Below, piece by piece: positions 1 to 64,000 of a DNA stretch of 64,000 nucleotides (its first letter is position 1; each line of letters starts with the position of its first letter). This DNA comes from an uncultured Cytophaga sp. (GTDB taxonomy: Bacteria > Bacteroidota > Bacteroidia > Cytophagales > Cytophagaceae): contig NZ_CALMGQ010000057.1 of assembly GCF_937863595.1 (NCBI RefSeq), forward strand, positions 1 through 64,000. Direction: 5' to 3'. The translations under genes and the position numbers were made by a program. A model generated the notes under the pieces. It did no database searches. It worked only from the letters and a program-made list of their open reading frames with translations, and was not told the origin of the DNA.

Positions 1-111
1 TTCACTTGTTAGTGTATCTTCTATAATTGCATCATGACTTAATGCAGGCATTTTTTTACAAGAAACATGTAAGAAAGAAATTGCTACTATAAGCAATATA
101 ATTTTATTCAT
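1..111 (-). CDS. Lipoprotein, N-terminal part only (cut by window edge)
   Basis: Only the first 37 codons lie in the window. The reading frame starts at an ATG at 111 and stays open to base 1. The N-terminus is a short hydrophobic signal followed by a lipobox-like HVSC and two lysines, so it is probably exported and lipid-anchored. The start overlaps the stop of the upstream TPR gene by 8 bp, indicating translational coupling at the end of the mutL-led run. The rest of the protein is outside the window, so no family can be assigned. In related genomes a DUF4292-type lipoprotein often follows such a TPR gene, but that cannot be shown here. Confidence 0.7.
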   Translation of the reverse strand, partial: MNKIILLIVAISFLHVSCKKMPALSHDAIIEDTLTSE

Positions 112-1864
112 ACAATTTACCTTCAGCAATTTTTTTATCAATAAATGTTGATGTATCTCCTGCCACTTTTGCTTTTTTCCAATACAACAATGCATTTACT
201 TTGTCACCTAATTGATATAGTACATCTCCATAGTGCTCTATTATGGTGCCATTCTGCGTATTTAACAATGCAATTTCCAATTGTTTTTTGCACGCATCAT
301 AATCCTTCATCTGATACAATACCCATGCATACGTATCTATATAATTAGGTTCTGTAGGGTTCCTATTTACAACCCGTTCAGCTAATGTTTTGGCTAACTC
401 TAATTTATCTTTACGTAGAGAAAGATAATAACTATAATTGTTTAAGACGTAGTCATTATTCTTGTCATACTTCAATACCTCATCAAAGGATGCGTCCGAC
501 TTCGCATATTCTTTCGTTTCATTATATGCATCACCTAGTAAAATCAAGCATTGCACTTTAAAAGGCATATCTGCAGACGACAAATTCTTCGCTTCGTCTA
601 AAGATTCAATAGCTTTGGGATATTGCTTTAAATTATAATATCCTAAGGCTCTATAATACCACAATGCTGCTTGATTGGGAAAATAATCTATCGCTTGATT
701 GCCGTGTAAAATCAATGTTGCATAATCCTTAAACTCTAAATCTAGGGTTAATATCTGAAGCCATAGATTGTAATTATTGCCATCTAATTCTGAAGCAGAA
801 ATATAATGCGTGCGCGCTTCTTCCTTTTTCCCATTTACAAACAACGCATCCCCTTGGCAGGTTTGTGCAATATTATTTGTAGGATTTGCTTGTACAAAAA
901 CGGATGTTAATGTTAATAATTTAACTTTTGTTTGATCTGTAGTAGCGGATTTTAAAGCGTCTTGAATAATTTTTTGTTTTGTAGGTATAGAGACATTTTG
1001 CCTTCCTAATAAAAATACATATTCATCAAATACTTTATCCATTTCATTGGAAGATTTGTATACATCTACCAATAAGGTGTGGGCTTGCACTTGATTTGAA
1101 TCTATTTTCAATACCGAAAATAGTATTTTTTTTGCTTGTTGAATGTTGTTTGCAAAGTAATAAAATTCAGCCTGATCAACTTGGTATTGAAGATTTGTTG
1201 GGTCGGAATCAATCAACTTCTGCCCTTCCTTAATGGCTAAATCGGTTTTGCCTTGCTTAACGTATAGTTGTTGTTTTTGTCTGGTCAATTCAAAACTTTG
1301 CCCAAAAACAGATTCTATTTTGTCGTACGTTTTTACCGCATCGTCAAATTGTTTTAACTGAATTTGATTGGAGCCAATTTGATACAAATATTCTTCATTG
1401 CCTGGAAAGTCTGTAACAATCTTTTGATAGGTTTGATTGGCCTTGTCAAAGTTTGTTTGGGCTTCGTATACACGCGCTAATTGAATCTGATATTCAACAT
1501 TGTTAGGATCCGATTTAATAGCAGCTTGAGCTGTTACTAATGCACGCACATTGTTTGATAAGGTATAATTTAGTTTTGAAAGCTGGTAGTTAAGTCCGCC
1601 ATTGGTTTGATCAATTGAATATGCTTTGTCAAAAAAAGACAAGGCAACATTTTGTTGGCCGATTAAATAATAACGCATTGCTTCAATAAAATATGCATCG
1701 AAGTAAACGCGGTCTTGTTCCGACAGAACTTTGGGGGTAAAATTTGATTTAGAAGATTTGGGGCTATTCTTCTTGGTGCTCTTTTGCGCCAATGCCGGTG
1801 CATAGAGCACCGGCATTAGAATCGCAATAAGAATAATTTTTACTAGGTGTTTTTTTACACTCAT
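104..1864 (-). CDS. Exported tetratricopeptide-repeat protein
   Basis: The 586-residue protein begins with a signal peptide (hydrophobic residues about 8-25 ending in APALAQ), then a Lys/Ser-rich linker, then tandem TPR helices over nearly the whole length. Repeated W/Y-x2-L/I-G-x2-Y and A-x3-Y-x3-L patterns are visible from about residue 55 onward. TPR arrays mediate protein-protein contacts, and export suggests a periplasmic or outer-membrane scaffold. It starts 3 bp after the nucleotidyltransferase stop and overlaps the following lipoprotein gene, so all three are probably co-transcribed. No catalytic motif is seen. The specific partner is unknown. Confidence 0.88.
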   Translation of the reverse strand: MSVKKHLVKIILIAILMPVLYAPALAQKSTKKNSPKSSKSNFTPKVLSEQDRVYFDAYFIEAMRYYLIGQQNVALSFFDKAYSIDQTNGGLNYQLSKLNYTLSNNVRALVTAQAAIKSDPNNVEYQIQLARVYEAQTNFDKANQTYQKIVTDFPGNEEYLYQIGSNQIQLKQFDDAVKTYDKIESVFGQSFELTRQKQQLYVKQGKTDLAIKEGQKLIDSDPTNLQYQVDQAEFYYFANNIQQAKKILFSVLKIDSNQVQAHTLLVDVYKSSNEMDKVFDEYVFLLGRQNVSIPTKQKIIQDALKSATTDQTKVKLLTLTSVFVQANPTNNIAQTCQGDALFVNGKKEEARTHYISASELDGNNYNLWLQILTLDLEFKDYATLILHGNQAIDYFPNQAALWYYRALGYYNLKQYPKAIESLDEAKNLSSADMPFKVQCLILLGDAYNETKEYAKSDASFDEVLKYDKNNDYVLNNYSYYLSLRKDKLELAKTLAERVVNRNPTEPNYIDTYAWVLYQMKDYDACKKQLEIALLNTQNGTIIEHYGDVLYQLGDKVNALLYWKKAKVAGDTSTFIDKKIAEGKLYE

Positions 1865-1867
1865 TGG

Positions 1868-2869
1868 TTATGCAATAACATTAAAATCGCCAACGCTTAA
1901 ATCAAGAGCTTTGCCTTTATACTGCGCTGAGTTTCCAAACATAGAGTTCGTAATGTTCGCGTTTGAAATAACTGCATTTTCTTGAACAATCGAACGACTA
2001 ATAACTGTGTTCGTAATTTTCGTTCCATTACCAATAGAAGCATACGGCCCAACAATAGAATTAACTAATTCCACATTTTCACCCACATACGAAGGCTGAA
2101 TAATGATTGAATTAACTGATTTTACAGATGCCGCAACTATTTTTTGGTCTTTGATATAATCTAAATATCTAGAGTTGGTATCCACGGTAGAATCTTTGTT
2201 ACCACAATCCAACCAATCTGTTACTTTGCCAGGAATAAATTTAATTCCTTTATTTTTCATGTTTTCCAATGCAGAAGTCAATTGGTATTCACCTTTATCC
2301 TTAATGTCATTGTCAATTACATATTGCAATTCTTTCTTTAAATTTTCGCCATCTTGGAAATAATAAATGCCGATGATTGCTAAGTCAGATACAAAGTGCT
2401 CTGGCTTTTCAACGAAATCTGTAATTTCATTTTTGTCGTTCAATTTAACAACCCCAAATGGTTTAGGGTCTTCTACTTTCTGAACCCAAATAATGCCTTC
2501 TTTAGAAGTATCTAAAGTAAAGTCTGCTTTGAATAAGGTATCTGCAAAAGCTACTACTACTTTACCACCTAACGATTCTTTCGCACAATAAATTGCATGC
2601 GCAGTTCCTAATGCTTCAGTTTGATAATAGATTGTACCTTTTGCGCCAACTGATTCTGCAATTTTTATCAAACGTTGTTCTGTTTCTTTGCCGAAATTAC
2701 CGATGATAAACGCAACCTCTTCAATTTTTTCGCCACAAACTTTTGCAATATCTTCCACTAATCTGTGGACAATAGCTTTGCCTGCAATCGGTACAAGTGG
2801 TTTGGGAACTGTTAATGTATGCGGTCGCATTCTTTTGCCCATGCCCGCCATTGGAATAATAATTTTCAT
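1868..2869 (-). CDS. Sugar-phosphate nucleotidyltransferase with C-terminal left-handed beta-helix
   Basis: The 333-residue protein has the N-terminal nucleotidyltransferase signature GMGKRMRP followed by VPKPLVP, giving the G-x-G-x-R...P-K nucleotide-binding loop. An acidic FADT near residue 109 probably binds metal. The last 80 residues contain hexapeptide-like repeats (isoleucine and valine-rich strands) of the left-handed beta-helix type. Family members transfer a nucleotide to a sugar-1-phosphate (dTDP-glucose, UDP-glucose or GDP-mannose type), feeding cell-surface polysaccharide synthesis. The substrate cannot be decided from sequence alone. The gene lies between dut and the TPR gene in the mutL-led run. 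Confidence 0.88.
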   Translation of the reverse strand: MKIIIPMAGMGKRMRPHTLTVPKPLVPIAGKAIVHRLVEDIAKVCGEKIEEVAFIIGNFGKETEQRLIKIAESVGAKGTIYYQTEALGTAHAIYCAKESLGGKVVVAFADTLFKADFTLDTSKEGIIWVQKVEDPKPFGVVKLNDKNEITDFVEKPEHFVSDLAIIGIYYFQDGENLKKELQYVIDNDIKDKGEYQLTSALENMKNKGIKFIPGKVTDWLDCGNKDSTVDTNSRYLDYIKDQKIVAASVKSVNSIIIQPSYVGENVELVNSIVGPYASIGNGTKITNTVISRSIVQENAVISNANITNSMFGNSAQYKGKALDLSVGDFNVIA

Positions 2870-2953
2870 GCTGTATTGGTTTGTATTGATTAGAATTTTT
2901 CGTTTTGAACTTTCAACAGATACGCCATTGAAATTTTTTTGTTTTCAGATATC

Positions 2954-3391
2954 TTACTTTCCTGTACTACCAAAACCCGAAGCCGCTCTTACAGAGTCTG
3001 TAAGTTCTTGTACTTCTACTAGGTTTGCTTGCGCTACCTTTGCAACAACCATTTGAGCGATACGTTCCCCTGATTTAATTGTAAATGCTTCGTTGGATAG
3101 ATTTACCAACAAAACTTTGACTTCGCCTCTATAATCTGCATCAATTGTACCCGGACTATTCAACACAGTTATTCCATGCTTGAATGCCAATCCACTGCGT
3201 GGACGAATTTGAGCTTCTGTATGTTGAGACAATTCAATAAACAAGCCTGTAGGGATTAATTGGCGCTGTAAGGGTTGTAAAACAACGTCTGCATTTAAAT
3301 AGGCACACAAATCCATACCTGCTGCTTGTTCCGTTTGATATGCCGGTAAGGGGTTATTTGATTGATTTACAATCTTAACAGTGGTATTCAT
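2954..3391 (-). CDS. dut: Deoxyuridine 5'-triphosphate nucleotidohydrolase (dUTPase)
   Basis: The enzyme hydrolyses dUTP to dUMP and pyrophosphate, keeping uracil out of DNA and supplying dTMP synthesis. The five trimeric dUTPase motifs are present: [17 protein letters not shown], an [13 protein letters not shown] stretch with the catalytic Asp, GERIAQMVV, and the C-terminal glycine-rich arm ASGFGSTG. I place the start at the ATG at 3391 ([10 protein letters not shown]), giving 145 residues, the normal family length. The longer open frame to 3490 adds 33 unrelated residues overlapping the flippase gene. It is followed 84 bp later by the nucleotidyltransferase. Confidence 0.95.
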
Positions 3392-3435
3392 TTGATTGTT
3401 AAAAGAATGTACTATTGTAAATTTACAAAATAAAA

Positions 3436-4956
3436 TTAGGCTTTTAAACGATTGGCGCTTTTTTCTAACAGAAGAATACAGCCGAGCCAAATAGCAATCA
3501 TGCCATTATAAACCAGTAGGTTAAAGTAATTATTCGCAAATTCTACAAAGCTTGAAAAATAGACAAGTAATGCTGCAGAACCCATCCAAACGATAATCTT
3601 TACAACAGGATAAGGAATTGGGTAATATTTATGGCCCAATAAATAGCTGCACGTTGCTATACTTGCATAACAAAACAAGGTTACCCAAGCTGCACCTAAA
3701 TAGCCTAAAATAGGTATTAAAAGAACATTTCCAATGATGGTAAGTGCTGCGCCAAATAAGCTGATGTAAATACCCCAATATGTTTTATCCGTAAGTTTAA
3801 ACCAAATAGATAAATTATAATAAATCCCCAAAAATAAATTGGCGAATAATAATATTGGCACAATCGCCAAGCCTTCCCAATAATCCTCATTCCCTAGAAA
3901 ATGTTTGAAAATAGACATGTTCAATGAAACTCCTAAAAATATAAGCAAACACACCAGTACAAACCATTTCATGATGTCTGCGAATAACTGTGTCGAATTT
4001 TTATCAGACGCTCTGCTGAAAAAGAATGGTTCAGCTGCATACCGAAAAGCTTGTATAGCTAAGGTCATAAACATGGAAAGCTTATAGCATGCTCCGTAGA
4101 TGCCTAGTGCATGTAATTTACTACTGCCTGGATAAAAATCATCTGGCAACAACTCTCTTAAAATCAACCGATCTAGCATTTCATTCACCATGCCTGCAAG
4201 CCCCATAACCATTAATGGGAATGCATACACCAACATAGGTTGTACAATTTTAAAATCCCATGTAATTTTAAATCCTTTAAATATTTTAAACAGAAAAGGA
4301 AACTGCAATACATTTGCAATGAGATTGGAAATGAAGATATACGAAACCAAATCGGCAGGGTCATACCAAGATAAAATAAATTCTTTTGTAGATATCGATA
4401 CTGCATCAGAAACCAACATAAGAGGAATTCCCCAAAGCAATAATACGTTTAACAATACCGTTAAACCAATATTCATAAGCTTTACAGAAGCAAACCAAAA
4501 TGCTTTATTTTGTAATCGAAGGCGAGCAAAAGCAATCGACAATGCCGCATCTGTAAACAATATTGCTATGACGTAATAAATATAGGATCTGAAATCGGTG
4601 GCTGTTTTATTAGAATTACCATCGCTTAAATACGATGCAATTTGTGGCGTAAAAAATAAAATGATCAGCGAAATAAGTAAACCGCCTATTAATATTTGTG
4701 TGTTTACATGATTGAATATATGCGGTTCGTTCGCATCTTTTTTATTTGCAAAACGGAAATACGTTGTTTCCATTCCAAATAAATATATAATATTAAAAAA
4801 TGCTGCATATGCATACAACTCAGTAACGATTCCATATTCAGCAGGAAATAATAGACTCGTATAAACCGGCACCAACAAAAAATTAATAGCACGCCCTATC
4901 ATGCTACTTAATCCATACAAGGCTGTTTGTCCAGCTAATTTTTTCAGTAAAGACAT
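3436..4956 (-). CDS. Polysaccharide flippase-like integral membrane protein (MOP/MATE superfamily)
   Basis: The 506-residue protein is almost entirely hydrophobic with about 12-14 predicted transmembrane helices. It begins [20 protein letters not shown], the typical start of Wzx-like polysaccharide exporters in Bacteroidota. Such proteins flip undecaprenyl-linked oligosaccharides across the inner membrane. It sits directly after the crotonase gene (3-bp gap) in the mutL-led run, not with the exopolysaccharide genes at 23-30 kb, which lack an obvious flippase of their own. Whether it serves that cluster is inference. The substrate is unknown. Confidence 0.87.
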
Positions 4957-4959
4957 GAA

Positions 4960-5745
4960 TTATTTTCCTGTAAAAGTAGCTTTTCTTTTACCCAAGAAAG
5001 CTTCTACACCTTCTTTGAAATCTTGTGTTCCGGCACAGCGTCCAAAAGATTTTGCTTCCTCATTAAAAGAAGTTCCTCCTGTTTCTATTGCAAGATGCGC
5101 ACAACGCAATACTTCTTGAATGGATGTTGGTGCTTTTGAAAGCATTTTATTCAATAAGGAAATACAGGTTGGGATCAATTCTTCTTGGGTAGTCACCGCA
5201 TTAACGATTCCCCAAGCAAGGGCTTTGGCGGCATCTGCCTGATCGGCAGTCAGCATCATTTCGATTGCTCTACCTTTGCCTATTACCATTGGCAACCGTT
5301 GCGTACCGCCATAACCAGGCAACAAGCCTAAGGTAGCTTCTGGCAAACCAAATTTTGCATTGTCTGAAGCGATGCGAATATGGCAAGCAAGTGTTAGCTC
5401 AAACCCTCCACCTAATGCAAACCCATTTACAGCTGCAATCACAGGCTTTGTTAATTTATCTATTTTTTGAAAAATCAATTGTCCTTCTTGAGATAACAGC
5501 TGTGCTTCATGTGGTTGAAGTGCAGAAAATTCACTAATATCTGCACCGGCTGCAAATGCTTTAGTCCCAGACCCCGTTATGATGATGGCTCTTATGGATG
5601 CATCCGTATATGCCAATTCAATTTGAGCGTCGATGGCATGTAAAACCGCTCTGTTCAATGCGTTTAATTTTTCTGGTCTATTTAACGTAAGAATTAAAAT
5701 ACCAGATTCGTTACGTACTTCAAGAATGGATGACGACTCACTCAT
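4960..5745 (-). CDS. Enoyl-CoA hydratase/isomerase family protein
   Basis: The 261-residue crotonase-fold protein probably hydrates trans-2-enoyl-CoA in fatty-acid oxidation. Both oxyanion-hole and catalytic regions are visible: AGADISEF near residue 68, NGFALGGGFELTLAC near 105 with the first conserved glutamate, and LPEATLGLLPGYGGTQRLP near 130 with the second. Having both glutamates fits a true hydratase rather than an isomerase. It has only 1 bp between it and the upstream rhomboid gene, so it is co-transcribed with it. The chain length of its substrate is not predictable. Confidence 0.92.
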   Translation of the reverse strand: MSESSSILEVRNESGILILTLNRPEKLNALNRAVLHAIDAQIELAYTDASIRAIIITGSGTKAFAAGADISEFSALQPHEAQLLSQEGQLIFQKIDKLTKPVIAAVNGFALGGGFELTLACHIRIASDNAKFGLPEATLGLLPGYGGTQRLPMVIGKGRAIEMMLTADQADAAKALAWGIVNAVTTQEELIPTCISLLNKMLSKAPTSIQEVLRCAHLAIETGGTSFNEEAKSFGRCAGTQDFKEGVEAFLGKRKATFTGK

Positions 5746-5746
5746 A

Positions 5747-6628
5747 TTATTGGCTTGCTTTAAAAAGTTTTTGTTTTTCCTCTTTGGTCAAACTTTCATA
5801 TCCAGACCGAGAAATTTTGTCTAAAAGGATATTAATTTCTTTTTCGTCTGGTACATAACCTGCATCCAGTCCAGACTTTTTATTATTTGAAAAACTCAAT
5901 CGAACTTTTTTATCTTTTGAAAATAATGAGCCAATGAAATCTACAATCGCATTGATGGGTTTACCCAAATCGATGCCGCGCTTTAATGATGTAATGAATA
6001 AAAACCCTGCTAATGCGCCGCCTAAGTGTGCTAAATTACCGCCTGCATTGCCTTGTACGGAGCCTATAAATGAGAGGAACACATAAAAAGCTGCGATATA
6101 AACAATTTTTACGGGGCCAATAAAAATCAAATGAAATCGATACGTAGGAATAAGCGTTGCAGCGCCAACAACAGCGGCTAACACACTACCACTCGCTCCA
6201 ATTAATAAGCTAGGTGGTTTGCTCGCATAAAAAGGAATGAAATTATAACAAACTAAATACAGCGCAACACCAAATAAGGCTCCGATTACATATAGAGAAA
6301 CCAAACGTCTGCCGCCTATATATTCGGAAATCAATCCGCCAAACCAATACAAACCCAACATATTAAAAAATATATGAAGTGGTGATGGCGTATCGTGAGA
6401 GAAAGCATACGTTAATATTGTCCAAGGCTTATAGGCTACTTCCATCAAATTAGAAGATGCGCCTTGGAGTGATTGAAGCGAATGAAACCAGATATCGTGC
6501 ACTGAAATTTTTGATACCACCCAAACGATGCAATCAAAAATATACACCAGCACATTTATAAGGATAATTTTAATCAATGCATTATCCTGCAAATAAAATT
6601 GTGCTTTTATATCTTTTAATAAACTCAT
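5747..6628 (-). CDS. Rhomboid family intramembrane serine protease (first of two)
   Basis: The 293-residue protein has about six membrane helices followed by a soluble tail of about 75 residues. The active-site serine is in LIGASGSVLAAVVGA and the catalytic histidine in NLAHLGGALAGF, so the Ser-His dyad is intact. The second half of the tail ends in a helical region resembling the DUF6576 extension seen on many Bacteroidota rhomboids. It lies 5 bp after a second rhomboid gene. Rhomboids cut transmembrane substrates within the bilayer. The substrates here are unknown. Tail assignment is from memory and less sure than the protease call. Confidence 0.9.
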   Translation of the reverse strand: MSLLKDIKAQFYLQDNALIKIILINVLVYIFDCIVWVVSKISVHDIWFHSLQSLQGASSNLMEVAYKPWTILTYAFSHDTPSPLHIFFNMLGLYWFGGLISEYIGGRRLVSLYVIGALFGVALYLVCYNFIPFYASKPPSLLIGASGSVLAAVVGAATLIPTYRFHLIFIGPVKIVYIAAFYVFLSFIGSVQGNAGGNLAHLGGALAGFLFITSLKRGIDLGKPINAIVDFIGSLFSKDKKVRLSFSNNKKSGLDAGYVPDEKEINILLDKISRSGYESLTKEEKQKLFKASQ

Positions 6629-6633
6629 GAATA

Positions 6634-7434
6634 TTAATAAAATGAATTTCTATTTGCCGTCCAATACCGAATTAGTATAAACGCAAAGACCATTCCCGTA
6701 ATGTGCGCAAAATGGGCTACATTATCATCGGGTCTATTGCTATATAAAGAATATATTTCAAAAAGTGCATATGCTCCGACTAGATATTTTGCTTTTATCG
6801 GTATCGGAGGGAAAAGCAACATTAATTCTGTATTGGGAAAAAGCAATGCAAATGCCATTAGAATTCCGAAGACAGCTCCAGAAGCTCCTACTAATGAAAA
6901 ATTAGATTGAGCTGCAGTAATGTATTGAACAATCTCAACAGTTTTAGCTGCAAGTTCGTTGTTTGTTGGATTTGCTATGTATGCATCCATTGATTTTACA
7001 ACTTCTGCATTTTCATAACCCATTTTATAATGTTTGTTTATAAAAATAGTATATGAATCTGGATCTGGATTTTGTGCATATTCTATTGCATCTTGACGCA
7101 CTTCTTTAACTTCATATGCATTCAAACCCCAATAAAAAAAGCCTGCACCAATTCCGCAAACAAAATATAAAATCAAGAATTTTTTAAATCCTAAATAATA
7201 TTCCAACATGGGTCCAAAGAAATACAAACCCAACATGTTACCAAAAATATGCATGAAGCCTGCATGCACAAACATATATGTTACAAATTGATAAGGCTGA
7301 AATTTATCAGAATAAATACTATGCAAAGCCAAACGATCATTTAAGTCAAATGACTGAATGAAGATAGCTGACAAAATAAATAGGCCTACATTTAGGATTA
7401 ATATCCTTTGTACAAATGGAGTTAAACGATTCAT
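6634..7434 (-). CDS. Rhomboid family intramembrane serine protease (second, with a long loop insertion)
   Basis: The 266-residue paralogue of the neighbouring rhomboid keeps the catalytic serine in LVGASGAVFGILMAF and the histidine in NVAHFAHITGMVFAF. It differs by a hydrophilic insertion of about 70 residues (roughly residues 102-172) between the third helix and the GASG helix, rich in acidic and polar residues, and by lacking a C-terminal soluble tail. The two enzymes are therefore probably not redundant. It lies 17 bp after mutL on the same strand. Confidence 0.9.
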   Translation of the reverse strand: MNRLTPFVQRILILNVGLFILSAIFIQSFDLNDRLALHSIYSDKFQPYQFVTYMFVHAGFMHIFGNMLGLYFFGPMLEYYLGFKKFLILYFVCGIGAGFFYWGLNAYEVKEVRQDAIEYAQNPDPDSYTIFINKHYKMGYENAEVVKSMDAYIANPTNNELAAKTVEIVQYITAAQSNFSLVGASGAVFGILMAFALLFPNTELMLLFPPIPIKAKYLVGAYALFEIYSLYSNRPDDNVAHFAHITGMVFAFILIRYWTANRNSFY

Positions 7435-7451
7435 ATTTGCAAGTTAATAAA

Positions 7452-9284
7452 TTACATAAACAATCTGCCTATTTTGTCCATGTCAAGCATAACAACCGTC
7501 AAATTGCCATCTGGAGCAAAATTTGGTGTTTTACAAGCAAATAACTGATCGATAATTGAATTCATTTCAACCAATGTAAGTTTATTGCCTGCACGAATTG
7601 CTGATCGTTTTGCCAATGCACGTGCTAAATTCTCTTGTCTATCTATTTTAAGATCCGTTCTATTTTGTTTGAATTGCTCAATCAAACCTTCAAATAAATC
7701 TTTTTCGTTTCCGCCTTTAACATCTGAAGGAACTCCATTAACAACAATGGTTGTATTGCTAAATACATTAAATACAAAGCCTAATTTCCGGATATCGTCT
7801 TCCATTTCAAGGACCAAGGCGAAATCGGATGCGCTCAATTCAAGTGTTTGTGGAAATAGAAACTGTTGCGAACTCCCAAATTTATTTTGAAGCATACCAA
7901 TGTATTTTTCAAACAATATGCGTTCGTGAGCTGCTTGTTGGTCTACAAGCATCATTCCCGACTTGATTTGGGTTACAATATATTTTTGATGTAATTGAAA
8001 TGTAGACGTATTTTCAGTGTGCAACAATTCTTTATCTAAACGTGCAACATCTTCTTTGCCATTAATTGCACTAAGCATTTTAATAGACTCTTGATAAACT
8101 TCTTCTCTGTTATTTTCCATCCCACTATACATTCGTTCCCAATTTGATTGATTTGACCTTTCAGTACTACTTTGCGAAGCAAAAGGTTTTGTTGTGAATT
8201 CTTTATACTCGTTTGTATTGGAATCGTTATTGGCACTAAGCCCAGTAAAACCGGATACATTGACGTTAAAATCAAAGTCTAAAGAAGGCATAATATTATG
8301 CGTACCAAGAGATCTTTTGACACATGCCTTAATAATGGCATATACTGTTTTTTCATCGTCGAATTTAATTTCTGTCTTTGTTGGGTGCACATTGACATCA
8401 ATATTTGATGGATCTATTTCAATATATAAAATATAAAATGGAAAAGAATCTCCCGGTATCAATTCTTCAAACGCATGCATAACTGCATGATTTAAATAAT
8501 GGCTTTTTATAAATCGATTGTTTACAAAAAAGAATTGGTCGCCTCTCGTTTTTCGGGCACTTTCAGGTTTCCCAATATATCCTGAAATAGATACAAAATC
8601 CGTTTCTTCTTTACACGGAATAAGTTGTTCGCGATAACTTCCGCCTAATAAAGATACAGCACGTTTGCTTAATATTTCTTCCGGCAAATTAAATAATTCC
8701 AAATCATTGTGATAAAATGAAAAGGCTACATGCGGGTAAGCAAGCGCAACACGGACAAATTCATCCATAATGTGGCGCATTTCCACCGAATTGGATTTTA
8801 AAAAATTACGGCGTGCAGGAATGTTGTAAAATAAGTTTTTAACAGAGATAGATGTACCAACAGGATGTGCGGTTTGTTCGTGTACAATTATGGAAGAACC
8901 TTCAATACGTATTAACGTTCCAAGTTCATTTTCAGCCTGTTTCGTTTTTAGCTCTACTTGGGCAACCGCAGCGATAGAGGCCATTGCTTCTCCTCTAAAC
9001 CCGAATGTTTTAATGGCAAATAAATCTTCCGCACTGCGAATTTTGGATGTAGCATGACGCTCAAAGCACAAGCGTGCATCGCTATCTGTCATGCCCTTAC
9101 CGTTATCAATTACCTGAACCAATTGTTTCCCAGCATCTTTAACGATAAGTTGCACGCTTGTACTGCCTGCATCTACAGAATTTTCTAATAACTCTTTTAC
9201 CACAGAAGCGGGTCTTTGTACAACTTCTCCGGCAGCAATTTGATTGGCAATATTATCTGGTAATAAACGTATTATATCTGACAT
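7452..9284 (-). CDS. mutL: DNA mismatch repair protein MutL
   Basis: The 610-residue protein couples MutS mismatch recognition to strand removal. The GHKL ATPase motifs are clear near the N-terminus: [17 protein letters not shown] and GFRGEA. The C-terminal endonuclease motif DQHA-x2-E-x4-E appears as [12 protein letters not shown], with Gln replacing the usual His. I choose the ATG at 9284 ([20 protein letters not shown]) because MutL proteins begin a few residues before this motif. The frame could extend to 9299. No MutS or other repair gene is adjacent. It is the first gene of the long minus-strand run ending at the left edge. Confidence 0.96.
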
Positions 9285-9319
9285 AGGTGGGAATTTCAAG
9301 CTACTGACAATAATTTCTG

Positions 9320-9414
9320 AAGACCGTAATTTGCATGTTGAAGCGGGCCTTATTTATTGCAGTATTTAGTATTTGATACGGTCTTGTGGGATTTATGTTT
9401 CCTCTAAATTACGG
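9320..9414. promoter_or_regulatory. Inverted repeats in the mutL / GH3 divergent spacer
   Basis: Between the divergent mutL and GH3 genes the 9-mer AAGACCGTA (9320-9328) recurs inverted as TACGGTCTT (9377-9385), and the overlapping CCGTAATTT (9324-9332) recurs inverted as AAATTACGG (9406-9414). The same left arm can thus pair with either of two right arms. This is the control region for both transcripts, but no matching regulator is known to me and the role is open. Confidence 0.3.
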
Positions 9415-9555
9415 CACAAATACATTAGACTACCCACAGGTTATCCACCAAATTGGTAACATTAAAGGGAATCATGTAAATTGTAGCTCTAGATGCTTAA
9501 GTATCAATTAGGCAATCAAAATTGCCGCGTGTAAAAATAGCGATTCGATTCATTC

Positions 9556-12525
9556 ATGATAAAAAAATATATTTTACCCATCAGTTTTTCCATTTTATTG
9601 CTCTTTTTCTTTGCAGGAGCAAGTACCTGGTCTAAACCTGAGCCATTTAAGGTATTGGGTGCTGAAGCATGGGCAGACAGTGTCTTCGCTTCGTTGAGTG
9701 ATGAAGAAGCTCTTGGCCAACTATTTATGGTAGCTGCCTATTCTAATAAAAATGATGCCCATACACGTGAAATCGAACAACTTATAAAAAATAATGGAAT
9801 AGGAGGCGTGATTTTTTTCCAAGGAGGTCCTGTTAGACAAGCACAACTCACCAATCGATATCAAGAACTTTCAAAAGTACCCTTATTTGTTGCGATGGAT
9901 GCAGAATGGGGTTTAGGGATGCGCTTAGATAGCACCATGAATTTCCCGAAACAAATGACACTTGGTGCCATACAAGACAATAGCATTATTTACAAAATGG
10001 GTGTTGAAATTGGGAAGCAATGCAACCGATTGGGTGTACACATTAACTTTGCTCCCGTTGTTGATATTAATAGCAATGCGAACAACCCAATTATTGGAGT
10101 GCGTTCCTTTGGAGAAGACAAATACAATGTAACGGCAAAAGCAATCGCCTATATGAAAGGCATGCAATCTGTTAAAGTAATGGCAAATGCGAAACATTTT
10201 CCAGGGCATGGAGATACAGATACAGACTCCCATTTAACACTGCCCATTATAAATAAAAACGAAAAAGCGTTAAATGAAACAGAGCTATATCCGTTCAGAC
10301 AATTAATCGATTCGGGTGTTGGTAGTATTATTGTTGCACACATAAACGTTCCCGCACTTGATAATTCTAAAATCCCTGCAACTCTATCCAAACCAATCGT
10401 TACAGATTTGCTTCGCACTAATTTAGGATTTAGAGGTTTAATATTTACAGATGCGTTAAATATGAAAGGTGTCACAAATCTTTATAAGCCGGGGGAAGTA
10501 GATGTACGCGCATTGTTAGCAGGGAATGATATTTTATTGTTCGCTGAGAATGTACCTCTAGCAATCAAAAAAATTACAAAAGCCATTAATGATAAAGATA
10601 TTTCTAAAGAAGAAATTCAAGCTAGAATTAAAAAAATATTGATGGCTAAATACTGGGCCGGATTGAATTCTGTAAAAAAGATAAACACGGAAAATTTATA
10701 CCAAGACTTAAATAATTCGAAGGCAAAATCATTGCTTCAAAAACTATACAAAGAGTCGCTTATTGTAGTAAAAAATCAACAGTCGTTATTACCCATTCGC
10801 TATCCCGACACCACATCTTTTGCATCAGTAAGCATATCCTATTCAGGCAATTCAAATGTTTTTCAAACAGCATTAACAAGCTACGCCCCTTTTACGCATT
10901 TTAATATTGATAAAAATCTTTCAGATACAGCAGCGAGCGACTTGATTCAACAACTCAAAAAGTTTGAGACCGTTGTAATTGGCTTACATCAAGTAAACTC
11001 CTATAATACCAAAACATACGGCATCACTAATTCTACTAAAGCATTTATTGAAAAACTACAACTGGAGCATCCAAGGGTTATTGTAACTGTTTTTGGAATA
11101 CCTTATTCTCTAAAGTATTTTACAAATTCGAACACATTGGTTTGCGCCAATGAAGACAATACCTATACACAACAATTAGCTGCCGAGTTGTTATTTGGCA
11201 CCATTCCTTCAAAAGGAAAACTTCCAATAACAGTTAGTGACGATATAAAAATAAATGCCGGTATTTCATTGGCTGGGACAAGTCTACGATTCCGTACAGA
11301 CTTGCCTGAAAACCTGCGTATGGATAGCAAAACACTTTCAAAAATAGATACCATTGTGCAAATAGCCATTCGCGAAGGTGCTATGCCTGGCTGTCAAGTA
11401 TTGGTTGCTAAAAGCGGATCTATTATTTATAATAAATCGTTTGGATATTTTACCTATGATAAAAAAAGTCCGGTTTTGCCTACATCACTATATGACATCG
11501 CATCTATAAGTAAAGTGGCAGGTACTTTGCAAGCCATTATGTTTTTAGAGGAACGTGGTTTGATTAAATTAAATTATAAAATCTCTGTTTATCTACCCGA
11601 CCTGTTAGGCACGAATAAAGAAGACTTAGTTATTAGTGATATTTTAACGCACCAAGCTGGGCTGCAGCCTTACTTACCTCATTGGCGTAATACAATGGAC
11701 ACCTCGGGTTTTAGCACAAAATTTTACCGAACAGTGCAAAGCGATAGTTTTCCCAATATGGTTTCTCAGGGCTTATACAGCATTGCAAGTATGGAAGATT
11801 CCTTATGGAAGTGGACGGCACAATCTGCACTTATGGCACATCCAAAGCTTCGTAAAAAAATCCTTCCTTACGGTTATGTATACAGTGATTTGGGCTTTTA
11901 TATTATGAAACGATTGGCAGAAAGTATTTTGGATCAACCGATCGAAGATTTTTTAAAGCAAAACTTCTACGATCCAATGTGTTTGCAACATCTTTACTAC
12001 AATCCCTTACAACAAAACGTAGATATCAATACTATAACACCCACAGAGCAAGACAAATATTTCCGAAAAAGCTTAGTTCAAGGCACGGTGCATGATCCGG
12101 GGGCCGCCTTATTAGGAGGCGTTGGGGGCCATGCAGGCATTTTTGCGAATGCTACCGATCTTGCCACTATATTTCAGATGAATGCGCAGATGGGATATTA
12201 TGGCGACTATCGCTTCTTATTGCCAGAGACCATACAACTATTTAGCAGAACGCAATCTTCTAGAAACAGACGAGGCCTTGGTTGGGATAAACCTCAAGCT
12301 TCCAGCGGCGGACCATGCTCCTATCTTGTTTCTTCAGCAACGTATGGCCATACTGGATTTACAGGCACTGCAGCATGGGTTGATCCAGAGCAAGAGTTGG
12401 TGTATATATTTTTATCAAACAGGGTTTATCCCGATGCAAATAATACGCGCTTAATAAAAGATGGTATTCGAACGCAAATTCAAACCGTTATTTACAAATC
12501 CATTTTAAATTATAGAGAACAATAA
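9556..12525 (+). CDS. Glycoside hydrolase family 3 beta-N-acetylglucosaminidase fused to a beta-lactamase-family domain
   Basis: The 989-residue exported protein has an N-terminal hydrophobic signal, a GH3 catalytic domain (about residues 45-360), a GH3 C-terminal-like domain, and a serine beta-lactamase/penicillin-binding fold (about 600-980). The GH3 part has NagZ-type KHFPGHGDTDTDSH and the nucleophile region FTDALNMKG. The second catalytic domain has SISK at residues 650-653, YSD in VYSDLGF, and HTG near the end. NagZ-type enzymes remove GlcNAc from peptidoglycan fragments, and the second domain may be an esterase or D-amino peptidase. The fusion is recurrent in Bacteroidota. It stands alone on the plus strand. 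Confidence 0.92.
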   Translation: MIKKYILPISFSILLLFFFAGASTWSKPEPFKVLGAEAWADSVFASLSDEEALGQLFMVAAYSNKNDAHTREIEQLIKNNGIGGVIFFQGGPVRQAQLTNRYQELSKVPLFVAMDAEWGLGMRLDSTMNFPKQMTLGAIQDNSIIYKMGVEIGKQCNRLGVHINFAPVVDINSNANNPIIGVRSFGEDKYNVTAKAIAYMKGMQSVKVMANAKHFPGHGDTDTDSHLTLPIINKNEKALNETELYPFRQLIDSGVGSIIVAHINVPALDNSKIPATLSKPIVTDLLRTNLGFRGLIFTDALNMKGVTNLYKPGEVDVRALLAGNDILLFAENVPLAIKKITKAINDKDISKEEIQARIKKILMAKYWAGLNSVKKINTENLYQDLNNSKAKSLLQKLYKESLIVVKNQQSLLPIRYPDTTSFASVSISYSGNSNVFQTALTSYAPFTHFNIDKNLSDTAASDLIQQLKKFETVVIGLHQVNSYNTKTYGITNSTKAFIEKLQLEHPRVIVTVFGIPYSLKYFTNSNTLVCANEDNTYTQQLAAELLFGTIPSKGKLPITVSDDIKINAGISLAGTSLRFRTDLPENLRMDSKTLSKIDTIVQIAIREGAMPGCQVLVAKSGSIIYNKSFGYFTYDKKSPVLPTSLYDIASISKVAGTLQAIMFLEERGLIKLNYKISVYLPDLLGTNKEDLVISDILTHQAGLQPYLPHWRNTMDTSGFSTKFYRTVQSDSFPNMVSQGLYSIASMEDSLWKWTAQSALMAHPKLRKKILPYGYVYSDLGFYIMKRLAESILDQPIEDFLKQNFYDPMCLQHLYYNPLQQNVDINTITPTEQDKYFRKSLVQGTVHDPGAALLGGVGGHAGIFANATDLATIFQMNAQMGYYGDYRFLLPETIQLFSRTQSSRNRRGLGWDKPQASSGGPCSYLVSSATYGHTGFTGTAAWVDPEQELVYIFLSNRVYPDANNTRLIKDGIRTQIQTVIYKSILNYREQ

Positions 12526-12590
12526 GCGCTACTATCCTGTTTTAAATTAAAATTATCGTTATTTAACTAAACCCTCTAAAAAAGAAGCTG

Positions 12591-12626
12591 TTATTAAATA
12601 ATATCAATTTGGGAATTATTTAATAA
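12591..12626. other. AT-only hairpin in the spacer before bshA
   Basis: Perfect 12-bp inverted arms (12591-12602 and 12615-12626) surround a 12-nt loop. The stem contains only A and T and has no T-tract after it, so it is a weak terminator candidate for the GH3 gene. It could alternatively be a regulatory dyad about 100 bp upstream of bshA. Confidence 0.3.
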
Positions 12627-12723
12627 AATAGAGTGTTTGCTGAAATACATTTTAATTTGTAAATTATTAATAGGGATTATATTCAGCTGAATATAGTTTC
12701 AATATAAATACGATATCATATTC

Positions 12724-13863
12724 ATGAAAATAGGAATTGTTTGTTACCCAACCTTTGGTGGTAGCGGTGTAGTTGCCACAGAGCTTGGTAATGCAATGGC
12801 AGATTTAGGAAATCAGATACATTTCATTACATATTCACAGCCTCATAGATTGGATTTTTTCCATGAAAATATTTCATACCATGAGGTCACAGTAAAGTCC
12901 TACCCATTATTTGAATTTGCGCCTTATGAAGTTATCCTCGCAAGTAAGATTGTAGATGTTGTGAAGCATGAAAAGCTTGACTTATTGCATGTACATTATG
13001 CTATACCCCATGCTTCTGCCGCGTATATGGCACGTGAAATCTTAAAAACCCAAGGCATTTATATTCCCATTATCACCACGCTTCACGGTACCGATATTAC
13101 CCTCGTAGGTAGAGATCCAGCTTTTGCGCCGGTTGTTGCATTTTGTATCAACCAATCTGATGGTGTTACGGCTGTTTCTGAAGACTTAAAAAGAGAGACA
13201 CTCGAGTATTTCGACATTAATAGAGATATCGCAGCCATTCCAAACTTTATTGATGTTTCAAGATTTAGAAAACAGAAAAAAGACCATTTCAAAAAGGCTA
13301 TTTGTCCCAATGATGAGAAACTCATTGTACATACTTCGAATTTCAGAAAAGTGAAGCGAATTGAAGATGTAATTTCGGTTTTTAATATTGTGCGCAAAAC
13401 CGTTCCATCTAAATTGCTTTTAGTAGGTGATGGTCCGGAAAGGGGCATCATGGAAAACATGTGTAGAGAATTGGATATTTGTCAAGACGTACGCTTTCTG
13501 GGCAAACTGGATGCTGTAGAAGAAGTCTTGTCCGTAGCGGACTTATTTATTATGCCTTCAGAAAAGGAAAGTTTTGGATTGGCAGCTTTAGAAGCTATGG
13601 CTTGTGAAGTGCCAGTAATTTCATCCAATGTAGGCGGCTTGCCAGAATTAAACATTCAAGGAAAAACAGGCTTCTTAAGTAATGTCGGAGATGTGGAAGA
13701 TATGGCAAAAAATGCTATTTTTGTATTAGATAAAGCCAATCTGCAAACATTTCGCAAAAATGCCTTAAACAGAGCGAAAGAGTTTGATTCAAATCATATC
13801 GTGCCAAAGTATTTGGCTTACTACCAACAAATTCTTGATAAGAATCACGCTTTTGCGAAATAA
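12724..13863 (+). CDS. bshA: N-acetyl-alpha-D-glucosaminyl L-malate synthase BshA (bacillithiol synthesis, step 1)
   Basis: The 379-residue GT4 glycosyltransferase joins L-malate to GlcNAc from UDP-GlcNAc, the first step to the low-molecular-weight thiol bacillithiol. BshA-typical motifs are the N-terminal PTFGGSGVVATELG, the HVHYAIPHA motif, and a C-terminal EKESFGLAALEAM with the E-x7-E nucleotide-sugar signature. Its length matches the family. bshB and bshC are not in the window, as is common in Bacteroidota where these genes are scattered. It is plus-strand, 198 bp after the GH3 fusion gene. Confidence 0.93.
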   Translation: MKIGIVCYPTFGGSGVVATELGNAMADLGNQIHFITYSQPHRLDFFHENISYHEVTVKSYPLFEFAPYEVILASKIVDVVKHEKLDLLHVHYAIPHASAAYMAREILKTQGIYIPIITTLHGTDITLVGRDPAFAPVVAFCINQSDGVTAVSEDLKRETLEYFDINRDIAAIPNFIDVSRFRKQKKDHFKKAICPNDEKLIVHTSNFRKVKRIEDVISVFNIVRKTVPSKLLLVGDGPERGIMENMCRELDICQDVRFLGKLDAVEEVLSVADLFIMPSEKESFGLAALEAMACEVPVISSNVGGLPELNIQGKTGFLSNVGDVEDMAKNAIFVLDKANLQTFRKNALNRAKEFDSNHIVPKYLAYYQQILDKNHAFAK

Positions 13864-13875
13864 AGCATGTTATTG

Positions 13876-13906
13876 TTGTTTGACCTTTAATACTAGGCTA
13901 AATTTG
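13876..13906 (+). promoter_or_regulatory. Bacteroidota-type promoter for the fatty acid hydroxylase gene
   Basis: A TAAATTTG element (13899-13906) matches the TAnnTTTG -7 consensus of Bacteroidota sigma factor. Two TTG elements lie upstream (13876-13878 and 13880-13882) at plausible -33 spacing. The ATG follows at 13923, so the leader would be only about 10 nt. Confidence 0.5.
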
Positions 13907-13922
13907 TATAAAATAAACTAAT

Positions 13923-14552
13923 ATGGACCAACAAGCCGAAAAAATCAAGCCAAAAAATAGTGGTACGAAGAAGGTATTTGACAACCCTATTCTAGAAAGA
14001 TTAACGAGGACTCACATTTCAGTACCCATTACAATTCTAATGACAATTGCAGCTGTTTTACTATACATTGCTTTTGTTTATACGGATTATACCCAACTTA
14101 CCCCTTTATATGTTATTGGCCTATTTATTTTAGGCTTCTTTTCATTTACCTTGATAGAATACATAGCGCATCGTTATTTATTTCACATGCGGCCAACTAC
14201 TGAACTTAAACGTAAAGTTCAGTATGCTTTGCATGGCTTACACCATGAATATCCTAAAGATAAAGACCGCTTGGCAATGCCTCCTATCATGAGCTTACTA
14301 CTTGCAACCATCTTATTCTTTGTCTTTTATTTCTTGATTGACACAAAAGTATTTGGCTTTTTACCAGGTTTTATAACGGGATATTGCGGTTATCTGTTTG
14401 TACATTTCATTGTGCATGCCTATGCGCCACCTAATAATATTTTTAAAGGATTGTGGCTAAACCACTCCATTCATCATTACAAAGACAACACACAAATATT
14501 CGGAGTATCTTCTCAGCTTTGGGATTATGTTTTTGGAACGATAAAGAAATAA
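13923..14552 (+). CDS. Fatty acid hydroxylase superfamily protein (FA2H-like)
   Basis: The 209-residue membrane protein has about four helices and the histidine clusters of di-iron lipid hydroxylases: HRYLFH, HGLHHEYP, HFIVHAYAP and HSIHHYKD. The spacing and the HHEYPKDKDRLAMPP segment resemble fatty acid 2-hydroxylases. It probably adds a hydroxyl group to a fatty acyl chain of a membrane lipid using O2. Cytophaga-type bacteria make N-acylated sulfonolipids that can carry 2-hydroxy acyl chains, so that is a reasonable but unproven role. It is monocistronic, ending at a strong bidirectional terminator. Confidence 0.85.
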   Translation: MDQQAEKIKPKNSGTKKVFDNPILERLTRTHISVPITILMTIAAVLLYIAFVYTDYTQLTPLYVIGLFILGFFSFTLIEYIAHRYLFHMRPTTELKRKVQYALHGLHHEYPKDKDRLAMPPIMSLLLATILFFVFYFLIDTKVFGFLPGFITGYCGYLFVHFIVHAYAPPNNIFKGLWLNHSIHHYKDNTQIFGVSSQLWDYVFGTIKK

Positions 14553-14569
14553 TTAATAAAGATTATCCA

Positions 14570-14618
14570 TTTATAAAAAGAGCTCTTGAGATCGTATCTC
14601 AAGAGCTCTTTTTATAAA
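14570..14618. terminator. Bidirectional rho-independent terminator
   Basis: Perfect 23-bp inverted arms (14570-14592 and 14596-14618) with a CGT loop. The arms start with an A-run and end with a T-run, so it works in both directions, between the convergent hydroxylase and exonuclease genes. Confidence 0.92.
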
Positions 14619-14643
14619 CTAAAGGTGAGTGTTGCATTATATC

Positions 14644-15195
14644 TCAAAAGACCTTCAACTTCATTTTAAGTGCAAGCATCAATTCTTCAATAGAATTTAC
14701 GCCCAATCTTTCCCCTGCTTTGATAATAATGTGTGCAGCACCTATGGCATCGCTCTCTGCTTCGTGGTGATTGAGTGGTACATTCATGTGCCTACACACA
14801 GTTGATAGTTTGTGATTTTCAATTTCCTTAAACACTTTTCTGCTTACTGAACACGAACAAAAATAATCTGTTTTTGGGTACGAAACTTCGTGTGCAGACA
14901 AAACACTTCGTAATACACCTACATCAAAGGCTGCGTTGTGTGCAACAAGTGTGGTGCTGTCTACATATTCTTTTAACTCATTCCAAACATCTATAAAGTA
15001 TGGCGCATCTTTGGTCATTTCTGGACTGATGCCATGTACCTGCATGTTCCAATAACTATAAAAATCTGGAATGGGTTTAATTAATTTTGAAACTGTTTTA
15101 ACAATTTTTCCATTTTCAACTATAGCCATACCTACCGCACAAATGCTTGTTCGGTGCGTATTTGCAGTCTCAAAATCTAATGCAGTAAAGTTCAT
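14644..15195 (-). CDS. DnaQ-like 3'-5' exonuclease
   Basis: The 183-residue protein is a DEDDh exonuclease. Exo I is FTALDFETANTHRTSIC, Exo II is LVAHNAAFDVGVLRSVL, and Exo III is HHEAESDAIGAAHI. These bind the two catalytic metals. It resembles the stand-alone epsilon-like proteins of Bacteroidota, with no polymerase or BRCT domain attached. The role is proofreading or repair-type trimming of DNA 3' ends, or possibly RNA. It is convergent with the hydroxylase gene and shares its terminator. Confidence 0.9.
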   Translation of the reverse strand: MNFTALDFETANTHRTSICAVGMAIVENGKIVKTVSKLIKPIPDFYSYWNMQVHGISPEMTKDAPYFIDVWNELKEYVDSTTLVAHNAAFDVGVLRSVLSAHEVSYPKTDYFCSCSVSRKVFKEIENHKLSTVCRHMNVPLNHHEAESDAIGAAHIIIKAGERLGVNSIEELMLALKMKLKVF

Positions 15196-15337
15196 TAACA
15201 GGTATATTTTTTGATCTGCATTTCACAGACCGATATGTTTATTTATTCCTAAATTTTATTATGTTCTAACAAATAAGTCGTCGTACTACTCGAAAAAGAG
15301 GCCCGACGACAGCACAAATTGTTACAGTGACGACACA

Positions 15338-17362
15338 TTATGATTTCGAATCGATTATTTTTTGAAACGCAAACATCTCATCTCTAAAGCGCGCAGCTTC
15401 AACAAAGTCTAAATCTTTAGCTGCTTTCTCCATAGATTTTTTAGTGCGCTCCAACATTTTATTCAGTTCTGTTTTGTTCAACAATGCTACAACAGGATCC
15501 GCAGCAAGAGATGGCTCGCTATCTGGTTCAATATATTGTTTTGAAAATTTATTAGAATCGGCCACTTTTGTTTGGCCCATTATTTCTTCTGTAGATTTAT
15601 TTACTGTCATTGGCGTAATGCCATGCAATTCATTATAGGCAATTTGAGTTGCTCTTCTTCTACTCGTTTCATCCATTGCCTTCTGCATGGAATCTGTAAT
15701 TTTATCGGCATACATAATTACTTTGCCGTTACTATTTCGAGCAGCACGACCGATTGTTTGCACCAACGAACGCACGTTACGGAGAAAACCTTCTTTGTCT
15801 GCATCCATAATAGCAACCAAGGAAACCTCTGGTAAATCCAAACCTTCTCTCAATAAGTTGACACCAACCAACACATCGAATACACCCAAACGTAATTCAC
15901 GTAAAATTTCTACGCGATCTAATGTTTTTACTTCAGAGTGAATGTATCGTGTTTTAATTCCTACACCTTCAAAATATTTTGTAAGTTCTTCAGCCATTCG
16001 TTTGGTCAAAGTCGTTACTAAAATACGATCGCCCATTTCAATGCGTTCTTGTATTTCTTCTAACAAATCATCGATTTGATTGACGCTTGATTTTACAAAA
16101 ATTTCAGGATCAAGTAATCCCGTTGGTCGGATTATCTGCTCTACAATGGCACCCTCTGAACGTTGTAATTCATAGTCTGCAGGCGTTGCGCTTACGTAAA
16201 TTACTTGTTTGTTAATTGTTTCAAATTCGTCAAATGTTAAGGGCCTATTGTCCATTGCGGAAGGCAATCTAAATCCATACTCAACTAAATTTGTTTTGCG
16301 TGCCCTATCCCCTCCAAACATGGCGCGAATTTGAGGTATCGTTACGTGACTTTCGTCTACAACCAATAAGAAATCTTCTGGAAAATAATCGAGCAAACAG
16401 AATGGGCGTTGTCCGGCTATTCTGCCATCAAAGTATCGAGAATAATTTTCGATGCCAGAACAGTAGCCCAATTCGCGCATCATTTCAATATCAAATTCTG
16501 TACGTTCTTGAATTCTTTTTGCTTCTCCATGACGCTTTTCCATTTCAAACATATGAACTTGTTTCATCATATCGTCTTGAATGTGATGAATGGCGCTGTT
16601 TAACGTATCTTTACCAGTTATAAATAAATTGGCGGGAAATAAGGTAACACTTTTTTGGTCGCTGATGCGCTTGCCGGTATCAGGCTCTATCAATTGAATC
16701 GTTTCTATTTCATCTCCCCACATTTGAATACGATAGGCAACGTCTGCATAGGCAGGAAATACATCAATGGTATCTCCGGTTACACGGAACGTACCACGAG
16801 TAAAATCATGTGTAGTTCGGTTGTATAAAATCGAAACAAAAGAATACAACAGCTTATTTCGGTTGATTTGTTGTCCTTTATGCAGTACTACGATACTGTT
16901 ACGAAACTCCTCCGGGTTTCCCATACCATAAATGCAGGAAACGGATGCAACAACGATAATATCTCTTCTGCCAGACATGAGCGAAGATGTTGTTGCGAGT
17001 CGTAATTTTTCAATTTCTTGATTTATGGATAAATCTTTCTCTATATACAGATTGGACGAAGGCATAAATGCTTCGGGCTGGTAGTAATCGTAATATGAGA
17101 TAAAATATTCAACTAAGTTATTCGGAAAAAATTGCTTGAACTCCCCGTATAGTTGTGCTGCAAGCGTTTTATTATGACTTAATACAAGAGTTGGCTTTTG
17201 CGTTTGTTGAATAACATTCGCCATGGTAAATGTTTTACCAGAGCCTGTCACCCCCAATAAAACTTGGGCAGGATCATTGCGCTCTAGCCCTTCAACCAAC
17301 TCTTTAATTGCCTGTGGCTGATCTCCCGTAGGTACGTATTTAGATGTTAACTCAAATCCCAC
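15338..17362 (-). CDS. uvrB: Excinuclease ABC subunit B
   Basis: The 674-residue helicase-like subunit of nucleotide excision repair loads with UvrA on damaged DNA and recruits UvrC. Walker A is GVTGSGKT near residue 40, the beta-hairpin region YYDYYQPEAF follows near 90, and helicase motifs DESH, SATPAD and QTIGRAARN are intact. A C-terminal UVR motif that contacts UvrC is present (MEKAAKDLDFVEAARFRDEM). Length is standard. It is 142 bp upstream of the exonuclease gene on the same strand. No LexA-type box was recognised upstream. Confidence 0.97.
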   Translation of the reverse strand: MGFELTSKYVPTGDQPQAIKELVEGLERNDPAQVLLGVTGSGKTFTMANVIQQTQKPTLVLSHNKTLAAQLYGEFKQFFPNNLVEYFISYYDYYQPEAFMPSSNLYIEKDLSINQEIEKLRLATTSSLMSGRRDIIVVASVSCIYGMGNPEEFRNSIVVLHKGQQINRNKLLYSFVSILYNRTTHDFTRGTFRVTGDTIDVFPAYADVAYRIQMWGDEIETIQLIEPDTGKRISDQKSVTLFPANLFITGKDTLNSAIHHIQDDMMKQVHMFEMEKRHGEAKRIQERTEFDIEMMRELGYCSGIENYSRYFDGRIAGQRPFCLLDYFPEDFLLVVDESHVTIPQIRAMFGGDRARKTNLVEYGFRLPSAMDNRPLTFDEFETINKQVIYVSATPADYELQRSEGAIVEQIIRPTGLLDPEIFVKSSVNQIDDLLEEIQERIEMGDRILVTTLTKRMAEELTKYFEGVGIKTRYIHSEVKTLDRVEILRELRLGVFDVLVGVNLLREGLDLPEVSLVAIMDADKEGFLRNVRSLVQTIGRAARNSNGKVIMYADKITDSMQKAMDETSRRRATQIAYNELHGITPMTVNKSTEEIMGQTKVADSNKFSKQYIEPDSEPSLAADPVVALLNKTELNKMLERTKKSMEKAAKDLDFVEAARFRDEMFAFQKIIDSKS

Positions 17363-17682
17363 TGTTGCTTTTTTTTACTAAACAGTAAGTTACTTAATAA
17401 AGTTTACATTATTTGAACACATTTTATGGCATTAGTGATCAAAGTAATTTCTGATCACTTCCAAACAAATTTATTACTCTAAGTTATTGCTTTATAGGTT
17501 CGCATTAAAAAATATTTCGATTAAGCTTTTGGATCATGTTCCTAAAATATAAAAATAAATCATTGTTAAATTAATCTACCTAAACTCCTTATTTCGAAGT
17601 GTGAAGTAAATTTGTTCAAATTAAAATAGTTATCTATATTTAAATATTAACGACAACTTTTTAATTAACCAAAATTGAAATT
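17363..17682. other. Divergent spacer between uvrB and the outer-membrane protein gene
   Basis: This 320-bp AT-rich stretch holds no open frame of note. It must contain the uvrB promoter and that of the following gene. Apart from the TAAATTTG element described separately I see no strong dyad or repeat. Confidence 0.5.
17607..17614 (+). promoter_or_regulatory. Candidate -7 element for the outer-membrane protein gene
   Basis: TAAATTTG matches the Bacteroidota TAnnTTTG -7 consensus and lies 68 bp before the ATG at 17683. The -33 region is not a clear TTTG, so the assignment rests on the -7 element alone. Confidence 0.4.
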
Positions 17683-18453
17683 ATGAAAAGAATTATTATT
17701 GCAGTGTCTATGCTTGCAGCTTCTATGGCTGCAAACGCACAAGATCCAATGACAACAACAACAACAGCACCGACTGGCAAATTGTACAAGCCTGTAGCTG
17801 GTGATGTATTAGCAGAAATTGGCTTATTTGCAAGTACAGGTGGAATAACAGGTGGTGTAACATCTTTATCTGAAAGCTCGTTTAAACAGCCTCAATTGAA
17901 ATTTCGTTATTTTCTACAAGATCAAATTGCTGTTCGTGTAGGTTTCAATTACACACAAAACTCTAATACTAGCAAAATTAACGATGTAGCTGGAACGGCT
18001 ACTGACAAAACGATGAGTTCCCTTTTTGGCTTGAATTTAGGTCTTGAAAAACACTTTACAGGAACTGGGCGCCTTTCTACTTATGCAGGTGGTGATTTGT
18101 TATTCCAAACAATTGGGGTATCTGAGGAAAGAACCAATACTGCAGATGGCACTACCTTTGCAAACGGTGCTAGTTCTACATATAAAGGAACAAATGCTGC
18201 TGGTACTCTAAATGGATCTTTGGGCTTTGGCGTTCGTGCTGTAGCTGGTGCTGATTACTACTTTGTAGACAAAGTTTATTTAGGTGCTGAATTTGGATGG
18301 GGTTTTATTGCAAGTAAAAACAGCAAATCTACGGCAGATATCACACCTGCTGGTGGCGGTTTATCCACTTCTACTACTAATAGTTCTACAGGCGGAAGCT
18401 TCAATCTTGCCCCTAGCTTAACTGCTGGTCTTAGACTTGGTTTCAGATTCTAA
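17683..18453 (+). CDS. Outer-membrane beta-barrel protein
   Basis: The 256-residue protein has a signal peptide ending AANAQD, a Thr-rich segment, then alternating hydrophobic strands with polar loops. It ends in a phenylalanine within GLRLGFRF, the typical C-terminal strand signature for insertion by the BAM complex. It resembles OmpA-barrel/OprW-like small porins without a peptidoglycan-binding domain. Ligand and function are unknown. It is transcribed alone, with a UUCG-capped terminator immediately after it. Confidence 0.85.
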   Translation: MKRIIIAVSMLAASMAANAQDPMTTTTTAPTGKLYKPVAGDVLAEIGLFASTGGITGGVTSLSESSFKQPQLKFRYFLQDQIAVRVGFNYTQNSNTSKINDVAGTATDKTMSSLFGLNLGLEKHFTGTGRLSTYAGGDLLFQTIGVSEERTNTADGTTFANGASSTYKGTNAAGTLNGSLGFGVRAVAGADYYFVDKVYLGAEFGWGFIASKNSKSTADITPAGGGLSTSTTNSSTGGSFNLAPSLTAGLRLGFRF

Positions 18454-18466
18454 CATCTATACCATA

Positions 18467-18508
18467 TATTAATAAAAAAGGCTTCTTCGGAAGCCTTTTT
18501 TATTAATA
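18467..18508 (+). terminator. Rho-independent terminator with UUCG tetraloop
   Basis: Perfect 19-bp arms (18467-18485 and 18490-18508) close on a C(UUCG)G tetraloop, an unusually stable cap, with A and T runs at the two ends. It terminates the outer-membrane protein gene and could also act on the minus strand. Confidence 0.92.
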
Positions 18509-18512
18509 CGTT

Positions 18513-18808
18513 CTACTCATTCCAAATCTCCCAAGCTTTTTCAGCTTGACCAATCAACATACCTAATCCATTCTCTACGTGGGCGCCAAATTCTTTTCCC
18601 TTTTGCATGAAGGTGGTGATTGCAGGGTTGTATACTAAATCATATAAATAATGTTCTGCAGATAAAATTTGATATGGCATTGCCAGAAATGTTTCGACTT
18701 CTGGGCACATACCAAGTGGTGAGGTATTAATTATTAATGAATGCTCTTTGATTATTTTTTTTATTCAATTTAGCAAATGTGATTCCGTTTTCTATTTTAT
18801 TGCCTGCA
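18513..18808 (-). pseudogene. Truncated, frameshifted duplicate of the 3' end of aroE
   Basis: This segment is a diverged direct repeat of the 3' portion of the intact aroE gene (about 19459-19749). The last 65 codons remain readable, from SPLG-MCPEVETF to AWEIWNE, with substitutions such as Y-to-C and A-for-E. Further upstream the copy has 8 Ts (18755-18762) where the intact gene has 6 Ts and a C, a one-base shift that breaks the frame. Similarity stops abruptly near 18808, so the catalytic N-terminal domain is missing. It cannot encode a working shikimate dehydrogenase. Confidence 0.88.
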
Positions 18809-19033
18809 CCGAACTTTCTTTTGCATTTCCATTCACTCTCTACTAAAAAAAACACAATAAAATAACCATTATACTGAAAAGAGTCCTAAGCATACTGAAT
18901 GGTGGCGATCCTTACAGGGTTGTTGGTTGGGAATGGCAAAACAAGTTGATTAGCTATTAGTTGTGAAATTTGGGGAGCCAATTGATATGATGTAACAGAA
19001 TCTCCCTAAAATTATACCCTCTAATATTCTTAA

Positions 19034-19312
19034 TTATTTATCCTTATCAAAAAATCGGTACCAATCAAAACCCGTTACTATACCAAGAATTGTCAATCCT
19101 GCAAAAAATGAAACTATAGCCCATTTGCCAAGTTTAACATGTATGAAATAAATTACTGTTTGAAAAAGTATTCCTGAAGTGGTTTTGGTTGCTGTATCTG
19201 CAGGATTTTCGACAAAGTCATCATAGACACTTTTGTTAAATAATAATAGTAATATAACAATGCTAGAAATAGCTAGTATTACTCCATCTTTATTAAAATA
19301 TCTTCTATCCAT
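19034..19312 (-). CDS. Small membrane protein of unknown function
   Basis: The 92-residue protein has two hydrophobic helices (about residues 10-28 and 62-82) joined by a polar loop containing a VYDDFVENPADTATKTTSG segment, and a charged C-terminus WYRFFDKDK. I recognise no family. It lies between the aroE fragment and the intact aroE, suggesting it arrived with, or was trapped by, the event that duplicated the aroE end. Start at 19312 is the only good ATG. Confidence 0.6.
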   Translation of the reverse strand: MDRRYFNKDGVILAISSIVILLLLFNKSVYDDFVENPADTATKTTSGILFQTVIYFIHVKLGKWAIVSFFAGLTILGIVTGFDWYRFFDKDK

Positions 19313-19458
19313 TGATGTTTTTATAATGCTTCATCAATACTTGGCATGGTTGCTATGGTTTCCCATCATGTTCACGAGCCTACAATGATTTTGAAAAACC
19401 ATTCATCTATCCATTCTATATAAACGAATACGCACAAGAGTCTGTACGTATCATCCAA

Positions 19459-20196
19459 TTACTCATTCCAAATCTCCCAAGCCTTTTCAGCTTGACCGAT
19501 CAACATCCCTAATCCATTCTCAACATGGGCGCCAAATTCTTTTCCCTTTTGCATGAACATGGTGATTTCGGGGTTGTATACCAAATCATATAAATAATGT
19601 TCTGTAGATAAAAATTGATACGGCATTGCGGGAAACGTTTCAACTTCTGGGTACATGCCAAGTGGTGAGGTATTAATTATTATTGAATGCTCTTTGATTA
19701 TTTTTTCATTCAATTCAGCATACGTAATTCCATTTTCTGTTTTATTTCTAGAAACGTATAAAAATGGGATTGAAAGATCTTTAAGCGCTACAGCAACAGC
19801 TTTTGCAGCGCCACCTGTACCTAAGACTAACGCTTTATGTTTTTTCTGCAGAGGAATAAATTTTTCTAAAGAAGTCTTGAACCCATAGTAATCCGAATTA
19901 TATCCCTTTAGTCTTCCATCAGGAAGTATCTTTACTACATTCACTGCGCCTATTTCCTTCGCTGCAGCATCCAACTCATCAAGATATGTTAGGATATCTT
20001 CCTTATACGGAATCGTGACATTACATCCTTTGAAGCCTACAGTATCTTTTAATAACTTAGGAAAATCTTGTATCGATTCTAATGGAAAGTTTTCATACAC
20101 ACAACCTGTAATATTTTCTTTTATGAATTTTTCTGAAAAATATTTTTTAGAAAAAGAATGTGATAATCTATATCCGATTAGTCCGTATACCTTCAT
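19459..20196 (-). CDS. aroE: Shikimate dehydrogenase
   Basis: The 245-residue enzyme reduces 3-dehydroshikimate to shikimate with NADPH in the aromatic amino-acid pathway. The substrate-binding SHSFSKKYF near residue 12, the NVTIPYKEDIL segment with catalytic Lys, the NSDYYGF Asp-containing motif, and the GTGGAAKAVAVAL nucleotide-binding loop near residue 126 are all present. The C-terminal region is the source or sister of the broken copy at 18513. It lies just downstream of the terminator of the DedA operon, so it likely has its own promoter. Confidence 0.95.
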   Translation of the reverse strand: MKVYGLIGYRLSHSFSKKYFSEKFIKENITGCVYENFPLESIQDFPKLLKDTVGFKGCNVTIPYKEDILTYLDELDAAAKEIGAVNVVKILPDGRLKGYNSDYYGFKTSLEKFIPLQKKHKALVLGTGGAAKAVAVALKDLSIPFLYVSRNKTENGITYAELNEKIIKEHSIIINTSPLGMYPEVETFPAMPYQFLSTEHYLYDLVYNPEITMFMQKGKEFGAHVENGLGMLIGQAEKAWEIWNE

Positions 20197-20218
20197 TGAT
20201 TCCTTGAGATTTATTCAT

Positions 20219-20249
20219 AAAAAAGTCCCGATATAAGCGGGACTTTTTT
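20219..20249 (-). terminator. Terminator of the TPR-ComA-DedA operon
   Basis: Perfect 12-bp arms (20219-20230 and 20238-20249) with A and T ends, immediately after the DedA stop codon on the minus strand and before aroE. Confidence 0.88.
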
Positions 20250-20251
20250 AA

Positions 20252-20911
20252 TTATTTTTTTGACATTTTAGCCCGCACCAACTCTATGATTATGGGTATT
20301 ATTGAAATGAATATGATGGCAAGCACCATGTGTTCAAAGTGATCGTGTACAAATGGAATGCTTGCTAGATAATAACCGGCTAATAATAAACCGGCAACCC
20401 AAACTACGCCTCCAATAATATTGAACGTTATGAATTTAGAGTAATTCATGGTACTAACACCTGCTACAAAAGGAGCAAACGTACGTACAATAGGGACAAA
20501 GCGCGCTATAATGATTGTTTTGCCGCCATGTTTTTCATAAAACGCTTGACCTTGCTCTAAATATTCTTTTTTCAATAATTTCAAAAAGAAGTTTTTAGGT
20601 GCATCGGCTCGAAAAACTTTTGGTCCAATAAATTTACCAATATGATAATTTACAGTATCTCCTAGTATTGCAGCAACTACAAGCACTAAGATTAACAACC
20701 AAGGGTTCATTCCATATTTTGCAGCAAGCATGCCTGTTGCAAACAACAATGAATCTCCCGGTAAGAATGGCAATACAACAAGTCCAGTTTCAGCGAATAT
20801 GACCAAGAATAAGATTACATATATCCAAGGTCCGTACGAGTCAACCATTACTTCTAAATAACTGTCTAAGTGTAAAAACCAGTCAGCTAACAATTTAAAG
20901 AATTCCACCAT
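20252..20911 (-). CDS. DedA family membrane protein
   Basis: The 219-residue inner-membrane protein shows the DedA/VTT signatures: ETGLVVLPFLPGDSLLFATG near residue 40, and GGKTIIIARFVPIVRTFAPFVAG near 130 with the conserved Arg residues in the re-entrant region. Family members are linked to lipid-carrier (undecaprenyl phosphate or phospholipid) translocation and envelope homeostasis. It starts 3 bp after the ComA-like gene, so the two are co-expressed. Which lipid it moves is unknown. Confidence 0.92.
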   Translation of the reverse strand: MVEFFKLLADWFLHLDSYLEVMVDSYGPWIYVILFLVIFAETGLVVLPFLPGDSLLFATGMLAAKYGMNPWLLILVLVVAAILGDTVNYHIGKFIGPKVFRADAPKNFFLKLLKKEYLEQGQAFYEKHGGKTIIIARFVPIVRTFAPFVAGVSTMNYSKFITFNIIGGVVWVAGLLLAGYYLASIPFVHDHFEHMVLAIIFISIIPIIIELVRAKMSKK

Positions 20912-20914
20912 TAC

Positions 20915-21685
20915 TTATAATTTGTCCATAAAATGGTGGAATGTATCGCTACGTAATCCCAAACGTACTGTTTCTAATGGAATCAATTCGTTTGGTGCAA
21001 TATTGCCCAAGTTTACATTAGCGCCACACAATTTCACAAAGAACACTTGTTGTTCTTTCTGAGGTGCTTCCCAAATAATTTTATCGACAGGAACTGAGCT
21101 TAAAATATCTTCTACTAAACCAGAACGAACTTCACCAGTAGATCGGAATAAGCCAACATTTCCTGCTTCACGTGCTTCGCCAATAACTTTCCAAGAACCT
21201 GCTTCAAGTTCCGTGTTCATCAATTTAATCCACTTAGATGGCGGGAATACTTTTTCTGCATCTTTAGAGCCTACTTCAGATAAAACAGTAACCTGTTTTG
21301 CCAGTTTTGAAATGTATTCGCATTTCTCGTCGTGTGGCAACTCAATTGAGCCGTCAGATACTTCAGCATGTACAATGCCAAGTGTATCTAACAATCTTCT
21401 ATAATCATCAAATTGATTACGCACAACAAATGCCTCAAACAAAGTGCCTCCTAAATAGCAGGGTATGCCAGCGGACTTGTATATGGCTAATTTTTCTTTT
21501 AATGTAGGCGTAACAAAAGATGTTGCCCAACCTAATTTAACGATATCAATGTAATTACTAGAAACAGACAACATGTCTTCTGCTTCACGGCAACTTAAGC
21601 CTTTATCCATTACCATTGTAAAACCAGACTCACGTGGTTTTATAGTTCTCTCAGGAACTTTTGAAAGGGCAAAATTTTGGTACAT
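20915..21685 (-). CDS. Phosphosulfolactate synthase (ComA family)
   Basis: The 256-residue TIM-barrel protein fits the ComA family, which adds sulfite to phosphoenolpyruvate to make (2R)-phosphosulfolactate. Visible family features are the N-terminal RESGFTMVMDKGLS, IDIVKLGWATSFV with the barrel lysine, GIPCYLGGTLFEAF, and the later EVGSKD and EAREAGNVGLF segments. In methanogens this feeds coenzyme M. Here a more plausible product is sulfolactate or cysteate for sulfonolipids, which is inference. It is in an operon with a TPR protein (2-bp gap) and DedA (3-bp gap). Confidence 0.88.
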   Translation of the reverse strand: MYQNFALSKVPERTIKPRESGFTMVMDKGLSCREAEDMLSVSSNYIDIVKLGWATSFVTPTLKEKLAIYKSAGIPCYLGGTLFEAFVVRNQFDDYRRLLDTLGIVHAEVSDGSIELPHDEKCEYISKLAKQVTVLSEVGSKDAEKVFPPSKWIKLMNTELEAGSWKVIGEAREAGNVGLFRSTGEVRSGLVEDILSSVPVDKIIWEAPQKEQQVFFVKLCGANVNLGNIAPNELIPLETVRLGLRSDTFHHFMDKL

Positions 21686-21687
21686 TT

Positions 21688-23088
21688 CTATTTATTTCTG
21701 TATTGATCAATAATTCTAAATAAAGCCTTTTGAGTTTCTAGTTTTGGGAAAAACTCATATAATACGGTATGGCTATCGAAGTCCAAAGTTAATGCATTTT
21801 CTAGATAATTAAATGCTTCTTTGTACTTTCCTGCTGTAATAAGATAAACAACGGCTCTATAATACAAATCTGCATTACCTGGAATTTCATCAATCCCAGC
21901 ATGGATCAAGTCAACAGCTTTGTCCATATCACCACTTTCGTAGTGCACAAATGACCAATTTTTCCATACTTCAGGGTTGGTAGGTTCCAATACACATGCT
22001 TCCTCAAACGCTTCAAGACAAGAAACTAGATTTCCTGTTTTGTATTCTGCATTCGCTTTGGCCAACCAATAATCTGCGTTGGCCTCGTCTAATTTCAAGG
22101 CTCTTTTAAAGAAATGAATGGATTCAAATGCCTTATCTTGAGCATCTAAACATTTTCCGATGCCATAATATGCTTCGTGAAAATATGCATCCGCTTTAGA
22201 AGCCTTCCTATAAAACTCAATTGCTTTGGGATGTAAACCAAGGTGTTCATAGCAAAAACCAATGTTATAAAACACATCAGCCGTTTTATCATCCATTTCT
22301 AATGTTTGGAAGAAATATTCTAAGGCTTTCTCATATTCGTTTTTATAAACATAGCATTCGCCTATGTTATAGTATGCTGAGGAGTATTTGTCGTTGATTG
22401 CAACAACAAATTCATATGCATTCATTGCTTCCTCTAGCTTACCTTGCTTAAAATACGAAACACCAAGACAAAACCATGCAAAGTGGGAATATGGTTCTTC
22501 CTCTATCAATTGGGTAAAGAAATCAATGCTTTCTTCCAAACGATCCAACACTTCTAAGCTATACGATAATTCGTAAATAGCATCTTCGTGTTTTGGATTT
22601 ATAATAATGGCAAGTTTTAAATGCGATATCGATTCTTCAAAATTACCCATATCCTGATATATCACACCCATATGGTAATGAATCTCATCTTTTTCCTCTG
22701 CCAAATCCAATACTTCTTGAAGCAACTCTATTGCACCTTCAAAATCATCTTGTTGGGCAAGAATATTTGCTCTAAGCAATTGAATATCGGTATCGTTGGG
22801 TTGGTATAATTGTGCCTTATCCAGCAATTCAAGCGCTTCTTCAAACTGAGTCATTTGCATGAGAACTTGAACTTTTAGCAACATTACTTCTACTGCATAT
22901 GGATGTTGCTCCATTGCAATCTCGCATGTTCTATGAGCTTTTCTGAATTTAGCTCCTTCTAGATAATATTGAATGATACTTTCATATACACTCACGTCAA
23001 AAAAGCCAGGAGTGCCTTCTTTTAGAAGCTCCTCAAATTTCCTGGCCAATTCGCGATCATCAGATTGTCGTTTATTTTGTCTGGCCAT
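21688..23088 (-). CDS. Cytoplasmic tetratricopeptide-repeat protein
   Basis: The 466-residue protein has no signal peptide and consists almost entirely of TPR units, about ten to eleven, with the canonical A-x3-Y and G-x2-Y-x2-G patterns. It begins with a charged N-terminus (MARQNKRQSDDRELARKFEE). It is the first gene of an operon with the ComA-like and DedA genes. It is probably a scaffold, with no known client. It is unrelated in sequence detail to the exported TPR protein at the left end of the window. Confidence 0.87.
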   Translation of the reverse strand: MARQNKRQSDDRELARKFEELLKEGTPGFFDVSVYESIIQYYLEGAKFRKAHRTCEIAMEQHPYAVEVMLLKVQVLMQMTQFEEALELLDKAQLYQPNDTDIQLLRANILAQQDDFEGAIELLQEVLDLAEEKDEIHYHMGVIYQDMGNFEESISHLKLAIIINPKHEDAIYELSYSLEVLDRLEESIDFFTQLIEEEPYSHFAWFCLGVSYFKQGKLEEAMNAYEFVVAINDKYSSAYYNIGECYVYKNEYEKALEYFFQTLEMDDKTADVFYNIGFCYEHLGLHPKAIEFYRKASKADAYFHEAYYGIGKCLDAQDKAFESIHFFKRALKLDEANADYWLAKANAEYKTGNLVSCLEAFEEACVLEPTNPEVWKNWSFVHYESGDMDKAVDLIHAGIDEIPGNADLYYRAVVYLITAGKYKEAFNYLENALTLDFDSHTVLYEFFPKLETQKALFRIIDQYRNK

Positions 23089-23449
23089 AGTCTCCTAATT
23101 TAATTGCGCTATACTCCTTATACGAGGGGATTATACCTAAAGCTAAAAAATTAAAAATTAATTCATTTATACCTGAAAGATTATTTATAAACATGGAGAA
23201 AACCACATGTTACTCAACTTGCGGCAAAAAGTGTTGTATCACTCTATTTCCAACTTAAAGTACTGTCTTTATCAAAAAGATTTGAACAAATAAAAACACA
23301 AACAACTACGAACTAGCTACTTAATAAATCACTTGATATTTTATTATTTTAAGACCACCTTTTGAAGTAACCTTGCTGGAAGTTTGTTTTCAAGCATTGA
23401 AAATAAAAATAGCAAATGCAAAACTAGTATTTCTACCCATGTATTTGTT
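23089..23449. other. Gene-free AT-rich spacer
   Basis: This 361-bp region separates two minus-strand units. It should hold the promoter of the TPR-ComA-DedA operon and the 3' end of the polysaccharide operon. I see no clear terminator hairpin, tRNA or conserved open frame in it. Confidence 0.5.
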
Positions 23450-24421
23450 TCAATTATAAAGCCTAGCTTTTGTCCACTCCACTGTATCATCGAGTGTTCT
23501 AAATTGAATGTCGGTAGCATTCTTAATTTTTTCGGATTGGTATTCGATTTTATGCGAAGCTACTCGTGCAGTTTCTTTCGTGATAAGAGGCTCCTTTTTT
23601 GAAAAAAAAGATGCAATTGCATAATATCTCCATGCTAGTTGTCTCATCCAATTATGCGCACAAATATGAGGAGCCTTACAATTTAGTTTGATTGCAATTT
23701 TTCCAAAAAAATCTTTATAGGTAGTGATACCTCCATTTAGAATATGCCGCTCGCCATTTTTAAATTCATTGTCAATGAAAAATAAAATAATTTTAACCAC
23801 ATCGCGCACATCTACATAATTGATGTATCCATCGGTATAAAATTTATTTCCTTTCTGAACATAATCAAAAAGTCGCACAGTACTACTACCCTGCACGCCC
23901 GGACCAAGAATAATAGAGGGATTTAAAATTACAGCATTCAACCCTTCTTCTACTGCTCGTGACACTTCAAGTTCTGCTTGATGTTTTGTAACAGCATAAT
24001 TGCTATTTATAGAAGATTCTTCCCAAGTATTCTTTTCTGTAACTATTGTATCAGTTGATTTACGACCAATAGCAGCGATTGAACTAATGTGAATAAATTT
24101 TTTAACATTCGATTCTAATGCTACATCTACTAAATTCCGTGTACCTTCAACATTGGTTTGGTACATAGGTAATTTATTTTTAGGCCAGAAAGATATAAGT
24201 GCTGCAGTATGAATAACATATTGCACACCCACCATTGCATCTATCAAAGAACCAACATCATTTAAATCACCTTCATGAAATTCGATGCTTTTAATAATAT
24301 CTTTTAATAAATCGGTATTTGAATCTTTCCGGACAAGCGCTTTTACTTTGTACCCTCTAGATACTAATTCATGGCAAACAAAACTTCCCAGCAACCCATT
24401 TGAACCTGTAACAAGAATCAT
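23450..24421 (-). CDS. NAD(P)-dependent epimerase/dehydratase (extended SDR)
   Basis: The 323-residue Rossmann protein begins ILVTGSNGLLGSFVCHEL, the GxxGxxG cofactor motif, and has the catalytic YAVTKHQAE (YxxxK) near residue 141 with an upstream Ser in HISSIAAIG. These are extended short-chain dehydrogenases acting on nucleotide sugars or dihydroflavonol-like substrates. Its start overlaps the stop of the cpsB-like gene by 4 bp, making it the last gene of the polysaccharide operon. The exact substrate is undetermined. Confidence 0.88.
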   Translation of the reverse strand: MILVTGSNGLLGSFVCHELVSRGYKVKALVRKDSNTDLLKDIIKSIEFHEGDLNDVGSLIDAMVGVQYVIHTAALISFWPKNKLPMYQTNVEGTRNLVDVALESNVKKFIHISSIAAIGRKSTDTIVTEKNTWEESSINSNYAVTKHQAELEVSRAVEEGLNAVILNPSIILGPGVQGSSTVRLFDYVQKGNKFYTDGYINYVDVRDVVKIILFFIDNEFKNGERHILNGGITTYKDFFGKIAIKLNCKAPHICAHNWMRQLAWRYYAIASFFSKKEPLITKETARVASHKIEYQSEKIKNATDIQFRTLDDTVEWTKARLYN

Positions 24422-25164
24422 GAAATTAATGAGTTATTTAAAATCTTAGAACCAATTAGTTTTTTGTAGTAGGAAGAAACCTTTACCTGTTTCAATACAT
24501 CCAAATGTCGATCGCCATGACAATCGGTACCCACAAAATCCACCATATTGTGATCAATTAATTTTTCGGCAAATTGTTTTGCAGCTTTTGAATAATATCC
24601 AGCCAATGAATTTAAATTTATTTGAAACAACACATCCATATCATATATTTTTTTGAATGCTTCAAAATTATGATATAAATATAAGTATCGTTCAGGATGC
24701 GCTAATACAGGGATATATCCAGATGTGCGCATTAGAAAAATAGCTTGATGTAACTGTGCAGGCTCGTTCATAAACGAAGTTTCGAATAGCACATACTTCT
24801 CTCCAAAAGTTAATAATTTTTCGCCTTTATTTAATTTTTCTATAAACCATTCGTCTAAATAATACTCTGCGGCAGCTTCAATTTCGATTTCAATATTTTC
24901 TTGTGCCAATTTATTTTTCAGAAGAGATAAAGCCTCCGAAATAATCTCAGGTGTATTTCTATACAAATCGCCCATCACGTGGGGCGTAGTTATGATTTTT
25001 TTATATCCCAGTGTCTTTAATTTTGAAATTAATTCTACAGACTCATCAAGAGACTTTGAACCATCATCAATGTCAGCCAATAAATGGGAATGCATGTCCG
25101 CAAAAAGAAAATCAGGAACAGGTGTCAATTTTTTCTTTCCAAAAAGAGACGTAAGAAAACTCAT
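24418..25164 (-). CDS. PHP-type tyrosine-protein phosphatase (CpsB/YwqE-like)
   Basis: The 248-residue PHP-fold protein has the metal-binding N-terminal motif FADMHSHLLADIDDGSKSL, further His residues in TTPHVMG and LAHPERYLYLY, and the terminal GTDCHGDRH. This architecture matches the Mn-dependent phosphatases that dephosphorylate the Wzc-type tyrosine kinase in capsule regulation. Its gene overlaps the kinase gene by 4 bp, which supports that pairing directly. Confidence 0.92.
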   Translation of the reverse strand: MSFLTSLFGKKKLTPVPDFLFADMHSHLLADIDDGSKSLDESVELISKLKTLGYKKIITTPHVMGDLYRNTPEIISEALSLLKNKLAQENIEIEIEAAAEYYLDEWFIEKLNKGEKLLTFGEKYVLFETSFMNEPAQLHQAIFLMRTSGYIPVLAHPERYLYLYHNFEAFKKIYDMDVLFQINLNSLAGYYSKAAKQFAEKLIDHNMVDFVGTDCHGDRHLDVLKQVKVSSYYKKLIGSKILNNSLIS

Positions 25165-27539
25165 AATTTATCGAATAGTTTTTGGATCCAATTTTGAGGT
25201 TTGGCAACCACATCATTTTCATAATATCCATAATTGTATTTAAAGCCTCTGTTCACAGGGACCCCATTTGCAATTACACGTAATTTATTGTACCCTCCTC
25301 TATTTAGAGCTCTTTTTACTTCCTGTGCAACAAAGAACTTGGAATAATTAATCCGAACTATATACAAAGGAATATCTGCTTTAGACATTAACAACATTCC
25401 GTCCGTAACAATTCCCACGGGAGGCGTATCAATGATAATAACGTCATATTTCGTTTTTAATTCTTCAATCAAATTATCTAAGGCCGGTAACAATATCAAT
25501 TCAGAAGGGTTTGGTGGTGTTGGACCAGCAGTGATATAATCCAAATCGGGTATTCTTGAGAGCTGAATTGCTTCATCAATCGAATTTTTTCCGATTAAAA
25601 CCGTGCTTATTCCTACCGTGTTCTCAGCGCCAAACGCTAAATGTATTTTAGGTTTACGCATGTCTAAATCAATGACAACGACGCGTTGATTTGCCATTGC
25701 AATTACACCTGCTAAATTGACTGCAACAAACGTTTTGCCTTCCCCCCCTACAGTGGATGTAACAGTGATTACTTTTTGATTTTTATCCGTTGAAATAAAC
25801 TCCAGGTTTGTTCGAATAGATCGTAATGACTCTGTAATTGCTGATTTAGATTTGCGATCTACAATTAATTGAGAGAATAACATCTTTTCACTAACATATT
25901 CGGGCACTGTACCAATAATTGGAATTGGCAATGAACGTTCTAGCTCGGCCAATGTTGTTATTGTTTCATACATTAAGAACCTTGATACAACCAACAATAG
26001 ACATAATAAAATAGCGATACCAAAGCCTGACATCAGGATTATACCTTTCTTTGGATAGATTGGTATAGTTGCAGGTAAAGGTTGAGAAAGTATGATAAAA
26101 TCAACCGTAACACCCGCTTTTGTAATGCCTTGTTCTACGAGTTTATCCATTAATAAGCCATAAAACTTATCGTATAAATTATAATGCCTTTTTAAACGAG
26201 ACATTTCAGTTTCTTTGGATGGAAAAGATAAAATAGAAGACTCAATTTCAAATTGATCTAGATTTAAATCATGTATTTCTTTTTTTATAATTTTTTCATT
26301 TTGCGCAATCAATTCCAGTGCATCCTCTTTCGCTTTATTCGCAGTACTTTTCTTTACTTGATATGCATGCGTATTTTCACTTTGCGACATTAACAAGTTT
26401 TCTCTTTCAATATTTAATGTATTGAAATTGGTTATCAATTCTCCTAACTGTGGATCTTCTAGGTTTGGCAAAAGTGGTATAAACTCCTCCAAGTTTTTAT
26501 TTGATTCAATTAAACTTTTCAAATCGTTAAGTAAACCAACCTTAAATGTCAAGGATTTTCTTAAAGCAACATTTTCATCGGCCAAGATAGAATATTTCGT
26601 ATAATCTGCTCTTACATCCATTGTCTTATTTCTTCGCATGAATGCTTCGAAATTCTCCTCCGCTTTTATTAAATTCTCTTCCGCCTTTTTAATAGAATTT
26701 GATAAGAAATCAATCGATTGGTCAAAGGTTTTTAATTTAAGCTGTAAGGTTTGTTGAAAATAAATCGAATCTAAAGACTTAACAATAGAGTACGCTTTGT
26801 TTGCATTGTGGTCTTTGAAAGATATTGCCAATGTACGTGCTTGCATATTAGAGATATCTGCAAACAAACTACTCTGAAAATAATTATTAAGAGCACCTTG
26901 GCTGTTAAAGACAAAAAAGGTCTTTTGCCCCATATTGAAGTCTTTAAAAAATTCTGTTTTCTTCAAAGTGAAATTACCTACAGGTGTTTTACACATTTCT
27001 CCAAATTTAAATTCTTCAGAAAAATCATTGTATTCAATCTTAAAACTAGTTGAATCTAGTATTCGAAGATCGATATGTACATCGTAACGAATGTTTGATT
27101 TGTTTTCAATAAAAGATACTTCATACGGAGCATTATGAAAGCGTTCTTCATATAATATACTCCCGTATACAAAATAAGAAATGGCAAGATTTAAATCTGC
27201 AATTACTTTGTCGCGAACAACAGGAGAACGAATAATTTCGAGTTCGCCTTCTAAACTTGAGGCATCTTCTTCACTATGGAAATTTGTAGACAAGCCTAAG
27301 CTATTGGTTCTGTTTGTGTTTTCTAATTTAATTAATGCACTCGATTCATATACGGGTTTGGCGTAACGGATAAATAAAAACACGCCAGACATGACACATA
27401 AAAAAATCAATGCCATAGCAATATATGATCGCTTAAAAACTATTAAAAGTTTATACGGATCTAAAATATTCTGAACCTCTTCTTCAAACTGATTACCACC
27501 ATCAGTAAAATGAATCTGGTTTTGGGGGGGTGTTGACAT
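25161..27539 (-). CDS. Polysaccharide co-polymerase / tyrosine autokinase (Wzc-like)
   Basis: The 792-residue inner-membrane protein has two transmembrane segments flanking a long periplasmic coiled-coil region (about residues 60-500), then a cytoplasmic BY-kinase domain. Kinase motifs are TVGGEGKTFVAVNLAG (Walker A), VVVIDLDMRKPKIH (A') and VIIIDTPPVGIVTDG (B). The C-terminal tail has a Tyr cluster (YNYGYY), the usual autophosphorylation sites. It controls chain length and export together with the Wza-like protein (upstream, 9-bp gap) and the PHP phosphatase (downstream). Confidence 0.94.
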   Translation of the reverse strand: MSTPPQNQIHFTDGGNQFEEEVQNILDPYKLLIVFKRSYIAMALIFLCVMSGVFLFIRYAKPVYESSALIKLENTNRTNSLGLSTNFHSEEDASSLEGELEIIRSPVVRDKVIADLNLAISYFVYGSILYEERFHNAPYEVSFIENKSNIRYDVHIDLRILDSTSFKIEYNDFSEEFKFGEMCKTPVGNFTLKKTEFFKDFNMGQKTFFVFNSQGALNNYFQSSLFADISNMQARTLAISFKDHNANKAYSIVKSLDSIYFQQTLQLKLKTFDQSIDFLSNSIKKAEENLIKAEENFEAFMRRNKTMDVRADYTKYSILADENVALRKSLTFKVGLLNDLKSLIESNKNLEEFIPLLPNLEDPQLGELITNFNTLNIERENLLMSQSENTHAYQVKKSTANKAKEDALELIAQNEKIIKKEIHDLNLDQFEIESSILSFPSKETEMSRLKRHYNLYDKFYGLLMDKLVEQGITKAGVTVDFIILSQPLPATIPIYPKKGIILMSGFGIAILLCLLLVVSRFLMYETITTLAELERSLPIPIIGTVPEYVSEKMLFSQLIVDRKSKSAITESLRSIRTNLEFISTDKNQKVITVTSTVGGEGKTFVAVNLAGVIAMANQRVVVIDLDMRKPKIHLAFGAENTVGISTVLIGKNSIDEAIQLSRIPDLDYITAGPTPPNPSELILLPALDNLIEELKTKYDVIIIDTPPVGIVTDGMLLMSKADIPLYIVRINYSKFFVAQEVKRALNRGGYNKLRVIANGVPVNRGFKYNYGYYENDVVAKPQNWIQKLFDKL

Positions 27540-27548
27540 ATGAAAATT

Positions 27549-28322
27549 TTAAACTCTCTTAAGTATAATAAAGATAGATAGCAAACTAATTGTTAATGAA
27601 ATCAATGGTGCAACTGTAGATAGTGATTCTTTAAATACAAAACGTTTCGGCTCAATATATACGATATCCCCTGGTTGCATATCGGTATATGCATTTCGCA
27701 AACCATCGATTGTTCCTAAATTTATCAATTGTACGTCTGGATTTTTCAAGTCGCCTCTTACCACTCGAATATTGTTTGCTTTCCCTGTTAGCGTAATTCC
27801 ACCATACCGAGCTATCACTTCAATTAAATTCATGTCTTGAAAATCAAGTGGTATCACTTTGCCGCCTTCAGGACCGAATACAATAACGCGCTTGCTAAGT
27901 AAGGTTACTTTGACATACGGGTCGGTATAGAATGGCTTAAATTTTAAAGCAATTATACTATCTGCTTGATATACGCTATAGCCTTTCAATGGCACATTTC
28001 CAATCATAGGAAGATGTGCACACCCATCTGCATAAATGGTGTACTTCAGCGGTACAGGGGGTGCTTTGGCGCTTGTTCCCGAATTACTTAATGCATCATT
28101 TGGGTCAATTAATTTTTCGCCTCCATTTGTATAAATATCAAGCGTGATAACATCGTTTTCAACAATCTTATGTTCAATACTGGTCTTACCTCTTAAATTC
28201 TCTATAGAGTCTACCAATACACTTGCTTCGGTATGGAACATTCTATAATTATAGAATGTATTACAAGATGTAAAAAGTGAAATAATACCTGCAACACATA
28301 TTAAGTAAGTCGTTTTTTTCAT
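27549..28322 (-). CDS. Polysaccharide export outer-membrane lipoprotein (Wza-like)
   Basis: The 257-residue protein has a lipoprotein signal (ISLFTSC) and the polysaccharide-export domain (VENDVITLDIYTNG onward), followed by a SLBB-type ligand-binding domain (KRVIVFGPEGGKVIPLDF). The C-terminus ends in a hydrophobic helix (PLISLTISLLSIFIIL), which could span the outer membrane as in Wza. It would form the outer-membrane channel partnering the Wzc-like kinase. It is closely spaced with rfbC (1 bp) and wzc. Confidence 0.92.
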   Translation of the reverse strand: MKKTTYLICVAGIISLFTSCNTFYNYRMFHTEASVLVDSIENLRGKTSIEHKIVENDVITLDIYTNGGEKLIDPNDALSNSGTSAKAPPVPLKYTIYADGCAHLPMIGNVPLKGYSVYQADSIIALKFKPFYTDPYVKVTLLSKRVIVFGPEGGKVIPLDFQDMNLIEVIARYGGITLTGKANNIRVVRGDLKNPDVQLINLGTIDGLRNAYTDMQPGDIVYIEPKRFVFKESLSTVAPLISLTISLLSIFIILKRV

Positions 28323-28323
28323 T

Positions 28324-28869
28324 CTAAAAATTTAAAATGGATTCAATATCTCTTAAATACGGTAACTCTTGGTCTTTTGTTGAAACCAAAGGATTTTGCA
28401 CCGTCCAATCAATCGCTAAATCCGAATCATCCCAACGAATACCTAACTCTGAAGCTTTATGGTATACGTTTGTGCATTTATACTGTACTTCACACGGTTC
28501 AATAGAAACAAATCCGTGCGCAAAACCTATTGGCACATACAGCATACGCTTATCAACATCATCTAGCAATACTTTTGCAACTTTTTTATAGGTGGGAGAA
28601 TTCTTTCTCAAATCAACTACGACATCCCAAATTGCGCCTTTTGTAACACGTACCAATTTGCCTTGTGCAAATGGAGGTGCTTGAAAATGTAGCCCTCTTA
28701 CCACTCCTGCAGTAGATTTGGAATGATTGTCTTGAATAAATTCCATTGACAAGCCTGCCTTGGAAAATACCTCTTTATTATACGTTTCCATGAAAAACCC
28801 TCTATCATCTCCAAAAACGGAAGGGGTTATCAATATTAAATCTTTTAATTCTAACTCTTGAAATATCAT
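28324..28869 (-). CDS. rfbC: dTDP-4-dehydrorhamnose 3,5-epimerase
   Basis: The 181-residue cupin enzyme epimerises dTDP-4-keto-6-deoxyglucose on the route to dTDP-L-rhamnose. Typical features are DDRGFFMETYN, QDNHSKS, the catalytic His in VVRGLHFQAPPFAQGKLVRV, and YVPIGFAHGF. The companions rfbA, rfbB and rfbD are not in this operon and must be elsewhere. The start codon shares bases with the stop of the glycosyltransferase gene (28869), indicating translational coupling. Confidence 0.95.
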   Translation of the reverse strand: MIFQELELKDLILITPSVFGDDRGFFMETYNKEVFSKAGLSMEFIQDNHSKSTAGVVRGLHFQAPPFAQGKLVRVTKGAIWDVVVDLRKNSPTYKKVAKVLLDDVDKRMLYVPIGFAHGFVSIEPCEVQYKCTNVYHKASELGIRWDDSDLAIDWTVQNPLVSTKDQELPYLRDIESILNF

Positions 28870-30005
28870 TATACGGCACTTTTAAAGACCACTTGTTTAA
28901 TTAAACAAAAATAGTCATTGAATATTATTTTATCAGAAAAATTTTCTTCAACATGCATTCTACTTTTAGCGCCCATATCTGTCAATTGTTCCTGACTACA
29001 AGTAATCATTTGTTTCATTTTCAGAAATAAATCTTCTGAATTTTTAGGCGCACACAAAAAGCCATTTTTAGTGTCCAATACAATCTCTTTACAACCAGCT
29101 ACATTTGTTGCAATTAATGGCTTAGAGCACGAGGCCGCCTCCAACAAACTTTTGGATAAGCCTTCCCTGTAAGATGGCAACACCACCACTGTTGCAGCCT
29201 GATATTCTTCTATTACCTCAGTTGTAAATGGTTTATAAATAAGATGATGTTCCTTTATCCAATTTTTCAACTCTTCCTTTGAAATCCCTAAATTTTTATC
29301 TGATTCTATAGACCCCAACAACACGCACTCAATAGCAGTCCCAAAACTGGCGTATAGCTTTTTTGAGGCTTCTGCATATTCCCGGATACCCTTATCGTAT
29401 AGCAATCGAGCAACCATTAAAAACCGAAAGGTAGGTCTTTTAACATCTTTACCAATTAAATTAAAATGATTTATATCTATCCCAGAACCCTTAATTAGTG
29501 TTACTTGGTCTTCTCGAACCAATTTTTTATCGATAAAAACCTTCTTGTCATCTTCATTTTGAAAGACAACGTATTTAGCAGATCTGAAACTCCATTTATA
29601 TAGAAATTGTGCAATTTTTGAAACGGCATTTTCATGTAAAAAAACTGTCCCTAGGCCTGTCACACTATTAATTACAGGTATACCAGCAATTGAAGCCGCA
29701 AACGAACCGTAAATATTGGGTTTAATCGTGTATTGCAACACAAGGTCTGGCTTTTGTGATTTATAAATGCCTGCCAATTGTTTTATGAGCATCACATCCA
29801 ACAATGGATTATTGCCCTTTGCTTGGAGTTTAATGGGAATATACGTAACAGGAAGTTTCTGAATTTCAATGGTGAACGCATCTTCTGGAGCAATACACAA
29901 GACTTCAAATCCACTATTGATTAAGCCCAAGATAATGCACCTTCTAAAATTGTATAAATTCCAACATGTATTGGCGACTAGTGCAATTTTCACAGGGCAA
30001 TTCAT
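28869..30005 (-). CDS. Glycosyltransferase family 4 protein
   Basis: The 378-residue GT-B enzyme has an N-terminal KIALVANTCWNLYNFR start, a middle VARLLYDKGIREYAEA region and the donor-binding SYREGLSKSLLEAA with the E-x7-E motif. It probably adds a sugar to the undecaprenyl-linked repeat unit of the exopolysaccharide. It is the first gene of the operon running to 23450. Donor and acceptor are unknown. The operon has only this one glycosyltransferase and no initiating sugar-phosphate transferase, so it is not a complete polysaccharide locus. Confidence 0.9.
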   Translation of the reverse strand: MNCPVKIALVANTCWNLYNFRRCIILGLINSGFEVLCIAPEDAFTIEIQKLPVTYIPIKLQAKGNNPLLDVMLIKQLAGIYKSQKPDLVLQYTIKPNIYGSFAASIAGIPVINSVTGLGTVFLHENAVSKIAQFLYKWSFRSAKYVVFQNEDDKKVFIDKKLVREDQVTLIKGSGIDINHFNLIGKDVKRPTFRFLMVARLLYDKGIREYAEASKKLYASFGTAIECVLLGSIESDKNLGISKEELKNWIKEHHLIYKPFTTEVIEEYQAATVVVLPSYREGLSKSLLEAASCSKPLIATNVAGCKEIVLDTKNGFLCAPKNSEDLFLKMKQMITCSQEQLTDMGAKSRMHVEENFSDKIIFNDYFCLIKQVVFKSAV

Positions 30006-30041
30006 TAATAAAACTAAATATACGTATTATTCGCGCAATTA

Positions 30042-30073
30042 TTGGCATTTGCGGGCTTAAAACCTTAGTTTTG
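30042..30073 (+). promoter_or_regulatory. Candidate promoter of the cytochrome c / hflX pair
   Basis: TAGTTTTG (30066-30073) fits the TAnnTTTG -7 consensus, 23 bp before the ATG at 30096. TTG at 30042-30044 is a possible -33 element (21-bp spacing, at the long end). Confidence 0.4.
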
Positions 30074-30095
30074 AGATTCTAATACTAAATATTAT

Positions 30096-30737
30096 ATGGA
30101 AAAGGGATTTCTACACTTACACGTTACCATCGTATCATTATTCATTTTGTTATATGTAGCAAAAGTATATTTACTACTCGCAAACAAACCTGAAGCGCTT
30201 GAAAAACTTCGCAGTAAAACTAAAATCGCTGATATGGTTTTAGGTGCACTGATCATTATTACAGGTGTTTACTTAACGTTTATTGCACCGGCTATTGAAA
30301 CCTATTTAATCGTAAAAATTGTCTTAGTTATTGCTTCTATACCTCTTGGTATTATTGCAATGAAAAAATCAAACAAGGCTTTGGCAATCTTTTCAGTATT
30401 GCTATATGTATATATATTTCTAATTGCCAAAACGGATAGTTTGACATTGAAAAAAGATGCATACGTAAGTCCAGTTTCAGCAACATCTTCTACTGACGGT
30501 GCAAAAACTGTAAGCGAAGGCGAAGTTATGTACAAGGATAAATGTGCTGTATGCCATGGTGCCGATGGAAAACAAGCAACAAATGGGGCAAAAGATTTAA
30601 CACAATCAACGTTGACAAAAGCTGAAACTATGGAACAAATTAAGGCTGGTAAGGGTTTAATGCCTAGTTTCAAAGATGTATTTAATGATCAACAATTAAC
30701 TGCATTGACTGAATACGTAGACGGATTCAAAAAATAA
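30096..30737 (+). CDS. Membrane protein with SirB-like N-terminus and C-terminal cytochrome c
   Basis: The 213-residue protein has four transmembrane helices (about residues 8-26, 45-64, 70-88 and 92-110), resembling the SirB family, then a linker and a class I cytochrome c domain. The heme-binding motif is CAVCHG near residue 151, and the distal Met is probably in KGLMPSF near 190. It likely tethers a mono-heme cytochrome to the inner membrane for periplasmic electron transfer. It is 2 bp upstream of hflX. The redox partner is unknown. Confidence 0.85.
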   Translation: MEKGFLHLHVTIVSLFILLYVAKVYLLLANKPEALEKLRSKTKIADMVLGALIIITGVYLTFIAPAIETYLIVKIVLVIASIPLGIIAMKKSNKALAIFSVLLYVYIFLIAKTDSLTLKKDAYVSPVSATSSTDGAKTVSEGEVMYKDKCAVCHGADGKQATNGAKDLTQSTLTKAETMEQIKAGKGLMPSFKDVFNDQQLTALTEYVDGFKK

Positions 30738-30739
30738 GA

Positions 30740-31927
30740 ATGCAAGAAGAGACTGGTTTTTCAACACAAAAAACGGCAGACAGAGCCATTCTTATCGGCT
30801 TGTCGCACAGACACCAACCACAAGAAAAAACAATAGAATATTTAGACGAACTCGACTTCCTAGCCCGCACAGCTGGCTTGGAAGTTGTGTATCGTTTTAT
30901 GCAAAAGCTTGACCGACCAGATATTCGTACCTATGTCGGCAAAGGTAAACTTGCAGATATAAAAGCATACATCCTTGAACATTCCATACCCGTTATCATT
31001 TTCGATGATGATCTAAGTCCTTCTCAACTCAGAAACTTAGAAACAGAATTGGCTTGCAAAATTTACGATCGTAGTTTACTAATCTTAGATATCTTTTCGC
31101 TGCGTGCACAAACAGCACAATCACGTGCGCAAGTTGAACTGGCACGTTTACAATATTTACTACCACGCTTAACACGTATGTGGACCCACTTAGAACGTCA
31201 GCGTGGTGGTACAGGTACACGAGGTGGGTCAGGTGAAAAAGAAATTGAAACAGATAGACGTATTATTCGCGATCAAATCACCTTATTGAAAAGTCGCTTA
31301 GAAAAAATCAATAAACAAAGTGAAACGCAACGCAAATCACGAGAAGGTATTGTACGTGTAGCATTGGTTGGTTATACCAACGTGGGTAAATCTACGCTGA
31401 TGCAACGCTTATCTAAATCAGATGTATTCGCGGAGAATAAATTATTTGCCACGGTAGATTCTACCGTTCGAAAAGTGGTGTTGAATGAGATACCATTTTT
31501 GTTAACCGATACAGTAGGATTTATACGTAAGTTGCCGCATGGTTTGATTGAAAGTTTTAAATCTACTTTAGACGAAGTACGTGAAGCAGATATTTTATTG
31601 CACGTAATTGACTTGCCACACGCTTCGTATGAAGAACACATGCAAGTGGTACAATCAACACTTGCTGAAATAAAAGCAAACGATAAAATCACCATACTTG
31701 TTTTTAATAAAGTAGATGCTTACTTAGAAAACATCAAAGACAATCCGGATGCGCTTTCGTTACAAGACATTGATAAAATGTATACAGGTAGTGCAAACGA
31801 AAATCGGGTATTTATTTCTGCTACACAAAATTTAAACTTAGATAAATTAAGAGCAATCTTAGTTGAAAAAGTAACAACGGTGCATTGCACCATTTACCCA
31901 AATTACTTAGTTAAAGATCAATATTAG
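30740..31927 (+). CDS. hflX: Ribosome-associated GTPase HflX
   Basis: The 395-residue protein splits stalled or stressed 70S ribosomes. The N-terminal HflX domain (about 30-110) with GKGKLADI leads into a helical region with the glycine-rich RGGTGTRGGSGEKEIETDRR. The GTPase domain follows: G1 GYTNVGKST, G2 ATVDST, G3 DTVGF, G4 NKVD. It is almost fused to the cytochrome gene, a pairing of no obvious functional logic. A tRNA-Arg gene follows 20 bp after its stop. Confidence 0.95.
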   Translation: MQEETGFSTQKTADRAILIGLSHRHQPQEKTIEYLDELDFLARTAGLEVVYRFMQKLDRPDIRTYVGKGKLADIKAYILEHSIPVIIFDDDLSPSQLRNLETELACKIYDRSLLILDIFSLRAQTAQSRAQVELARLQYLLPRLTRMWTHLERQRGGTGTRGGSGEKEIETDRRIIRDQITLLKSRLEKINKQSETQRKSREGIVRVALVGYTNVGKSTLMQRLSKSDVFAENKLFATVDSTVRKVVLNEIPFLLTDTVGFIRKLPHGLIESFKSTLDEVREADILLHVIDLPHASYEEHMQVVQSTLAEIKANDKITILVFNKVDAYLENIKDNPDALSLQDIDKMYTGSANENRVFISATQNLNLDKLRAILVEKVTTVHCTIYPNYLVKDQY

Positions 31928-31947
31928 TATCTTTACATATTCTTTCT

Positions 31948-32019
31948 GGCATCGTAGTTCAATGGATAGAATAAGCGTTTCCTAAACGTTTGATGCAGGT
32001 TCGATTCCTGCCGGAGCCA
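31948..32019 (+). tRNA. tRNA-Arg (anticodon CCT)
   Basis: The sequence folds as a cloverleaf: D-stem GTTC/GAAT, anticodon stem AGCGT/ACGTT with loop TTCCTAA (anticodon CCT at 31981-31983, reads AGG), and T-arm GCAGG-TTCGATT-CCTGC. The acceptor stem GGCATCG/CGGAGCC has an A-A mismatch at position 4-69 and a U-G at 5-68, all else paired. The discriminator is A and CCA is not encoded. Confidence 0.93.
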
Positions 32020-32025
32020 CTATTT

Positions 32026-32067
32026 AAAAACGCACCTACCAATATTAAAATTGATAGGTGCGTTTTT
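32026..32067. terminator. Bidirectional terminator after tRNA-Arg and dabA
   Basis: An 18-bp arm pair (32026-32043 and 32050-32067), with one C-A mismatch on the plus strand that is a G-U pair on the minus strand, begins with five As and ends in five Ts. It lies between convergent transcripts. Confidence 0.88.
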
Positions 32068-32083
32068 ATTTTCTCTTACAGAT

Positions 32084-34576
32084 TTAATTCACTACCGACC
32101 ACTTCAACTCTTTTTCATATCGATGACTTACTTTTCCATCTGCATTCATTGCAAGTAATTGAATCCAATTATTGTCTAGTAGGTTTCGAACCATTTCGTG
32201 TTTGGCTATGATTTTATTCATCGCTTCCATCGGTGCTTCTATTACTACATTCAGTTTCACTGGTTCGTGTTGATAGTTCTCTCCATCAAAGACTGATTGT
32301 AGTGGCAAGCCAACGCGCAGGTCTCCAGAGTAGCCTTCTAAGACACCCACACCTGCGGTGATATTATGAAGCGTTTTATTCCCTGATCCGAAGTTTTTAT
32401 TGTCTACCGTAGATGCATAGTACTGCAAGTTAATCCAACTTGTTACCACCATAGGCGCAATCATAATTAATTCCAGTATTGAAAACTCTGTATCCTTTTC
32501 CCATTCGTAAGAGTGCAAGAACGATTTACTTCCAAAGTCTAAGCCCTTCGTACGTTCGCGGGAGGCAACCACAAAACCATAACATCCTGCCAAGCCCCAC
32601 TCCGGACGAATTTGCGACCAATCTTTACTTCGAGCTATGACAGAGCCGCTGATGTCTGATTTGCTTATAGAAGACATACGTGCAGCGCGTTCTATACGGC
32701 TACTTTTACCTGCATCCGCTAAGGATTTTTTCAAGGCTGTGAATTCGACTATTTGATTACTTGGCACTTCATACGCGTTATAGATGTGTATCTCATCTGT
32801 TGTAGTATCGTGTAAACAAGTTAAGAAAACTGTATCTGCAGGAATGTGTATGTTATGTTGAACCAAACCTTCGCGGACTTTTTGATTATTAAAGACTGCT
32901 GCTGCAACGCGTGCATTCGATTCCCCCGTGTGTCCGCCACATGCGCCACAATCCAAACCTGTTGCATGTGGGTTATTTACGGTTGAAGAACCGTGACCTG
33001 TGATGAGAATAAATTTTGCGAAGTTATCCTTAAGCGACATCGCTGTCAAGGCATTCTTAGCCATTGTTATTTGTTGCTCTAGCGGAATACCTGCTGTTTC
33101 ATTTCCAAATTGACTCGCATCTAATCGGATGCGTTTGTTTTTCAACATAGATTTTGATATGCCTACGGTGTCTGGATGTGGCACAGGGCGAGTTAAGCCA
33201 AAAGAATCGGTAAATAATTTTGGCAAGAATGAAAGCCCAAGTGGACTCACATAACTAAAGCATGTTACAGCACCATGCTTTACCGATTTTAATAGTTGAC
33301 GTGCATGATGATTTACTAGACGTGCATCGAATGCCTTACGTGTAGCATCTGGCGACGACATTTCTTCTAAAATCGTTGGCCCCGTTTTTAACAACACTGG
33401 GCATTGCGCTTCTCCATGTTGGTGCGCTAAGGGTACGTAATTGATTGAGAATGCAAAGAAGCCAGCAAAACCCAATGTATCAATGGTATTATCTGTTGCT
33501 TCTAAATTTCGACGGAATACTTCGGAACGTACATCTATGCAGAATACAGCTTGTGCGGAAGGGCGTTTATGAACTGGTTTATGAACAGCTTTTTTTGAAT
33601 TGATTTGCTGAATCAGCTGAGATTGCATCGCACGATCAAATGCGTCCTGCGCAATCAACTTGTACTCCAACTCTTGATTGGGCTTTGCATGCAGGCCAAT
33701 CAAAAAGAATTGTACGTATGCTTCTTGCCATTTCAATTTAATATCTGTGTGATCAATGCAAGACAACATACTTGCTTCCCAGCAAAGCAATACAGCTAGA
33801 AACTCGATTAATTCTCCATCTTTACCGCCGTATAATTCGTTATCCCAATCAACACGAGCCGCATAAGCAGCCCAACCACCAACACGTAGTAATAATCGAT
33901 GTAGGTATAAAGACACCATTTCTTCAGGAATATTTAGTTGGGCTAATGCAACTTGTGCTGCATCCAAGGCATTCTCTGGAAATGCCTGCACCTTTTTTTG
34001 AAAGCCAGTCAATCCCATCAACTCAGGCGTACGGTCACGAATGGTTTCCGACTTCCATGATGAAAATAATCCTGTATTTTTATTATTGGCTTTCCAAACA
34101 GCTTGTCCATCATCAAAATAACTAGCGGCCCAAAAAGAGATGCGACTTACCAAAAATCGATTCCAGTCTTTATGGGTAAGTGCAGAGGCAATATCAGTAA
34201 CGGTTGGAATTGTAACATTCTTATCCCCATTTTCTTTTAAGGATTTTAATTTTTGCATGTATGTATCATACGTCCCTTTGTGTTTTTTAGATAGCACAAA
34301 TTCGATATCTGTTTTCGTGATTACACCTTCTTCTATTTTTTTAAGATAAAAAGAAATAGGCAAGGTCGTTTGAATATCTGCAACGCGTTCAAGTTGAGTT
34401 GCCACTTCCTTAAAGTCGTTTTGTATCATCCCTAAATACGGGTTTACTGCTACAAAATTATCAAGTGACCAAAGCGGAGCGATTTTTTTACACGCATTTC
34501 GCATGGTGTCAATCAAGGGCACTTTTTGAATTACTTTTTCTATTTGTATGCTTTCAGTTTCCATAATATGTTCCAT
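32084..34576 (-). CDS. dabA: Inorganic carbon transporter subunit DabA (DUF2309)
   Basis: The large soluble subunit of the DAB system resembles a beta-carbonic anhydrase and is thought to hydrate CO2 to bicarbonate vectorially, driven by its membrane partner. The zinc-site signature is complete: AVFCIDVRSE (Cys and Asp two apart) and later GHGSS with the His 15 residues before the first Cys of DCGACGG. That His-Cys spacing is as in Halothiobacillus DabA. I favour the ATG at 34576 (MEHIMETES); the frame extends to 34651 into dabB. It directly follows dabB on the same strand. Confidence 0.93.
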   Translation of the reverse strand: MEHIMETESIQIEKVIQKVPLIDTMRNACKKIAPLWSLDNFVAVNPYLGMIQNDFKEVATQLERVADIQTTLPISFYLKKIEEGVITKTDIEFVLSKKHKGTYDTYMQKLKSLKENGDKNVTIPTVTDIASALTHKDWNRFLVSRISFWAASYFDDGQAVWKANNKNTGLFSSWKSETIRDRTPELMGLTGFQKKVQAFPENALDAAQVALAQLNIPEEMVSLYLHRLLLRVGGWAAYAARVDWDNELYGGKDGELIEFLAVLLCWEASMLSCIDHTDIKLKWQEAYVQFFLIGLHAKPNQELEYKLIAQDAFDRAMQSQLIQQINSKKAVHKPVHKRPSAQAVFCIDVRSEVFRRNLEATDNTIDTLGFAGFFAFSINYVPLAHQHGEAQCPVLLKTGPTILEEMSSPDATRKAFDARLVNHHARQLLKSVKHGAVTCFSYVSPLGLSFLPKLFTDSFGLTRPVPHPDTVGISKSMLKNKRIRLDASQFGNETAGIPLEQQITMAKNALTAMSLKDNFAKFILITGHGSSTVNNPHATGLDCGACGGHTGESNARVAAAVFNNQKVREGLVQHNIHIPADTVFLTCLHDTTTDEIHIYNAYEVPSNQIVEFTALKKSLADAGKSSRIERAARMSSISKSDISGSVIARSKDWSQIRPEWGLAGCYGFVVASRERTKGLDFGSKSFLHSYEWEKDTEFSILELIMIAPMVVTSWINLQYYASTVDNKNFGSGNKTLHNITAGVGVLEGYSGDLRVGLPLQSVFDGENYQHEPVKLNVVIEAPMEAMNKIIAKHEMVRNLLDNNWIQLLAMNADGKVSHRYEKELKWSVVN

Positions 34577-34626
34577 TATTGTATGATGTATAAAATGAAT
34601 AAATTTACTTTCGTTTATGAATTGAA

Positions 34627-36237
34627 TTAAGCGTTTGAATCTTCTTTCCATTCAAAGCTATTCTTTGAATCTTTAATTCGTAATGCCCCAACCAGTCTAT
34701 CGAATAGCGCATTCACATAAAATCCATTTCTTAGATGTATTGCCCAAGATTGGTATACAGAAGTCTGCGTTAGATACGGAGATAGAATTTGAATAAACAC
34801 TGCAATAACATACACAAGAAGTATGCTTACGATCAATACCATTTCAACCAAACTCGGCTGAACTAAAGCTGGTAATTGATTTGCTATTAAATAATGTGTC
34901 GTTGATTCTAATACAAAGAATGCAGTTGTAATGATCAATGCTAGAATCGTAGCTCGCATTAATAAGAGCGCACTATTCTCAGAATCAATAGCGTTTGTAA
35001 ATAGGCGAGCCAGACCCAAAACCAATATTGCACCGATTGCAAAGAGCGCAAATTGTTCTTGTATATTCATTCCCCAAAGCAATGCAAAAGAAGTGTAGAC
35101 AACTACTGCCATCAAAATTCCGAGTATAATTTTAAAAGGACTTCCTGCACGTTTCAGTGGGGTAATTTTCAAACCACGTTTTAATTCTATTGCACTACCT
35201 GAAGAAAGAAATGCATGAGCTTTATAAAAAGAGTGTGCAACCAAATGCAACATAGCGGCGGCGTACATGCCAAGTCCACATACAAACAGACTAAAGCCCA
35301 TGTGTGCAACACTCGAATAACCCAATGCAGTTTTTACGGATGTTTGAGTTAAGTATACAACCGATGCGAACAATGCTGTAAATCCCCCAATCGCAATGAG
35401 TAATATCGGTGCGTACGTACTTAAGTCCATAATGTATGACATGCGTATGATTAAAAAGGGGCCTGCATTTAACAAACCAGCGTGTAATAAAGCAGATACG
35501 GGCGTTGGGGTTTCCATTACCTCAATCAACCAACCATGTGATGGGAATTGAGCAGATTTAATTAATGCTGCTAGGGTAATAAACAAAGCCGTCAATTCAA
35601 TCAGATGCACATTTGCAACCGTATGGTTTTTAAGTTCAGTGAAAATAATTTCAAAATTACCCGTTTGAAATTGCATGTATAATAATGCACATGCAGTAAA
35701 TAAACTGGCATCAGCTAATCGTGCGAGCAAAAACTTTTTGCGTGCTACAACAATTGCGCCCGGACGGTTTGGATAAAACACCAGTAATCGATGTAACGAA
35801 ATACTTGTCAATATCCATGATATCATAAGCAAGCCTATGTTGCCCGAAAGTACCAACAATTGCACACATGCAATGGTTGCAGCAAGCCGACCGATAAATG
35901 CTCCTTGGCGTTTTTCGCCATCCAAATAATTTAAACTAAATTTTACGATGATAAAACTCAACAATGCAATCATCGTAAACATGATTACACTAATGGAATC
36001 AAGGCGAATACTGAATCCGATTTGATTCATCCCTAATAGTTTACTTTCTATCAAACCATTATTATAAACGAGTACACAACTAATTGCTGCAACAAGTAAA
36101 CTCACATACGTAGTGATGGTAGCAAAGCCTTTAACAATGTTTGGACGCATACCTGGTTGAAACCAAGATACGATTGCGGTAAGGGTACAAGCAATCGGTG
36201 GCAGAATAGCGATAAGTGATATAAATTGATTTTCCAC
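34627..36237 (-). CDS. dabB: Inorganic carbon transporter subunit DabB (NuoL-like)
   Basis: The 536-residue membrane protein is related to the antiporter-like subunit NuoL/MrpA, with about 13-14 helices and the conserved segment FPSHGWLIEVMETPTPVSALLHAG, which carries the proton-pathway residues of this family. In DAB transporters it provides ion-gradient energy to DabA. Pairing with DabA directly downstream identifies it as DabB rather than a stray complex I gene; no other nuo genes are near. It is preceded 19 bp upstream by a small unknown gene, which forms the operon start. Confidence 0.92.
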   Translation of the reverse strand: MENQFISLIAILPPIACTLTAIVSWFQPGMRPNIVKGFATITTYVSLLVAAISCVLVYNNGLIESKLLGMNQIGFSIRLDSISVIMFTMIALLSFIIVKFSLNYLDGEKRQGAFIGRLAATIACVQLLVLSGNIGLLMISWILTSISLHRLLVFYPNRPGAIVVARKKFLLARLADASLFTACALLYMQFQTGNFEIIFTELKNHTVANVHLIELTALFITLAALIKSAQFPSHGWLIEVMETPTPVSALLHAGLLNAGPFLIIRMSYIMDLSTYAPILLIAIGGFTALFASVVYLTQTSVKTALGYSSVAHMGFSLFVCGLGMYAAAMLHLVAHSFYKAHAFLSSGSAIELKRGLKITPLKRAGSPFKIILGILMAVVVYTSFALLWGMNIQEQFALFAIGAILVLGLARLFTNAIDSENSALLLMRATILALIITTAFFVLESTTHYLIANQLPALVQPSLVEMVLIVSILLVYVIAVFIQILSPYLTQTSVYQSWAIHLRNGFYVNALFDRLVGALRIKDSKNSFEWKEDSNA

Positions 36238-36256
36238 GATAGTATTTTTTAGAGAT

Positions 36257-36604
36257 TTATATAAGTTCTATTTCTATGTTTGAAGTAATTTTCAGTAGTT
36301 TTTTTTGTGTAGATGCTGATTCAATCAAATCATACATTCTATTTTTACTGACTGTTAATTGATCAATCCTATTTTCAGAATATGCATCTGGTTCACCAAA
36401 ACGAATTTCATTACTAAAACTCCTTTTCTTATGAAAATCAATTTTCCCAGTAATTAAATTCATTATGATTTCTTTTGCATCTTCTGGAGAAAAACTTCCT
36501 AAAATCAACTCAAAGGATTGAGGGAGGATTTCGCTACTTGTGTTTTCTTTTTCCATAGACGTATATGTGTTTGTCATGTCCCAAAATTTGGAAAAAATAA
36601 TCAT
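36257..36604 (-). CDS. Small soluble protein, first gene of the dab operon
   Basis: The ORF encodes up to 115 residues with no signal peptide or membrane helix and an acidic, Ser/Glu-rich start. I recognise no domain. The middle segment (FSPEDAKEIIMNLITGKIDFHKKRSFS) and the C-terminal TQKKLLKITSNIEIELI look like a folded alpha/beta protein. Three starts are possible: 36604, 36577 and 36556. The last two would leave a normal leader after the palindromic operator at 36621-36663. Its position before dabB suggests an accessory or regulatory subunit of the transporter. Confidence 0.7.
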   Translation of the reverse strand: MIIFSKFWDMTNTYTSMEKENTSSEILPQSFELILGSFSPEDAKEIIMNLITGKIDFHKKRSFSNEIRFGEPDAYSENRIDQLTVSKNRMYDLIESASTQKKLLKITSNIEIELI

Positions 36605-36620
36605 ATATTTTTATTTATAG

Positions 36621-36663
36621 TTAATATGTAATACATAAAAACTTTTTATGTATTACATATTAA
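36621..36663. promoter_or_regulatory. 43-bp perfect palindrome with twin LysR-type boxes upstream of dab
   Basis: The arms 36621-36641 and 36643-36663 are perfect inverted repeats around a single C. Each arm contains a smaller symmetric box, TATGTAATACATA (36625-36637) and TATGTATTACATA (36647-36659), each fitting the LysR T-N11-A pattern with a dyad. The boxes are 22 bp apart centre to centre, about two helical turns. It is low in G+C and has no trailing T-run, so it is a better operator than terminator. It lies between the LysR gene and the dab operon. Confidence 0.65.
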
Positions 36664-36955
36664 TCAGAATCTAATACAACTTAAATACATGCTAGGAAGA
36701 TGAAGCAAAGACTGTTATGTGATTTTAAAAAATTGATTTCCAGCCAACTAATAATATAAACCTTTAAAAAAAACTCGAAAATAGTTTTATAAAGTAAAAA
36801 TGAATGACATATCTAATTCTACCATTGCAATTAGAAAGCTTAAACCCACGCCCTATAAAAATCCATTTTTACATTGATTTAAAGGAAATAGATTCAGAAT
36901 ATCGAGCAATTTAAAAATACTACTTTTAAAAATGAGCACTTAATTTGTACCATTA

Positions 36956-37903
36956 CTATTTCTTCAACTTTCTATCTACTTGAATAGCATCAATCCAGGA
37001 GAAGTTCTTTTTAAGAATTACCTTTTTATTTTCTCGGATGTAATCAACATATGCTTGCGCCACAGGAGATAGTTTTTTTCCTTGTAACCAAACCAATTGC
37101 CAATTTGATTTAATAGGAAAACCCACTGTAGGTATTATTTTAATATCCCCACAACCGAGCTCATACCTTAAACCGATTAGTGGCAAAATTGAATTGCCCA
37201 ATCCAGCAATCACTGCTTGCTTTACAGCTTCATTAGAGGTTAGCTCCATTTTTTTCCGCACCTTGATTTTATGTTCGTTAAAATAATTTTCCATAACAAC
37301 GCGCGTGCCTGAACCATCCTCTCTAAAAATAAGTGGCATTTCTTTTAATTCATTCTTTGTTATTTTATTCTTTGAAATAATTTCATTTTTATCCCCCACT
37401 ACAAAAAGCTCATTCTCCATTAAGGTTTCTTTATTGATCTTTATATCTTGGGGCAAAACAGATATCAATGCAAAATCCACTTCGTTGTTGTGTAAACTGC
37501 TCATCACTTTTGATTTATTAGTCACATCCATCACCAAGTCTACACCTGGGTTTTCTTTTAGAAATTCCGTTAAAAAATAAGGCATCACGTATTTACCCGT
37601 TGATACAATTGAAATAATTAAGCGCCCAGATAAAAATCCTTTGTAGGCCATTGTTTTGTAATTAATGGCATACACTTCATTCAATATGCGTTCCGCTATA
37701 AAATATATTTCCTTCCCAAAATCGGTTACATATAATTTTCTACCGACGATTTCAATTAATGGAATTTCAAATTGATCTTGAAAGTTTTTCAATTGTATGG
37801 ATACTGCAGGCTGGCTCAAATGCAATTCTTCGGAAGCTTTAGTAATACTTTTAGCTTGTACGACTTTAACAAATACCTGCAACTGATGAAGCGTATAATT
37901 CAT
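36956..37903 (-). CDS. LysR-type transcriptional regulator, CbbR/CmpR-like
   Basis: The 315-residue protein has the N-terminal winged HTH (MNYTLHQLQVFVKVVQAKSI, then SKA-SEELHLSQPAVSIQLKNF) and a periplasmic-binding-type effector domain. The segment YVMPYFLTEFLKENPGVDL and the TNKSKVMSSL stretch resemble CbbR/CmpR regulators of carbon fixation and bicarbonate uptake. It lies upstream of the dab operon on the same strand, with 351 bp between, which contains the palindrome. It probably controls dab in response to a carbon metabolite. The effector is unknown. Confidence 0.88.
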   Translation of the reverse strand: MNYTLHQLQVFVKVVQAKSITKASEELHLSQPAVSIQLKNFQDQFEIPLIEIVGRKLYVTDFGKEIYFIAERILNEVYAINYKTMAYKGFLSGRLIISIVSTGKYVMPYFLTEFLKENPGVDLVMDVTNKSKVMSSLHNNEVDFALISVLPQDIKINKETLMENELFVVGDKNEIISKNKITKNELKEMPLIFREDGSGTRVVMENYFNEHKIKVRKKMELTSNEAVKQAVIAGLGNSILPLIGLRYELGCGDIKIIPTVGFPIKSNWQLVWLQGKKLSPVAQAYVDYIRENKKVILKKNFSWIDAIQVDRKLKK

Positions 37904-38149
37904 AACTGATTCAATAAGGAAATTAGTACCACATCAAATATAATTAAAAATAAACAATCAAAATGTTGCTTGTGGCCCATTTAATTGGAAAGTGAGCCTA
38001 GTTAAAACTACTCGTATATTTTTAAAAATAAGCAATATACCTATGAAAAGCATTTCTGAAAATAACAAAACCGAAGACTGTATTAAAACTAAAAAAGCAA
38101 ATTGTGCATTTTTTAAAAATTTAACGAATTGAAAATTATACCTGTGTTC

Positions 38150-38482
38150 TCACATTTGATTCAGAATCGAAATAACAGAGTTTTTCAAATGAGTACCTAT
38201 TTCAATTTGACAAGATAGTCTCATGATTGGATTTTCGATACCATTTTTTAATAAAGTTGACTCTTCGTTTCTTTCTTTATCAGGGAAAACAGTATCTGAA
38301 GAAACTTCTACCACACAGGTACAACATCTTCCCATTCCCAAACATTCTCCAAATTCATCAATAAAAATTTTATTCTGAATCAACTCCATTAAATTTTTAA
38401 ATTCATAGGGTTTAGTGACTATTGGAATCACTTTCCCCTCGTGAATCAAACTGAAATGTATTGCTTCCGATTCCTTACTCAT
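38150..38482 (-). CDS. 2Fe-2S ferredoxin-like protein
   Basis: The 110-residue protein has a ferredoxin fold with cluster ligands C47-x5-C53-x2-C56 and C91 (ECLGMGRCCTC then LSC), the spacing of adrenodoxin-type ferredoxins rather than plant-type. An extra Cys sits at 54. It would carry electrons in the cytoplasm. Its ATG is directly adjacent to the stop of the hemerythrin-like gene, so it is translated from the same message. A role as reductant for the neighbouring globin or hemerythrin-like protein is plausible. Confidence 0.85.
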   Translation of the reverse strand: MSKESEAIHFSLIHEGKVIPIVTKPYEFKNLMELIQNKIFIDEFGECLGMGRCCTCVVEVSSDTVFPDKERNEESTLLKNGIENPIMRLSCQIEIGTHLKNSVISILNQM

Positions 38483-38953
38483 TTATTCCAACCAAAATTT
38501 ATCTTCCCATTCTTTTTCACATACATTATTATAACCAAAAAATAATTTCGTAATATCCGATCCAAAAAGCTGATATGCGGATGCGTAAATTTTATTGAAA
38601 TTTAATTTATTTTCAAAACGAATATGCTGTTCCAATAATTCTTCGATTTGATTGATTGCTTTAGTAAAGTTAACCTTTCCTTTTACAATGCGTTTTATTT
38701 TTCTATGATCAGAAAGGATTTTTTTAATTTGAGACTCATCGGTATCTAAAAATGGGAAAATAATTTTTTCCTCTAATTCAAATTGATATTCAATGTGATT
38801 CAAATAATACCACTGACAATATTGGAAAATGCGTTCGTGTTGTATTCCATTTTTTATCCCAATATGAATATGGTCGCACAATTTCAAACCATCCTTATGT
38901 CCACTTATAAACTCGTCTTGAATAGCCTCTGCCCGTGTTAACGTTCCCATCAT
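38483..38953 (-). CDS. Hemerythrin-like HHE domain protein
   Basis: The 156-residue helical protein has the metal ligands of the hemerythrin family in order: a His pair in DHIHIGIKNGIQHERIF, HIEYQFELEEKIIFP, a His in SDHRKIKRI, and EQHIRFENKLNF. Such four-helix bundles hold a di-iron site that binds O2 or responds to NO. It may detoxify or sense NO or oxygen, or repair iron sites (RIC-like); lengths and motifs fit a simple HHE protein better than the RIC family. It is co-transcribed with the ferredoxin. Confidence 0.85.
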   Translation of the reverse strand: MMGTLTRAEAIQDEFISGHKDGLKLCDHIHIGIKNGIQHERIFQYCQWYYLNHIEYQFELEEKIIFPFLDTDESQIKKILSDHRKIKRIVKGKVNFTKAINQIEELLEQHIRFENKLNFNKIYASAYQLFGSDITKLFFGYNNVCEKEWEDKFWLE

Positions 38954-39170
38954 ACTATTTTATATAAATTGTTGTCGCTTTAATCTAGTTAATAATTATG
39001 AAGAACTTCTGAAGAATTATTAACTTATTTTTCTAATTGTGAAATGTGATAGCCTTCTGAATTAATAACAACCAGGCAATAGTTTGGTTTAATTTTACTG
39101 GTTTAATTTGAATCACATTTCTTTTAATTCACTCACCAAAATTAATTTTATTCTATATGTGTTCCTTCGT

Positions 39171-39620
39171 TCAATGTATCTTTCGAAATAACTTAAGTCC
39201 CCAAATGAATAAACATGTAACTTTTAATAATTCCAACCCGACAAAATAAAAATGAAGGTTTGAATGCTCAACAGGTAAGTTTTGAATTATTTTTTCTGAA
39301 CGAATCGTTAACTGTGGGAGAATCCAAGCCGTTTGAAGGATCAATGCTAAAACGGGAAGTAAAAACAAATAATACTGTTTAGTGATTTGTTTTAAATCAA
39401 GCCCTCCAACTAGCGTGCTTATACATATACTTATTACAAGTACCCATTCAACTTTGTTTAGGGCCTCAAATACCAATTTGCCAATGCCCAAACCTAAAGG
39501 AACGGTTATGCCTGGTGCTCTAAATTTTAACCAAGCCTCCATAAATGAAATTGCACAAATAAACCCGATCCATATAAATGTTAAAATAATTTGGCTTGGA
39601 ATCTTAACAGTATAATTCAT
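39171..39620 (-). CDS. Small integral membrane protein with four helices
   Basis: The 149-residue protein has four hydrophobic stretches (about residues 8-27, 55-75, 83-103 and 124-143), and loops rich in charged residues. No active-site motif is evident. It lies between the truncated haemoglobin and hemerythrin-like genes on the same strand, so it is probably expressed with them. I do not recognise the family beyond general similarity to uncharacterised small membrane proteins. A role in the NO/O2 response is by context only. Confidence 0.7.
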   Translation of the reverse strand: MNYTVKIPSQIILTFIWIGFICAISFMEAWLKFRAPGITVPLGLGIGKLVFEALNKVEWVLVISICISTLVGGLDLKQITKQYYLFLLPVLALILQTAWILPQLTIRSEKIIQNLPVEHSNLHFYFVGLELLKVTCLFIWGLKLFRKIH

Positions 39621-39646
39621 AATTGAAACATTCTTTACTTTATTTT

Positions 39647-40057
39647 TTATCTAAAAAGTGACTTGTCTGGATTTTCTCTATTTTGTTCAATTCTATATTG
39701 AAACATTTCAGCCATTTTATTTGCTCTCCACTTTGCTTCAGTTGCTTTTTCTCCTATAAAATGATCGTCAACCGTTTCCTCAAACAATTTAATCCATCGA
39801 TCAAAATGTTTTTTTTCAATGGGTAATTGTGCGTGAGGTACAAAAGGGCTTCCATGATAGGTATGTTCTTCTAATAATATCGTTTGCCAAAATCGATATA
39901 ATTTCTCCATGTGTTCTGGCCAATGATCTTTCAATACTCCATTAAATACAGGACCAAGCAGTGGGTCTATTTTTACTTTATCATAAAAATCATCTACCAA
40001 TAATTTAATATCTGCTAGATTTATAATTTCCTTTGCATTCATTTTTGTGTCGTTCAA
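39647..40057 (-). CDS. Group III truncated haemoglobin
   Basis: The 136-residue 2-on-2 globin has the proximal His (KKHFDRWIKLF, about residue 84), an upstream HGSPFVPHAQLPI stretch and FDKVKIDPLLGPVF-like N-terminus (here YDKVKIDPLLGPVF), typical for the type III subgroup. These proteins bind O2 and NO, and are often tied to nitrosative or microaerobic stress. It is transcribed just after the Rrf2 regulator and 26 bp before the small membrane-protein gene. Confidence 0.92.
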   Translation of the reverse strand: MNDTKMNAKEIINLADIKLLVDDFYDKVKIDPLLGPVFNGVLKDHWPEHMEKLYRFWQTILLEEHTYHGSPFVPHAQLPIEKKHFDRWIKLFEETVDDHFIGEKATEAKWRANKMAEMFQYRIEQNRENPDKSLFR

Positions 40058-40075
40058 TTAGAATGAATTAATTAT

Positions 40076-40092
40076 AAGGAATAAAAGACCTT
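40076..40092. promoter_or_regulatory. Possible Rrf2 operator upstream of the globin gene
   Basis: A short dyad AAGG-N9-CCTT (with flanking T/A extending it one pair) sits 19 bp before the globin start, in the 59-bp gap after the Rrf2 gene. The segment AATAAAAGAC within it recurs upstream of the Rrf2 gene (near 40586). This is weak evidence, and no consensus for this regulator type is known to me. Confidence 0.25.
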
Positions 40093-40116
40093 AATATCTT
40101 TAAATTAGTTAAGCAA

Positions 40117-40551
40117 TTATCTTTTAAGGAATGTTAAACCATTCTTTTGATCAATTGCCAAATTGTAAATTGAAGTATTCTCTAACATCTTCTTCAATTC
40201 ATTGCGGATTGTTTTGAATTTTTCATGTACGGGACATGGATGCTTTTCTGAACATTCTTTCATACCTAGGCCGCAGCCTTTGTAGATAGAATCCCCATCA
40301 ATTGCGAATACAACATCACTTAATTTAATTTTTTTCATTTGTTGCACACTCATCTCAAACCCTCCGGTTGGCCCTTTGGTTGATTCTACTAAATCATTCT
40401 TTGATAAGATCTGCAATATTTTCGCTGTAAATGCTTCCGGTGAACCGATTTCTTTAGCAATCTCCTTCAAGCCTACTCGCTTTTCATCCTGAGATAAAAC
40501 CGCAATATGGATTATTGCTCTTATTCCGTATTCACACGCTTTTGAAAACAT
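40117..40551 (-). CDS. Rrf2-family transcriptional regulator (NsrR/IscR type)
   Basis: The 144-residue protein has an N-terminal winged HTH (MFSKACEYGIRAIIHIAVLS, then KEIAKEIGSPEAFTAKILQILSKNDLVES) and a three-cysteine loop C93-x6-C100-x5-C106. That spacing, close to NsrR and IscR, indicates an iron-sulfur cluster. Adjacent globin and hemerythrin-like genes favour NO or oxygen sensing rather than cluster biogenesis. It is the first gene of a minus-strand run and probably autoregulated. Sensor ligand is inferred, not shown. Confidence 0.88.
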   Translation of the reverse strand: MFSKACEYGIRAIIHIAVLSQDEKRVGLKEIAKEIGSPEAFTAKILQILSKNDLVESTKGPTGGFEMSVQQMKKIKLSDVVFAIDGDSIYKGCGLGMKECSEKHPCPVHEKFKTIRNELKKMLENTSIYNLAIDQKNGLTFLKR

Positions 40552-40648
40552 ATACCTTTATTTCGTTCAATATACAATTTATTCAATAAAAGACAAAAGC
40601 ATCCTTTATTAAATTCCTTTTGAAATATCTATTACACGCACAAAAAAA

Positions 40649-40707
40649 CTGGAAGCTCTAAAATGATTGGTTACCCTAAACTTACCCAATCAAATTAAAA
40701 CTTCCAG
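40649..40707 (-). terminator. Long imperfect-hairpin terminator of the efflux operon
   Basis: Outer arms CTGGAAG/CTTCCAG (40649-40655, 40701-40707) and inner GATTGG/CCAATC (40665-40670, 40686-40691) form a long stem. On the minus strand it is followed by seven Ts. It is the downstream end of the efflux operon, whose last stop is at 40748. Confidence 0.75.
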
Positions 40708-40747
40708 CTTAAGACTTTATTGATATAAAATCAAGTATCAAAACATA

Positions 40748-42205
40748 TCAACCTCCGCCAAGCGCTCTGTAGAAATAAACAGTAGCTTTCAATTGTTCTT
40801 TTTTTGTTTCAACTAATTCCATTTTCGATTCTAATGCATCACGCTGAGTTAATAATACTTCCATGTAATCTGCTCTTGCAGAAATGAAAAGTTTATTAGC
40901 AATATTAACAGATTCATTTAATGCTTCTACTTGTTGATCTTGTAACTCGAAACTTTTGCCAAGATTTGAAATTTTTGCCATTTGATTTGAAACTTCAATA
41001 AACGCATTCAAAATTGTACGTTCGTAGTTGTATGCCGCTTGCAATTGTTTTGCATTTGCAGTTAAATACATCGCTTTAATCTCATTTCTATTTATAAGTG
41101 GCCCAACAAAAGTACCTGCTAATGAAAACAACATGGACTCCGGACTACTAATTACCAACTTCGGGTTAAATGCTTCTAGCCCAATACCACTTGTAATTCT
41201 AAAGGTTGGATAGAAGTTTGCCTTTGCTACTTTTACATCCAATTTCGATGCTTCTAAATTATGCTCCGCTTTTTTAATATCCCATCTATTAGATAACAAC
41301 TGAGAAGGAACGCCTGCATAAATAGAATCATGTACAATATCAATAAATGTAGCAGGGTTGCGTTTAATAGGTTTTGGATAGCTCCCGATCAAGAAGTTTA
41401 AATGATTCTCTGCTTCAACAATTTCTTGCTGAATTTTAAATTGCAAACTTCTTGTATACAGTACTTGTGCTTCAAACCTGCGAACAGCCAGCTCCGTTAC
41501 CTTTGCAGATTGCTTTTCCATTCGTACAATTGAAAGAGCATTGCTTTGAATTTCAATATTCTTTTTTAAGATTTCCAATTTTTTATCAAGAGCTAATAAC
41601 TCGTAATACGTGCTGCCTATTTCAGCAACGATATTGGTAATCATAAAGTTTCTGCCTTCGACGCTTGCTAAATATCTCAGTACAGCTGCCTTTTTTGCAT
41701 TGCGTAATTTTTTCCAAATATCTACTTCCCATGATAGATTTACTCCTACCACATAATTCGGCAATACAGTTGGAATGCGTTTCCCATTTTGTATATCCAA
41801 GTTGTCATCAACCGCGCCTGTTCTAGTATACTTGCCTGCTTTTTCAACACCGGCACCAACACCTCCGTCTACGTATGGCAAATACTGTCCTTTACGTGCA
41901 CGTACTTCAGCTTGAGCTACATTAATTTCGTATAAAATAATGTTTAGCTCCTGGTTATTCTGAAGCGCAGTATCGATAAGCGCAACTAAATTTTCATCCT
42001 TGAAATATTTTTTCCAACTAACATCTACAGTATTCAGTGTATCTGATGACTGTGCTGAATTTAAATGTGTTGAATCTGCTAAGTTTGTATATTTCGAAGG
42101 TAAATTATCATTAACGGACTTTTTCGTTAATGTTGGCGTACAAGCCCATACAGCTATTGTCAATATAGCTATACCAATAAATTTATATAGATATGTTTTA
42201 TGCAT
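40748..42205 (-). CDS. Outer-membrane efflux lipoprotein (TolC/OprM-like)
   Basis: The 485-residue protein has a lipoprotein signal (ILTIAVWAC lipobox) and two copies of the outer-membrane efflux protein repeat with long coiled-coil helices, as in OprM. It would form the outer-membrane duct of the tripartite pump. I take the ATG at 42205 (MHKTYLYKFIG) over the open frame to 42226, since the shorter form gives a proper signal peptide. Its start overlaps the RND gene stop by 8 bp. It is followed by a long-stem terminator. Confidence 0.9.
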   Translation of the reverse strand: MHKTYLYKFIGIAILTIAVWACTPTLTKKSVNDNLPSKYTNLADSTHLNSAQSSDTLNTVDVSWKKYFKDENLVALIDTALQNNQELNIILYEINVAQAEVRARKGQYLPYVDGGVGAGVEKAGKYTRTGAVDDNLDIQNGKRIPTVLPNYVVGVNLSWEVDIWKKLRNAKKAAVLRYLASVEGRNFMITNIVAEIGSTYYELLALDKKLEILKKNIEIQSNALSIVRMEKQSAKVTELAVRRFEAQVLYTRSLQFKIQQEIVEAENHLNFLIGSYPKPIKRNPATFIDIVHDSIYAGVPSQLLSNRWDIKKAEHNLEASKLDVKVAKANFYPTFRITSGIGLEAFNPKLVISSPESMLFSLAGTFVGPLINRNEIKAMYLTANAKQLQAAYNYERTILNAFIEVSNQMAKISNLGKSFELQDQQVEALNESVNIANKLFISARADYMEVLLTQRDALESKMELVETKKEQLKATVYFYRALGGG

Positions 42206-45200
42206 GATGATTGTTTGATGAATCATGATTGTTACCTGAATGATAATTGCTGTCTTCGCTTAAAGGATTAAAATCTTCATCGTTAATCAATTTACGTCCT
42301 TCTGACATACTACCAAATATATAGTATAAACCAGGTACAATGATTACGCCGAAAATAGTACCGAAGAACATTCCGCCTAAAGAGGCTGCTCCAATAGTTC
42401 TGTTACCAATTGCACCAGGTCCTGATGCCAGAAGTAATGGAATCATTCCAGCAATAAAGGCAAATGACGTCATTAAGATTGGTCTAAATCGAGCTCTTGC
42501 ACCTTCAATAGCTGCTTCTAATACTGTAGCACCTTGTTGATTTTTCATAATTGCAAATTCAACAATCAACACGGCATTTTTACCCAGTAAACCTACTAGC
42601 ATTACCAAGGCTACTTGTCCATAGATATCATTTGCCATTCCAAATCCTTTAATAAATAGGAAGGCCCCAAAGATACCCGCTGGAAGAGATAATATAACTG
42701 TCAATGGTAATAAAAAGCTTTCGTATTGTGCAGCAAGAACTAAATACACGAATATCAATACAATTAAGAAAATATAAACCGCTTCATTTCCACGAGCAAC
42801 TTCATCCTTTTGTAGTCCAGACCAATCAATGTCATAACCTTTAGGTAATGTAGCGGCTGCTACTTCTTGAATTGCTGTAATCGCTTCACCACTACTAAAG
42901 CCTTCTGATGGAGAACATCTAATAGATGCTGTTGTATACATGTTGTAACGATTGATTTCGTAAATACCTTGTGTCTTTTTAATTTTCATAAAAGAGGAAT
43001 AAGGTACTTCTTCGCCATTTTCACTTTTCACATATAATTTTAAAATATCTGAAGGTAATTTTCTAAATGATGGATCAGCTTGAACAAACAACTTAAAGAA
43101 ACGTCCAAATTTAATAAAACCAATATCATAAGTACTACCAACCATGATGGAAAGATTGTCCATGGCACGTTTAATAGAGACACCTTTTTGCATGGCCAAT
43201 TGATTGTCAATTTCCAATTCATATTGAGGATAATCCGTTCTATAGAACGTAAACAAAGCGCTAATTTCTTTTCTCTTCTCAAGATCTTTCATGAATTGTT
43301 TTGTTACGCCATCCAAACGATCGTAATCAATGGTGGTGTTTTTATCTAATAATTGAAGACCAATACCACCAGCAGCACCGTAACCAGGAACTGCAGGAGG
43401 ATCGAAAAATTCAATTTTTGCACCCGGAATATTTTCTCTAACCTTTTCTAACTCTTCTGTAATCTCTCTTACATTGTGTTTACGTTCGTGCCAAGGCTCT
43501 AAGTTGATTAATAGTGTACCTGAGTTAGATCCTCTACCTTGTGTTAAAATTTCATACCCTGCCAATGCAGATACAGAACGAACACCTTCAATTTTTTTAA
43601 CTTTATCTTGAAGTTCTCTGCTTACCTCATATGTTCTCTCAAGTGTAGATCCAGGTGGTGTTTGTAGCACTGCATAAATCATCCCTTGATCTTCAGATGG
43701 AACAAAACCAGAAGGTAAATATCTTGTAAGTAAGGCTGTTAAAACCGAAAATAGTATTAACAATCCAATTGTTACCATTTTTCTGTGGGCGATAAACCCA
43801 AGCACCCACATATATTTGTCTGTAAGTTTATCAAATAGCCTGTTGAAGCCATCTAAGAATCTATTTAATAAATTACGCTTACGTGGTTGCCCATGCGTAT
43901 TTTTAAGAATCATCGCACATAAAACAGGAGTCAACGTAAGTGCTACAATACCAGAAATTACAATTGACGAAGCCATTGTGATTGCAAACTGTCTAAAGAA
44001 AATACCTACTGGACCAGTCATAAATGCTACGGGCACAAATACTGAAACCATTAATAAGGTAATTGCGATAATGGCACCACTAATTTCTCCCAATACTTCT
44101 TTTACTGCTAAAAAAGGTGAGAGATGTTTCTCCTCCATTTTAGCGTGCACGGCTTCTACTACAACAATCGCATCATCCACAACAATACCGATAGCAAGTA
44201 CGAGTGCAAACAAGGTTATCAAGTTTATATTCAAACCAAATATTTGCATCATAAAGAATGCACCAATTAAGGAAACAGGAACGGCTAGTACTGGAATAAG
44301 CGTTGAACGCCAATCTCCAAGAAATATAAATACTACTATGGAAACCAATATAAAGGCATCTCTCAATGTATGAATTACTTCTTCAATAGATGCATCTAAG
44401 AAACTAGATACATCATACGCGATTTCATATTCAACACCTGGTGGAAAATCCTTTTTAAGCTCTTCTAATTTTACTTTTAATCGTTCAATAACAATAGTGG
44501 CATCACTTCCAGGAGCTTGATTCAATGTAATCGCAGCAGATGGGAATTCGTCTTTATTCGAATAGATATCATAATATTCACTACCCAACTCAACAGTTGC
44601 GATATCTTTCAATCGAAGTACTTCCCCTTTTTCATTTGCTCGGATAATGACATCTCTATACTGAGCTTCCTCCGAGTATCTACCAGGGTAGGTTAATACA
44701 TATTCAATTGCTTCAGACTTTTTACTATCTGCCCTGCCTATCCTACCAGGAGACCCAATGATGCTCTGCTCGTCGAGCGCTTTCATTACTTCTTCGGAGG
44801 ATACATTATAGGCTCGCATTCGATCTGGATCTAACCAAACACGCATAGAGAACTGACGACTACCGATGATACGAGCGAATGCAACTCCTTCAACACGTTG
44901 CAACTCTGGCAACATATTGATGTAGGTATAGTTAAATATATACTTCATGTTAATTCTAGAAGTATCTTTACCATACACGTTCACATACATCAACATATTT
45001 GGCATTAAGCGTTGTACAATTATACCTTCAAGTTGTACAAGCGGCGGAAGACGCATCTTCACCTGCTCCAGACGATTTTGTACGTTTACCAATGCTTGAT
45101 TGGGATCTGTACCAAGGTTGAAAACTATTTGCAAATTGGCTTCACCCGAACTCGCACCTGTAGTAAACATATACTTCATTCCAGGAACACCATTAATTGA

Positions 45201-45401
45201 TTGTTCCAAGAGGATAAGTACGGACTGTGCAAGTACCGTTGAACTTGCACCAGGATATGATGCATACACCACAATCATAGGTGGTGCAATATCTGGATAT
45301 TGTGATTTGGGTAGTGTTTTAATTGCCAGAAAACCCATGAACATAATCACTAGCGATATAACAATCGCTAAGGCTGGCCTACGTATAAATTGTTGAAACA
45401 T
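42198..45401 (-). CDS. RND multidrug efflux transporter (AcrB-like)
   Basis: The 1067-residue inner-membrane pump has 12 transmembrane helices and two large periplasmic loops. The proton-relay aspartates lie in GIVVDDAIVVVEAVH near residue 405, and FVPSEDQG and the GPGAIGNRTIGAASLGGM segment are typical of the HAE-1 family. It exports drugs, bile-like amphiphiles or solvents. It is the middle gene of the operon adaptor-pump-TolC; spacing to the adaptor is 30 bp. Substrate range is unpredictable. No TetR regulator is next to it. Confidence 0.95.
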   Translation of the reverse strand: MFQQFIRRPALAIVISLVIMFMGFLAIKTLPKSQYPDIAPPMIVVYASYPGASSTVLAQSVLILLEQSINGVPGMKYMFTTGASSGEANLQIVFNLGTDPNQALVNVQNRLEQVKMRLPPLVQLEGIIVQRLMPNMLMYVNVYGKDTSRINMKYIFNYTYINMLPELQRVEGVAFARIIGSRQFSMRVWLDPDRMRAYNVSSEEVMKALDEQSIIGSPGRIGRADSKKSEAIEYVLTYPGRYSEEAQYRDVIIRANEKGEVLRLKDIATVELGSEYYDIYSNKDEFPSAAITLNQAPGSDATIVIERLKVKLEELKKDFPPGVEYEIAYDVSSFLDASIEEVIHTLRDAFILVSIVVFIFLGDWRSTLIPVLAVPVSLIGAFFMMQIFGLNINLITLFALVLAIGIVVDDAIVVVEAVHAKMEEKHLSPFLAVKEVLGEISGAIIAITLLMVSVFVPVAFMTGPVGIFFRQFAITMASSIVISGIVALTLTPVLCAMILKNTHGQPRKRNLLNRFLDGFNRLFDKLTDKYMWVLGFIAHRKMVTIGLLILFSVLTALLTRYLPSGFVPSEDQGMIYAVLQTPPGSTLERTYEVSRELQDKVKKIEGVRSVSALAGYEILTQGRGSNSGTLLINLEPWHERKHNVREITEELEKVRENIPGAKIEFFDPPAVPGYGAAGGIGLQLLDKNTTIDYDRLDGVTKQFMKDLEKRKEISALFTFYRTDYPQYELEIDNQLAMQKGVSIKRAMDNLSIMVGSTYDIGFIKFGRFFKLFVQADPSFRKLPSDILKLYVKSENGEEVPYSSFMKIKKTQGIYEINRYNMYTTASIRCSPSEGFSSGEAITAIQEVAAATLPKGYDIDWSGLQKDEVARGNEAVYIFLIVLIFVYLVLAAQYESFLLPLTVILSLPAGIFGAFLFIKGFGMANDIYGQVALVMLVGLLGKNAVLIVEFAIMKNQQGATVLEAAIEGARARFRPILMTSFAFIAGMIPLLLASGPGAIGNRTIGAASLGGMFFGTIFGVIIVPGLYYIFGSMSEGRKLINDEDFNPLSEDSNYHSGNNHDSSNNHHA

Positions 45402-45431
45402 TTTATGCTTTTTTAAAAACTTCGAATGAAA

Positions 45432-46511
45432 TTATTCTGCGTGAATATTTAAATCTCTTATTACATCCTTTGGTTTTTTATAATCGTATTCAATCTTATC
45501 ATCTTCACTAACCAAACGTAAGCCTTCTAATAAAATCTTATCTCCTTCTACTAAACCTTTTGAAATAACATATAGGTTGGGTATTTCATTGCTGATTGTT
45601 ATTTCTCTCGATTTTAATACGTTGTCTTTATCTACTACATATACATACTTTGTATTCAATACTTCAAATGTAGCTTTTTGAGGAATAATTAAAGCATCTT
45701 TAAATGGAACGTTTACTATAACATTGCCCGTTTCACCATGTCTTAACAATCTATCTGGGTTTTGAAATGTAGCACGAAATGCAAGATTACCAGTTTCATT
45801 ATTAAAGTCCGCTTCGATTGTTTCTACCACACCAATTTGATTGAACATTTTATTATTAGCCATTTCCAAGCCAACCTTCATATTGCTATCTTTAATAAGG
45901 TTGGTTTTGTAATCCAAATATTCTGCTTCGGGAACATTAAAATACACCCACATTTGACTGATATCTGAAAGTGAGGTTAACAAATCGCCCTCATCCAATA
46001 AACTTCCTTTTCGAACTTCCAATCGATTCATAATTCCATCAAAAGGTGCTCTGATTTGAGCAAAGCTTAAATGCGCTTGTGCTAAATTTAATTCTGCTTT
46101 TGCTCTTTCGAACTTCGCTTTCGCCATTAACAATTCATTTTTTGAAACAACATTGCTATCAGCAAGTGCTTTGGTATTGAGATACTCAATCTCAGCAAAG
46201 TTCATTTCTGCTAGTGCCTTTTGTTGATCCGCTTGATAAAGTACTGGCAAAATTTGAAACATCAATGTCCCTTGTTTTACGAACTTTCCTTCATCTATAA
46301 AATAGTCTTGCAAATAACCTCTTTCAAGTGCGCGTAATTCAATATGCCTAATGGCTTTGATTTGACAAACATATTCTTTAGTCGTACTTGTATCCATACG
46401 GATTGGGCTCGTTACTAAAAACTTTATCTTTTCTTTTTCTTTGACATGTTCTTCGCAACTGGTTTCGCACAATAAGAGTGCTAAACTCAATAGGATTAAT
46501 AATTTTTTCAT
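45432..46511 (-). CDS. RND efflux periplasmic adaptor (membrane fusion lipoprotein)
   Basis: The 359-residue AcrA/MexA-type protein has a lipoprotein signal (LLCETSC lipobox), a barrel-sandwich hybrid domain split by a coiled-coil hairpin (about residues 60-165, with LNLAQAHLSFAQIRAPFDG as the return), and a beta-barrel domain. It bridges the pump and the outer-membrane duct. It is the first gene of the operon. The 410-bp spacer upstream should hold the promoter. Confidence 0.93.
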   Translation of the reverse strand: MKKLLILLSLALLLCETSCEEHVKEKEKIKFLVTSPIRMDTSTTKEYVCQIKAIRHIELRALERGYLQDYFIDEGKFVKQGTLMFQILPVLYQADQQKALAEMNFAEIEYLNTKALADSNVVSKNELLMAKAKFERAKAELNLAQAHLSFAQIRAPFDGIMNRLEVRKGSLLDEGDLLTSLSDISQMWVYFNVPEAEYLDYKTNLIKDSNMKVGLEMANNKMFNQIGVVETIEADFNNETGNLAFRATFQNPDRLLRHGETGNVIVNVPFKDALIIPQKATFEVLNTKYVYVVDKDNVLKSREITISNEIPNLYVISKGLVEGDKILLEGLRLVSEDDKIEYDYKKPKDVIRDLNIHAE

Positions 46512-46921
46512 ATTGTATTTATTTGTTCGTTTAGGGTAATGAGAATTAAATTAATGGAATAAAGTTATTTTATGGAATTTATTTTTTTATAAATAAATGA
46601 TTGAGTTACTGACAGCACAATTCAATTTTATGCAAGAAACCTATCTTTAACTAATTGTAAATGAATTAAATAAACATATAATTGAATTTCTTAAATCTAA
46701 TTATATTTTGAATGCGTGCAATGTACCATTGAAAACTGTTCAGAATCTAAAGAAAAAAATAATTTCAAATTCCTTTAATTTCATCTCAAAAATTATTGCA
46801 TGTTGGTGTAATATAATTAAAATAATTTCAGTAAATAGCGTCCTTGGTTATTGAGAACTCCAGTGCATAATCAAAAAAGAACCTATCAAGTACAAAAATA
46901 GATTATTAAAATTCAAATACA
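46512..46921. other. Divergent spacer between efflux operon and a membrane-protein gene
   Basis: This 410-bp AT-rich region carries the promoters of two divergent units. I see no full TAnnTTTG element, strong dyad, tRNA or short conserved open frame in it. Confidence 0.5.
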
Positions 46922-47611
46922 ATGAAAAAATTAATTAGACCAACATACCCTTTAGAATTTAGCATCGGTTTATTGATGCTTATATTTTTTATAGCTCTTC
47001 TACTATCCCTTCAAGTATTTGACACCCCTTTCCACTCACTAAATAATCGACCAGATGTTTACTTTGGCATGTTCTTAGTAAGTTTAGCAGTTGTTATCAT
47101 GACTATCATTATGTGGGAAGAATTTCTCTTCCCTGTTAAAGCAAAAGAAATTCCCTTCGGTTTGGTATTTAGAAATAAAAGAAAAAAGTTAAAGTCTCAA
47201 GTCCTTATATACTGCGCAATCCCTGCAATATTTATTTATGTTTTTTTGGAATATGAAATCAATGTTTTCAGATTTGTATTATGGGCAGCTGTTTGCATCA
47301 TTCCGCCAATAGTTGAAAAATTTATTTCAGGCATAAATAATTATAATGATTTTCTAGTATTAACGGATCATAAAATTGAATACAAAAACAATGCAAAAGA
47401 AGGCAATTTTGATGTAAATAAAATTGTTCAAATATGTATCGTAAAAGATGCTCAAGGCTTCTTAAAAAATTTGCAACTTCTTTTTAAAAATACAACTACG
47501 GTTACCATTGCACTTGATGAAATGGAATTGTCGGCTTTTTATGATGCCATTTATAGCTTCATCGTTTCCCACTACAAAGATTTTTATACAGAAACAGCAG
47601 AGACGGAATAG
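46922..47611 (+). CDS. Membrane protein of unknown function
   Basis: The 229-residue protein has four hydrophobic helices in the first 140 residues, paired as two hairpins (about 14-33, 42-63, 88-105 and 110-130), then a soluble C-terminal part of about 90 residues (LVLTDHKIEYKNNAKEG onward) that resembles a PH-like or YdbT-type domain in pattern. No family can be named with certainty. It ends at a strong bidirectional terminator shared with glmS. Confidence 0.75.
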   Translation: MKKLIRPTYPLEFSIGLLMLIFFIALLLSLQVFDTPFHSLNNRPDVYFGMFLVSLAVVIMTIIMWEEFLFPVKAKEIPFGLVFRNKRKKLKSQVLIYCAIPAIFIYVFLEYEINVFRFVLWAAVCIIPPIVEKFISGINNYNDFLVLTDHKIEYKNNAKEGNFDVNKIVQICIVKDAQGFLKNLQLLFKNTTTVTIALDEMELSAFYDAIYSFIVSHYKDFYTETAETE

Positions 47612-47622
47612 ATTTAAAGTAG

Positions 47623-47677
47623 TATCCTATTAAAAAGGCTCGTGAACATAATGTCCCCGAGCCTTTTTAATAGGATA
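47623..47677. terminator. Bidirectional rho-independent terminator
   Basis: Perfect 20-bp arms (47623-47642 and 47658-47677) with a 15-nt loop and A/T runs, between the convergent membrane-protein gene and glmS. Confidence 0.93.
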
Positions 47678-47693
47678 AAATCTTCTATAAAAC

Positions 47694-49529
47694 CTACTCT
47701 ACCGTAACCGATTTTGCTAAATTTCTTGGTTGATCTACATTGCAATCTCTCATAATTGCAATATGATAAGATAGCAACTGTAGTGGTATAACTGTCAATA
47801 ATGGCATCAATGCTTCATGTGTTGCAGGTACTTCAATCGTATACTCGGCCATTTCAGCAATATGTGTATCTCCTTCAGTAACTACAGCAATTACCCTGCC
47901 TTTACGTGCTCTTACTTCTTGTATATTAGAAACAATTTTTTCGTAAGAGTTATCTTGTGGAGCGATAACGCATACAGGCATATTTTCATCTATCAATGCA
48001 ATTGGACCATGTTTCATTTCTGCCGCTGGATACCCTTCTGCATGTATGTAAGAAATTTCTTTTAATTTCAACGCACCTTCAAGGGCAACAGGGAAGTTGT
48101 ACCCTCTACCTAAATACAAAAAGTTTTTTGCATCTTTAAATTTCTCAGCAATCTTTATAATTTGATCATTGCTTTGTAATGCTTTTTCTACTTTCGCAGG
48201 AATATTTTCTAACTCTGCCAATAGCGATATGTATTGGCTTTCGGTGATGGTGCCTTTTTTATTTCCAACAATTATTGCCATCATTGCCAATACAGATACT
48301 TGCGCTGTAAATGCTTTTGTACTTGCTACACCTATCTCTGGACCAGCATGTAAATAAGCTCCTTCGTGTGATGCTCTAGAAATAGAAGATCCAACAACAT
48401 TACAAACGCCAAATATTACGGCACCTTTAGATTTAGCTAGTTCAATAGCTGCAAGCGTATCGGCTGTTTCGCCAGATTGAGAAATTGCAATTACAACATC
48501 GCCCTCTTTAATAATAGGGTTTCTATATCTGAATTCAGAAGCATATTCAACTTCTACAGGAATGCGCGCTATGTCTTCAAATAAATACTCTGCAACTAAG
48601 CCTGCGTGCCATGAGGTACCGCATGCAACGATAATGATACGCTCTGCATTTATAAGTTTATTTAAATATTGCAGAATACCTCCTAATTGTAAATGCCCCG
48701 TGGATGCATTTACTCTACCACGCATGCTATCTGTAATGGATTTTGGCTGCTCAAAAATCTCTTTTAACATGAAATGCGGATACCCCCCTTTTTCAATTTG
48801 ATCCAACTCCAAATCTAATCGTTGAACGTAGGGTGTTTGTTTAACAGCATTTATATTTTTAATTGTCAATTCACCTTTATCAATTATAGCTATTTCATAA
48901 TCATTTAGGTAAACTACATCATTGGTGTATTCGATAATAGGAGATGCATCTGATGCTAGAAAAAATTCCTTTTTACCAATACCTATAACCAATGGGCTAC
49001 CCTTACGAGCAGCAATGAGCATATCTTTATCGTTATTACTCATTACAACAATAGCATAAGCGCCAACAACCATTGACAATGCCAAGCGTACTGCTTCATC
49101 CAAGGTGCAATTGTTATTTTGCTTTACATCTTCAATCAAATGTATAAATACTTCAGAATCTGTATCGCTTAAAAATACATGACCCCGAGATTGTAATTCT
49201 TTTTTTAAAGAGGAATAGTTTTCAATAATACCGTTGTGAATAATCGCCAACTCCTTATTTGAACTGTAGTGGGGGTGTGCGTTAACATCATTTGGTTCGC
49301 CGTGGGTTGCCCAACGTGTATGTCCAATACCAATATTGCTATGTATAGGTAAGTTTTGTATGAACGCTTCTAATTCGCTCACTTTCCCTTTTTTCTTATA
49401 CACGGTCAATTGATCTGCCATCAATGCAATGCCTGCACTATCATACCCTCTATATTCAAGTCTTTTGAGCCCTTTTATAATAATTGGACATGCTTCCCGA
49501 TGACCTACATACGCAACAATTCCACACAT
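47694..49529 (-). CDS. glmS: Glutamine--fructose-6-phosphate aminotransferase (isomerizing)
   Basis: The 611-residue enzyme makes glucosamine-6-phosphate for peptidoglycan and lipid A. It begins MCGIVAYVG, with Cys2 as the glutaminase nucleophile, followed by the NTN domain and two SIS sugar-isomerase domains; the HTRWATHGEPNDVNAHPH motif, SQSGETADT and EGYPAAEMKHGPIALI segments are intact. It is upstream of nothing on its strand and no glmS ribozyme was recognised in the 9-bp gap to the preceding lipoprotein gene. It ends at a strong terminator. Confidence 0.97.
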   Translation of the reverse strand: MCGIVAYVGHREACPIIIKGLKRLEYRGYDSAGIALMADQLTVYKKKGKVSELEAFIQNLPIHSNIGIGHTRWATHGEPNDVNAHPHYSSNKELAIIHNGIIENYSSLKKELQSRGHVFLSDTDSEVFIHLIEDVKQNNNCTLDEAVRLALSMVVGAYAIVVMSNNDKDMLIAARKGSPLVIGIGKKEFFLASDASPIIEYTNDVVYLNDYEIAIIDKGELTIKNINAVKQTPYVQRLDLELDQIEKGGYPHFMLKEIFEQPKSITDSMRGRVNASTGHLQLGGILQYLNKLINAERIIIVACGTSWHAGLVAEYLFEDIARIPVEVEYASEFRYRNPIIKEGDVVIAISQSGETADTLAAIELAKSKGAVIFGVCNVVGSSISRASHEGAYLHAGPEIGVASTKAFTAQVSVLAMMAIIVGNKKGTITESQYISLLAELENIPAKVEKALQSNDQIIKIAEKFKDAKNFLYLGRGYNFPVALEGALKLKEISYIHAEGYPAAEMKHGPIALIDENMPVCVIAPQDNSYEKIVSNIQEVRARKGRVIAVVTEGDTHIAEMAEYTIEVPATHEALMPLLTVIPLQLLSYHIAIMRDCNVDQPRNLAKSVTVE

Positions 49530-49538
49530 AACTATTAT

Positions 49539-50885
49539 CTATTTTACCTTGGTATAATATATTTCAAGACGCATTTTATCTTTAACTGCATTAGAGCCAT
49601 TCAATACTGCCCTATTCACATAAAAAGAGTTTTGATATGGGTTAATAATAAACCCATCATTTGTATACTGGCCATTTACCAAGAATTGAACATAACGCGT
49701 AATATCAAATCTATAATCAACACCAGTTATAGCACTTAATCCCCAAACTTGATTGTAATAGTTGCCTGAATTGTTTGGTGTGTTTGACTGTATATAAGAT
49801 ACATATCCATTTCTATATTTATATGTATTGTCAGGATTTAATTCTAACAAACCTACGTCACTTACTGTACCGTATTTATTAGCTTGGCTTGTTTCATCTA
49901 AAGGAATAATGAGTGTTGCTTTATTAATAATGACAGACGCGCCATCAATCGTTTTAAAGTTTAACAAATTTGGCATTGTTACTTTTGTTACAACACCAGA
50001 GCCAGCTTGTATATAGCATTTATTATTTAATGCGGAAGCCGAAATGCGATCGTTATTGCTAATTAGAGATGAAAGCGGAGTTGCACTTCTGTCAGTAATA
50101 ACTTTATTAAACGATGGCGTATATTGAGTGAGTAAAAACACACTCGAATCGCCCACAGCGCCTCTTTTAAAATATACTGTTAATCTTGTGTATGGTGTCA
50201 GCGCATTTATATAATCTACAAATGTAAAATTGGCGCGAACAACATTTTTTGCGCTATTGTTATTTGCTTTTATTACGATGCCATAAAAGTTGCTATTGAA
50301 ATCTACATTGCTTCTGTCGTCGGCAGAACTAAGAAGTGAAGATGCGAATGAAGATGTCAAGGGAATACGTATATTTTTAGCGCTAGATGGTATTCCTTTA
50401 AAATTATCTATCGAACCAATGATTGTGGGGTCATATGTAATAAAGCTGGTTGTTGGTTGATAAGGTACAGATCCATCTAGCTGTGTAGCTATTTGATGGA
50501 CAGCAAAATCTTGACCGGCTAATGTATCACCATATGCATAATAATAGTTCATATACAGAACTGCTGAATCTATTGTTGCTCCAGAATAATCTTTATTTTC
50601 TTGTAGTAAGGAGAGCGTTGTGTATGCCTCTGCAAAAGTTATTCCTGTAGCTCCAGGATCTGTATACCCCCCAAAGGATAAATATGCAGGCTCTGCACTA
50701 ATAATGGAATCATTTAATAAAATCGTTTCATTCAATAGTGTTAATGTATCTGTAAAAGTCATTCCCACATTAGACCCATCATTACCCCCTAAATTAAAAT
50801 CACCTTCCTTTTTACAGGAGGTGATTAATAATGATAAACATATGAGTGAAACTATTGATTTGTATGGATTAGCCAACCAATTCAT
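49539..50885 (-). CDS. DUF4270 family lipoprotein
   Basis: The 448-residue exported protein has a signal with lipobox LLITSC and a beta-rich mature part, with a FRFDITRYVQFLVNGQYTNDGF-type strand near the C-terminus, which fits the DUF4270 family found in Bacteroidota beside the short GT5 gene and glmS. Function is unknown; a cell-surface role is likely. I choose the ATG at 50885 (MNWLANPYKS), which places a good signal peptide at the start; the longer frame to 50924 runs into the GT5 gene. Confidence 0.8.
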   Translation of the reverse strand: MNWLANPYKSIVSLICLSLLITSCKKEGDFNLGGNDGSNVGMTFTDTLTLLNETILLNDSIISAEPAYLSFGGYTDPGATGITFAEAYTTLSLLQENKDYSGATIDSAVLYMNYYYAYGDTLAGQDFAVHQIATQLDGSVPYQPTTSFITYDPTIIGSIDNFKGIPSSAKNIRIPLTSSFASSLLSSADDRSNVDFNSNFYGIVIKANNNSAKNVVRANFTFVDYINALTPYTRLTVYFKRGAVGDSSVFLLTQYTPSFNKVITDRSATPLSSLISNNDRISASALNNKCYIQAGSGVVTKVTMPNLLNFKTIDGASVIINKATLIIPLDETSQANKYGTVSDVGLLELNPDNTYKYRNGYVSYIQSNTPNNSGNYYNQVWGLSAITGVDYRFDITRYVQFLVNGQYTNDGFIINPYQNSFYVNRAVLNGSNAVKDKMRLEIYYTKVK

Positions 50886-51687
50886 TGTAAAAATTATAAT
50901 ATTTCTCTTCATCCAAAGTTTCATCCGTTGCAGCTAATAATTCAACTTTTTTATTTTTTCCTGTTTCAGCAAATAATTTACTGATGCTATCCGTATAATC
51001 CGATTCTGTTCTGATTACAGCATCTGCATACTCCATGCCTATTTTAATAAACCCTTCATAATCACCTGTATTCAAATTAGTAAGCATTTTATCTTCAATA
51101 TCAAGCATTTTTACTTTGCTTAATAAATCTTTGCCAAACTTAAATTTGATTGGATTGTTATGAACCGTAAATACAGATTTCGCATCTTTAAATACTGGAT
51201 CTTGCTTGTAGCGTGTTTTTAAATACAAAGGTATTAAACTTGTCATCCAGTCATTGCAATGAACAATATCTGGTGCCCAGCCTAACTTTTTCACCGTTTC
51301 CATTACGCCTTTGCAAAAGAAAATTGCTCTTTCGTCATTGTCGTCGTAGAATTTATTTGCTTTGTCATGAAAAACGTATTTTCTTTGAAAATAGTCTTCG
51401 TTATCGATAAAGTATACCTGAAGTTTTGCATTCGGGATAGAAGCAACTTTAATAATAAGTGGCTTTTCTTCTTCACCTACTGAAATGTTAATCCCAGAAA
51501 GTCGCACTACTTCATGTAAACGGTTTTTACGCTCGTTAATCAAACCAAAACGTGGTATCAATATACGCACCTCTAAACCACGCTCTTGCATAGCTTGCGG
51601 AAGTTTGCGCAACATTTTACCTACTTCTGAATACTGTAAAAAGGGATTGATTTCGCTGGCAACGTAAAGGATTCTCAATTTAGACAT
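50869..51687 (-). CDS. Short glycogen/starch-synthase-like protein (GT5 N-terminal domain only)
   Basis: The 272-residue protein matches the N-terminal Rossmann domain of GT5 glycogen synthases (KLRILYVASEINPF, ERGLEVRILIPRFGLI, APDIVHCNDWMTSLIP). It lacks the C-terminal GT-B half, and the usual ADP-glucose-binding KTGGL is replaced by YSEVGKM. It is about half the length of GlgA, so it probably cannot make glycogen alone. It overlaps the DUF4270 gene by 17 bp and is divergent from panC, an arrangement recurrent in Bacteroidota. Confidence 0.82.
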   Translation of the reverse strand: MSKLRILYVASEINPFLQYSEVGKMLRKLPQAMQERGLEVRILIPRFGLINERKNRLHEVVRLSGINISVGEEEKPLIIKVASIPNAKLQVYFIDNEDYFQRKYVFHDKANKFYDDNDERAIFFCKGVMETVKKLGWAPDIVHCNDWMTSLIPLYLKTRYKQDPVFKDAKSVFTVHNNPIKFKFGKDLLSKVKMLDIEDKMLTNLNTGDYEGFIKIGMEYADAVIRTESDYTDSISKLFAETGKNKKVELLAATDETLDEEKYYNFYNELVG

Positions 51688-51822
51688 ATACCCTTTTTTA
51701 GATGGAAAATAAAACCGGACATATTACGGCAGGTCAAAAGTACGAAAAAAATACCACTATTTCAAGTCAAAAACAATACTTCGCCTTGATTTTTGCAGTA
51801 AATTGCGCAGTTTTACACCCAA

Positions 51823-52674
51823 ATGATTTGTATCCGTTCCATTCTGGCTTTACGCCTTCATATAGATAAAGAAAAACAGCATTCTAGGTCTATCGGTTTT
51901 GTGCCTACAATGGGCGCATTGCACGAAGGTCATATATCGCTCATTAAACAAGCAAAAAATGAGAATGCAGTATGTATAGCAAGTATTTTTGTAAATCCAC
52001 TACAGTTCAATAATGTAGATGATTTTAATAAATACCCCATACAACATGAAGCAGACATATTAATGATGGAACAAGCTGGTTGCGATATCTTATTTATGCC
52101 AGATGTGCAGGAGTTTTACCCAATTAAGCCCCAAATATCAATTGACATGGGCGCGCTGGATCGAATATTAGAGGGAGCACACCGCCCTGGTCATTTTAGT
52201 GGAGTTGCAATTGTTGTTACAAAATTATTTCATGCTGTTAGCCCTACCAAAGCCTATTTTGGACAAAAAGATTTGCAGCAAGTAGCCGTAATAAATCAAC
52301 TCGTACGCGAACTGAATTTCCCCATACAAGTTGTTTCTTGTCCCATTATACGAGAGTCTAATGGTTTGGCGATGTCTTCTCGTAATATGCGATTGACTGA
52401 ACAAGGTAGATTGTTAGCTTCAAACCTTTTTATTGCACTTTCACATATTAAAGAAGCAATTATTCAGGGAGAGCAACAAGTGGAAAAAGCGCAAAATGTA
52501 GGCAAAGACTATTTAAAAAAATTAATCGGAATTGAACTAGAGTATCTTGAAATTGTTAATAGCACTACTCTAGAGCCGTTGAGTAGCATTAACACGAAAG
52601 AAGGTATTGCCATATGTATTGCTGCCCATATCGAAGGGGTTCGACTTATCGATAATGTTGTTATTATTTCATAG
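51823..52674 (+). CDS. panC: Pantothenate synthetase
   Basis: The 283-residue ligase joins pantoate and beta-alanine with ATP to form pantothenate, the CoA precursor. The ATP-binding HIGH-like motif is in PTMGALHEGHISLI, the substrate-binding FVNPLQF follows, then HRPGHFSGVAIVVTKLF, FGQKDLQQ, and the C-terminal KMSKS equivalent is MSSRN. It sits 23 bp ahead of panD, which supplies beta-alanine, so both halves of the last step are co-regulated. Length is standard. Confidence 0.96.
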   Translation: MICIRSILALRLHIDKEKQHSRSIGFVPTMGALHEGHISLIKQAKNENAVCIASIFVNPLQFNNVDDFNKYPIQHEADILMMEQAGCDILFMPDVQEFYPIKPQISIDMGALDRILEGAHRPGHFSGVAIVVTKLFHAVSPTKAYFGQKDLQQVAVINQLVRELNFPIQVVSCPIIRESNGLAMSSRNMRLTEQGRLLASNLFIALSHIKEAIIQGEQQVEKAQNVGKDYLKKLIGIELEYLEIVNSTTLEPLSSINTKEGIAICIAAHIEGVRLIDNVVIIS

Positions 52675-52697
52675 TTTTGATTGATTAAAAAATTCAC

Positions 52698-53045
52698 ATG
52701 AATATAGAGGTATTAAAATCGAAAATCCATCGTGTAAAAGTTACACAAGCTGAATTACATTACGTTGGAAGTATTACGATTGATGAAGCGCTTATGGAAG
52801 CTTCAAATATTATTGAGAACGAAAAAGTTCAAATCGTTAACATCAATAATGGTGAGCGCTTTGAAACGTATGTAATTAAAGGAGAAAAAAATAGCGGAGT
52901 CATTTGTTTGAATGGACCAGCTGCCCGTAAAGTTGCAGTTGGTGATGTGGTAATCGTTATCGCCTACGCTTCTATGGATTTTGAGCTTGCAAAAAAATGG
53001 AAGCCGACACTTATTTTCCCAGATGAAAATAATAAACTTAATTAA
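52698..53045 (+). CDS. panD: Aspartate 1-decarboxylase (proenzyme)
   Basis: The 115-residue proenzyme self-cleaves at Gly24-Ser25 (HYVGSITID) to produce the pyruvoyl group used to convert aspartate to beta-alanine. The N-terminal [18 protein letters not shown], and the [10 protein letters not shown] and [12 protein letters not shown] segments are typical. It lies between panC and the membrane-protein gene, with 6 bp to the latter, in one operon. Confidence 0.97.
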
Positions 53046-53051
53046 ACGCAT

Positions 53052-54110
53052 ATGCAATCAATTTTAAAAAATGCCACTAAGTACGTGCTCATGCTCGGAC
53101 TTGGTGGTTTCTTGTTTTGGTATGTTATTAAAGACATAGATGCTGTAAAGGTAAAATCAGACTTTTTAAAAGCGGATTACTTTTGGATTGGTATATCCAT
53201 TTTAATATCCCTTGTTGCATTTTGGTCAAGAGCAGTACGTTGGAATTTATTGTTAGAACCATTACATATTAAACCACGTGTTTACAAAACTATTTTGGCT
53301 CTTATGTCGGGATATTTTGCTAATATGTTTTTACCAAGAGCCGGTGAAGTAGCGCGTTGCCTCATGTTGAATAAAATGAGCAAAGCACCTTTCAATGCCA
53401 CTTTTGGAAGTGTTGTTGCAGAACGTGTATTCGATTTATTAGCTCTAGTGCTTTTATTAGGCGCAGCTTTCTTTTTAGAATTTGATCGCATTAGTGGATT
53501 TCTATCTGAAATAATTATAGAGAAATTTACCCACCTATTTTCAAGTTTAGAAAACATGTATCTTTTTCTTCTCATTATGGGAATTTTTGCAATTGGGGCG
53601 TTTGCTATGCTTTGGTTCCTTCGCCATCAAATTAAAAAAATTACCCTCTTCCAAAAAGCGTACATGTTTGCAGGTGGCGTTTGGGAAGGTGTAATTAGTA
53701 TCCGAAAATTAGAAAAGAAATGGCTGTTTTTGTTTCATACCATTTTAATTTGGACATGTTACTACTTTATGACCTATGTTGTTTTCTTTGCTTTTGCTCC
53801 TACAGCTCATTTAGGCCCACTAGCTGGGCTTGTAATTCTAGTATTGGGTTCAATAGGCATGTCCGCACCCGTTCAAGGTGGGATTGGCGCTTTCCATTAC
53901 TTAGTTGCTAGTGCATTGTTAATTTATGGTGTGAACCAAGAAGATGGTGTTTCTTATGCATTAATATTACACTCTTCCCAGACGTTAACTGTAATTATTT
54001 TAGGCGGAATAAGTTTCGCAATAGCCTTGTTGATTGGAAAAAATACTGAACATACAGAACAGAAAGATAGCCCTTTTAAAAAAGAAAATGAATATGGTTC
54101 AAGCAGATAA
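53052..54110 (+). CDS. Lysylphosphatidylglycerol synthase TM-region / UPF0104 family membrane protein
   Basis: The 352-residue protein has about eight transmembrane helices and matches the flippase-like UPF0104 domain ([18 protein letters not shown] and [17 protein letters not shown] segments, [12 protein letters not shown]). It lacks the cytoplasmic lysyl-transferase domain of MprF. Homologues transport or flip lipid-linked substrates. It overlaps the rfaE2-type gene by 23 bp, which may link it to heptose or nucleotide-sugar biology, but this is context only. Confidence 0.85.
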
Positions 54111-54579
54111 AATTGTATCCGTAAATGAGGGCGCTGCTCTTGTGGCAAAATGGAAGCTTGAGGGTGAGGTTGTTTTTACGAATGGGTGTTTTGACATCCT
54201 TCACCTTGGACACATAGATTATTTGGAAAAATCTAGAAGATTAGGAAGTAAGTTAGTTGTTGGTTTGAATACAGACGCCTCTGTAAAGCGATTAAAAGGC
54301 CCTGAAAGGCCCTTGAATAATGAATATGCGAGAGCTCGAATGCTTGCGGCTTTAGCTTGTACGGATGCTGTCATTTTGTTCGATGAACCTACACCTTTAG
54401 AACTCATTACTGCCATATCGCCAGATGTTTTAGTAAAAGGAAGCGATTACACAATTGATAAAATAGTTGGTGCAGATTTTGTAATGGAACATGGAGGTTC
54501 AGTAAAAACAATAGATTTAGTTGAAGGCTATTCTACTACTGGAATCATTGAAAAAATCAAAACCAGTCTAAACCAATAA
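54088..54579 (+). CDS. rfaE2: D-glycero-beta-D-manno-heptose 1-phosphate adenylyltransferase-type protein
   Basis: The 163-residue cytidylyltransferase-like enzyme has the nucleotide-binding [18 protein letters not shown] (HxGH motif) and the [21 protein letters not shown] and [11 protein letters not shown] motifs. It corresponds to the C-terminal half of E. coli HldE/RfaE, transferring AMP to heptose-1-phosphate for LPS inner core. The kinase half is not attached here. I choose the ATG at 54088 (MNMVQADK); the open frame extends to 54034 inside the preceding gene. A start at 54094 is equally possible. Confidence 0.9.
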
Positions 54580-54583
54580 AAGT

Positions 54584-55291
54584 ATGTTTCCCATCATTTT
54601 CGTAATAAGTATTGCTACAATGCTTGCGAGTTGGTATGTAAGCAATAAACTTAAAAACAAATTTGAACTTTATTCTAGAATACCGCTTCTGTCTGGTATG
54701 TCTGGCAAAGAAGTGGCTGAACAGATGCTACGAGACAACCGCATTTATGATGTAAAAGTTATTTCTGTGGAAGGTAGGCTTACGGATCATTACAACCCAA
54801 GCGATAAGACAGTAAATTTAAGCTCAGACGTGTATGCTGGCAGAAGTGCTGCATCGGCAGCTGTAGCTGCACATGAATGCGGACATGCATTGCAACACGC
54901 TCAAGCATATAGCATGTTAGAGTTGCGCTCTACCCTCGTGCCGATTCAAAATATAAGTGCTAAAGCATTAAATATTTTGATGATGGTTATGATATTTGGA
55001 GGTATGTTGTTGGTTGGTCCACAAACATTGCCCTACGTATTACTTGTGATTATTGCTTGCAACTTGGTTATAACACTTTTCGCATTGATTACCTTGCCTG
55101 TTGAGTTTGACGCTAGTAATAGAGCGCTTGCTTGGATAGAAAGTAGAGGTATTACAAATAGTCAAGAACATGCTATGGCGAAGGATGCGCTAAAATGGGC
55201 TGCTCGCTCATACATTGTAGTCGCAATAGGTGCATTTGCACAATTACTCTATTATGTAATGATGTTTTTAGGACTCAGTAAAAACGATTAA
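54584..55291 (+). CDS. Zinc metallopeptidase, YugP family
   Basis: The 235-residue membrane protein has an N-terminal helix, a zinc-binding HECGHALQHA motif (HExxH) near residue 104, and two more hydrophobic helices (about 127-147 and 150-173) followed by the FDASNRALAWIE motif of the M48-like YugP family. It is probably a membrane-bound protease of unknown substrate. It starts 4 bp after the rfaE2-type gene, continuing the panC-led run, and is followed by a terminator. Confidence 0.92.
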   Translation: MFPIIFVISIATMLASWYVSNKLKNKFELYSRIPLLSGMSGKEVAEQMLRDNRIYDVKVISVEGRLTDHYNPSDKTVNLSSDVYAGRSAASAAVAAHECGHALQHAQAYSMLELRSTLVPIQNISAKALNILMMVMIFGGMLLVGPQTLPYVLLVIIACNLVITLFALITLPVEFDASNRALAWIESRGITNSQEHAMAKDALKWAARSYIVVAIGAFAQLLYYVMMFLGLSKND

Positions 55292-55317
55292 AATAGGTAG
55301 CACATCTTATTTCAGTG

Positions 55318-55356
55318 AAAAAACCTTGTCTATTATTTATGTAGATAAGGTTTTTT
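55318..55356 (+). terminator. Terminator of the panC-led operon
   Basis: Arms of 15 bp (55318-55332, 55342-55356) with one G-U pair, starting in As and ending in six Ts, follow the metallopeptidase stop by 26 bp. Confidence 0.85.
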
Positions 55357-55406
55357 CTTTTTAAAATATTTTGTAACTTAATAATTAAACTAAAAACAAT
55401 CTTTCT

Positions 55407-55610
55407 ATGAAACGCATTTATTTAATCTTATTTGTAGCTGTTGCTGCTTTAGCTGTATCTTCTTGTAAAGAAAAAACACCGACTGAAAAATTCAAAGAAA
55501 ACATGGAAGACGCTGGTGAAAATGTAAAGGATGCAACCAAAAATGCAGGTGATGCTGCTGAAGACAAAGCACATGACGCTAAAGAAAAAATAGAAGAAAT
55601 TGGCAAATAA
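55407..55610 (+). CDS. Small helical lipoprotein
   Basis: The 67-residue protein has a signal with lipobox AVSSC, then a mature part that is almost all charged residues (Lys, Glu, Asp) and Ala/Asn, in an 11-residue-like periodicity (NMEDAGENVKDATKNAGDAA), typical for amphipathic or late-embryogenesis/YtxH-like helices. It is probably a stress-related envelope protein. It is a single-gene unit between two terminators. No orthologue is named. Confidence 0.8.
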   Translation: MKRIYLILFVAVAALAVSSCKEKTPTEKFKENMEDAGENVKDATKNAGDAAEDKAHDAKEKIEEIGK

Positions 55611-55625
55611 TTTTTGTTGATTTTT

Positions 55626-55670
55626 CTACATAAAAAAAGCTCTGAAAAATTCAGAGCTTTTTTTATGTAG
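55626..55670. terminator. Bidirectional rho-independent terminator
   Basis: Perfect 20-bp arms (55626-55645 and 55651-55670) with a 5-nt loop and long A and T runs separate the small lipoprotein gene from the convergent PRC-barrel gene. Confidence 0.95.
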
Positions 55671-55684
55671 AATTTCTTTAATAA

Positions 55685-56110
55685 TTAATATGGGATACCT
55701 ACACTTGGCCCCATAAAGTTATTATCCCAAAAGCCTTTTGACTCCGCATAGTTGTGGCTATTCGTAAGTGGCCAATGTGCTTTATCAAAACCTGGTGCTT
55801 TTTTCAATAAATCCGAACCGTTGTGAATAACAAAGGCTCTCTTCGCTTGATTCAATCTAAAAACGGCAAATGGCAATGCGAAAAACCGATCATTAAAACC
55901 TAAAAAACCGCTACACTCAACAACTACATATTCAATAAGTCCCCTGTGAATGTCTAGCATAACGTCCTTTATAACGCCAATCTTTTCACCCTTTTCATTT
56001 AACACATCATCTCCTGTAATAGAAGAAGCTGTTAGATATTTAACTGGCCAGTTTGCATTAACCCCTTCGTGGTTTTTACCTGTTTTGTTGTCTTGTTCAA
56101 AAGTGCTCAT
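55685..56110 (-). CDS. PRC-barrel domain protein
   Basis: The 141-residue protein has a PRC-barrel (LTASSITGDDVLNEKGEKIGV, IKDVMLDIHRGLIEYVVVECSGFLG, and FFALPFAVFRL), a small beta-barrel related to the RimM C-terminal domain and photosynthetic reaction-centre H subunit. It is soluble with no signal. PRC-barrel proteins of this size are often stress-induced in Bacteroidota and proteobacteria. It is convergent with the small lipoprotein gene and shares its terminator. The ligand is unknown. Confidence 0.87.
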   Translation of the reverse strand: MSTFEQDNKTGKNHEGVNANWPVKYLTASSITGDDVLNEKGEKIGVIKDVMLDIHRGLIEYVVVECSGFLGFNDRFFALPFAVFRLNQAKRAFVIHNGSDLLKKAPGFDKAHWPLTNSHNYAESKGFWDNNFMGPSVGIPY

Positions 56111-56256
56111 AAAATTGTGATTTAATAGTTATAAAATTATTTCCCTTGTATTCATTTAATTTAATTTATAAAATTTATTTGTCATTTCTAAATGTATTGG
56201 CAAACAAATGAATTATTTAATCGTACATTAATTTACCAATCAATTCTGAAGACATT

Positions 56257-57396
56257 ATGAACTTTGACTTTAACGAAGAACAAAAAGCGGTGCAAATTGC
56301 TGCACGAGATTTTGCACAAACAGAATTATTGCCTGGTGTAATTGAAAGAGATGAATTACAAAAATTCCCTACCAACGAAGTAAAAAAACTTGGCGAATTG
56401 GGTTTGATGGGCATTATGACTGCTGAGCAATATGGTGGAGCGGGCATGGACACTGTTTCCTATGTGCTAGCAATGGAAGAAATTTGTAAGGTGGATGCTT
56501 CTACAGGTGTATGCATGTCTGTAAACAACTCCTTGGTTTGCTGGGGAATTGAACATTTTGGCACTGAAGAACAGAAACAGAAGTACTTAATTCCACTAGC
56601 ATCAGGCAAATTAATTGGAGCATTTTGTTTGTCCGAGCCTGAAGCTGGATCCGATGCTACTTCACAACACACGACTGCAATTGAAGACGGCGATAATTAT
56701 ATTCTAAACGGGACCAAAAATTGGATTACCAACGGAAGTACCGCATCCATCTATTTAGTAATTGCTCAAACCCATCCCGAATTAAAACACAAAGGGATAA
56801 ATGTGTTTATTGTTGAGAAAGACACGCCAGGTTTCGTGATAGGCAAAAAAGAAAATAAAATGGGTATTAGAGCCTCTGACACACATTCATTAATGTTTAC
56901 AGATGTTAAAGTACCCAAAACAAATAGAATTGGTGAAGATGGGTTCGGGTTCAAATTTGCCATGCAAACATTAAATGGTGGACGTATTGGGATTGCAGCG
57001 CAGGCATTAGGTATTGCATCGGGAGCATATGAACGCGCATTAGCCTATTCTCATGAACGTAAATCATTTGGTACAGAAATATTTAACCATCAAATCATTC
57101 AATTTAAATTAGCCGATATGGCTACTAAAATTGATGCTGCACGGTTACTCATATTGAAAGCTGCTTACTTAAAGGATCAACATAAAGACTATACGGAAGC
57201 CGCTGCAATGGCAAAGTTGTTTGCTTCACAGGTTGCAATGGATGTCACAATCGAAGCGGTTCAAATTCATGGTGGTTATGGTTTTGTTAAAGAATTTCAT
57301 GTAGAACGCATGATGCGGGACGCAAAAATCACTCAAATCTATGAGGGAACCTCAGAGATCCAAAAAATGGTGATTGGAAGGGAATTATTCAAATAA
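56257..57396 (+). CDS. Acyl-CoA dehydrogenase
   Basis: The 379-residue flavoenzyme oxidises acyl-CoA to trans-2-enoyl-CoA in beta-oxidation. Family signatures are AFCLSEPEAGSDATSQ, KNWITNGSTAS (FAD binding), QIHGGYGFVKEFHVERMMRDAKI and the terminal catalytic Glu in YEGTSEIQKMV. It is most like short/branched-chain (butyryl-CoA) dehydrogenases. It has its own terminator and no electron-transfer flavoprotein genes nearby. Confidence 0.94.
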   Translation: MNFDFNEEQKAVQIAARDFAQTELLPGVIERDELQKFPTNEVKKLGELGLMGIMTAEQYGGAGMDTVSYVLAMEEICKVDASTGVCMSVNNSLVCWGIEHFGTEEQKQKYLIPLASGKLIGAFCLSEPEAGSDATSQHTTAIEDGDNYILNGTKNWITNGSTASIYLVIAQTHPELKHKGINVFIVEKDTPGFVIGKKENKMGIRASDTHSLMFTDVKVPKTNRIGEDGFGFKFAMQTLNGGRIGIAAQALGIASGAYERALAYSHERKSFGTEIFNHQIIQFKLADMATKIDAARLLILKAAYLKDQHKDYTEAAAMAKLFASQVAMDVTIEAVQIHGGYGFVKEFHVERMMRDAKITQIYEGTSEIQKMVIGRELFK

Positions 57397-57421
57397 TAAT
57401 ATTAGAATAAATTTAAAATTT

Positions 57422-57461
57422 TAGCCAAAACTTACTAAAGTTTAATTTTTGGCTATATTTT
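57422..57461 (+). terminator. Terminator of the acyl-CoA dehydrogenase gene
   Basis: Arms TAGCCAAAA (57422-57430) and TTTTGGCTA (57447-57455) form a hairpin followed by a T-rich run. Confidence 0.6.
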
Positions 57462-57567
57462 TTACATTTTTATTGTCTTTGCTCGTTTTTTATATTAGTT
57501 TCGTACAAATACAAAAGAAAAGTTATCGAATCACTTTTCTTGTTATTATCCAAAATTTTGGACTGTC

Positions 57568-58491
57568 ATGGAAGATTATAATAAAATCATTGAGTCACTT
57601 GGAGTTCGTTACATCAAATCGAAATCCATTCGCATTGTTCAATCACTTACGGTAGATAATTACTACGATGTTAGTAATATGATTGTACTGCTTCACAAAG
57701 GAGAAATTTCTTTTGGTGAAGAACGCACTAAAGTAAAAGAAGGTGAATTGCTTTTTATACCTGGTGGAAGATCTGTTTCTATCTCTTACGGATCAGGGAA
57801 CGCAATTAAATTATCCAATGAAGAATTACTAACCAATAGAGAGAAATTTTTAAACTCTGTTGTAGATCCTACATTGATTGGCACGGATCCAAATTCATTT
57901 AGTTACGTTTCTTTTGAAGCAAAAGTATTTGACTCTGTCAACTTCTTTACTTCACTTGATATTCCGCCTTTCATCATTACAGATACCCCAAAGCTGAGTC
58001 AATTTATATTGGATACCGTTGTTGAAGATTTAACGGACGAAGCTGGGAAAGACAGAGTAATTAATATCAATACAGATCGTATTGTTGTAGAGATTATTCG
58101 TTTTATCTTGAGAAAAAATTTATTTGTTGAGAGACTCGCAACAAATAGTACGTATTTTAAAGATCCACGTCTTTTAGATATTTTTGCTTACATCAAATCA
58201 TATCTTGGTGGTGATTTGTCTAACAAAGTTTTGGCTGGTGTTGCAAACGTCTCCGAAGATTACGTAGGTCAATATTTTAAAATGTTGACAGGTATTAATC
58301 CTCAAGATTATATTGAATATCAACGCATGGAAAAGGCAGTTGATTTATTAAGAACTTCTAAGAAAAGCATACGCGAAATTGGCGGTGAAGTTGGCTACAA
58401 AGATACAGCGTATTTCTGTCGTCGTTTTAAAATGATGTTTGGTATACCTGCAGGAAAAATGAGACGCAGAGAATCGTTGATGAATATATAA
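57568..58491 (+). CDS. AraC family transcriptional regulator
   Basis: The 307-residue protein has an N-terminal cupin-like sensor (about 20-95, with EGELLFIPGG) and a C-terminal AraC DNA-binding domain with both helix-turn-helix units (NKVLAGVANVSEDYVGQYF and KSIREIGGEVGYKDTAYF, then the RRFKMMFGIPAGKMRR motif). It is monocistronic. It lies after the acyl-CoA dehydrogenase gene and may regulate it, but no operator was identified. The effector is unknown. An upstream overlapping open frame (57449) is not a gene. Confidence 0.9.
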   Translation: MEDYNKIIESLGVRYIKSKSIRIVQSLTVDNYYDVSNMIVLLHKGEISFGEERTKVKEGELLFIPGGRSVSISYGSGNAIKLSNEELLTNREKFLNSVVDPTLIGTDPNSFSYVSFEAKVFDSVNFFTSLDIPPFIITDTPKLSQFILDTVVEDLTDEAGKDRVININTDRIVVEIIRFILRKNLFVERLATNSTYFKDPRLLDIFAYIKSYLGGDLSNKVLAGVANVSEDYVGQYFKMLTGINPQDYIEYQRMEKAVDLLRTSKKSIREIGGEVGYKDTAYFCRRFKMMFGIPAGKMRRRESLMNI

Positions 58492-58525
58492 GTATGTTTA
58501 CGCTTTAAAAAGTATTATCCTTTTA

Positions 58526-58553
58526 AGAAAGTCACTCAGCAATGGGTGACTTT
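58526..58553. terminator. Terminator between the AraC gene and the convergent GGGP-synthase gene
   Basis: Arms AAAGTCAC (58528-58535) and GTGACTTT (58546-58553), extended by one G-U and one C-G pair, with a short loop and a following TTATTGTTTT. The right arm touches the stop codon of the minus-strand gene. Confidence 0.6.
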
Positions 58554-59314
58554 TATTGTTTTACGGTTTGGCTATTAGCCTTATGTACAACATCAGAAAG
58601 TTTAACCATCAATTCTGGATCCTTTTCTATCCCTGTTCCAACAACAACTACATCAGCACCTGCGTGCAAGGCTTGAAGTACTTTCTCTTCTGAATTTATG
58701 CCACCGCCAACAATTAAAGGACTATTAATTGCTTTTTTTACTGCAGCAATCATATCAGCACTCACAGGTTTTGCTGCACCACTTCCGCCATCTAAATACA
58801 TGCACTTCAAACCCAACATTTCTCCTGCCATTGCTGTAGCTGCTGCAATGGATGGCTTATCGTAAGGCAAAGGTGTTGTATTGCTAATATACGATGCCGT
58901 AGTTTGCGCACCACAATCAACCAACAAATAACCTGTTGAAAGCACTTCTAATTTGCTTTGCTTAATTAATGGTGCTGCTATAACATGCTGCCCAATTAAA
59001 TAATCTGCATTACGGCCTGAAATTAATGACAACAACAAAATTGCATCTGCCGTTGGCTCTACTTGAAGGTAGCCTCCAGGAAATAAAATTACAGGTATGT
59101 TAGAGCGTTGTTTTATTTTTTGAATGATTTCTGGAATATTATACTTAGACAACAAACTACCTCCTAAAAAAAAGTAATCGATTGTACACGTTTTTGACAG
59201 CTCTAATAACTTATTTAAAGTACTGTCTTCTAATTTATCCGGATCAATTAATACAGCAAACGTTTTTTTACCACGTGCCGAATCTTCTGTTAATTGCCTG
59301 TATATTGAACTCAT
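58553..59314 (-). CDS. Geranylgeranylglyceryl/heptaprenylglyceryl-phosphate synthase family protein
   Basis: The 253-residue TIM-barrel enzyme of the PcrB/GGGPS family joins a polyprenyl diphosphate to glycerol-1-phosphate. The phosphate-binding parts are present: LIDPDKL near the N-terminus, FLGGSLLS, FPGGY, YLDGGSGAAKPV, LIVGGGINS and VVVGTGIEKDP. In archaea it makes ether lipids; in bacteria related proteins make heptaprenylglycerol phosphate. I choose the ATG at 59314 (MSSIYRQLTE) instead of 59350. It lies 16 bp after a small membrane-protein gene. Confidence 0.9.
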   Translation of the reverse strand: MSSIYRQLTEDSARGKKTFAVLIDPDKLEDSTLNKLLELSKTCTIDYFFLGGSLLSKYNIPEIIQKIKQRSNIPVILFPGGYLQVEPTADAILLLSLISGRNADYLIGQHVIAAPLIKQSKLEVLSTGYLLVDCGAQTTASYISNTTPLPYDKPSIAAATAMAGEMLGLKCMYLDGGSGAAKPVSADMIAAVKKAINSPLIVGGGINSEEKVLQALHAGADVVVVGTGIEKDPELMVKLSDVVHKANSQTVKQ

Positions 59315-59330
59315 GAAAAGCGCCTTATAT

Positions 59331-59699
59331 TTAATCGTTCTTATTATCAAGAATTAACAATAGCAACGTTCTTAGTGTTTTATGCAAGAAGCCGGCTTTT
59401 ATAGCAAACGACATCATCCATGTGGCGATAAAAAACAAAGCACCAACTATTAAGAACCCCAAATAACTACTCTCTAATACTATATTTAAATAAAAACTTA
59501 GTCCAAACCCTAAAAATAGCATCATCATTAAAGCAACGAATGATATAATAATAATGAGTACAATGCTCGCCAACACGTTAGAAAGCTTCTTATAAAAATC
59601 CATTTTTATATTTTCAATTTTTGATTGAAAAAGCCCTTGAACTGTATCAACAATAGTTCCTGTTTTGAAAAGTTGTAGCAATAATTTAATCATATACAT
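59331..59699 (-). CDS. Small membrane protein, holin-superfamily III-like
   Basis: The 122-residue protein has a short amphipathic N-terminus (LLLQLFKTGTIVDTVQGLFQSKIENIK) and two hydrophobic helices (about residues 42-68 and 78-100). It fits the phage-holin-superfamily III-like, YqjE-type membrane proteins found in many non-phage contexts. No phage genes are near, so it is not evidence of a prophage. Its role is unknown. It could start at 59699 or 59693. Confidence 0.75.
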   Translation of the reverse strand: MYMIKLLLQLFKTGTIVDTVQGLFQSKIENIKMDFYKKLSNVLASIVLIIIISFVALMMMLFLGFGLSFYLNIVLESSYLGFLIVGALFFIATWMMSFAIKAGFLHKTLRTLLLLILDNKND

Positions 59700-59766
59700 T
59701 GAGTATGAATTCAGTTAAAGTTACTAAAATAGCCAATGGATTATCTTAGTTTGCTGTAAAATTTTA

Positions 59767-60597
59767 TTAATAGGTATAAAAATACCTAAAACTGTTCAAT
59801 GGTTTGTCAATTGTCCGTTTAGAGTGCAGTATTAGATTGAAAGCCAGCCCAACAATGGGTGTTATCGTATTGCTATTATACGGTGTCGATGCAGGTATAT
59901 ATGAATAATACGTGTCTCTACTTATATAGATGCCTGCATACCATGTTTTATTCACTAAATAGCCTAAATCAATTCGTGCATTCGTATAGTCAATAAGCCG
60001 ATTCTTAAACAATTCATTCCGTTTATCGCCATAATCTGTTTGTACAAATGCTTTATAAGAAATAAATACAGCAAACTTATTTTCATTAAAATGCCTTCCA
60101 ATCCCCAAGCCTAAACCAATTCTTCCAATTGCAGGCCTTCTTGAATAAGAAGTACCATTGGGCCCAATCTGAACTTGCGTATTGTTCGAATAATTAAACT
60201 GTTCATATATGAACTCCTTTAAAAAAAGTAAACTTTTAATTTTTCCCCGATGTTGAACATATGCTTTTGTTGTATAATTGTAACTATTTTTTGCGGTACT
60301 ACCTCCATTTATTCTATTTGATATACCCACATACCACTTTTCTGACAAACCTAAGTCTAGGCCAAGTTGTGAATACCATTTCCTATTTTCAACAAGTGAT
60401 TTGTAAGCATGGTCTGCATTGATAGCCCCAGCCAAATATAGATTCAAACGTATTTTATCAAACGCCAAATCTACTCTTGGTGCAAATTGAAATAGTGTTT
60501 CTTTGTATTTTTTTTGTATAGGAATATTGCTGCTCGATTGAGCCGATGCAAAAAATACGATACTATAAAAAAGAAGGGTAAGGATTTCTCTTTTCAT
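59767..60597 (-). CDS. Probable outer-membrane beta-barrel protein
   Basis: The 276-residue protein has a signal peptide (MKREILTLLFYSIVFFASAQSS) and a mature sequence of alternating hydrophobic/aromatic residues with Asn/Gly turns, as in beta-barrel porins. It ends in FRYFYTY. Ligand and family are not identified. It is alone on its strand, 68 bp before the next gene. Confidence 0.75.
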   Translation of the reverse strand: MKREILTLLFYSIVFFASAQSSSNIPIQKKYKETLFQFAPRVDLAFDKIRLNLYLAGAINADHAYKSLVENRKWYSQLGLDLGLSEKWYVGISNRINGGSTAKNSYNYTTKAYVQHRGKIKSLLFLKEFIYEQFNYSNNTQVQIGPNGTSYSRRPAIGRIGLGLGIGRHFNENKFAVFISYKAFVQTDYGDKRNELFKNRLIDYTNARIDLGYLVNKTWYAGIYISRDTYYSYIPASTPYNSNTITPIVGLAFNLILHSKRTIDKPLNSFRYFYTY

Positions 60598-60624
60598 GGT
60601 TTCAAAATAATGGGGTTAAAAAAT

Positions 60625-60648
60625 AAAACCCACCAAATAGTGGGTTTT
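60625..60648. terminator. Hairpin downstream of phoU
   Basis: Perfect 9-bp arms AAAACCCAC (60625-60633) and GTGGGTTTT (60640-60648), followed on the minus strand by a T-run, terminate the pst-phoU operon. Confidence 0.75.
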
Positions 60649-60676
60649 ACATATGCTATATATGGCTATTATTCCC

Positions 60677-61348
60677 TTACTCTTTATTTTTCTTATGCTT
60701 TAAAACTTTCGCTTTTACATAAAAAATAATCTCCTCCGAAATATTTGTAATGTAATCGCCTACACGTTCGGTTTTGCGAATCATAGATAACAAATAAATC
60801 GCCTGCATCACTTTGTCTTTATCTGTATTACATTGAATGTATTCTGCTAAAGCAACATTTGCGCTTGAGTTTATATCATCCAATACTTCATCCATAGAAA
60901 AGACGGTACGTGCCAATTTTGTATTGTCGGTTTCAAAAGATTCGCAAAGTACATTCAACATGTCCAATACGATGTCATTCATTTCTTTGAAACGCATTTT
61001 TTCAATCAAGGCTGCATCAAATGGTTTTTCTGCCATTAATAAAAACTTGCATAAACCTTCTGCATTGTCACCAATACGTTCTAAATCTGAAACCATTTTC
61101 AAAGACGCAACTACAAATCGCAAGTCGATGGCAACAGGATTAAATAAGGCTAAAATATGTTCGCAACGACTATCGATCTTTAATTCGATGCCATTAACAC
61201 GTTTTTCATTTTTTAAAACTTCTTTTGCCAAATCGTGATCAAATGTATAGAAAGCAGTTATGCTTTTTTCCATCTGTTCCTTAACAAGATGAGTCATGTC
61301 AAGCAATTCGCTTTTTAATTCTCCTAATTCTGTTTCTAAAAGATTCAT
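60677..61348 (-). CDS. phoU: Phosphate-specific transport accessory protein PhoU
   Basis: The 223-residue protein is made of two PhoU three-helix repeats (N-terminal ELGELKSELLDMTHLVKEQMEKSI; the DLERIGDNAEGLCKFLL and KTERVGDYITNISEEIIF motifs hold the metal-binding Glu/Asp). It links the PstSCAB transporter to phosphate sensing and restrains uptake when phosphate is plentiful. It is the last gene of the operon, 62 bp after pstB. Confidence 0.95.
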   Translation of the reverse strand: MNLLETELGELKSELLDMTHLVKEQMEKSITAFYTFDHDLAKEVLKNEKRVNGIELKIDSRCEHILALFNPVAIDLRFVVASLKMVSDLERIGDNAEGLCKFLLMAEKPFDAALIEKMRFKEMNDIVLDMLNVLCESFETDNTKLARTVFSMDEVLDDINSSANVALAEYIQCNTDKDKVMQAIYLLSMIRKTERVGDYITNISEEIIFYVKAKVLKHKKNKE

Positions 61349-61410
61349 ACTTTTTTTATTGAATCAAAGTGTAAAAATATAATACGTTAAACTCTTAATT
61401 TCGTTTGGTA

Positions 61411-62160
61411 TCAACCAAATCTACCCGTTATGTAATTTTGTGTGCGCTCTTTTTTAGGGTTCGTAAATAACGTGCGTGTGTCATCGTACTCCACCAATTC
61501 CCCCATGTAGAAGAACGCTGTTTTGTCACTGGTCCTTGAAGCTTGTTGCATGTTGTGTGTAACAATCATGATGGTATATGAAGCTTTCAAATTATAGATC
61601 AACTCTTCAATCTTAGACGTAGATATTGGATCTAATGCAGATGCCGGCTCATCCATTAATAAAATTGATGGTTCTACTGCGAGCGCTCTCGCAATACACA
61701 AGCGTTGTTGCTGTCCACCAGATAATGCTAAGGCAGACTTTTTTAATTTGTCTTTAACTTCATCCCATAAGGCTGCCTGCTTTAAAGACCACTCAACTTT
61801 GTCGTTGATGTATTCTTTATTGGAAACGCCATTTACGCGTAATCCATACGCAACGTTTTCAAAAATAGTTTTGGGGAAGGGGTTTGGCTTTTGAAACACC
61901 ATACCAACTGCCTTACGTAATTCATTAATATTAACTGATGGAGAATTAATATCTACTCCGTCAATTAATATATTTCCGCTGACTTTGCAGTTATCTATCA
62001 AGTCATTCATCCGATTCATGCAACGCAAAAACGTTGATTTACCGCAGCCTGATGGACCAATCAATGCAGTGACTGTATTCTTTTTTACAGAGAGCGATAC
62101 CCCTTTCAACGTATGTTCTTGCCCGTAATACACATGTACATCTTGTGCTTCAATTTTCAT
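61411..62160 (-). CDS. pstB: Phosphate ABC transporter ATP-binding protein PstB
   Basis: The 249-residue ATPase drives phosphate import by the Pst system. Walker [10 protein letters not shown], signature [15 protein letters not shown] and Walker [14 protein letters not shown] are intact, with the [26 protein letters not shown]-terminal stretch typical of PstB. It follows pstA by 82 bp and precedes phoU. Confidence 0.97.
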
Positions 62161-62242
62161 CTTTCAAAATTTTAGTTAAATACATGCATTGTCTTAAACC
62201 TGCACGTTAACTTTATTTATATGTTTTAATTTCAACTACGTG

Positions 62243-63139
62243 TTACCACTTAACTTTTTTCTGCCAACGATAACGTAAATAAACTGCAACACCATTCATA
62301 AGAAATGTTATTCCCAATAAAACGATAATAGCAGCAGCAGCGTTTACTTGAAAATCATGCTGTGGTTTTCCAATCCAATAAAATATTTGAATAGGCAAAA
62401 CGGTAAAGGATTCATTAGGCCAAGTTGGTACTGATGTAATATAAGTAGCTGCACCAATAACAATAAGAGGAGCTGTTTCTCCAATAGCTCGCGATATGGC
62501 CAAGATAGCCCCAGTTACAATACCAGGAAGAGACGCGGGCAATATTTGATGCCAAATTGTTTGCCATTTAGATGCCCCTAATGCGAACGAAGCTTCTCTC
62601 AAATTATAGGGAACGGTTTTTAATGCTTCTCTAGTAGATACAATAATGATTGGTAAAATCAATAAAGCCAAGGTCAAGGCTCCTGTCAACGCAGTATCTC
62701 CCATCATCAGTGTTCGGGAAAAGATTTCAAGTCCTAAAAGACCATATATGATAGAAGGAATACCAGCCAAGTTAGAAATATTGATTTCTAAAATACTTGA
62801 AAGTCTACCTTTTTTATTATACTCCTCTAAATATATCCCCGCACCAATACCAATGGGGAATGCAATCAAAGTAGTAAGTAACATTATCCATAACGTACCC
62901 CCAAGAGCTGCGTAGATCCCCGCATTTTTTGCTTTACGAGAAGATGAATCTAAGAAGAACTTCAAATCTATTCTGCCAAAGCCATCAAGCACCACATCAT
63001 ATAATAATATTCCTAAAATAATTACGCCGATACTGGTAGCAAACAATGCAATGTATTTGTAGGATTTGTCTTGGTATTCGTACCATTTGTTTTTGCGCAC
63101 TTGCTTTTGGCGCATTCTCTTTCCTAATTTCTTGGCCAT
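62243..63139 (-). CDS. pstA: Phosphate ABC transporter permease PstA
   Basis: The 298-residue inner-membrane permease has six transmembrane helices and the ABC-permease EAA-type loop (REASFALGASKWQTIWHQILP). N-terminal 30 residues are strongly basic (AKKLGKRMRQKQVRKNKW), longer than in most homologues. It pairs with PstC; 5 bp separate the genes. No fault in the reading frame is seen. Confidence 0.95.
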   Translation of the reverse strand: MAKKLGKRMRQKQVRKNKWYEYQDKSYKYIALFATSIGVIILGILLYDVVLDGFGRIDLKFFLDSSSRKAKNAGIYAALGGTLWIMLLTTLIAFPIGIGAGIYLEEYNKKGRLSSILEINISNLAGIPSIIYGLLGLEIFSRTLMMGDTALTGALTLALLILPIIIVSTREALKTVPYNLREASFALGASKWQTIWHQILPASLPGIVTGAILAISRAIGETAPLIVIGAATYITSVPTWPNESFTVLPIQIFYWIGKPQHDFQVNAAAAIIVLLGITFLMNGVAVYLRYRWQKKVKW

Positions 63140-63144
63140 AACAA

Positions 63145-64000
63145 TTACTTATAAACTTGTTGGTAACGTTTCTTCAACCAGAAACTAATATTGTTCAATA
63201 ACAAAGTGATGATGAATAAACTCATCCCAACTGCATAGATAGTTTTATATTCGATAGAATCATTCGCCACATCTCCATTTACTGTTTGAACAATGTATGT
63301 TGTTGCCGTTTGTACTTGATTTAAGGGATTGAATGTTAATGTAGGTTTATTACCTGCTGCAATAGCAACGATCATTGTCTCTCCCACTGCTCTTGACAAT
63401 GCAAGTATGATTGATACGGCAATCCCTGATAATGCTGCTGGTATAACAACACGAAATGCAGTTTGAAACTTAGTTGCACCCATACCATAAGAACCTTCTC
63501 TTAACATACGTGGCACAGCGTGTAAAGCATCTTCACTTAATGAAGAAACCAAGGGTAAAATCATAATCCCCATAATAATGCCCGGAGCTAAGGCATTGAA
63601 ATTATTTAATTCTAAAGAAGGAAATGCTTGTTGGATGTATGGTGTTACAAATGCTAATGCAAAATAACCATACACGATGGTAGGTATTGACGCCAGAATT
63701 TCTAAAATTGGTTTAACAATATTCCGAACTCGATTGCTTGCGTACTCGCTTAAATAAACCGCTATGGTAATTCCTAAAGGAACCGCTACAGCCATGGCTA
63801 TAAAAGTTGTTAGAAATGTGCCTGCCAATAGAGGCATTATACCAAAGTGTTGTTGATCTTTAGAAAATGATGGTGACCATTCTGTATCTGTTAAGAAATT
63901 CCAGATGGGTACAACTTCAAAAAACCTAACTGTTTCAAACAATAAAACAGCAATAATGCCTACAGTTGTTAACACGGTTAACAAACTGCAGGCAAGTAGG
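63145..64000 (-). CDS. pstC: Phosphate ABC transporter permease PstC (start outside window)
   Basis: About 285 codons are in the window and the frame is open to base 64000, with LLACSLLTVLTTVG before the only candidate internal starts, so the true start lies further right. Six-helix ABC permease with the REGSYGMGATKFQTAFRVVIPAALSG loop and LSRAVGETMIVAIAAGNKPTLT segment characteristic of PstC. It is the first visible gene of the pst operon; pstS would be expected beyond the edge. Confidence 0.95.
   Translation of the reverse strand, partial: LLACSLLTVLTTVGIIAVLLFETVRFFEVVPIWNFLTDTEWSPSFSKDQQHFGIMPLLAGTFLTTFIAMAVAVPLGITIAVYLSEYASNRVRNIVKPILEILASIPTIVYGYFALAFVTPYIQQAFPSLELNNFNALAPGIIMGIMILPLVSSLSEDALHAVPRMLREGSYGMGATKFQTAFRVVIPAALSGIAVSIILALSRAVGETMIVAIAAGNKPTLTFNPLNQVQTATTYIVQTVNGDVANDSIEYKTIYAVGMSLFIITLLLNNISFWLKKRYQQVYK

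Follow-up and report, generated by a model that had tools for sequence, protein, structure and literature searches.

The window, by which we mean the whole stretch of 64,000 nucleotides that was analysed, carries lysR and, after a gap of 351 bp, a small gene, dabB and dabA, all on the minus strand and in this order of transcription:

32084-34651, minus strand: dabA (PF10070, E 5e-253)
34627-36237, minus strand: dabB (Proton_antipo_M)
36257-36556, minus strand: small gene, 99 aa, first of the operon and a conserved partner of inorganic-carbon (Ci) uptake genes
36956-37903, minus strand: lysR, a CcmR/CmpR/CbbR-like LysR-type regulator, the sole family member found in the genome

With a DabA of PF10070 and DabB adjoining, the dabBA pair is a putative DAB-type inorganic-carbon pump. 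The dabB-dabA pair is common to the window and the known DAB inorganic-carbon accumulation operons, whereas the small gene and a palindromic operator are extra in the window. The start of the small gene was revised by homology from 36604 to 36556; the first in-frame ATG, at 36604, falls inside the promoter element described below. The small protein has no match in Pfam, NCBIfam or PDB, and its predicted structure (strand-helix-helix-strand, pLDDT 92) gave no match among the PDB folds at E 0.001 or better.

In a comparison with PDB, the nearest solved relatives of the window LysR are CcmR (3.5e-59) and CmpR (4.3e-33; next 9.6e-23), which places it in the CcmR/CmpR/CbbR group. The best NCBIfam score was obtained with the CbbR model, but at 184.9 bits against a cut-off of 450 the protein does not qualify as a CbbR equivalog. 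Like CbbR of autotrophic proteobacteria, which is usually encoded divergently from its target, the window system combines a LysR-family regulator with a box of the T-N11-A type; it differs in this score far under the cut-off and in the genome, where a search for RuBisCO gave no match. SbtA was sought in the genome as well and none was found.

The gap between lysR and the small gene contains the following repeats:

36621-36663: perfect 43-bp palindrome, TTAATATGTAATACATAAAAA C TTTTTATGTATTACATATTAA, about -65 from the inferred dab transcription start
36625-36637, plus strand: site B, TATGTAATACATA, TATG-N5-CATA, a T-N11-A box and left dyad of the palindrome (columns 24-36 of the conserved element)
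36647-36659, plus strand: site B', TATGTATTACATA, an inverted copy of site B
36634-36650: inner dyad CATAAA-N5-TTTATG at the palindrome centre, kept in lysR-bearing and most lysR-less loci

An earlier note on this DNA had claimed a perfect palindrome of 43 bp, centred on a single C and containing two dyads of 13 bp at a distance of 22 bp, and direct reading confirmed it exactly: the 21-nt arms are 100% complementary around a one-base centre at 36642, and the 13-mers at 36625-36637 and 36647-36659 are 22 bp apart from centre to centre. It also lies where it had been placed, between lysR and the small gene-dabB-dabA run, downstream of the lysR stop and with all genes on the minus strand. The 3.97-Mb genome contains TATGTAWTACATA three times, twice at the palindrome and once apparently within an unrelated reading frame. 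The surrounding region is 77% AT, but the probability that the palindrome is a chance product of AT-rich DNA is negligible, and this reading was refuted, since shuffling yielded perfect arms of at most 13 nt (window, 60 second-order shuffles) and 14 nt (local AT-rich intergenic stretch, 2000 shuffles), compared with the 21 nt found, and since the base-by-base conservation of the element is overwhelming.

This conservation was analysed in 111 upstream regions of LysR orthologues, which came from the first search for relatives, from contigs of genomes and from a class-wide search, and in 57 dab loci. In 108 of the 111 upstream regions, exactly 8 nt separate the lysR ATG from a 38-bp core, CATATATTTTTATTTATATTTGTAATGATATACATAAA; CAAAnnT sits 20 nt ahead of this core, and many columns are near-invariant. 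The complete 57-bp element consists of the -7 box of the target, site A (ATAWAT-N4-ATTTAT), site B (TATG-N5-CATA) and the half-site TTTATG, which in relatives is the start of lysR; between site A and site B it also holds the -7 box of lysR, TATATTTG. The -7 box of the divergent target is TAnnTTTG read on the other strand; in Flavobacterium psychrophilum, TAnnTTTG has been reported as the sigma-A box, located at -12 to -5 (PMC9723704). In relatives, the element separates lysR from divergent targets such as dabBA or the genes for SbtA, isocitrate dehydrogenase and carbonic anhydrase. Among the divergent partners at 76 loci, the small protein (about 95 aa in relatives) was found 55 times, accompanied by SbtA, isocitrate dehydrogenase (icd), DUF6671, Sua5, carbonic anhydrase (CA) or dabBA, while the counts of the others were 34 for icd, 34 for Sbt, 25 for DUF6671, 16 for Sua5, 5 for dabBA and 3 for CA. 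Judged by sequence, the same switch design recurs across Bacteroidota beside other bicarbonate-related genes.

In the window, the remaining parts of the element are located as follows:

36582-36589, minus strand: AAATTTTG, a TAnnTTTG-type -7 box for dab; its distance of 20 nt to site A is the same in relatives
36602-36619, plus strand: site A, CATATATTTTTATTTATA, an ATAWAT-N4-ATTTAT dyad and the conserved partner of site B, centred about -34 from the inferred dab start
36616-36623, plus strand: TATAGTTA, the decayed remnant of the -7 box that served the divergent lysR before its loss, compared with TATATTTG in relatives

A scoring matrix built without the window's own site gave 48.4 bits for 36583-36639, compared with a median of 51.7 for the training set of orthologues and -5.4 for the runner-up in the 64 kb. 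Furthermore, when a sequence-only profile was run against the whole genome, the window site was the sole significant one (E 1.6e-5; next 0.06). Sites A and B are preserved, as is the dab promoter, whose -7 box is one position off TAnnTTTG; from the position of this box the dab transcript would start at about 36577 (rule from PMC9723704). Counted from this start, the palindrome is centred at about -65 and site A at about -34. LysR-type regulators usually recognise the target promoter near -65 and have another site near -35. The LysR box proposed in the earlier note, T-N11-A with an inner dyad, is indeed present as TATGTAATACATA, and site B is conserved at base level with or without an adjacent lysR. 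However, the two boxes B and B' are not the general tetramer footprint that had been suggested. The site that is conserved together with B is site A, which lies towards the promoter and had been overlooked in the earlier note. The alignment of dab upstream regions from relatives, advised at that time, accordingly had a divided outcome: site B is conserved, B' as a complete dyad is not, and only its inner TTTATG is general. From these sequence comparisons we predict that the palindrome is very probably the distal part of a LysR-type operator controlling the small gene-dabB-dabA operon.

Two other functions of the palindrome were considered. It could terminate the lysR transcript, or act as a bidirectional terminator, since it is situated downstream of lysR and would fold into an RNA hairpin of 20 bp and about -19 kcal/mol. 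However, it starts 293 bp past the lysR stop, has 12% GC and is not followed by a T-run, in agreement with the earlier judgement that it makes a poor terminator, and it sits inside the promoter element of the next operon. Five strong terminator-like repeats that were checked in the window (I1, I2, I3, I6, I7) are in contrast all located between convergent genes and have 24-36% GC. Moreover, relatives carry the element with a divergent lysR, whose transcript it cannot terminate there, which makes the terminator reading highly improbable. The strong inverted repeats at 14570-14618, 18467-18508, 32025-32068, 47623-47677 and 55624-55672 of the window, with GC-containing stems and situated between convergent genes, are probable bidirectional terminators.

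It is also conceivable that the dyads serve another regulator, e.g. the Rrf2/NsrR-type protein encoded at 40117-40551, and that the conservation with LysR is incidental. The sequence TATGTAATACATA is akin to several short palindromic operators and the Rrf2 gene is only 3.5 kb away, but the element follows the LysR gene phylum-wide, also where the neighbours differ, and we regard this assignment as very unlikely. A candidate operator of the Rrf2 (NsrR-type) protein is an imperfect inverted repeat at 38987-39025, upstream of the hemerythrin gene in the Rrf2-globin-hemerythrin-Fer2 cluster.

In the window, lysR is in tandem to the dab operon, compared with a divergent lysR at 8 nt in 108 of the 111 orthologues. 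In a genome of the same genus (G001), lysR points away from the small gene and dabBA. In the LysR tree, the window protein is placed outside the dab-linked clade, which includes the G001 protein, and belongs to the sister clade, where it groups with four proteins (L034, L036, L037 and L038), none of which has dab genes in the stretch covered. This placement, the decayed lysR box TATAGTTA and the tandem lysR together indicate loss or replacement of the divergent lysR that was ancestrally present; judged from the tree, the neighbouring lysR and the ancestral dab-linked gene are not orthologues. The postulated link between a CbbR-like regulator and a DAB transporter in a non-autotroph is supported with regard to the LysR-type dab operator and the genome without a RuBisCO match, but not with regard to the adjoining lysR as the ancestral partner. 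That the window LysR recognises the palindrome is assumed from the family-wide box. A search for coding remnants of the lost lysR in 36605-36955 gave no convincing match. Upstream of the present lysR, 37919-37956 on the minus strand is a weak candidate for a decayed copy of the element; it keeps TATATTTG and is the second-best place in the window for sites A and B, yet it scores inside the shuffle range. The closest relative of the window LysR (81%; L034, 122-4867) has the same operator, across which its gene faces away from a 118-aa ORF; MFP and RND efflux genes come after this ORF and are 64-67% identical to 42198-46511 of the window.

Loss of lysR from the element was found at other dab loci as well. 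Among those of the window's subtype, lysR lies 8-9 nt from the element in 37, and the element is kept without lysR there in 20. For Fisher tests, 14 non-redundant lysR-less loci, the window included, were compared with 101 lysR-bearing loci; related loci were counted as independent after a coarse redundancy filter, so that the p-values are inflated by kinship. A perfect site B, TATG-N5-CATA, occurs in 11 of the 14 lysR-less but only 8 of the 101 lysR-bearing loci (p 3e-8; 1.5e-7 with the window left out). The core TAnnTTT of the lysR -7 box shows the opposite distribution and is kept in 1/14 compared with 87/101 (p 5e-9; 2e-8 with the window left out). In five genomes whose dab locus carries no lysR at the operator (G518, G563, G557, G620 and G045), the single LysR of the family is encoded at another place, where it has an element of its own that scores 16.5 to 51.2 bits; in G518 this lysR is divergent from SbtA, away from the dab locus. 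These results fit one regulator that acts on dab in trans. Dab loci of other subtypes from other genomes of the same taxonomic order (L216-L221, n=6) have no operator in the fetched stretch.

A further alternative concerns only the second dyad. The TATG of B' stands where lysR, now lost, had its start codon. The window shares a full B' with just one of 20 comparable lysR-less dab loci (G518): 13/13 outer bases match in the window and 12/13 in G518, compared with 1 to 6 in the remaining lysR-less loci. Within the LysR operator, B' could be a neutral by-product of template switching at a quasi-palindrome, with no regulatory role. Such an origin is consistent with the rarity of complete copies (2 of 21 lysR-less loci) and with the perfect or near-perfect arms of 21 and 19 nt, as they are yielded by template switching. 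However, the two palindromes have the identical spacing of 22 bp despite different, internally matching N5 spacers (TAATA and AGTTA), and the inner TTTATG persists in most lysR-less loci though no lysR begins there. More precisely, TTATG is kept in 14 of the 21 lysR-less loci, the window included, and the bases beyond it are not. Its retention where no lysR starts suggests that TTTATG at the palindrome centre is a candidate third half-site for the protein. Considering both sides, we give a neutral origin of B' slightly less than an even chance.

Starting from the LysR operator as the preferred reading, the following scenario can be proposed. In the ancestor, a single element between dab and the divergent lysR would have supplied the promoters of both. 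In the lineage of the window, the divergent lysR has disappeared and a lysR of the sister clade now stands upstream in tandem; the lysR -7 box has decayed, while the target promoter with sites A and B was retained, and the abandoned lysR start region may have turned into a second, inverted copy of site B. At present, two dimers of the neighbouring CcmR/CmpR-like LysR would contact the dyads centred at about -54 to -76, i.e. site B, the half-site TTTATG and B', and the same pair of dimers would also bind site A at about -34, beside the dab -7 box. Depending on the inorganic-carbon status, the regulator may repress or activate dab, possibly in response to a metabolite such as 2-oxoglutarate or NADP+, by analogy to known systems.

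The operators of CcmR and CmpR in cyanobacteria likewise put inorganic-carbon uptake genes under LysR-type control. CcmR (NdhR) represses Ci uptake genes including SbtA and uses 2-oxoglutarate and NADP+ as co-repressors (PMC3401165). SbtA, a CcmR target, is together with isocitrate dehydrogenase also among the commonest targets of the Bacteroidota element. The product of isocitrate dehydrogenase is 2-oxoglutarate, and since CcmR senses 2-oxoglutarate and NADP+, such an effector is plausible for the window LysR. The window system differs from CcmR and CmpR in its host without a RuBisCO match, in DabBA as target, in the operator sequence and in the TAnnTTTG promoter of Bacteroidota.

In a wider sense, Bacteroidota without RuBisCO-based CO2 fixation could possess a phylum-wide inorganic-carbon regulon comprising DAB, SbtA, carbonic anhydrase, isocitrate dehydrogenase, Sua5 and the small protein, controlled by a CcmR-like LysR through one fixed operator, in which the departure of lysR leads to the recruitment of the abandoned start codon as a half-site that can be completed to a full second dyad, as in the window and G518. 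We consider this combined view as possible rather than probable. A literature search, with most subscription journals outside its scope, found no description of such a regulon. The element would provide a testable link, at base level, between a LysR of the carbon-sensing type and DAB pumps in bacteria without visible RuBisCO CO2 fixation, in which the inorganic carbon presumably serves anaplerosis and biosynthesis. Moreover, with the conserved operator as a guide, a carbon regulon can be delineated from sequence throughout Bacteroidota, and a small protein family that accompanies the operator comes to attention.

Finally, DUF6671 (PF20376) and Sua5 recur in LysR-linked SbtA operons, as seen upstream of lysR in L053 (2806-4617) and similar loci. 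The substrates of Sua5 include bicarbonate, which may be the reason for its recurrence in these operons.
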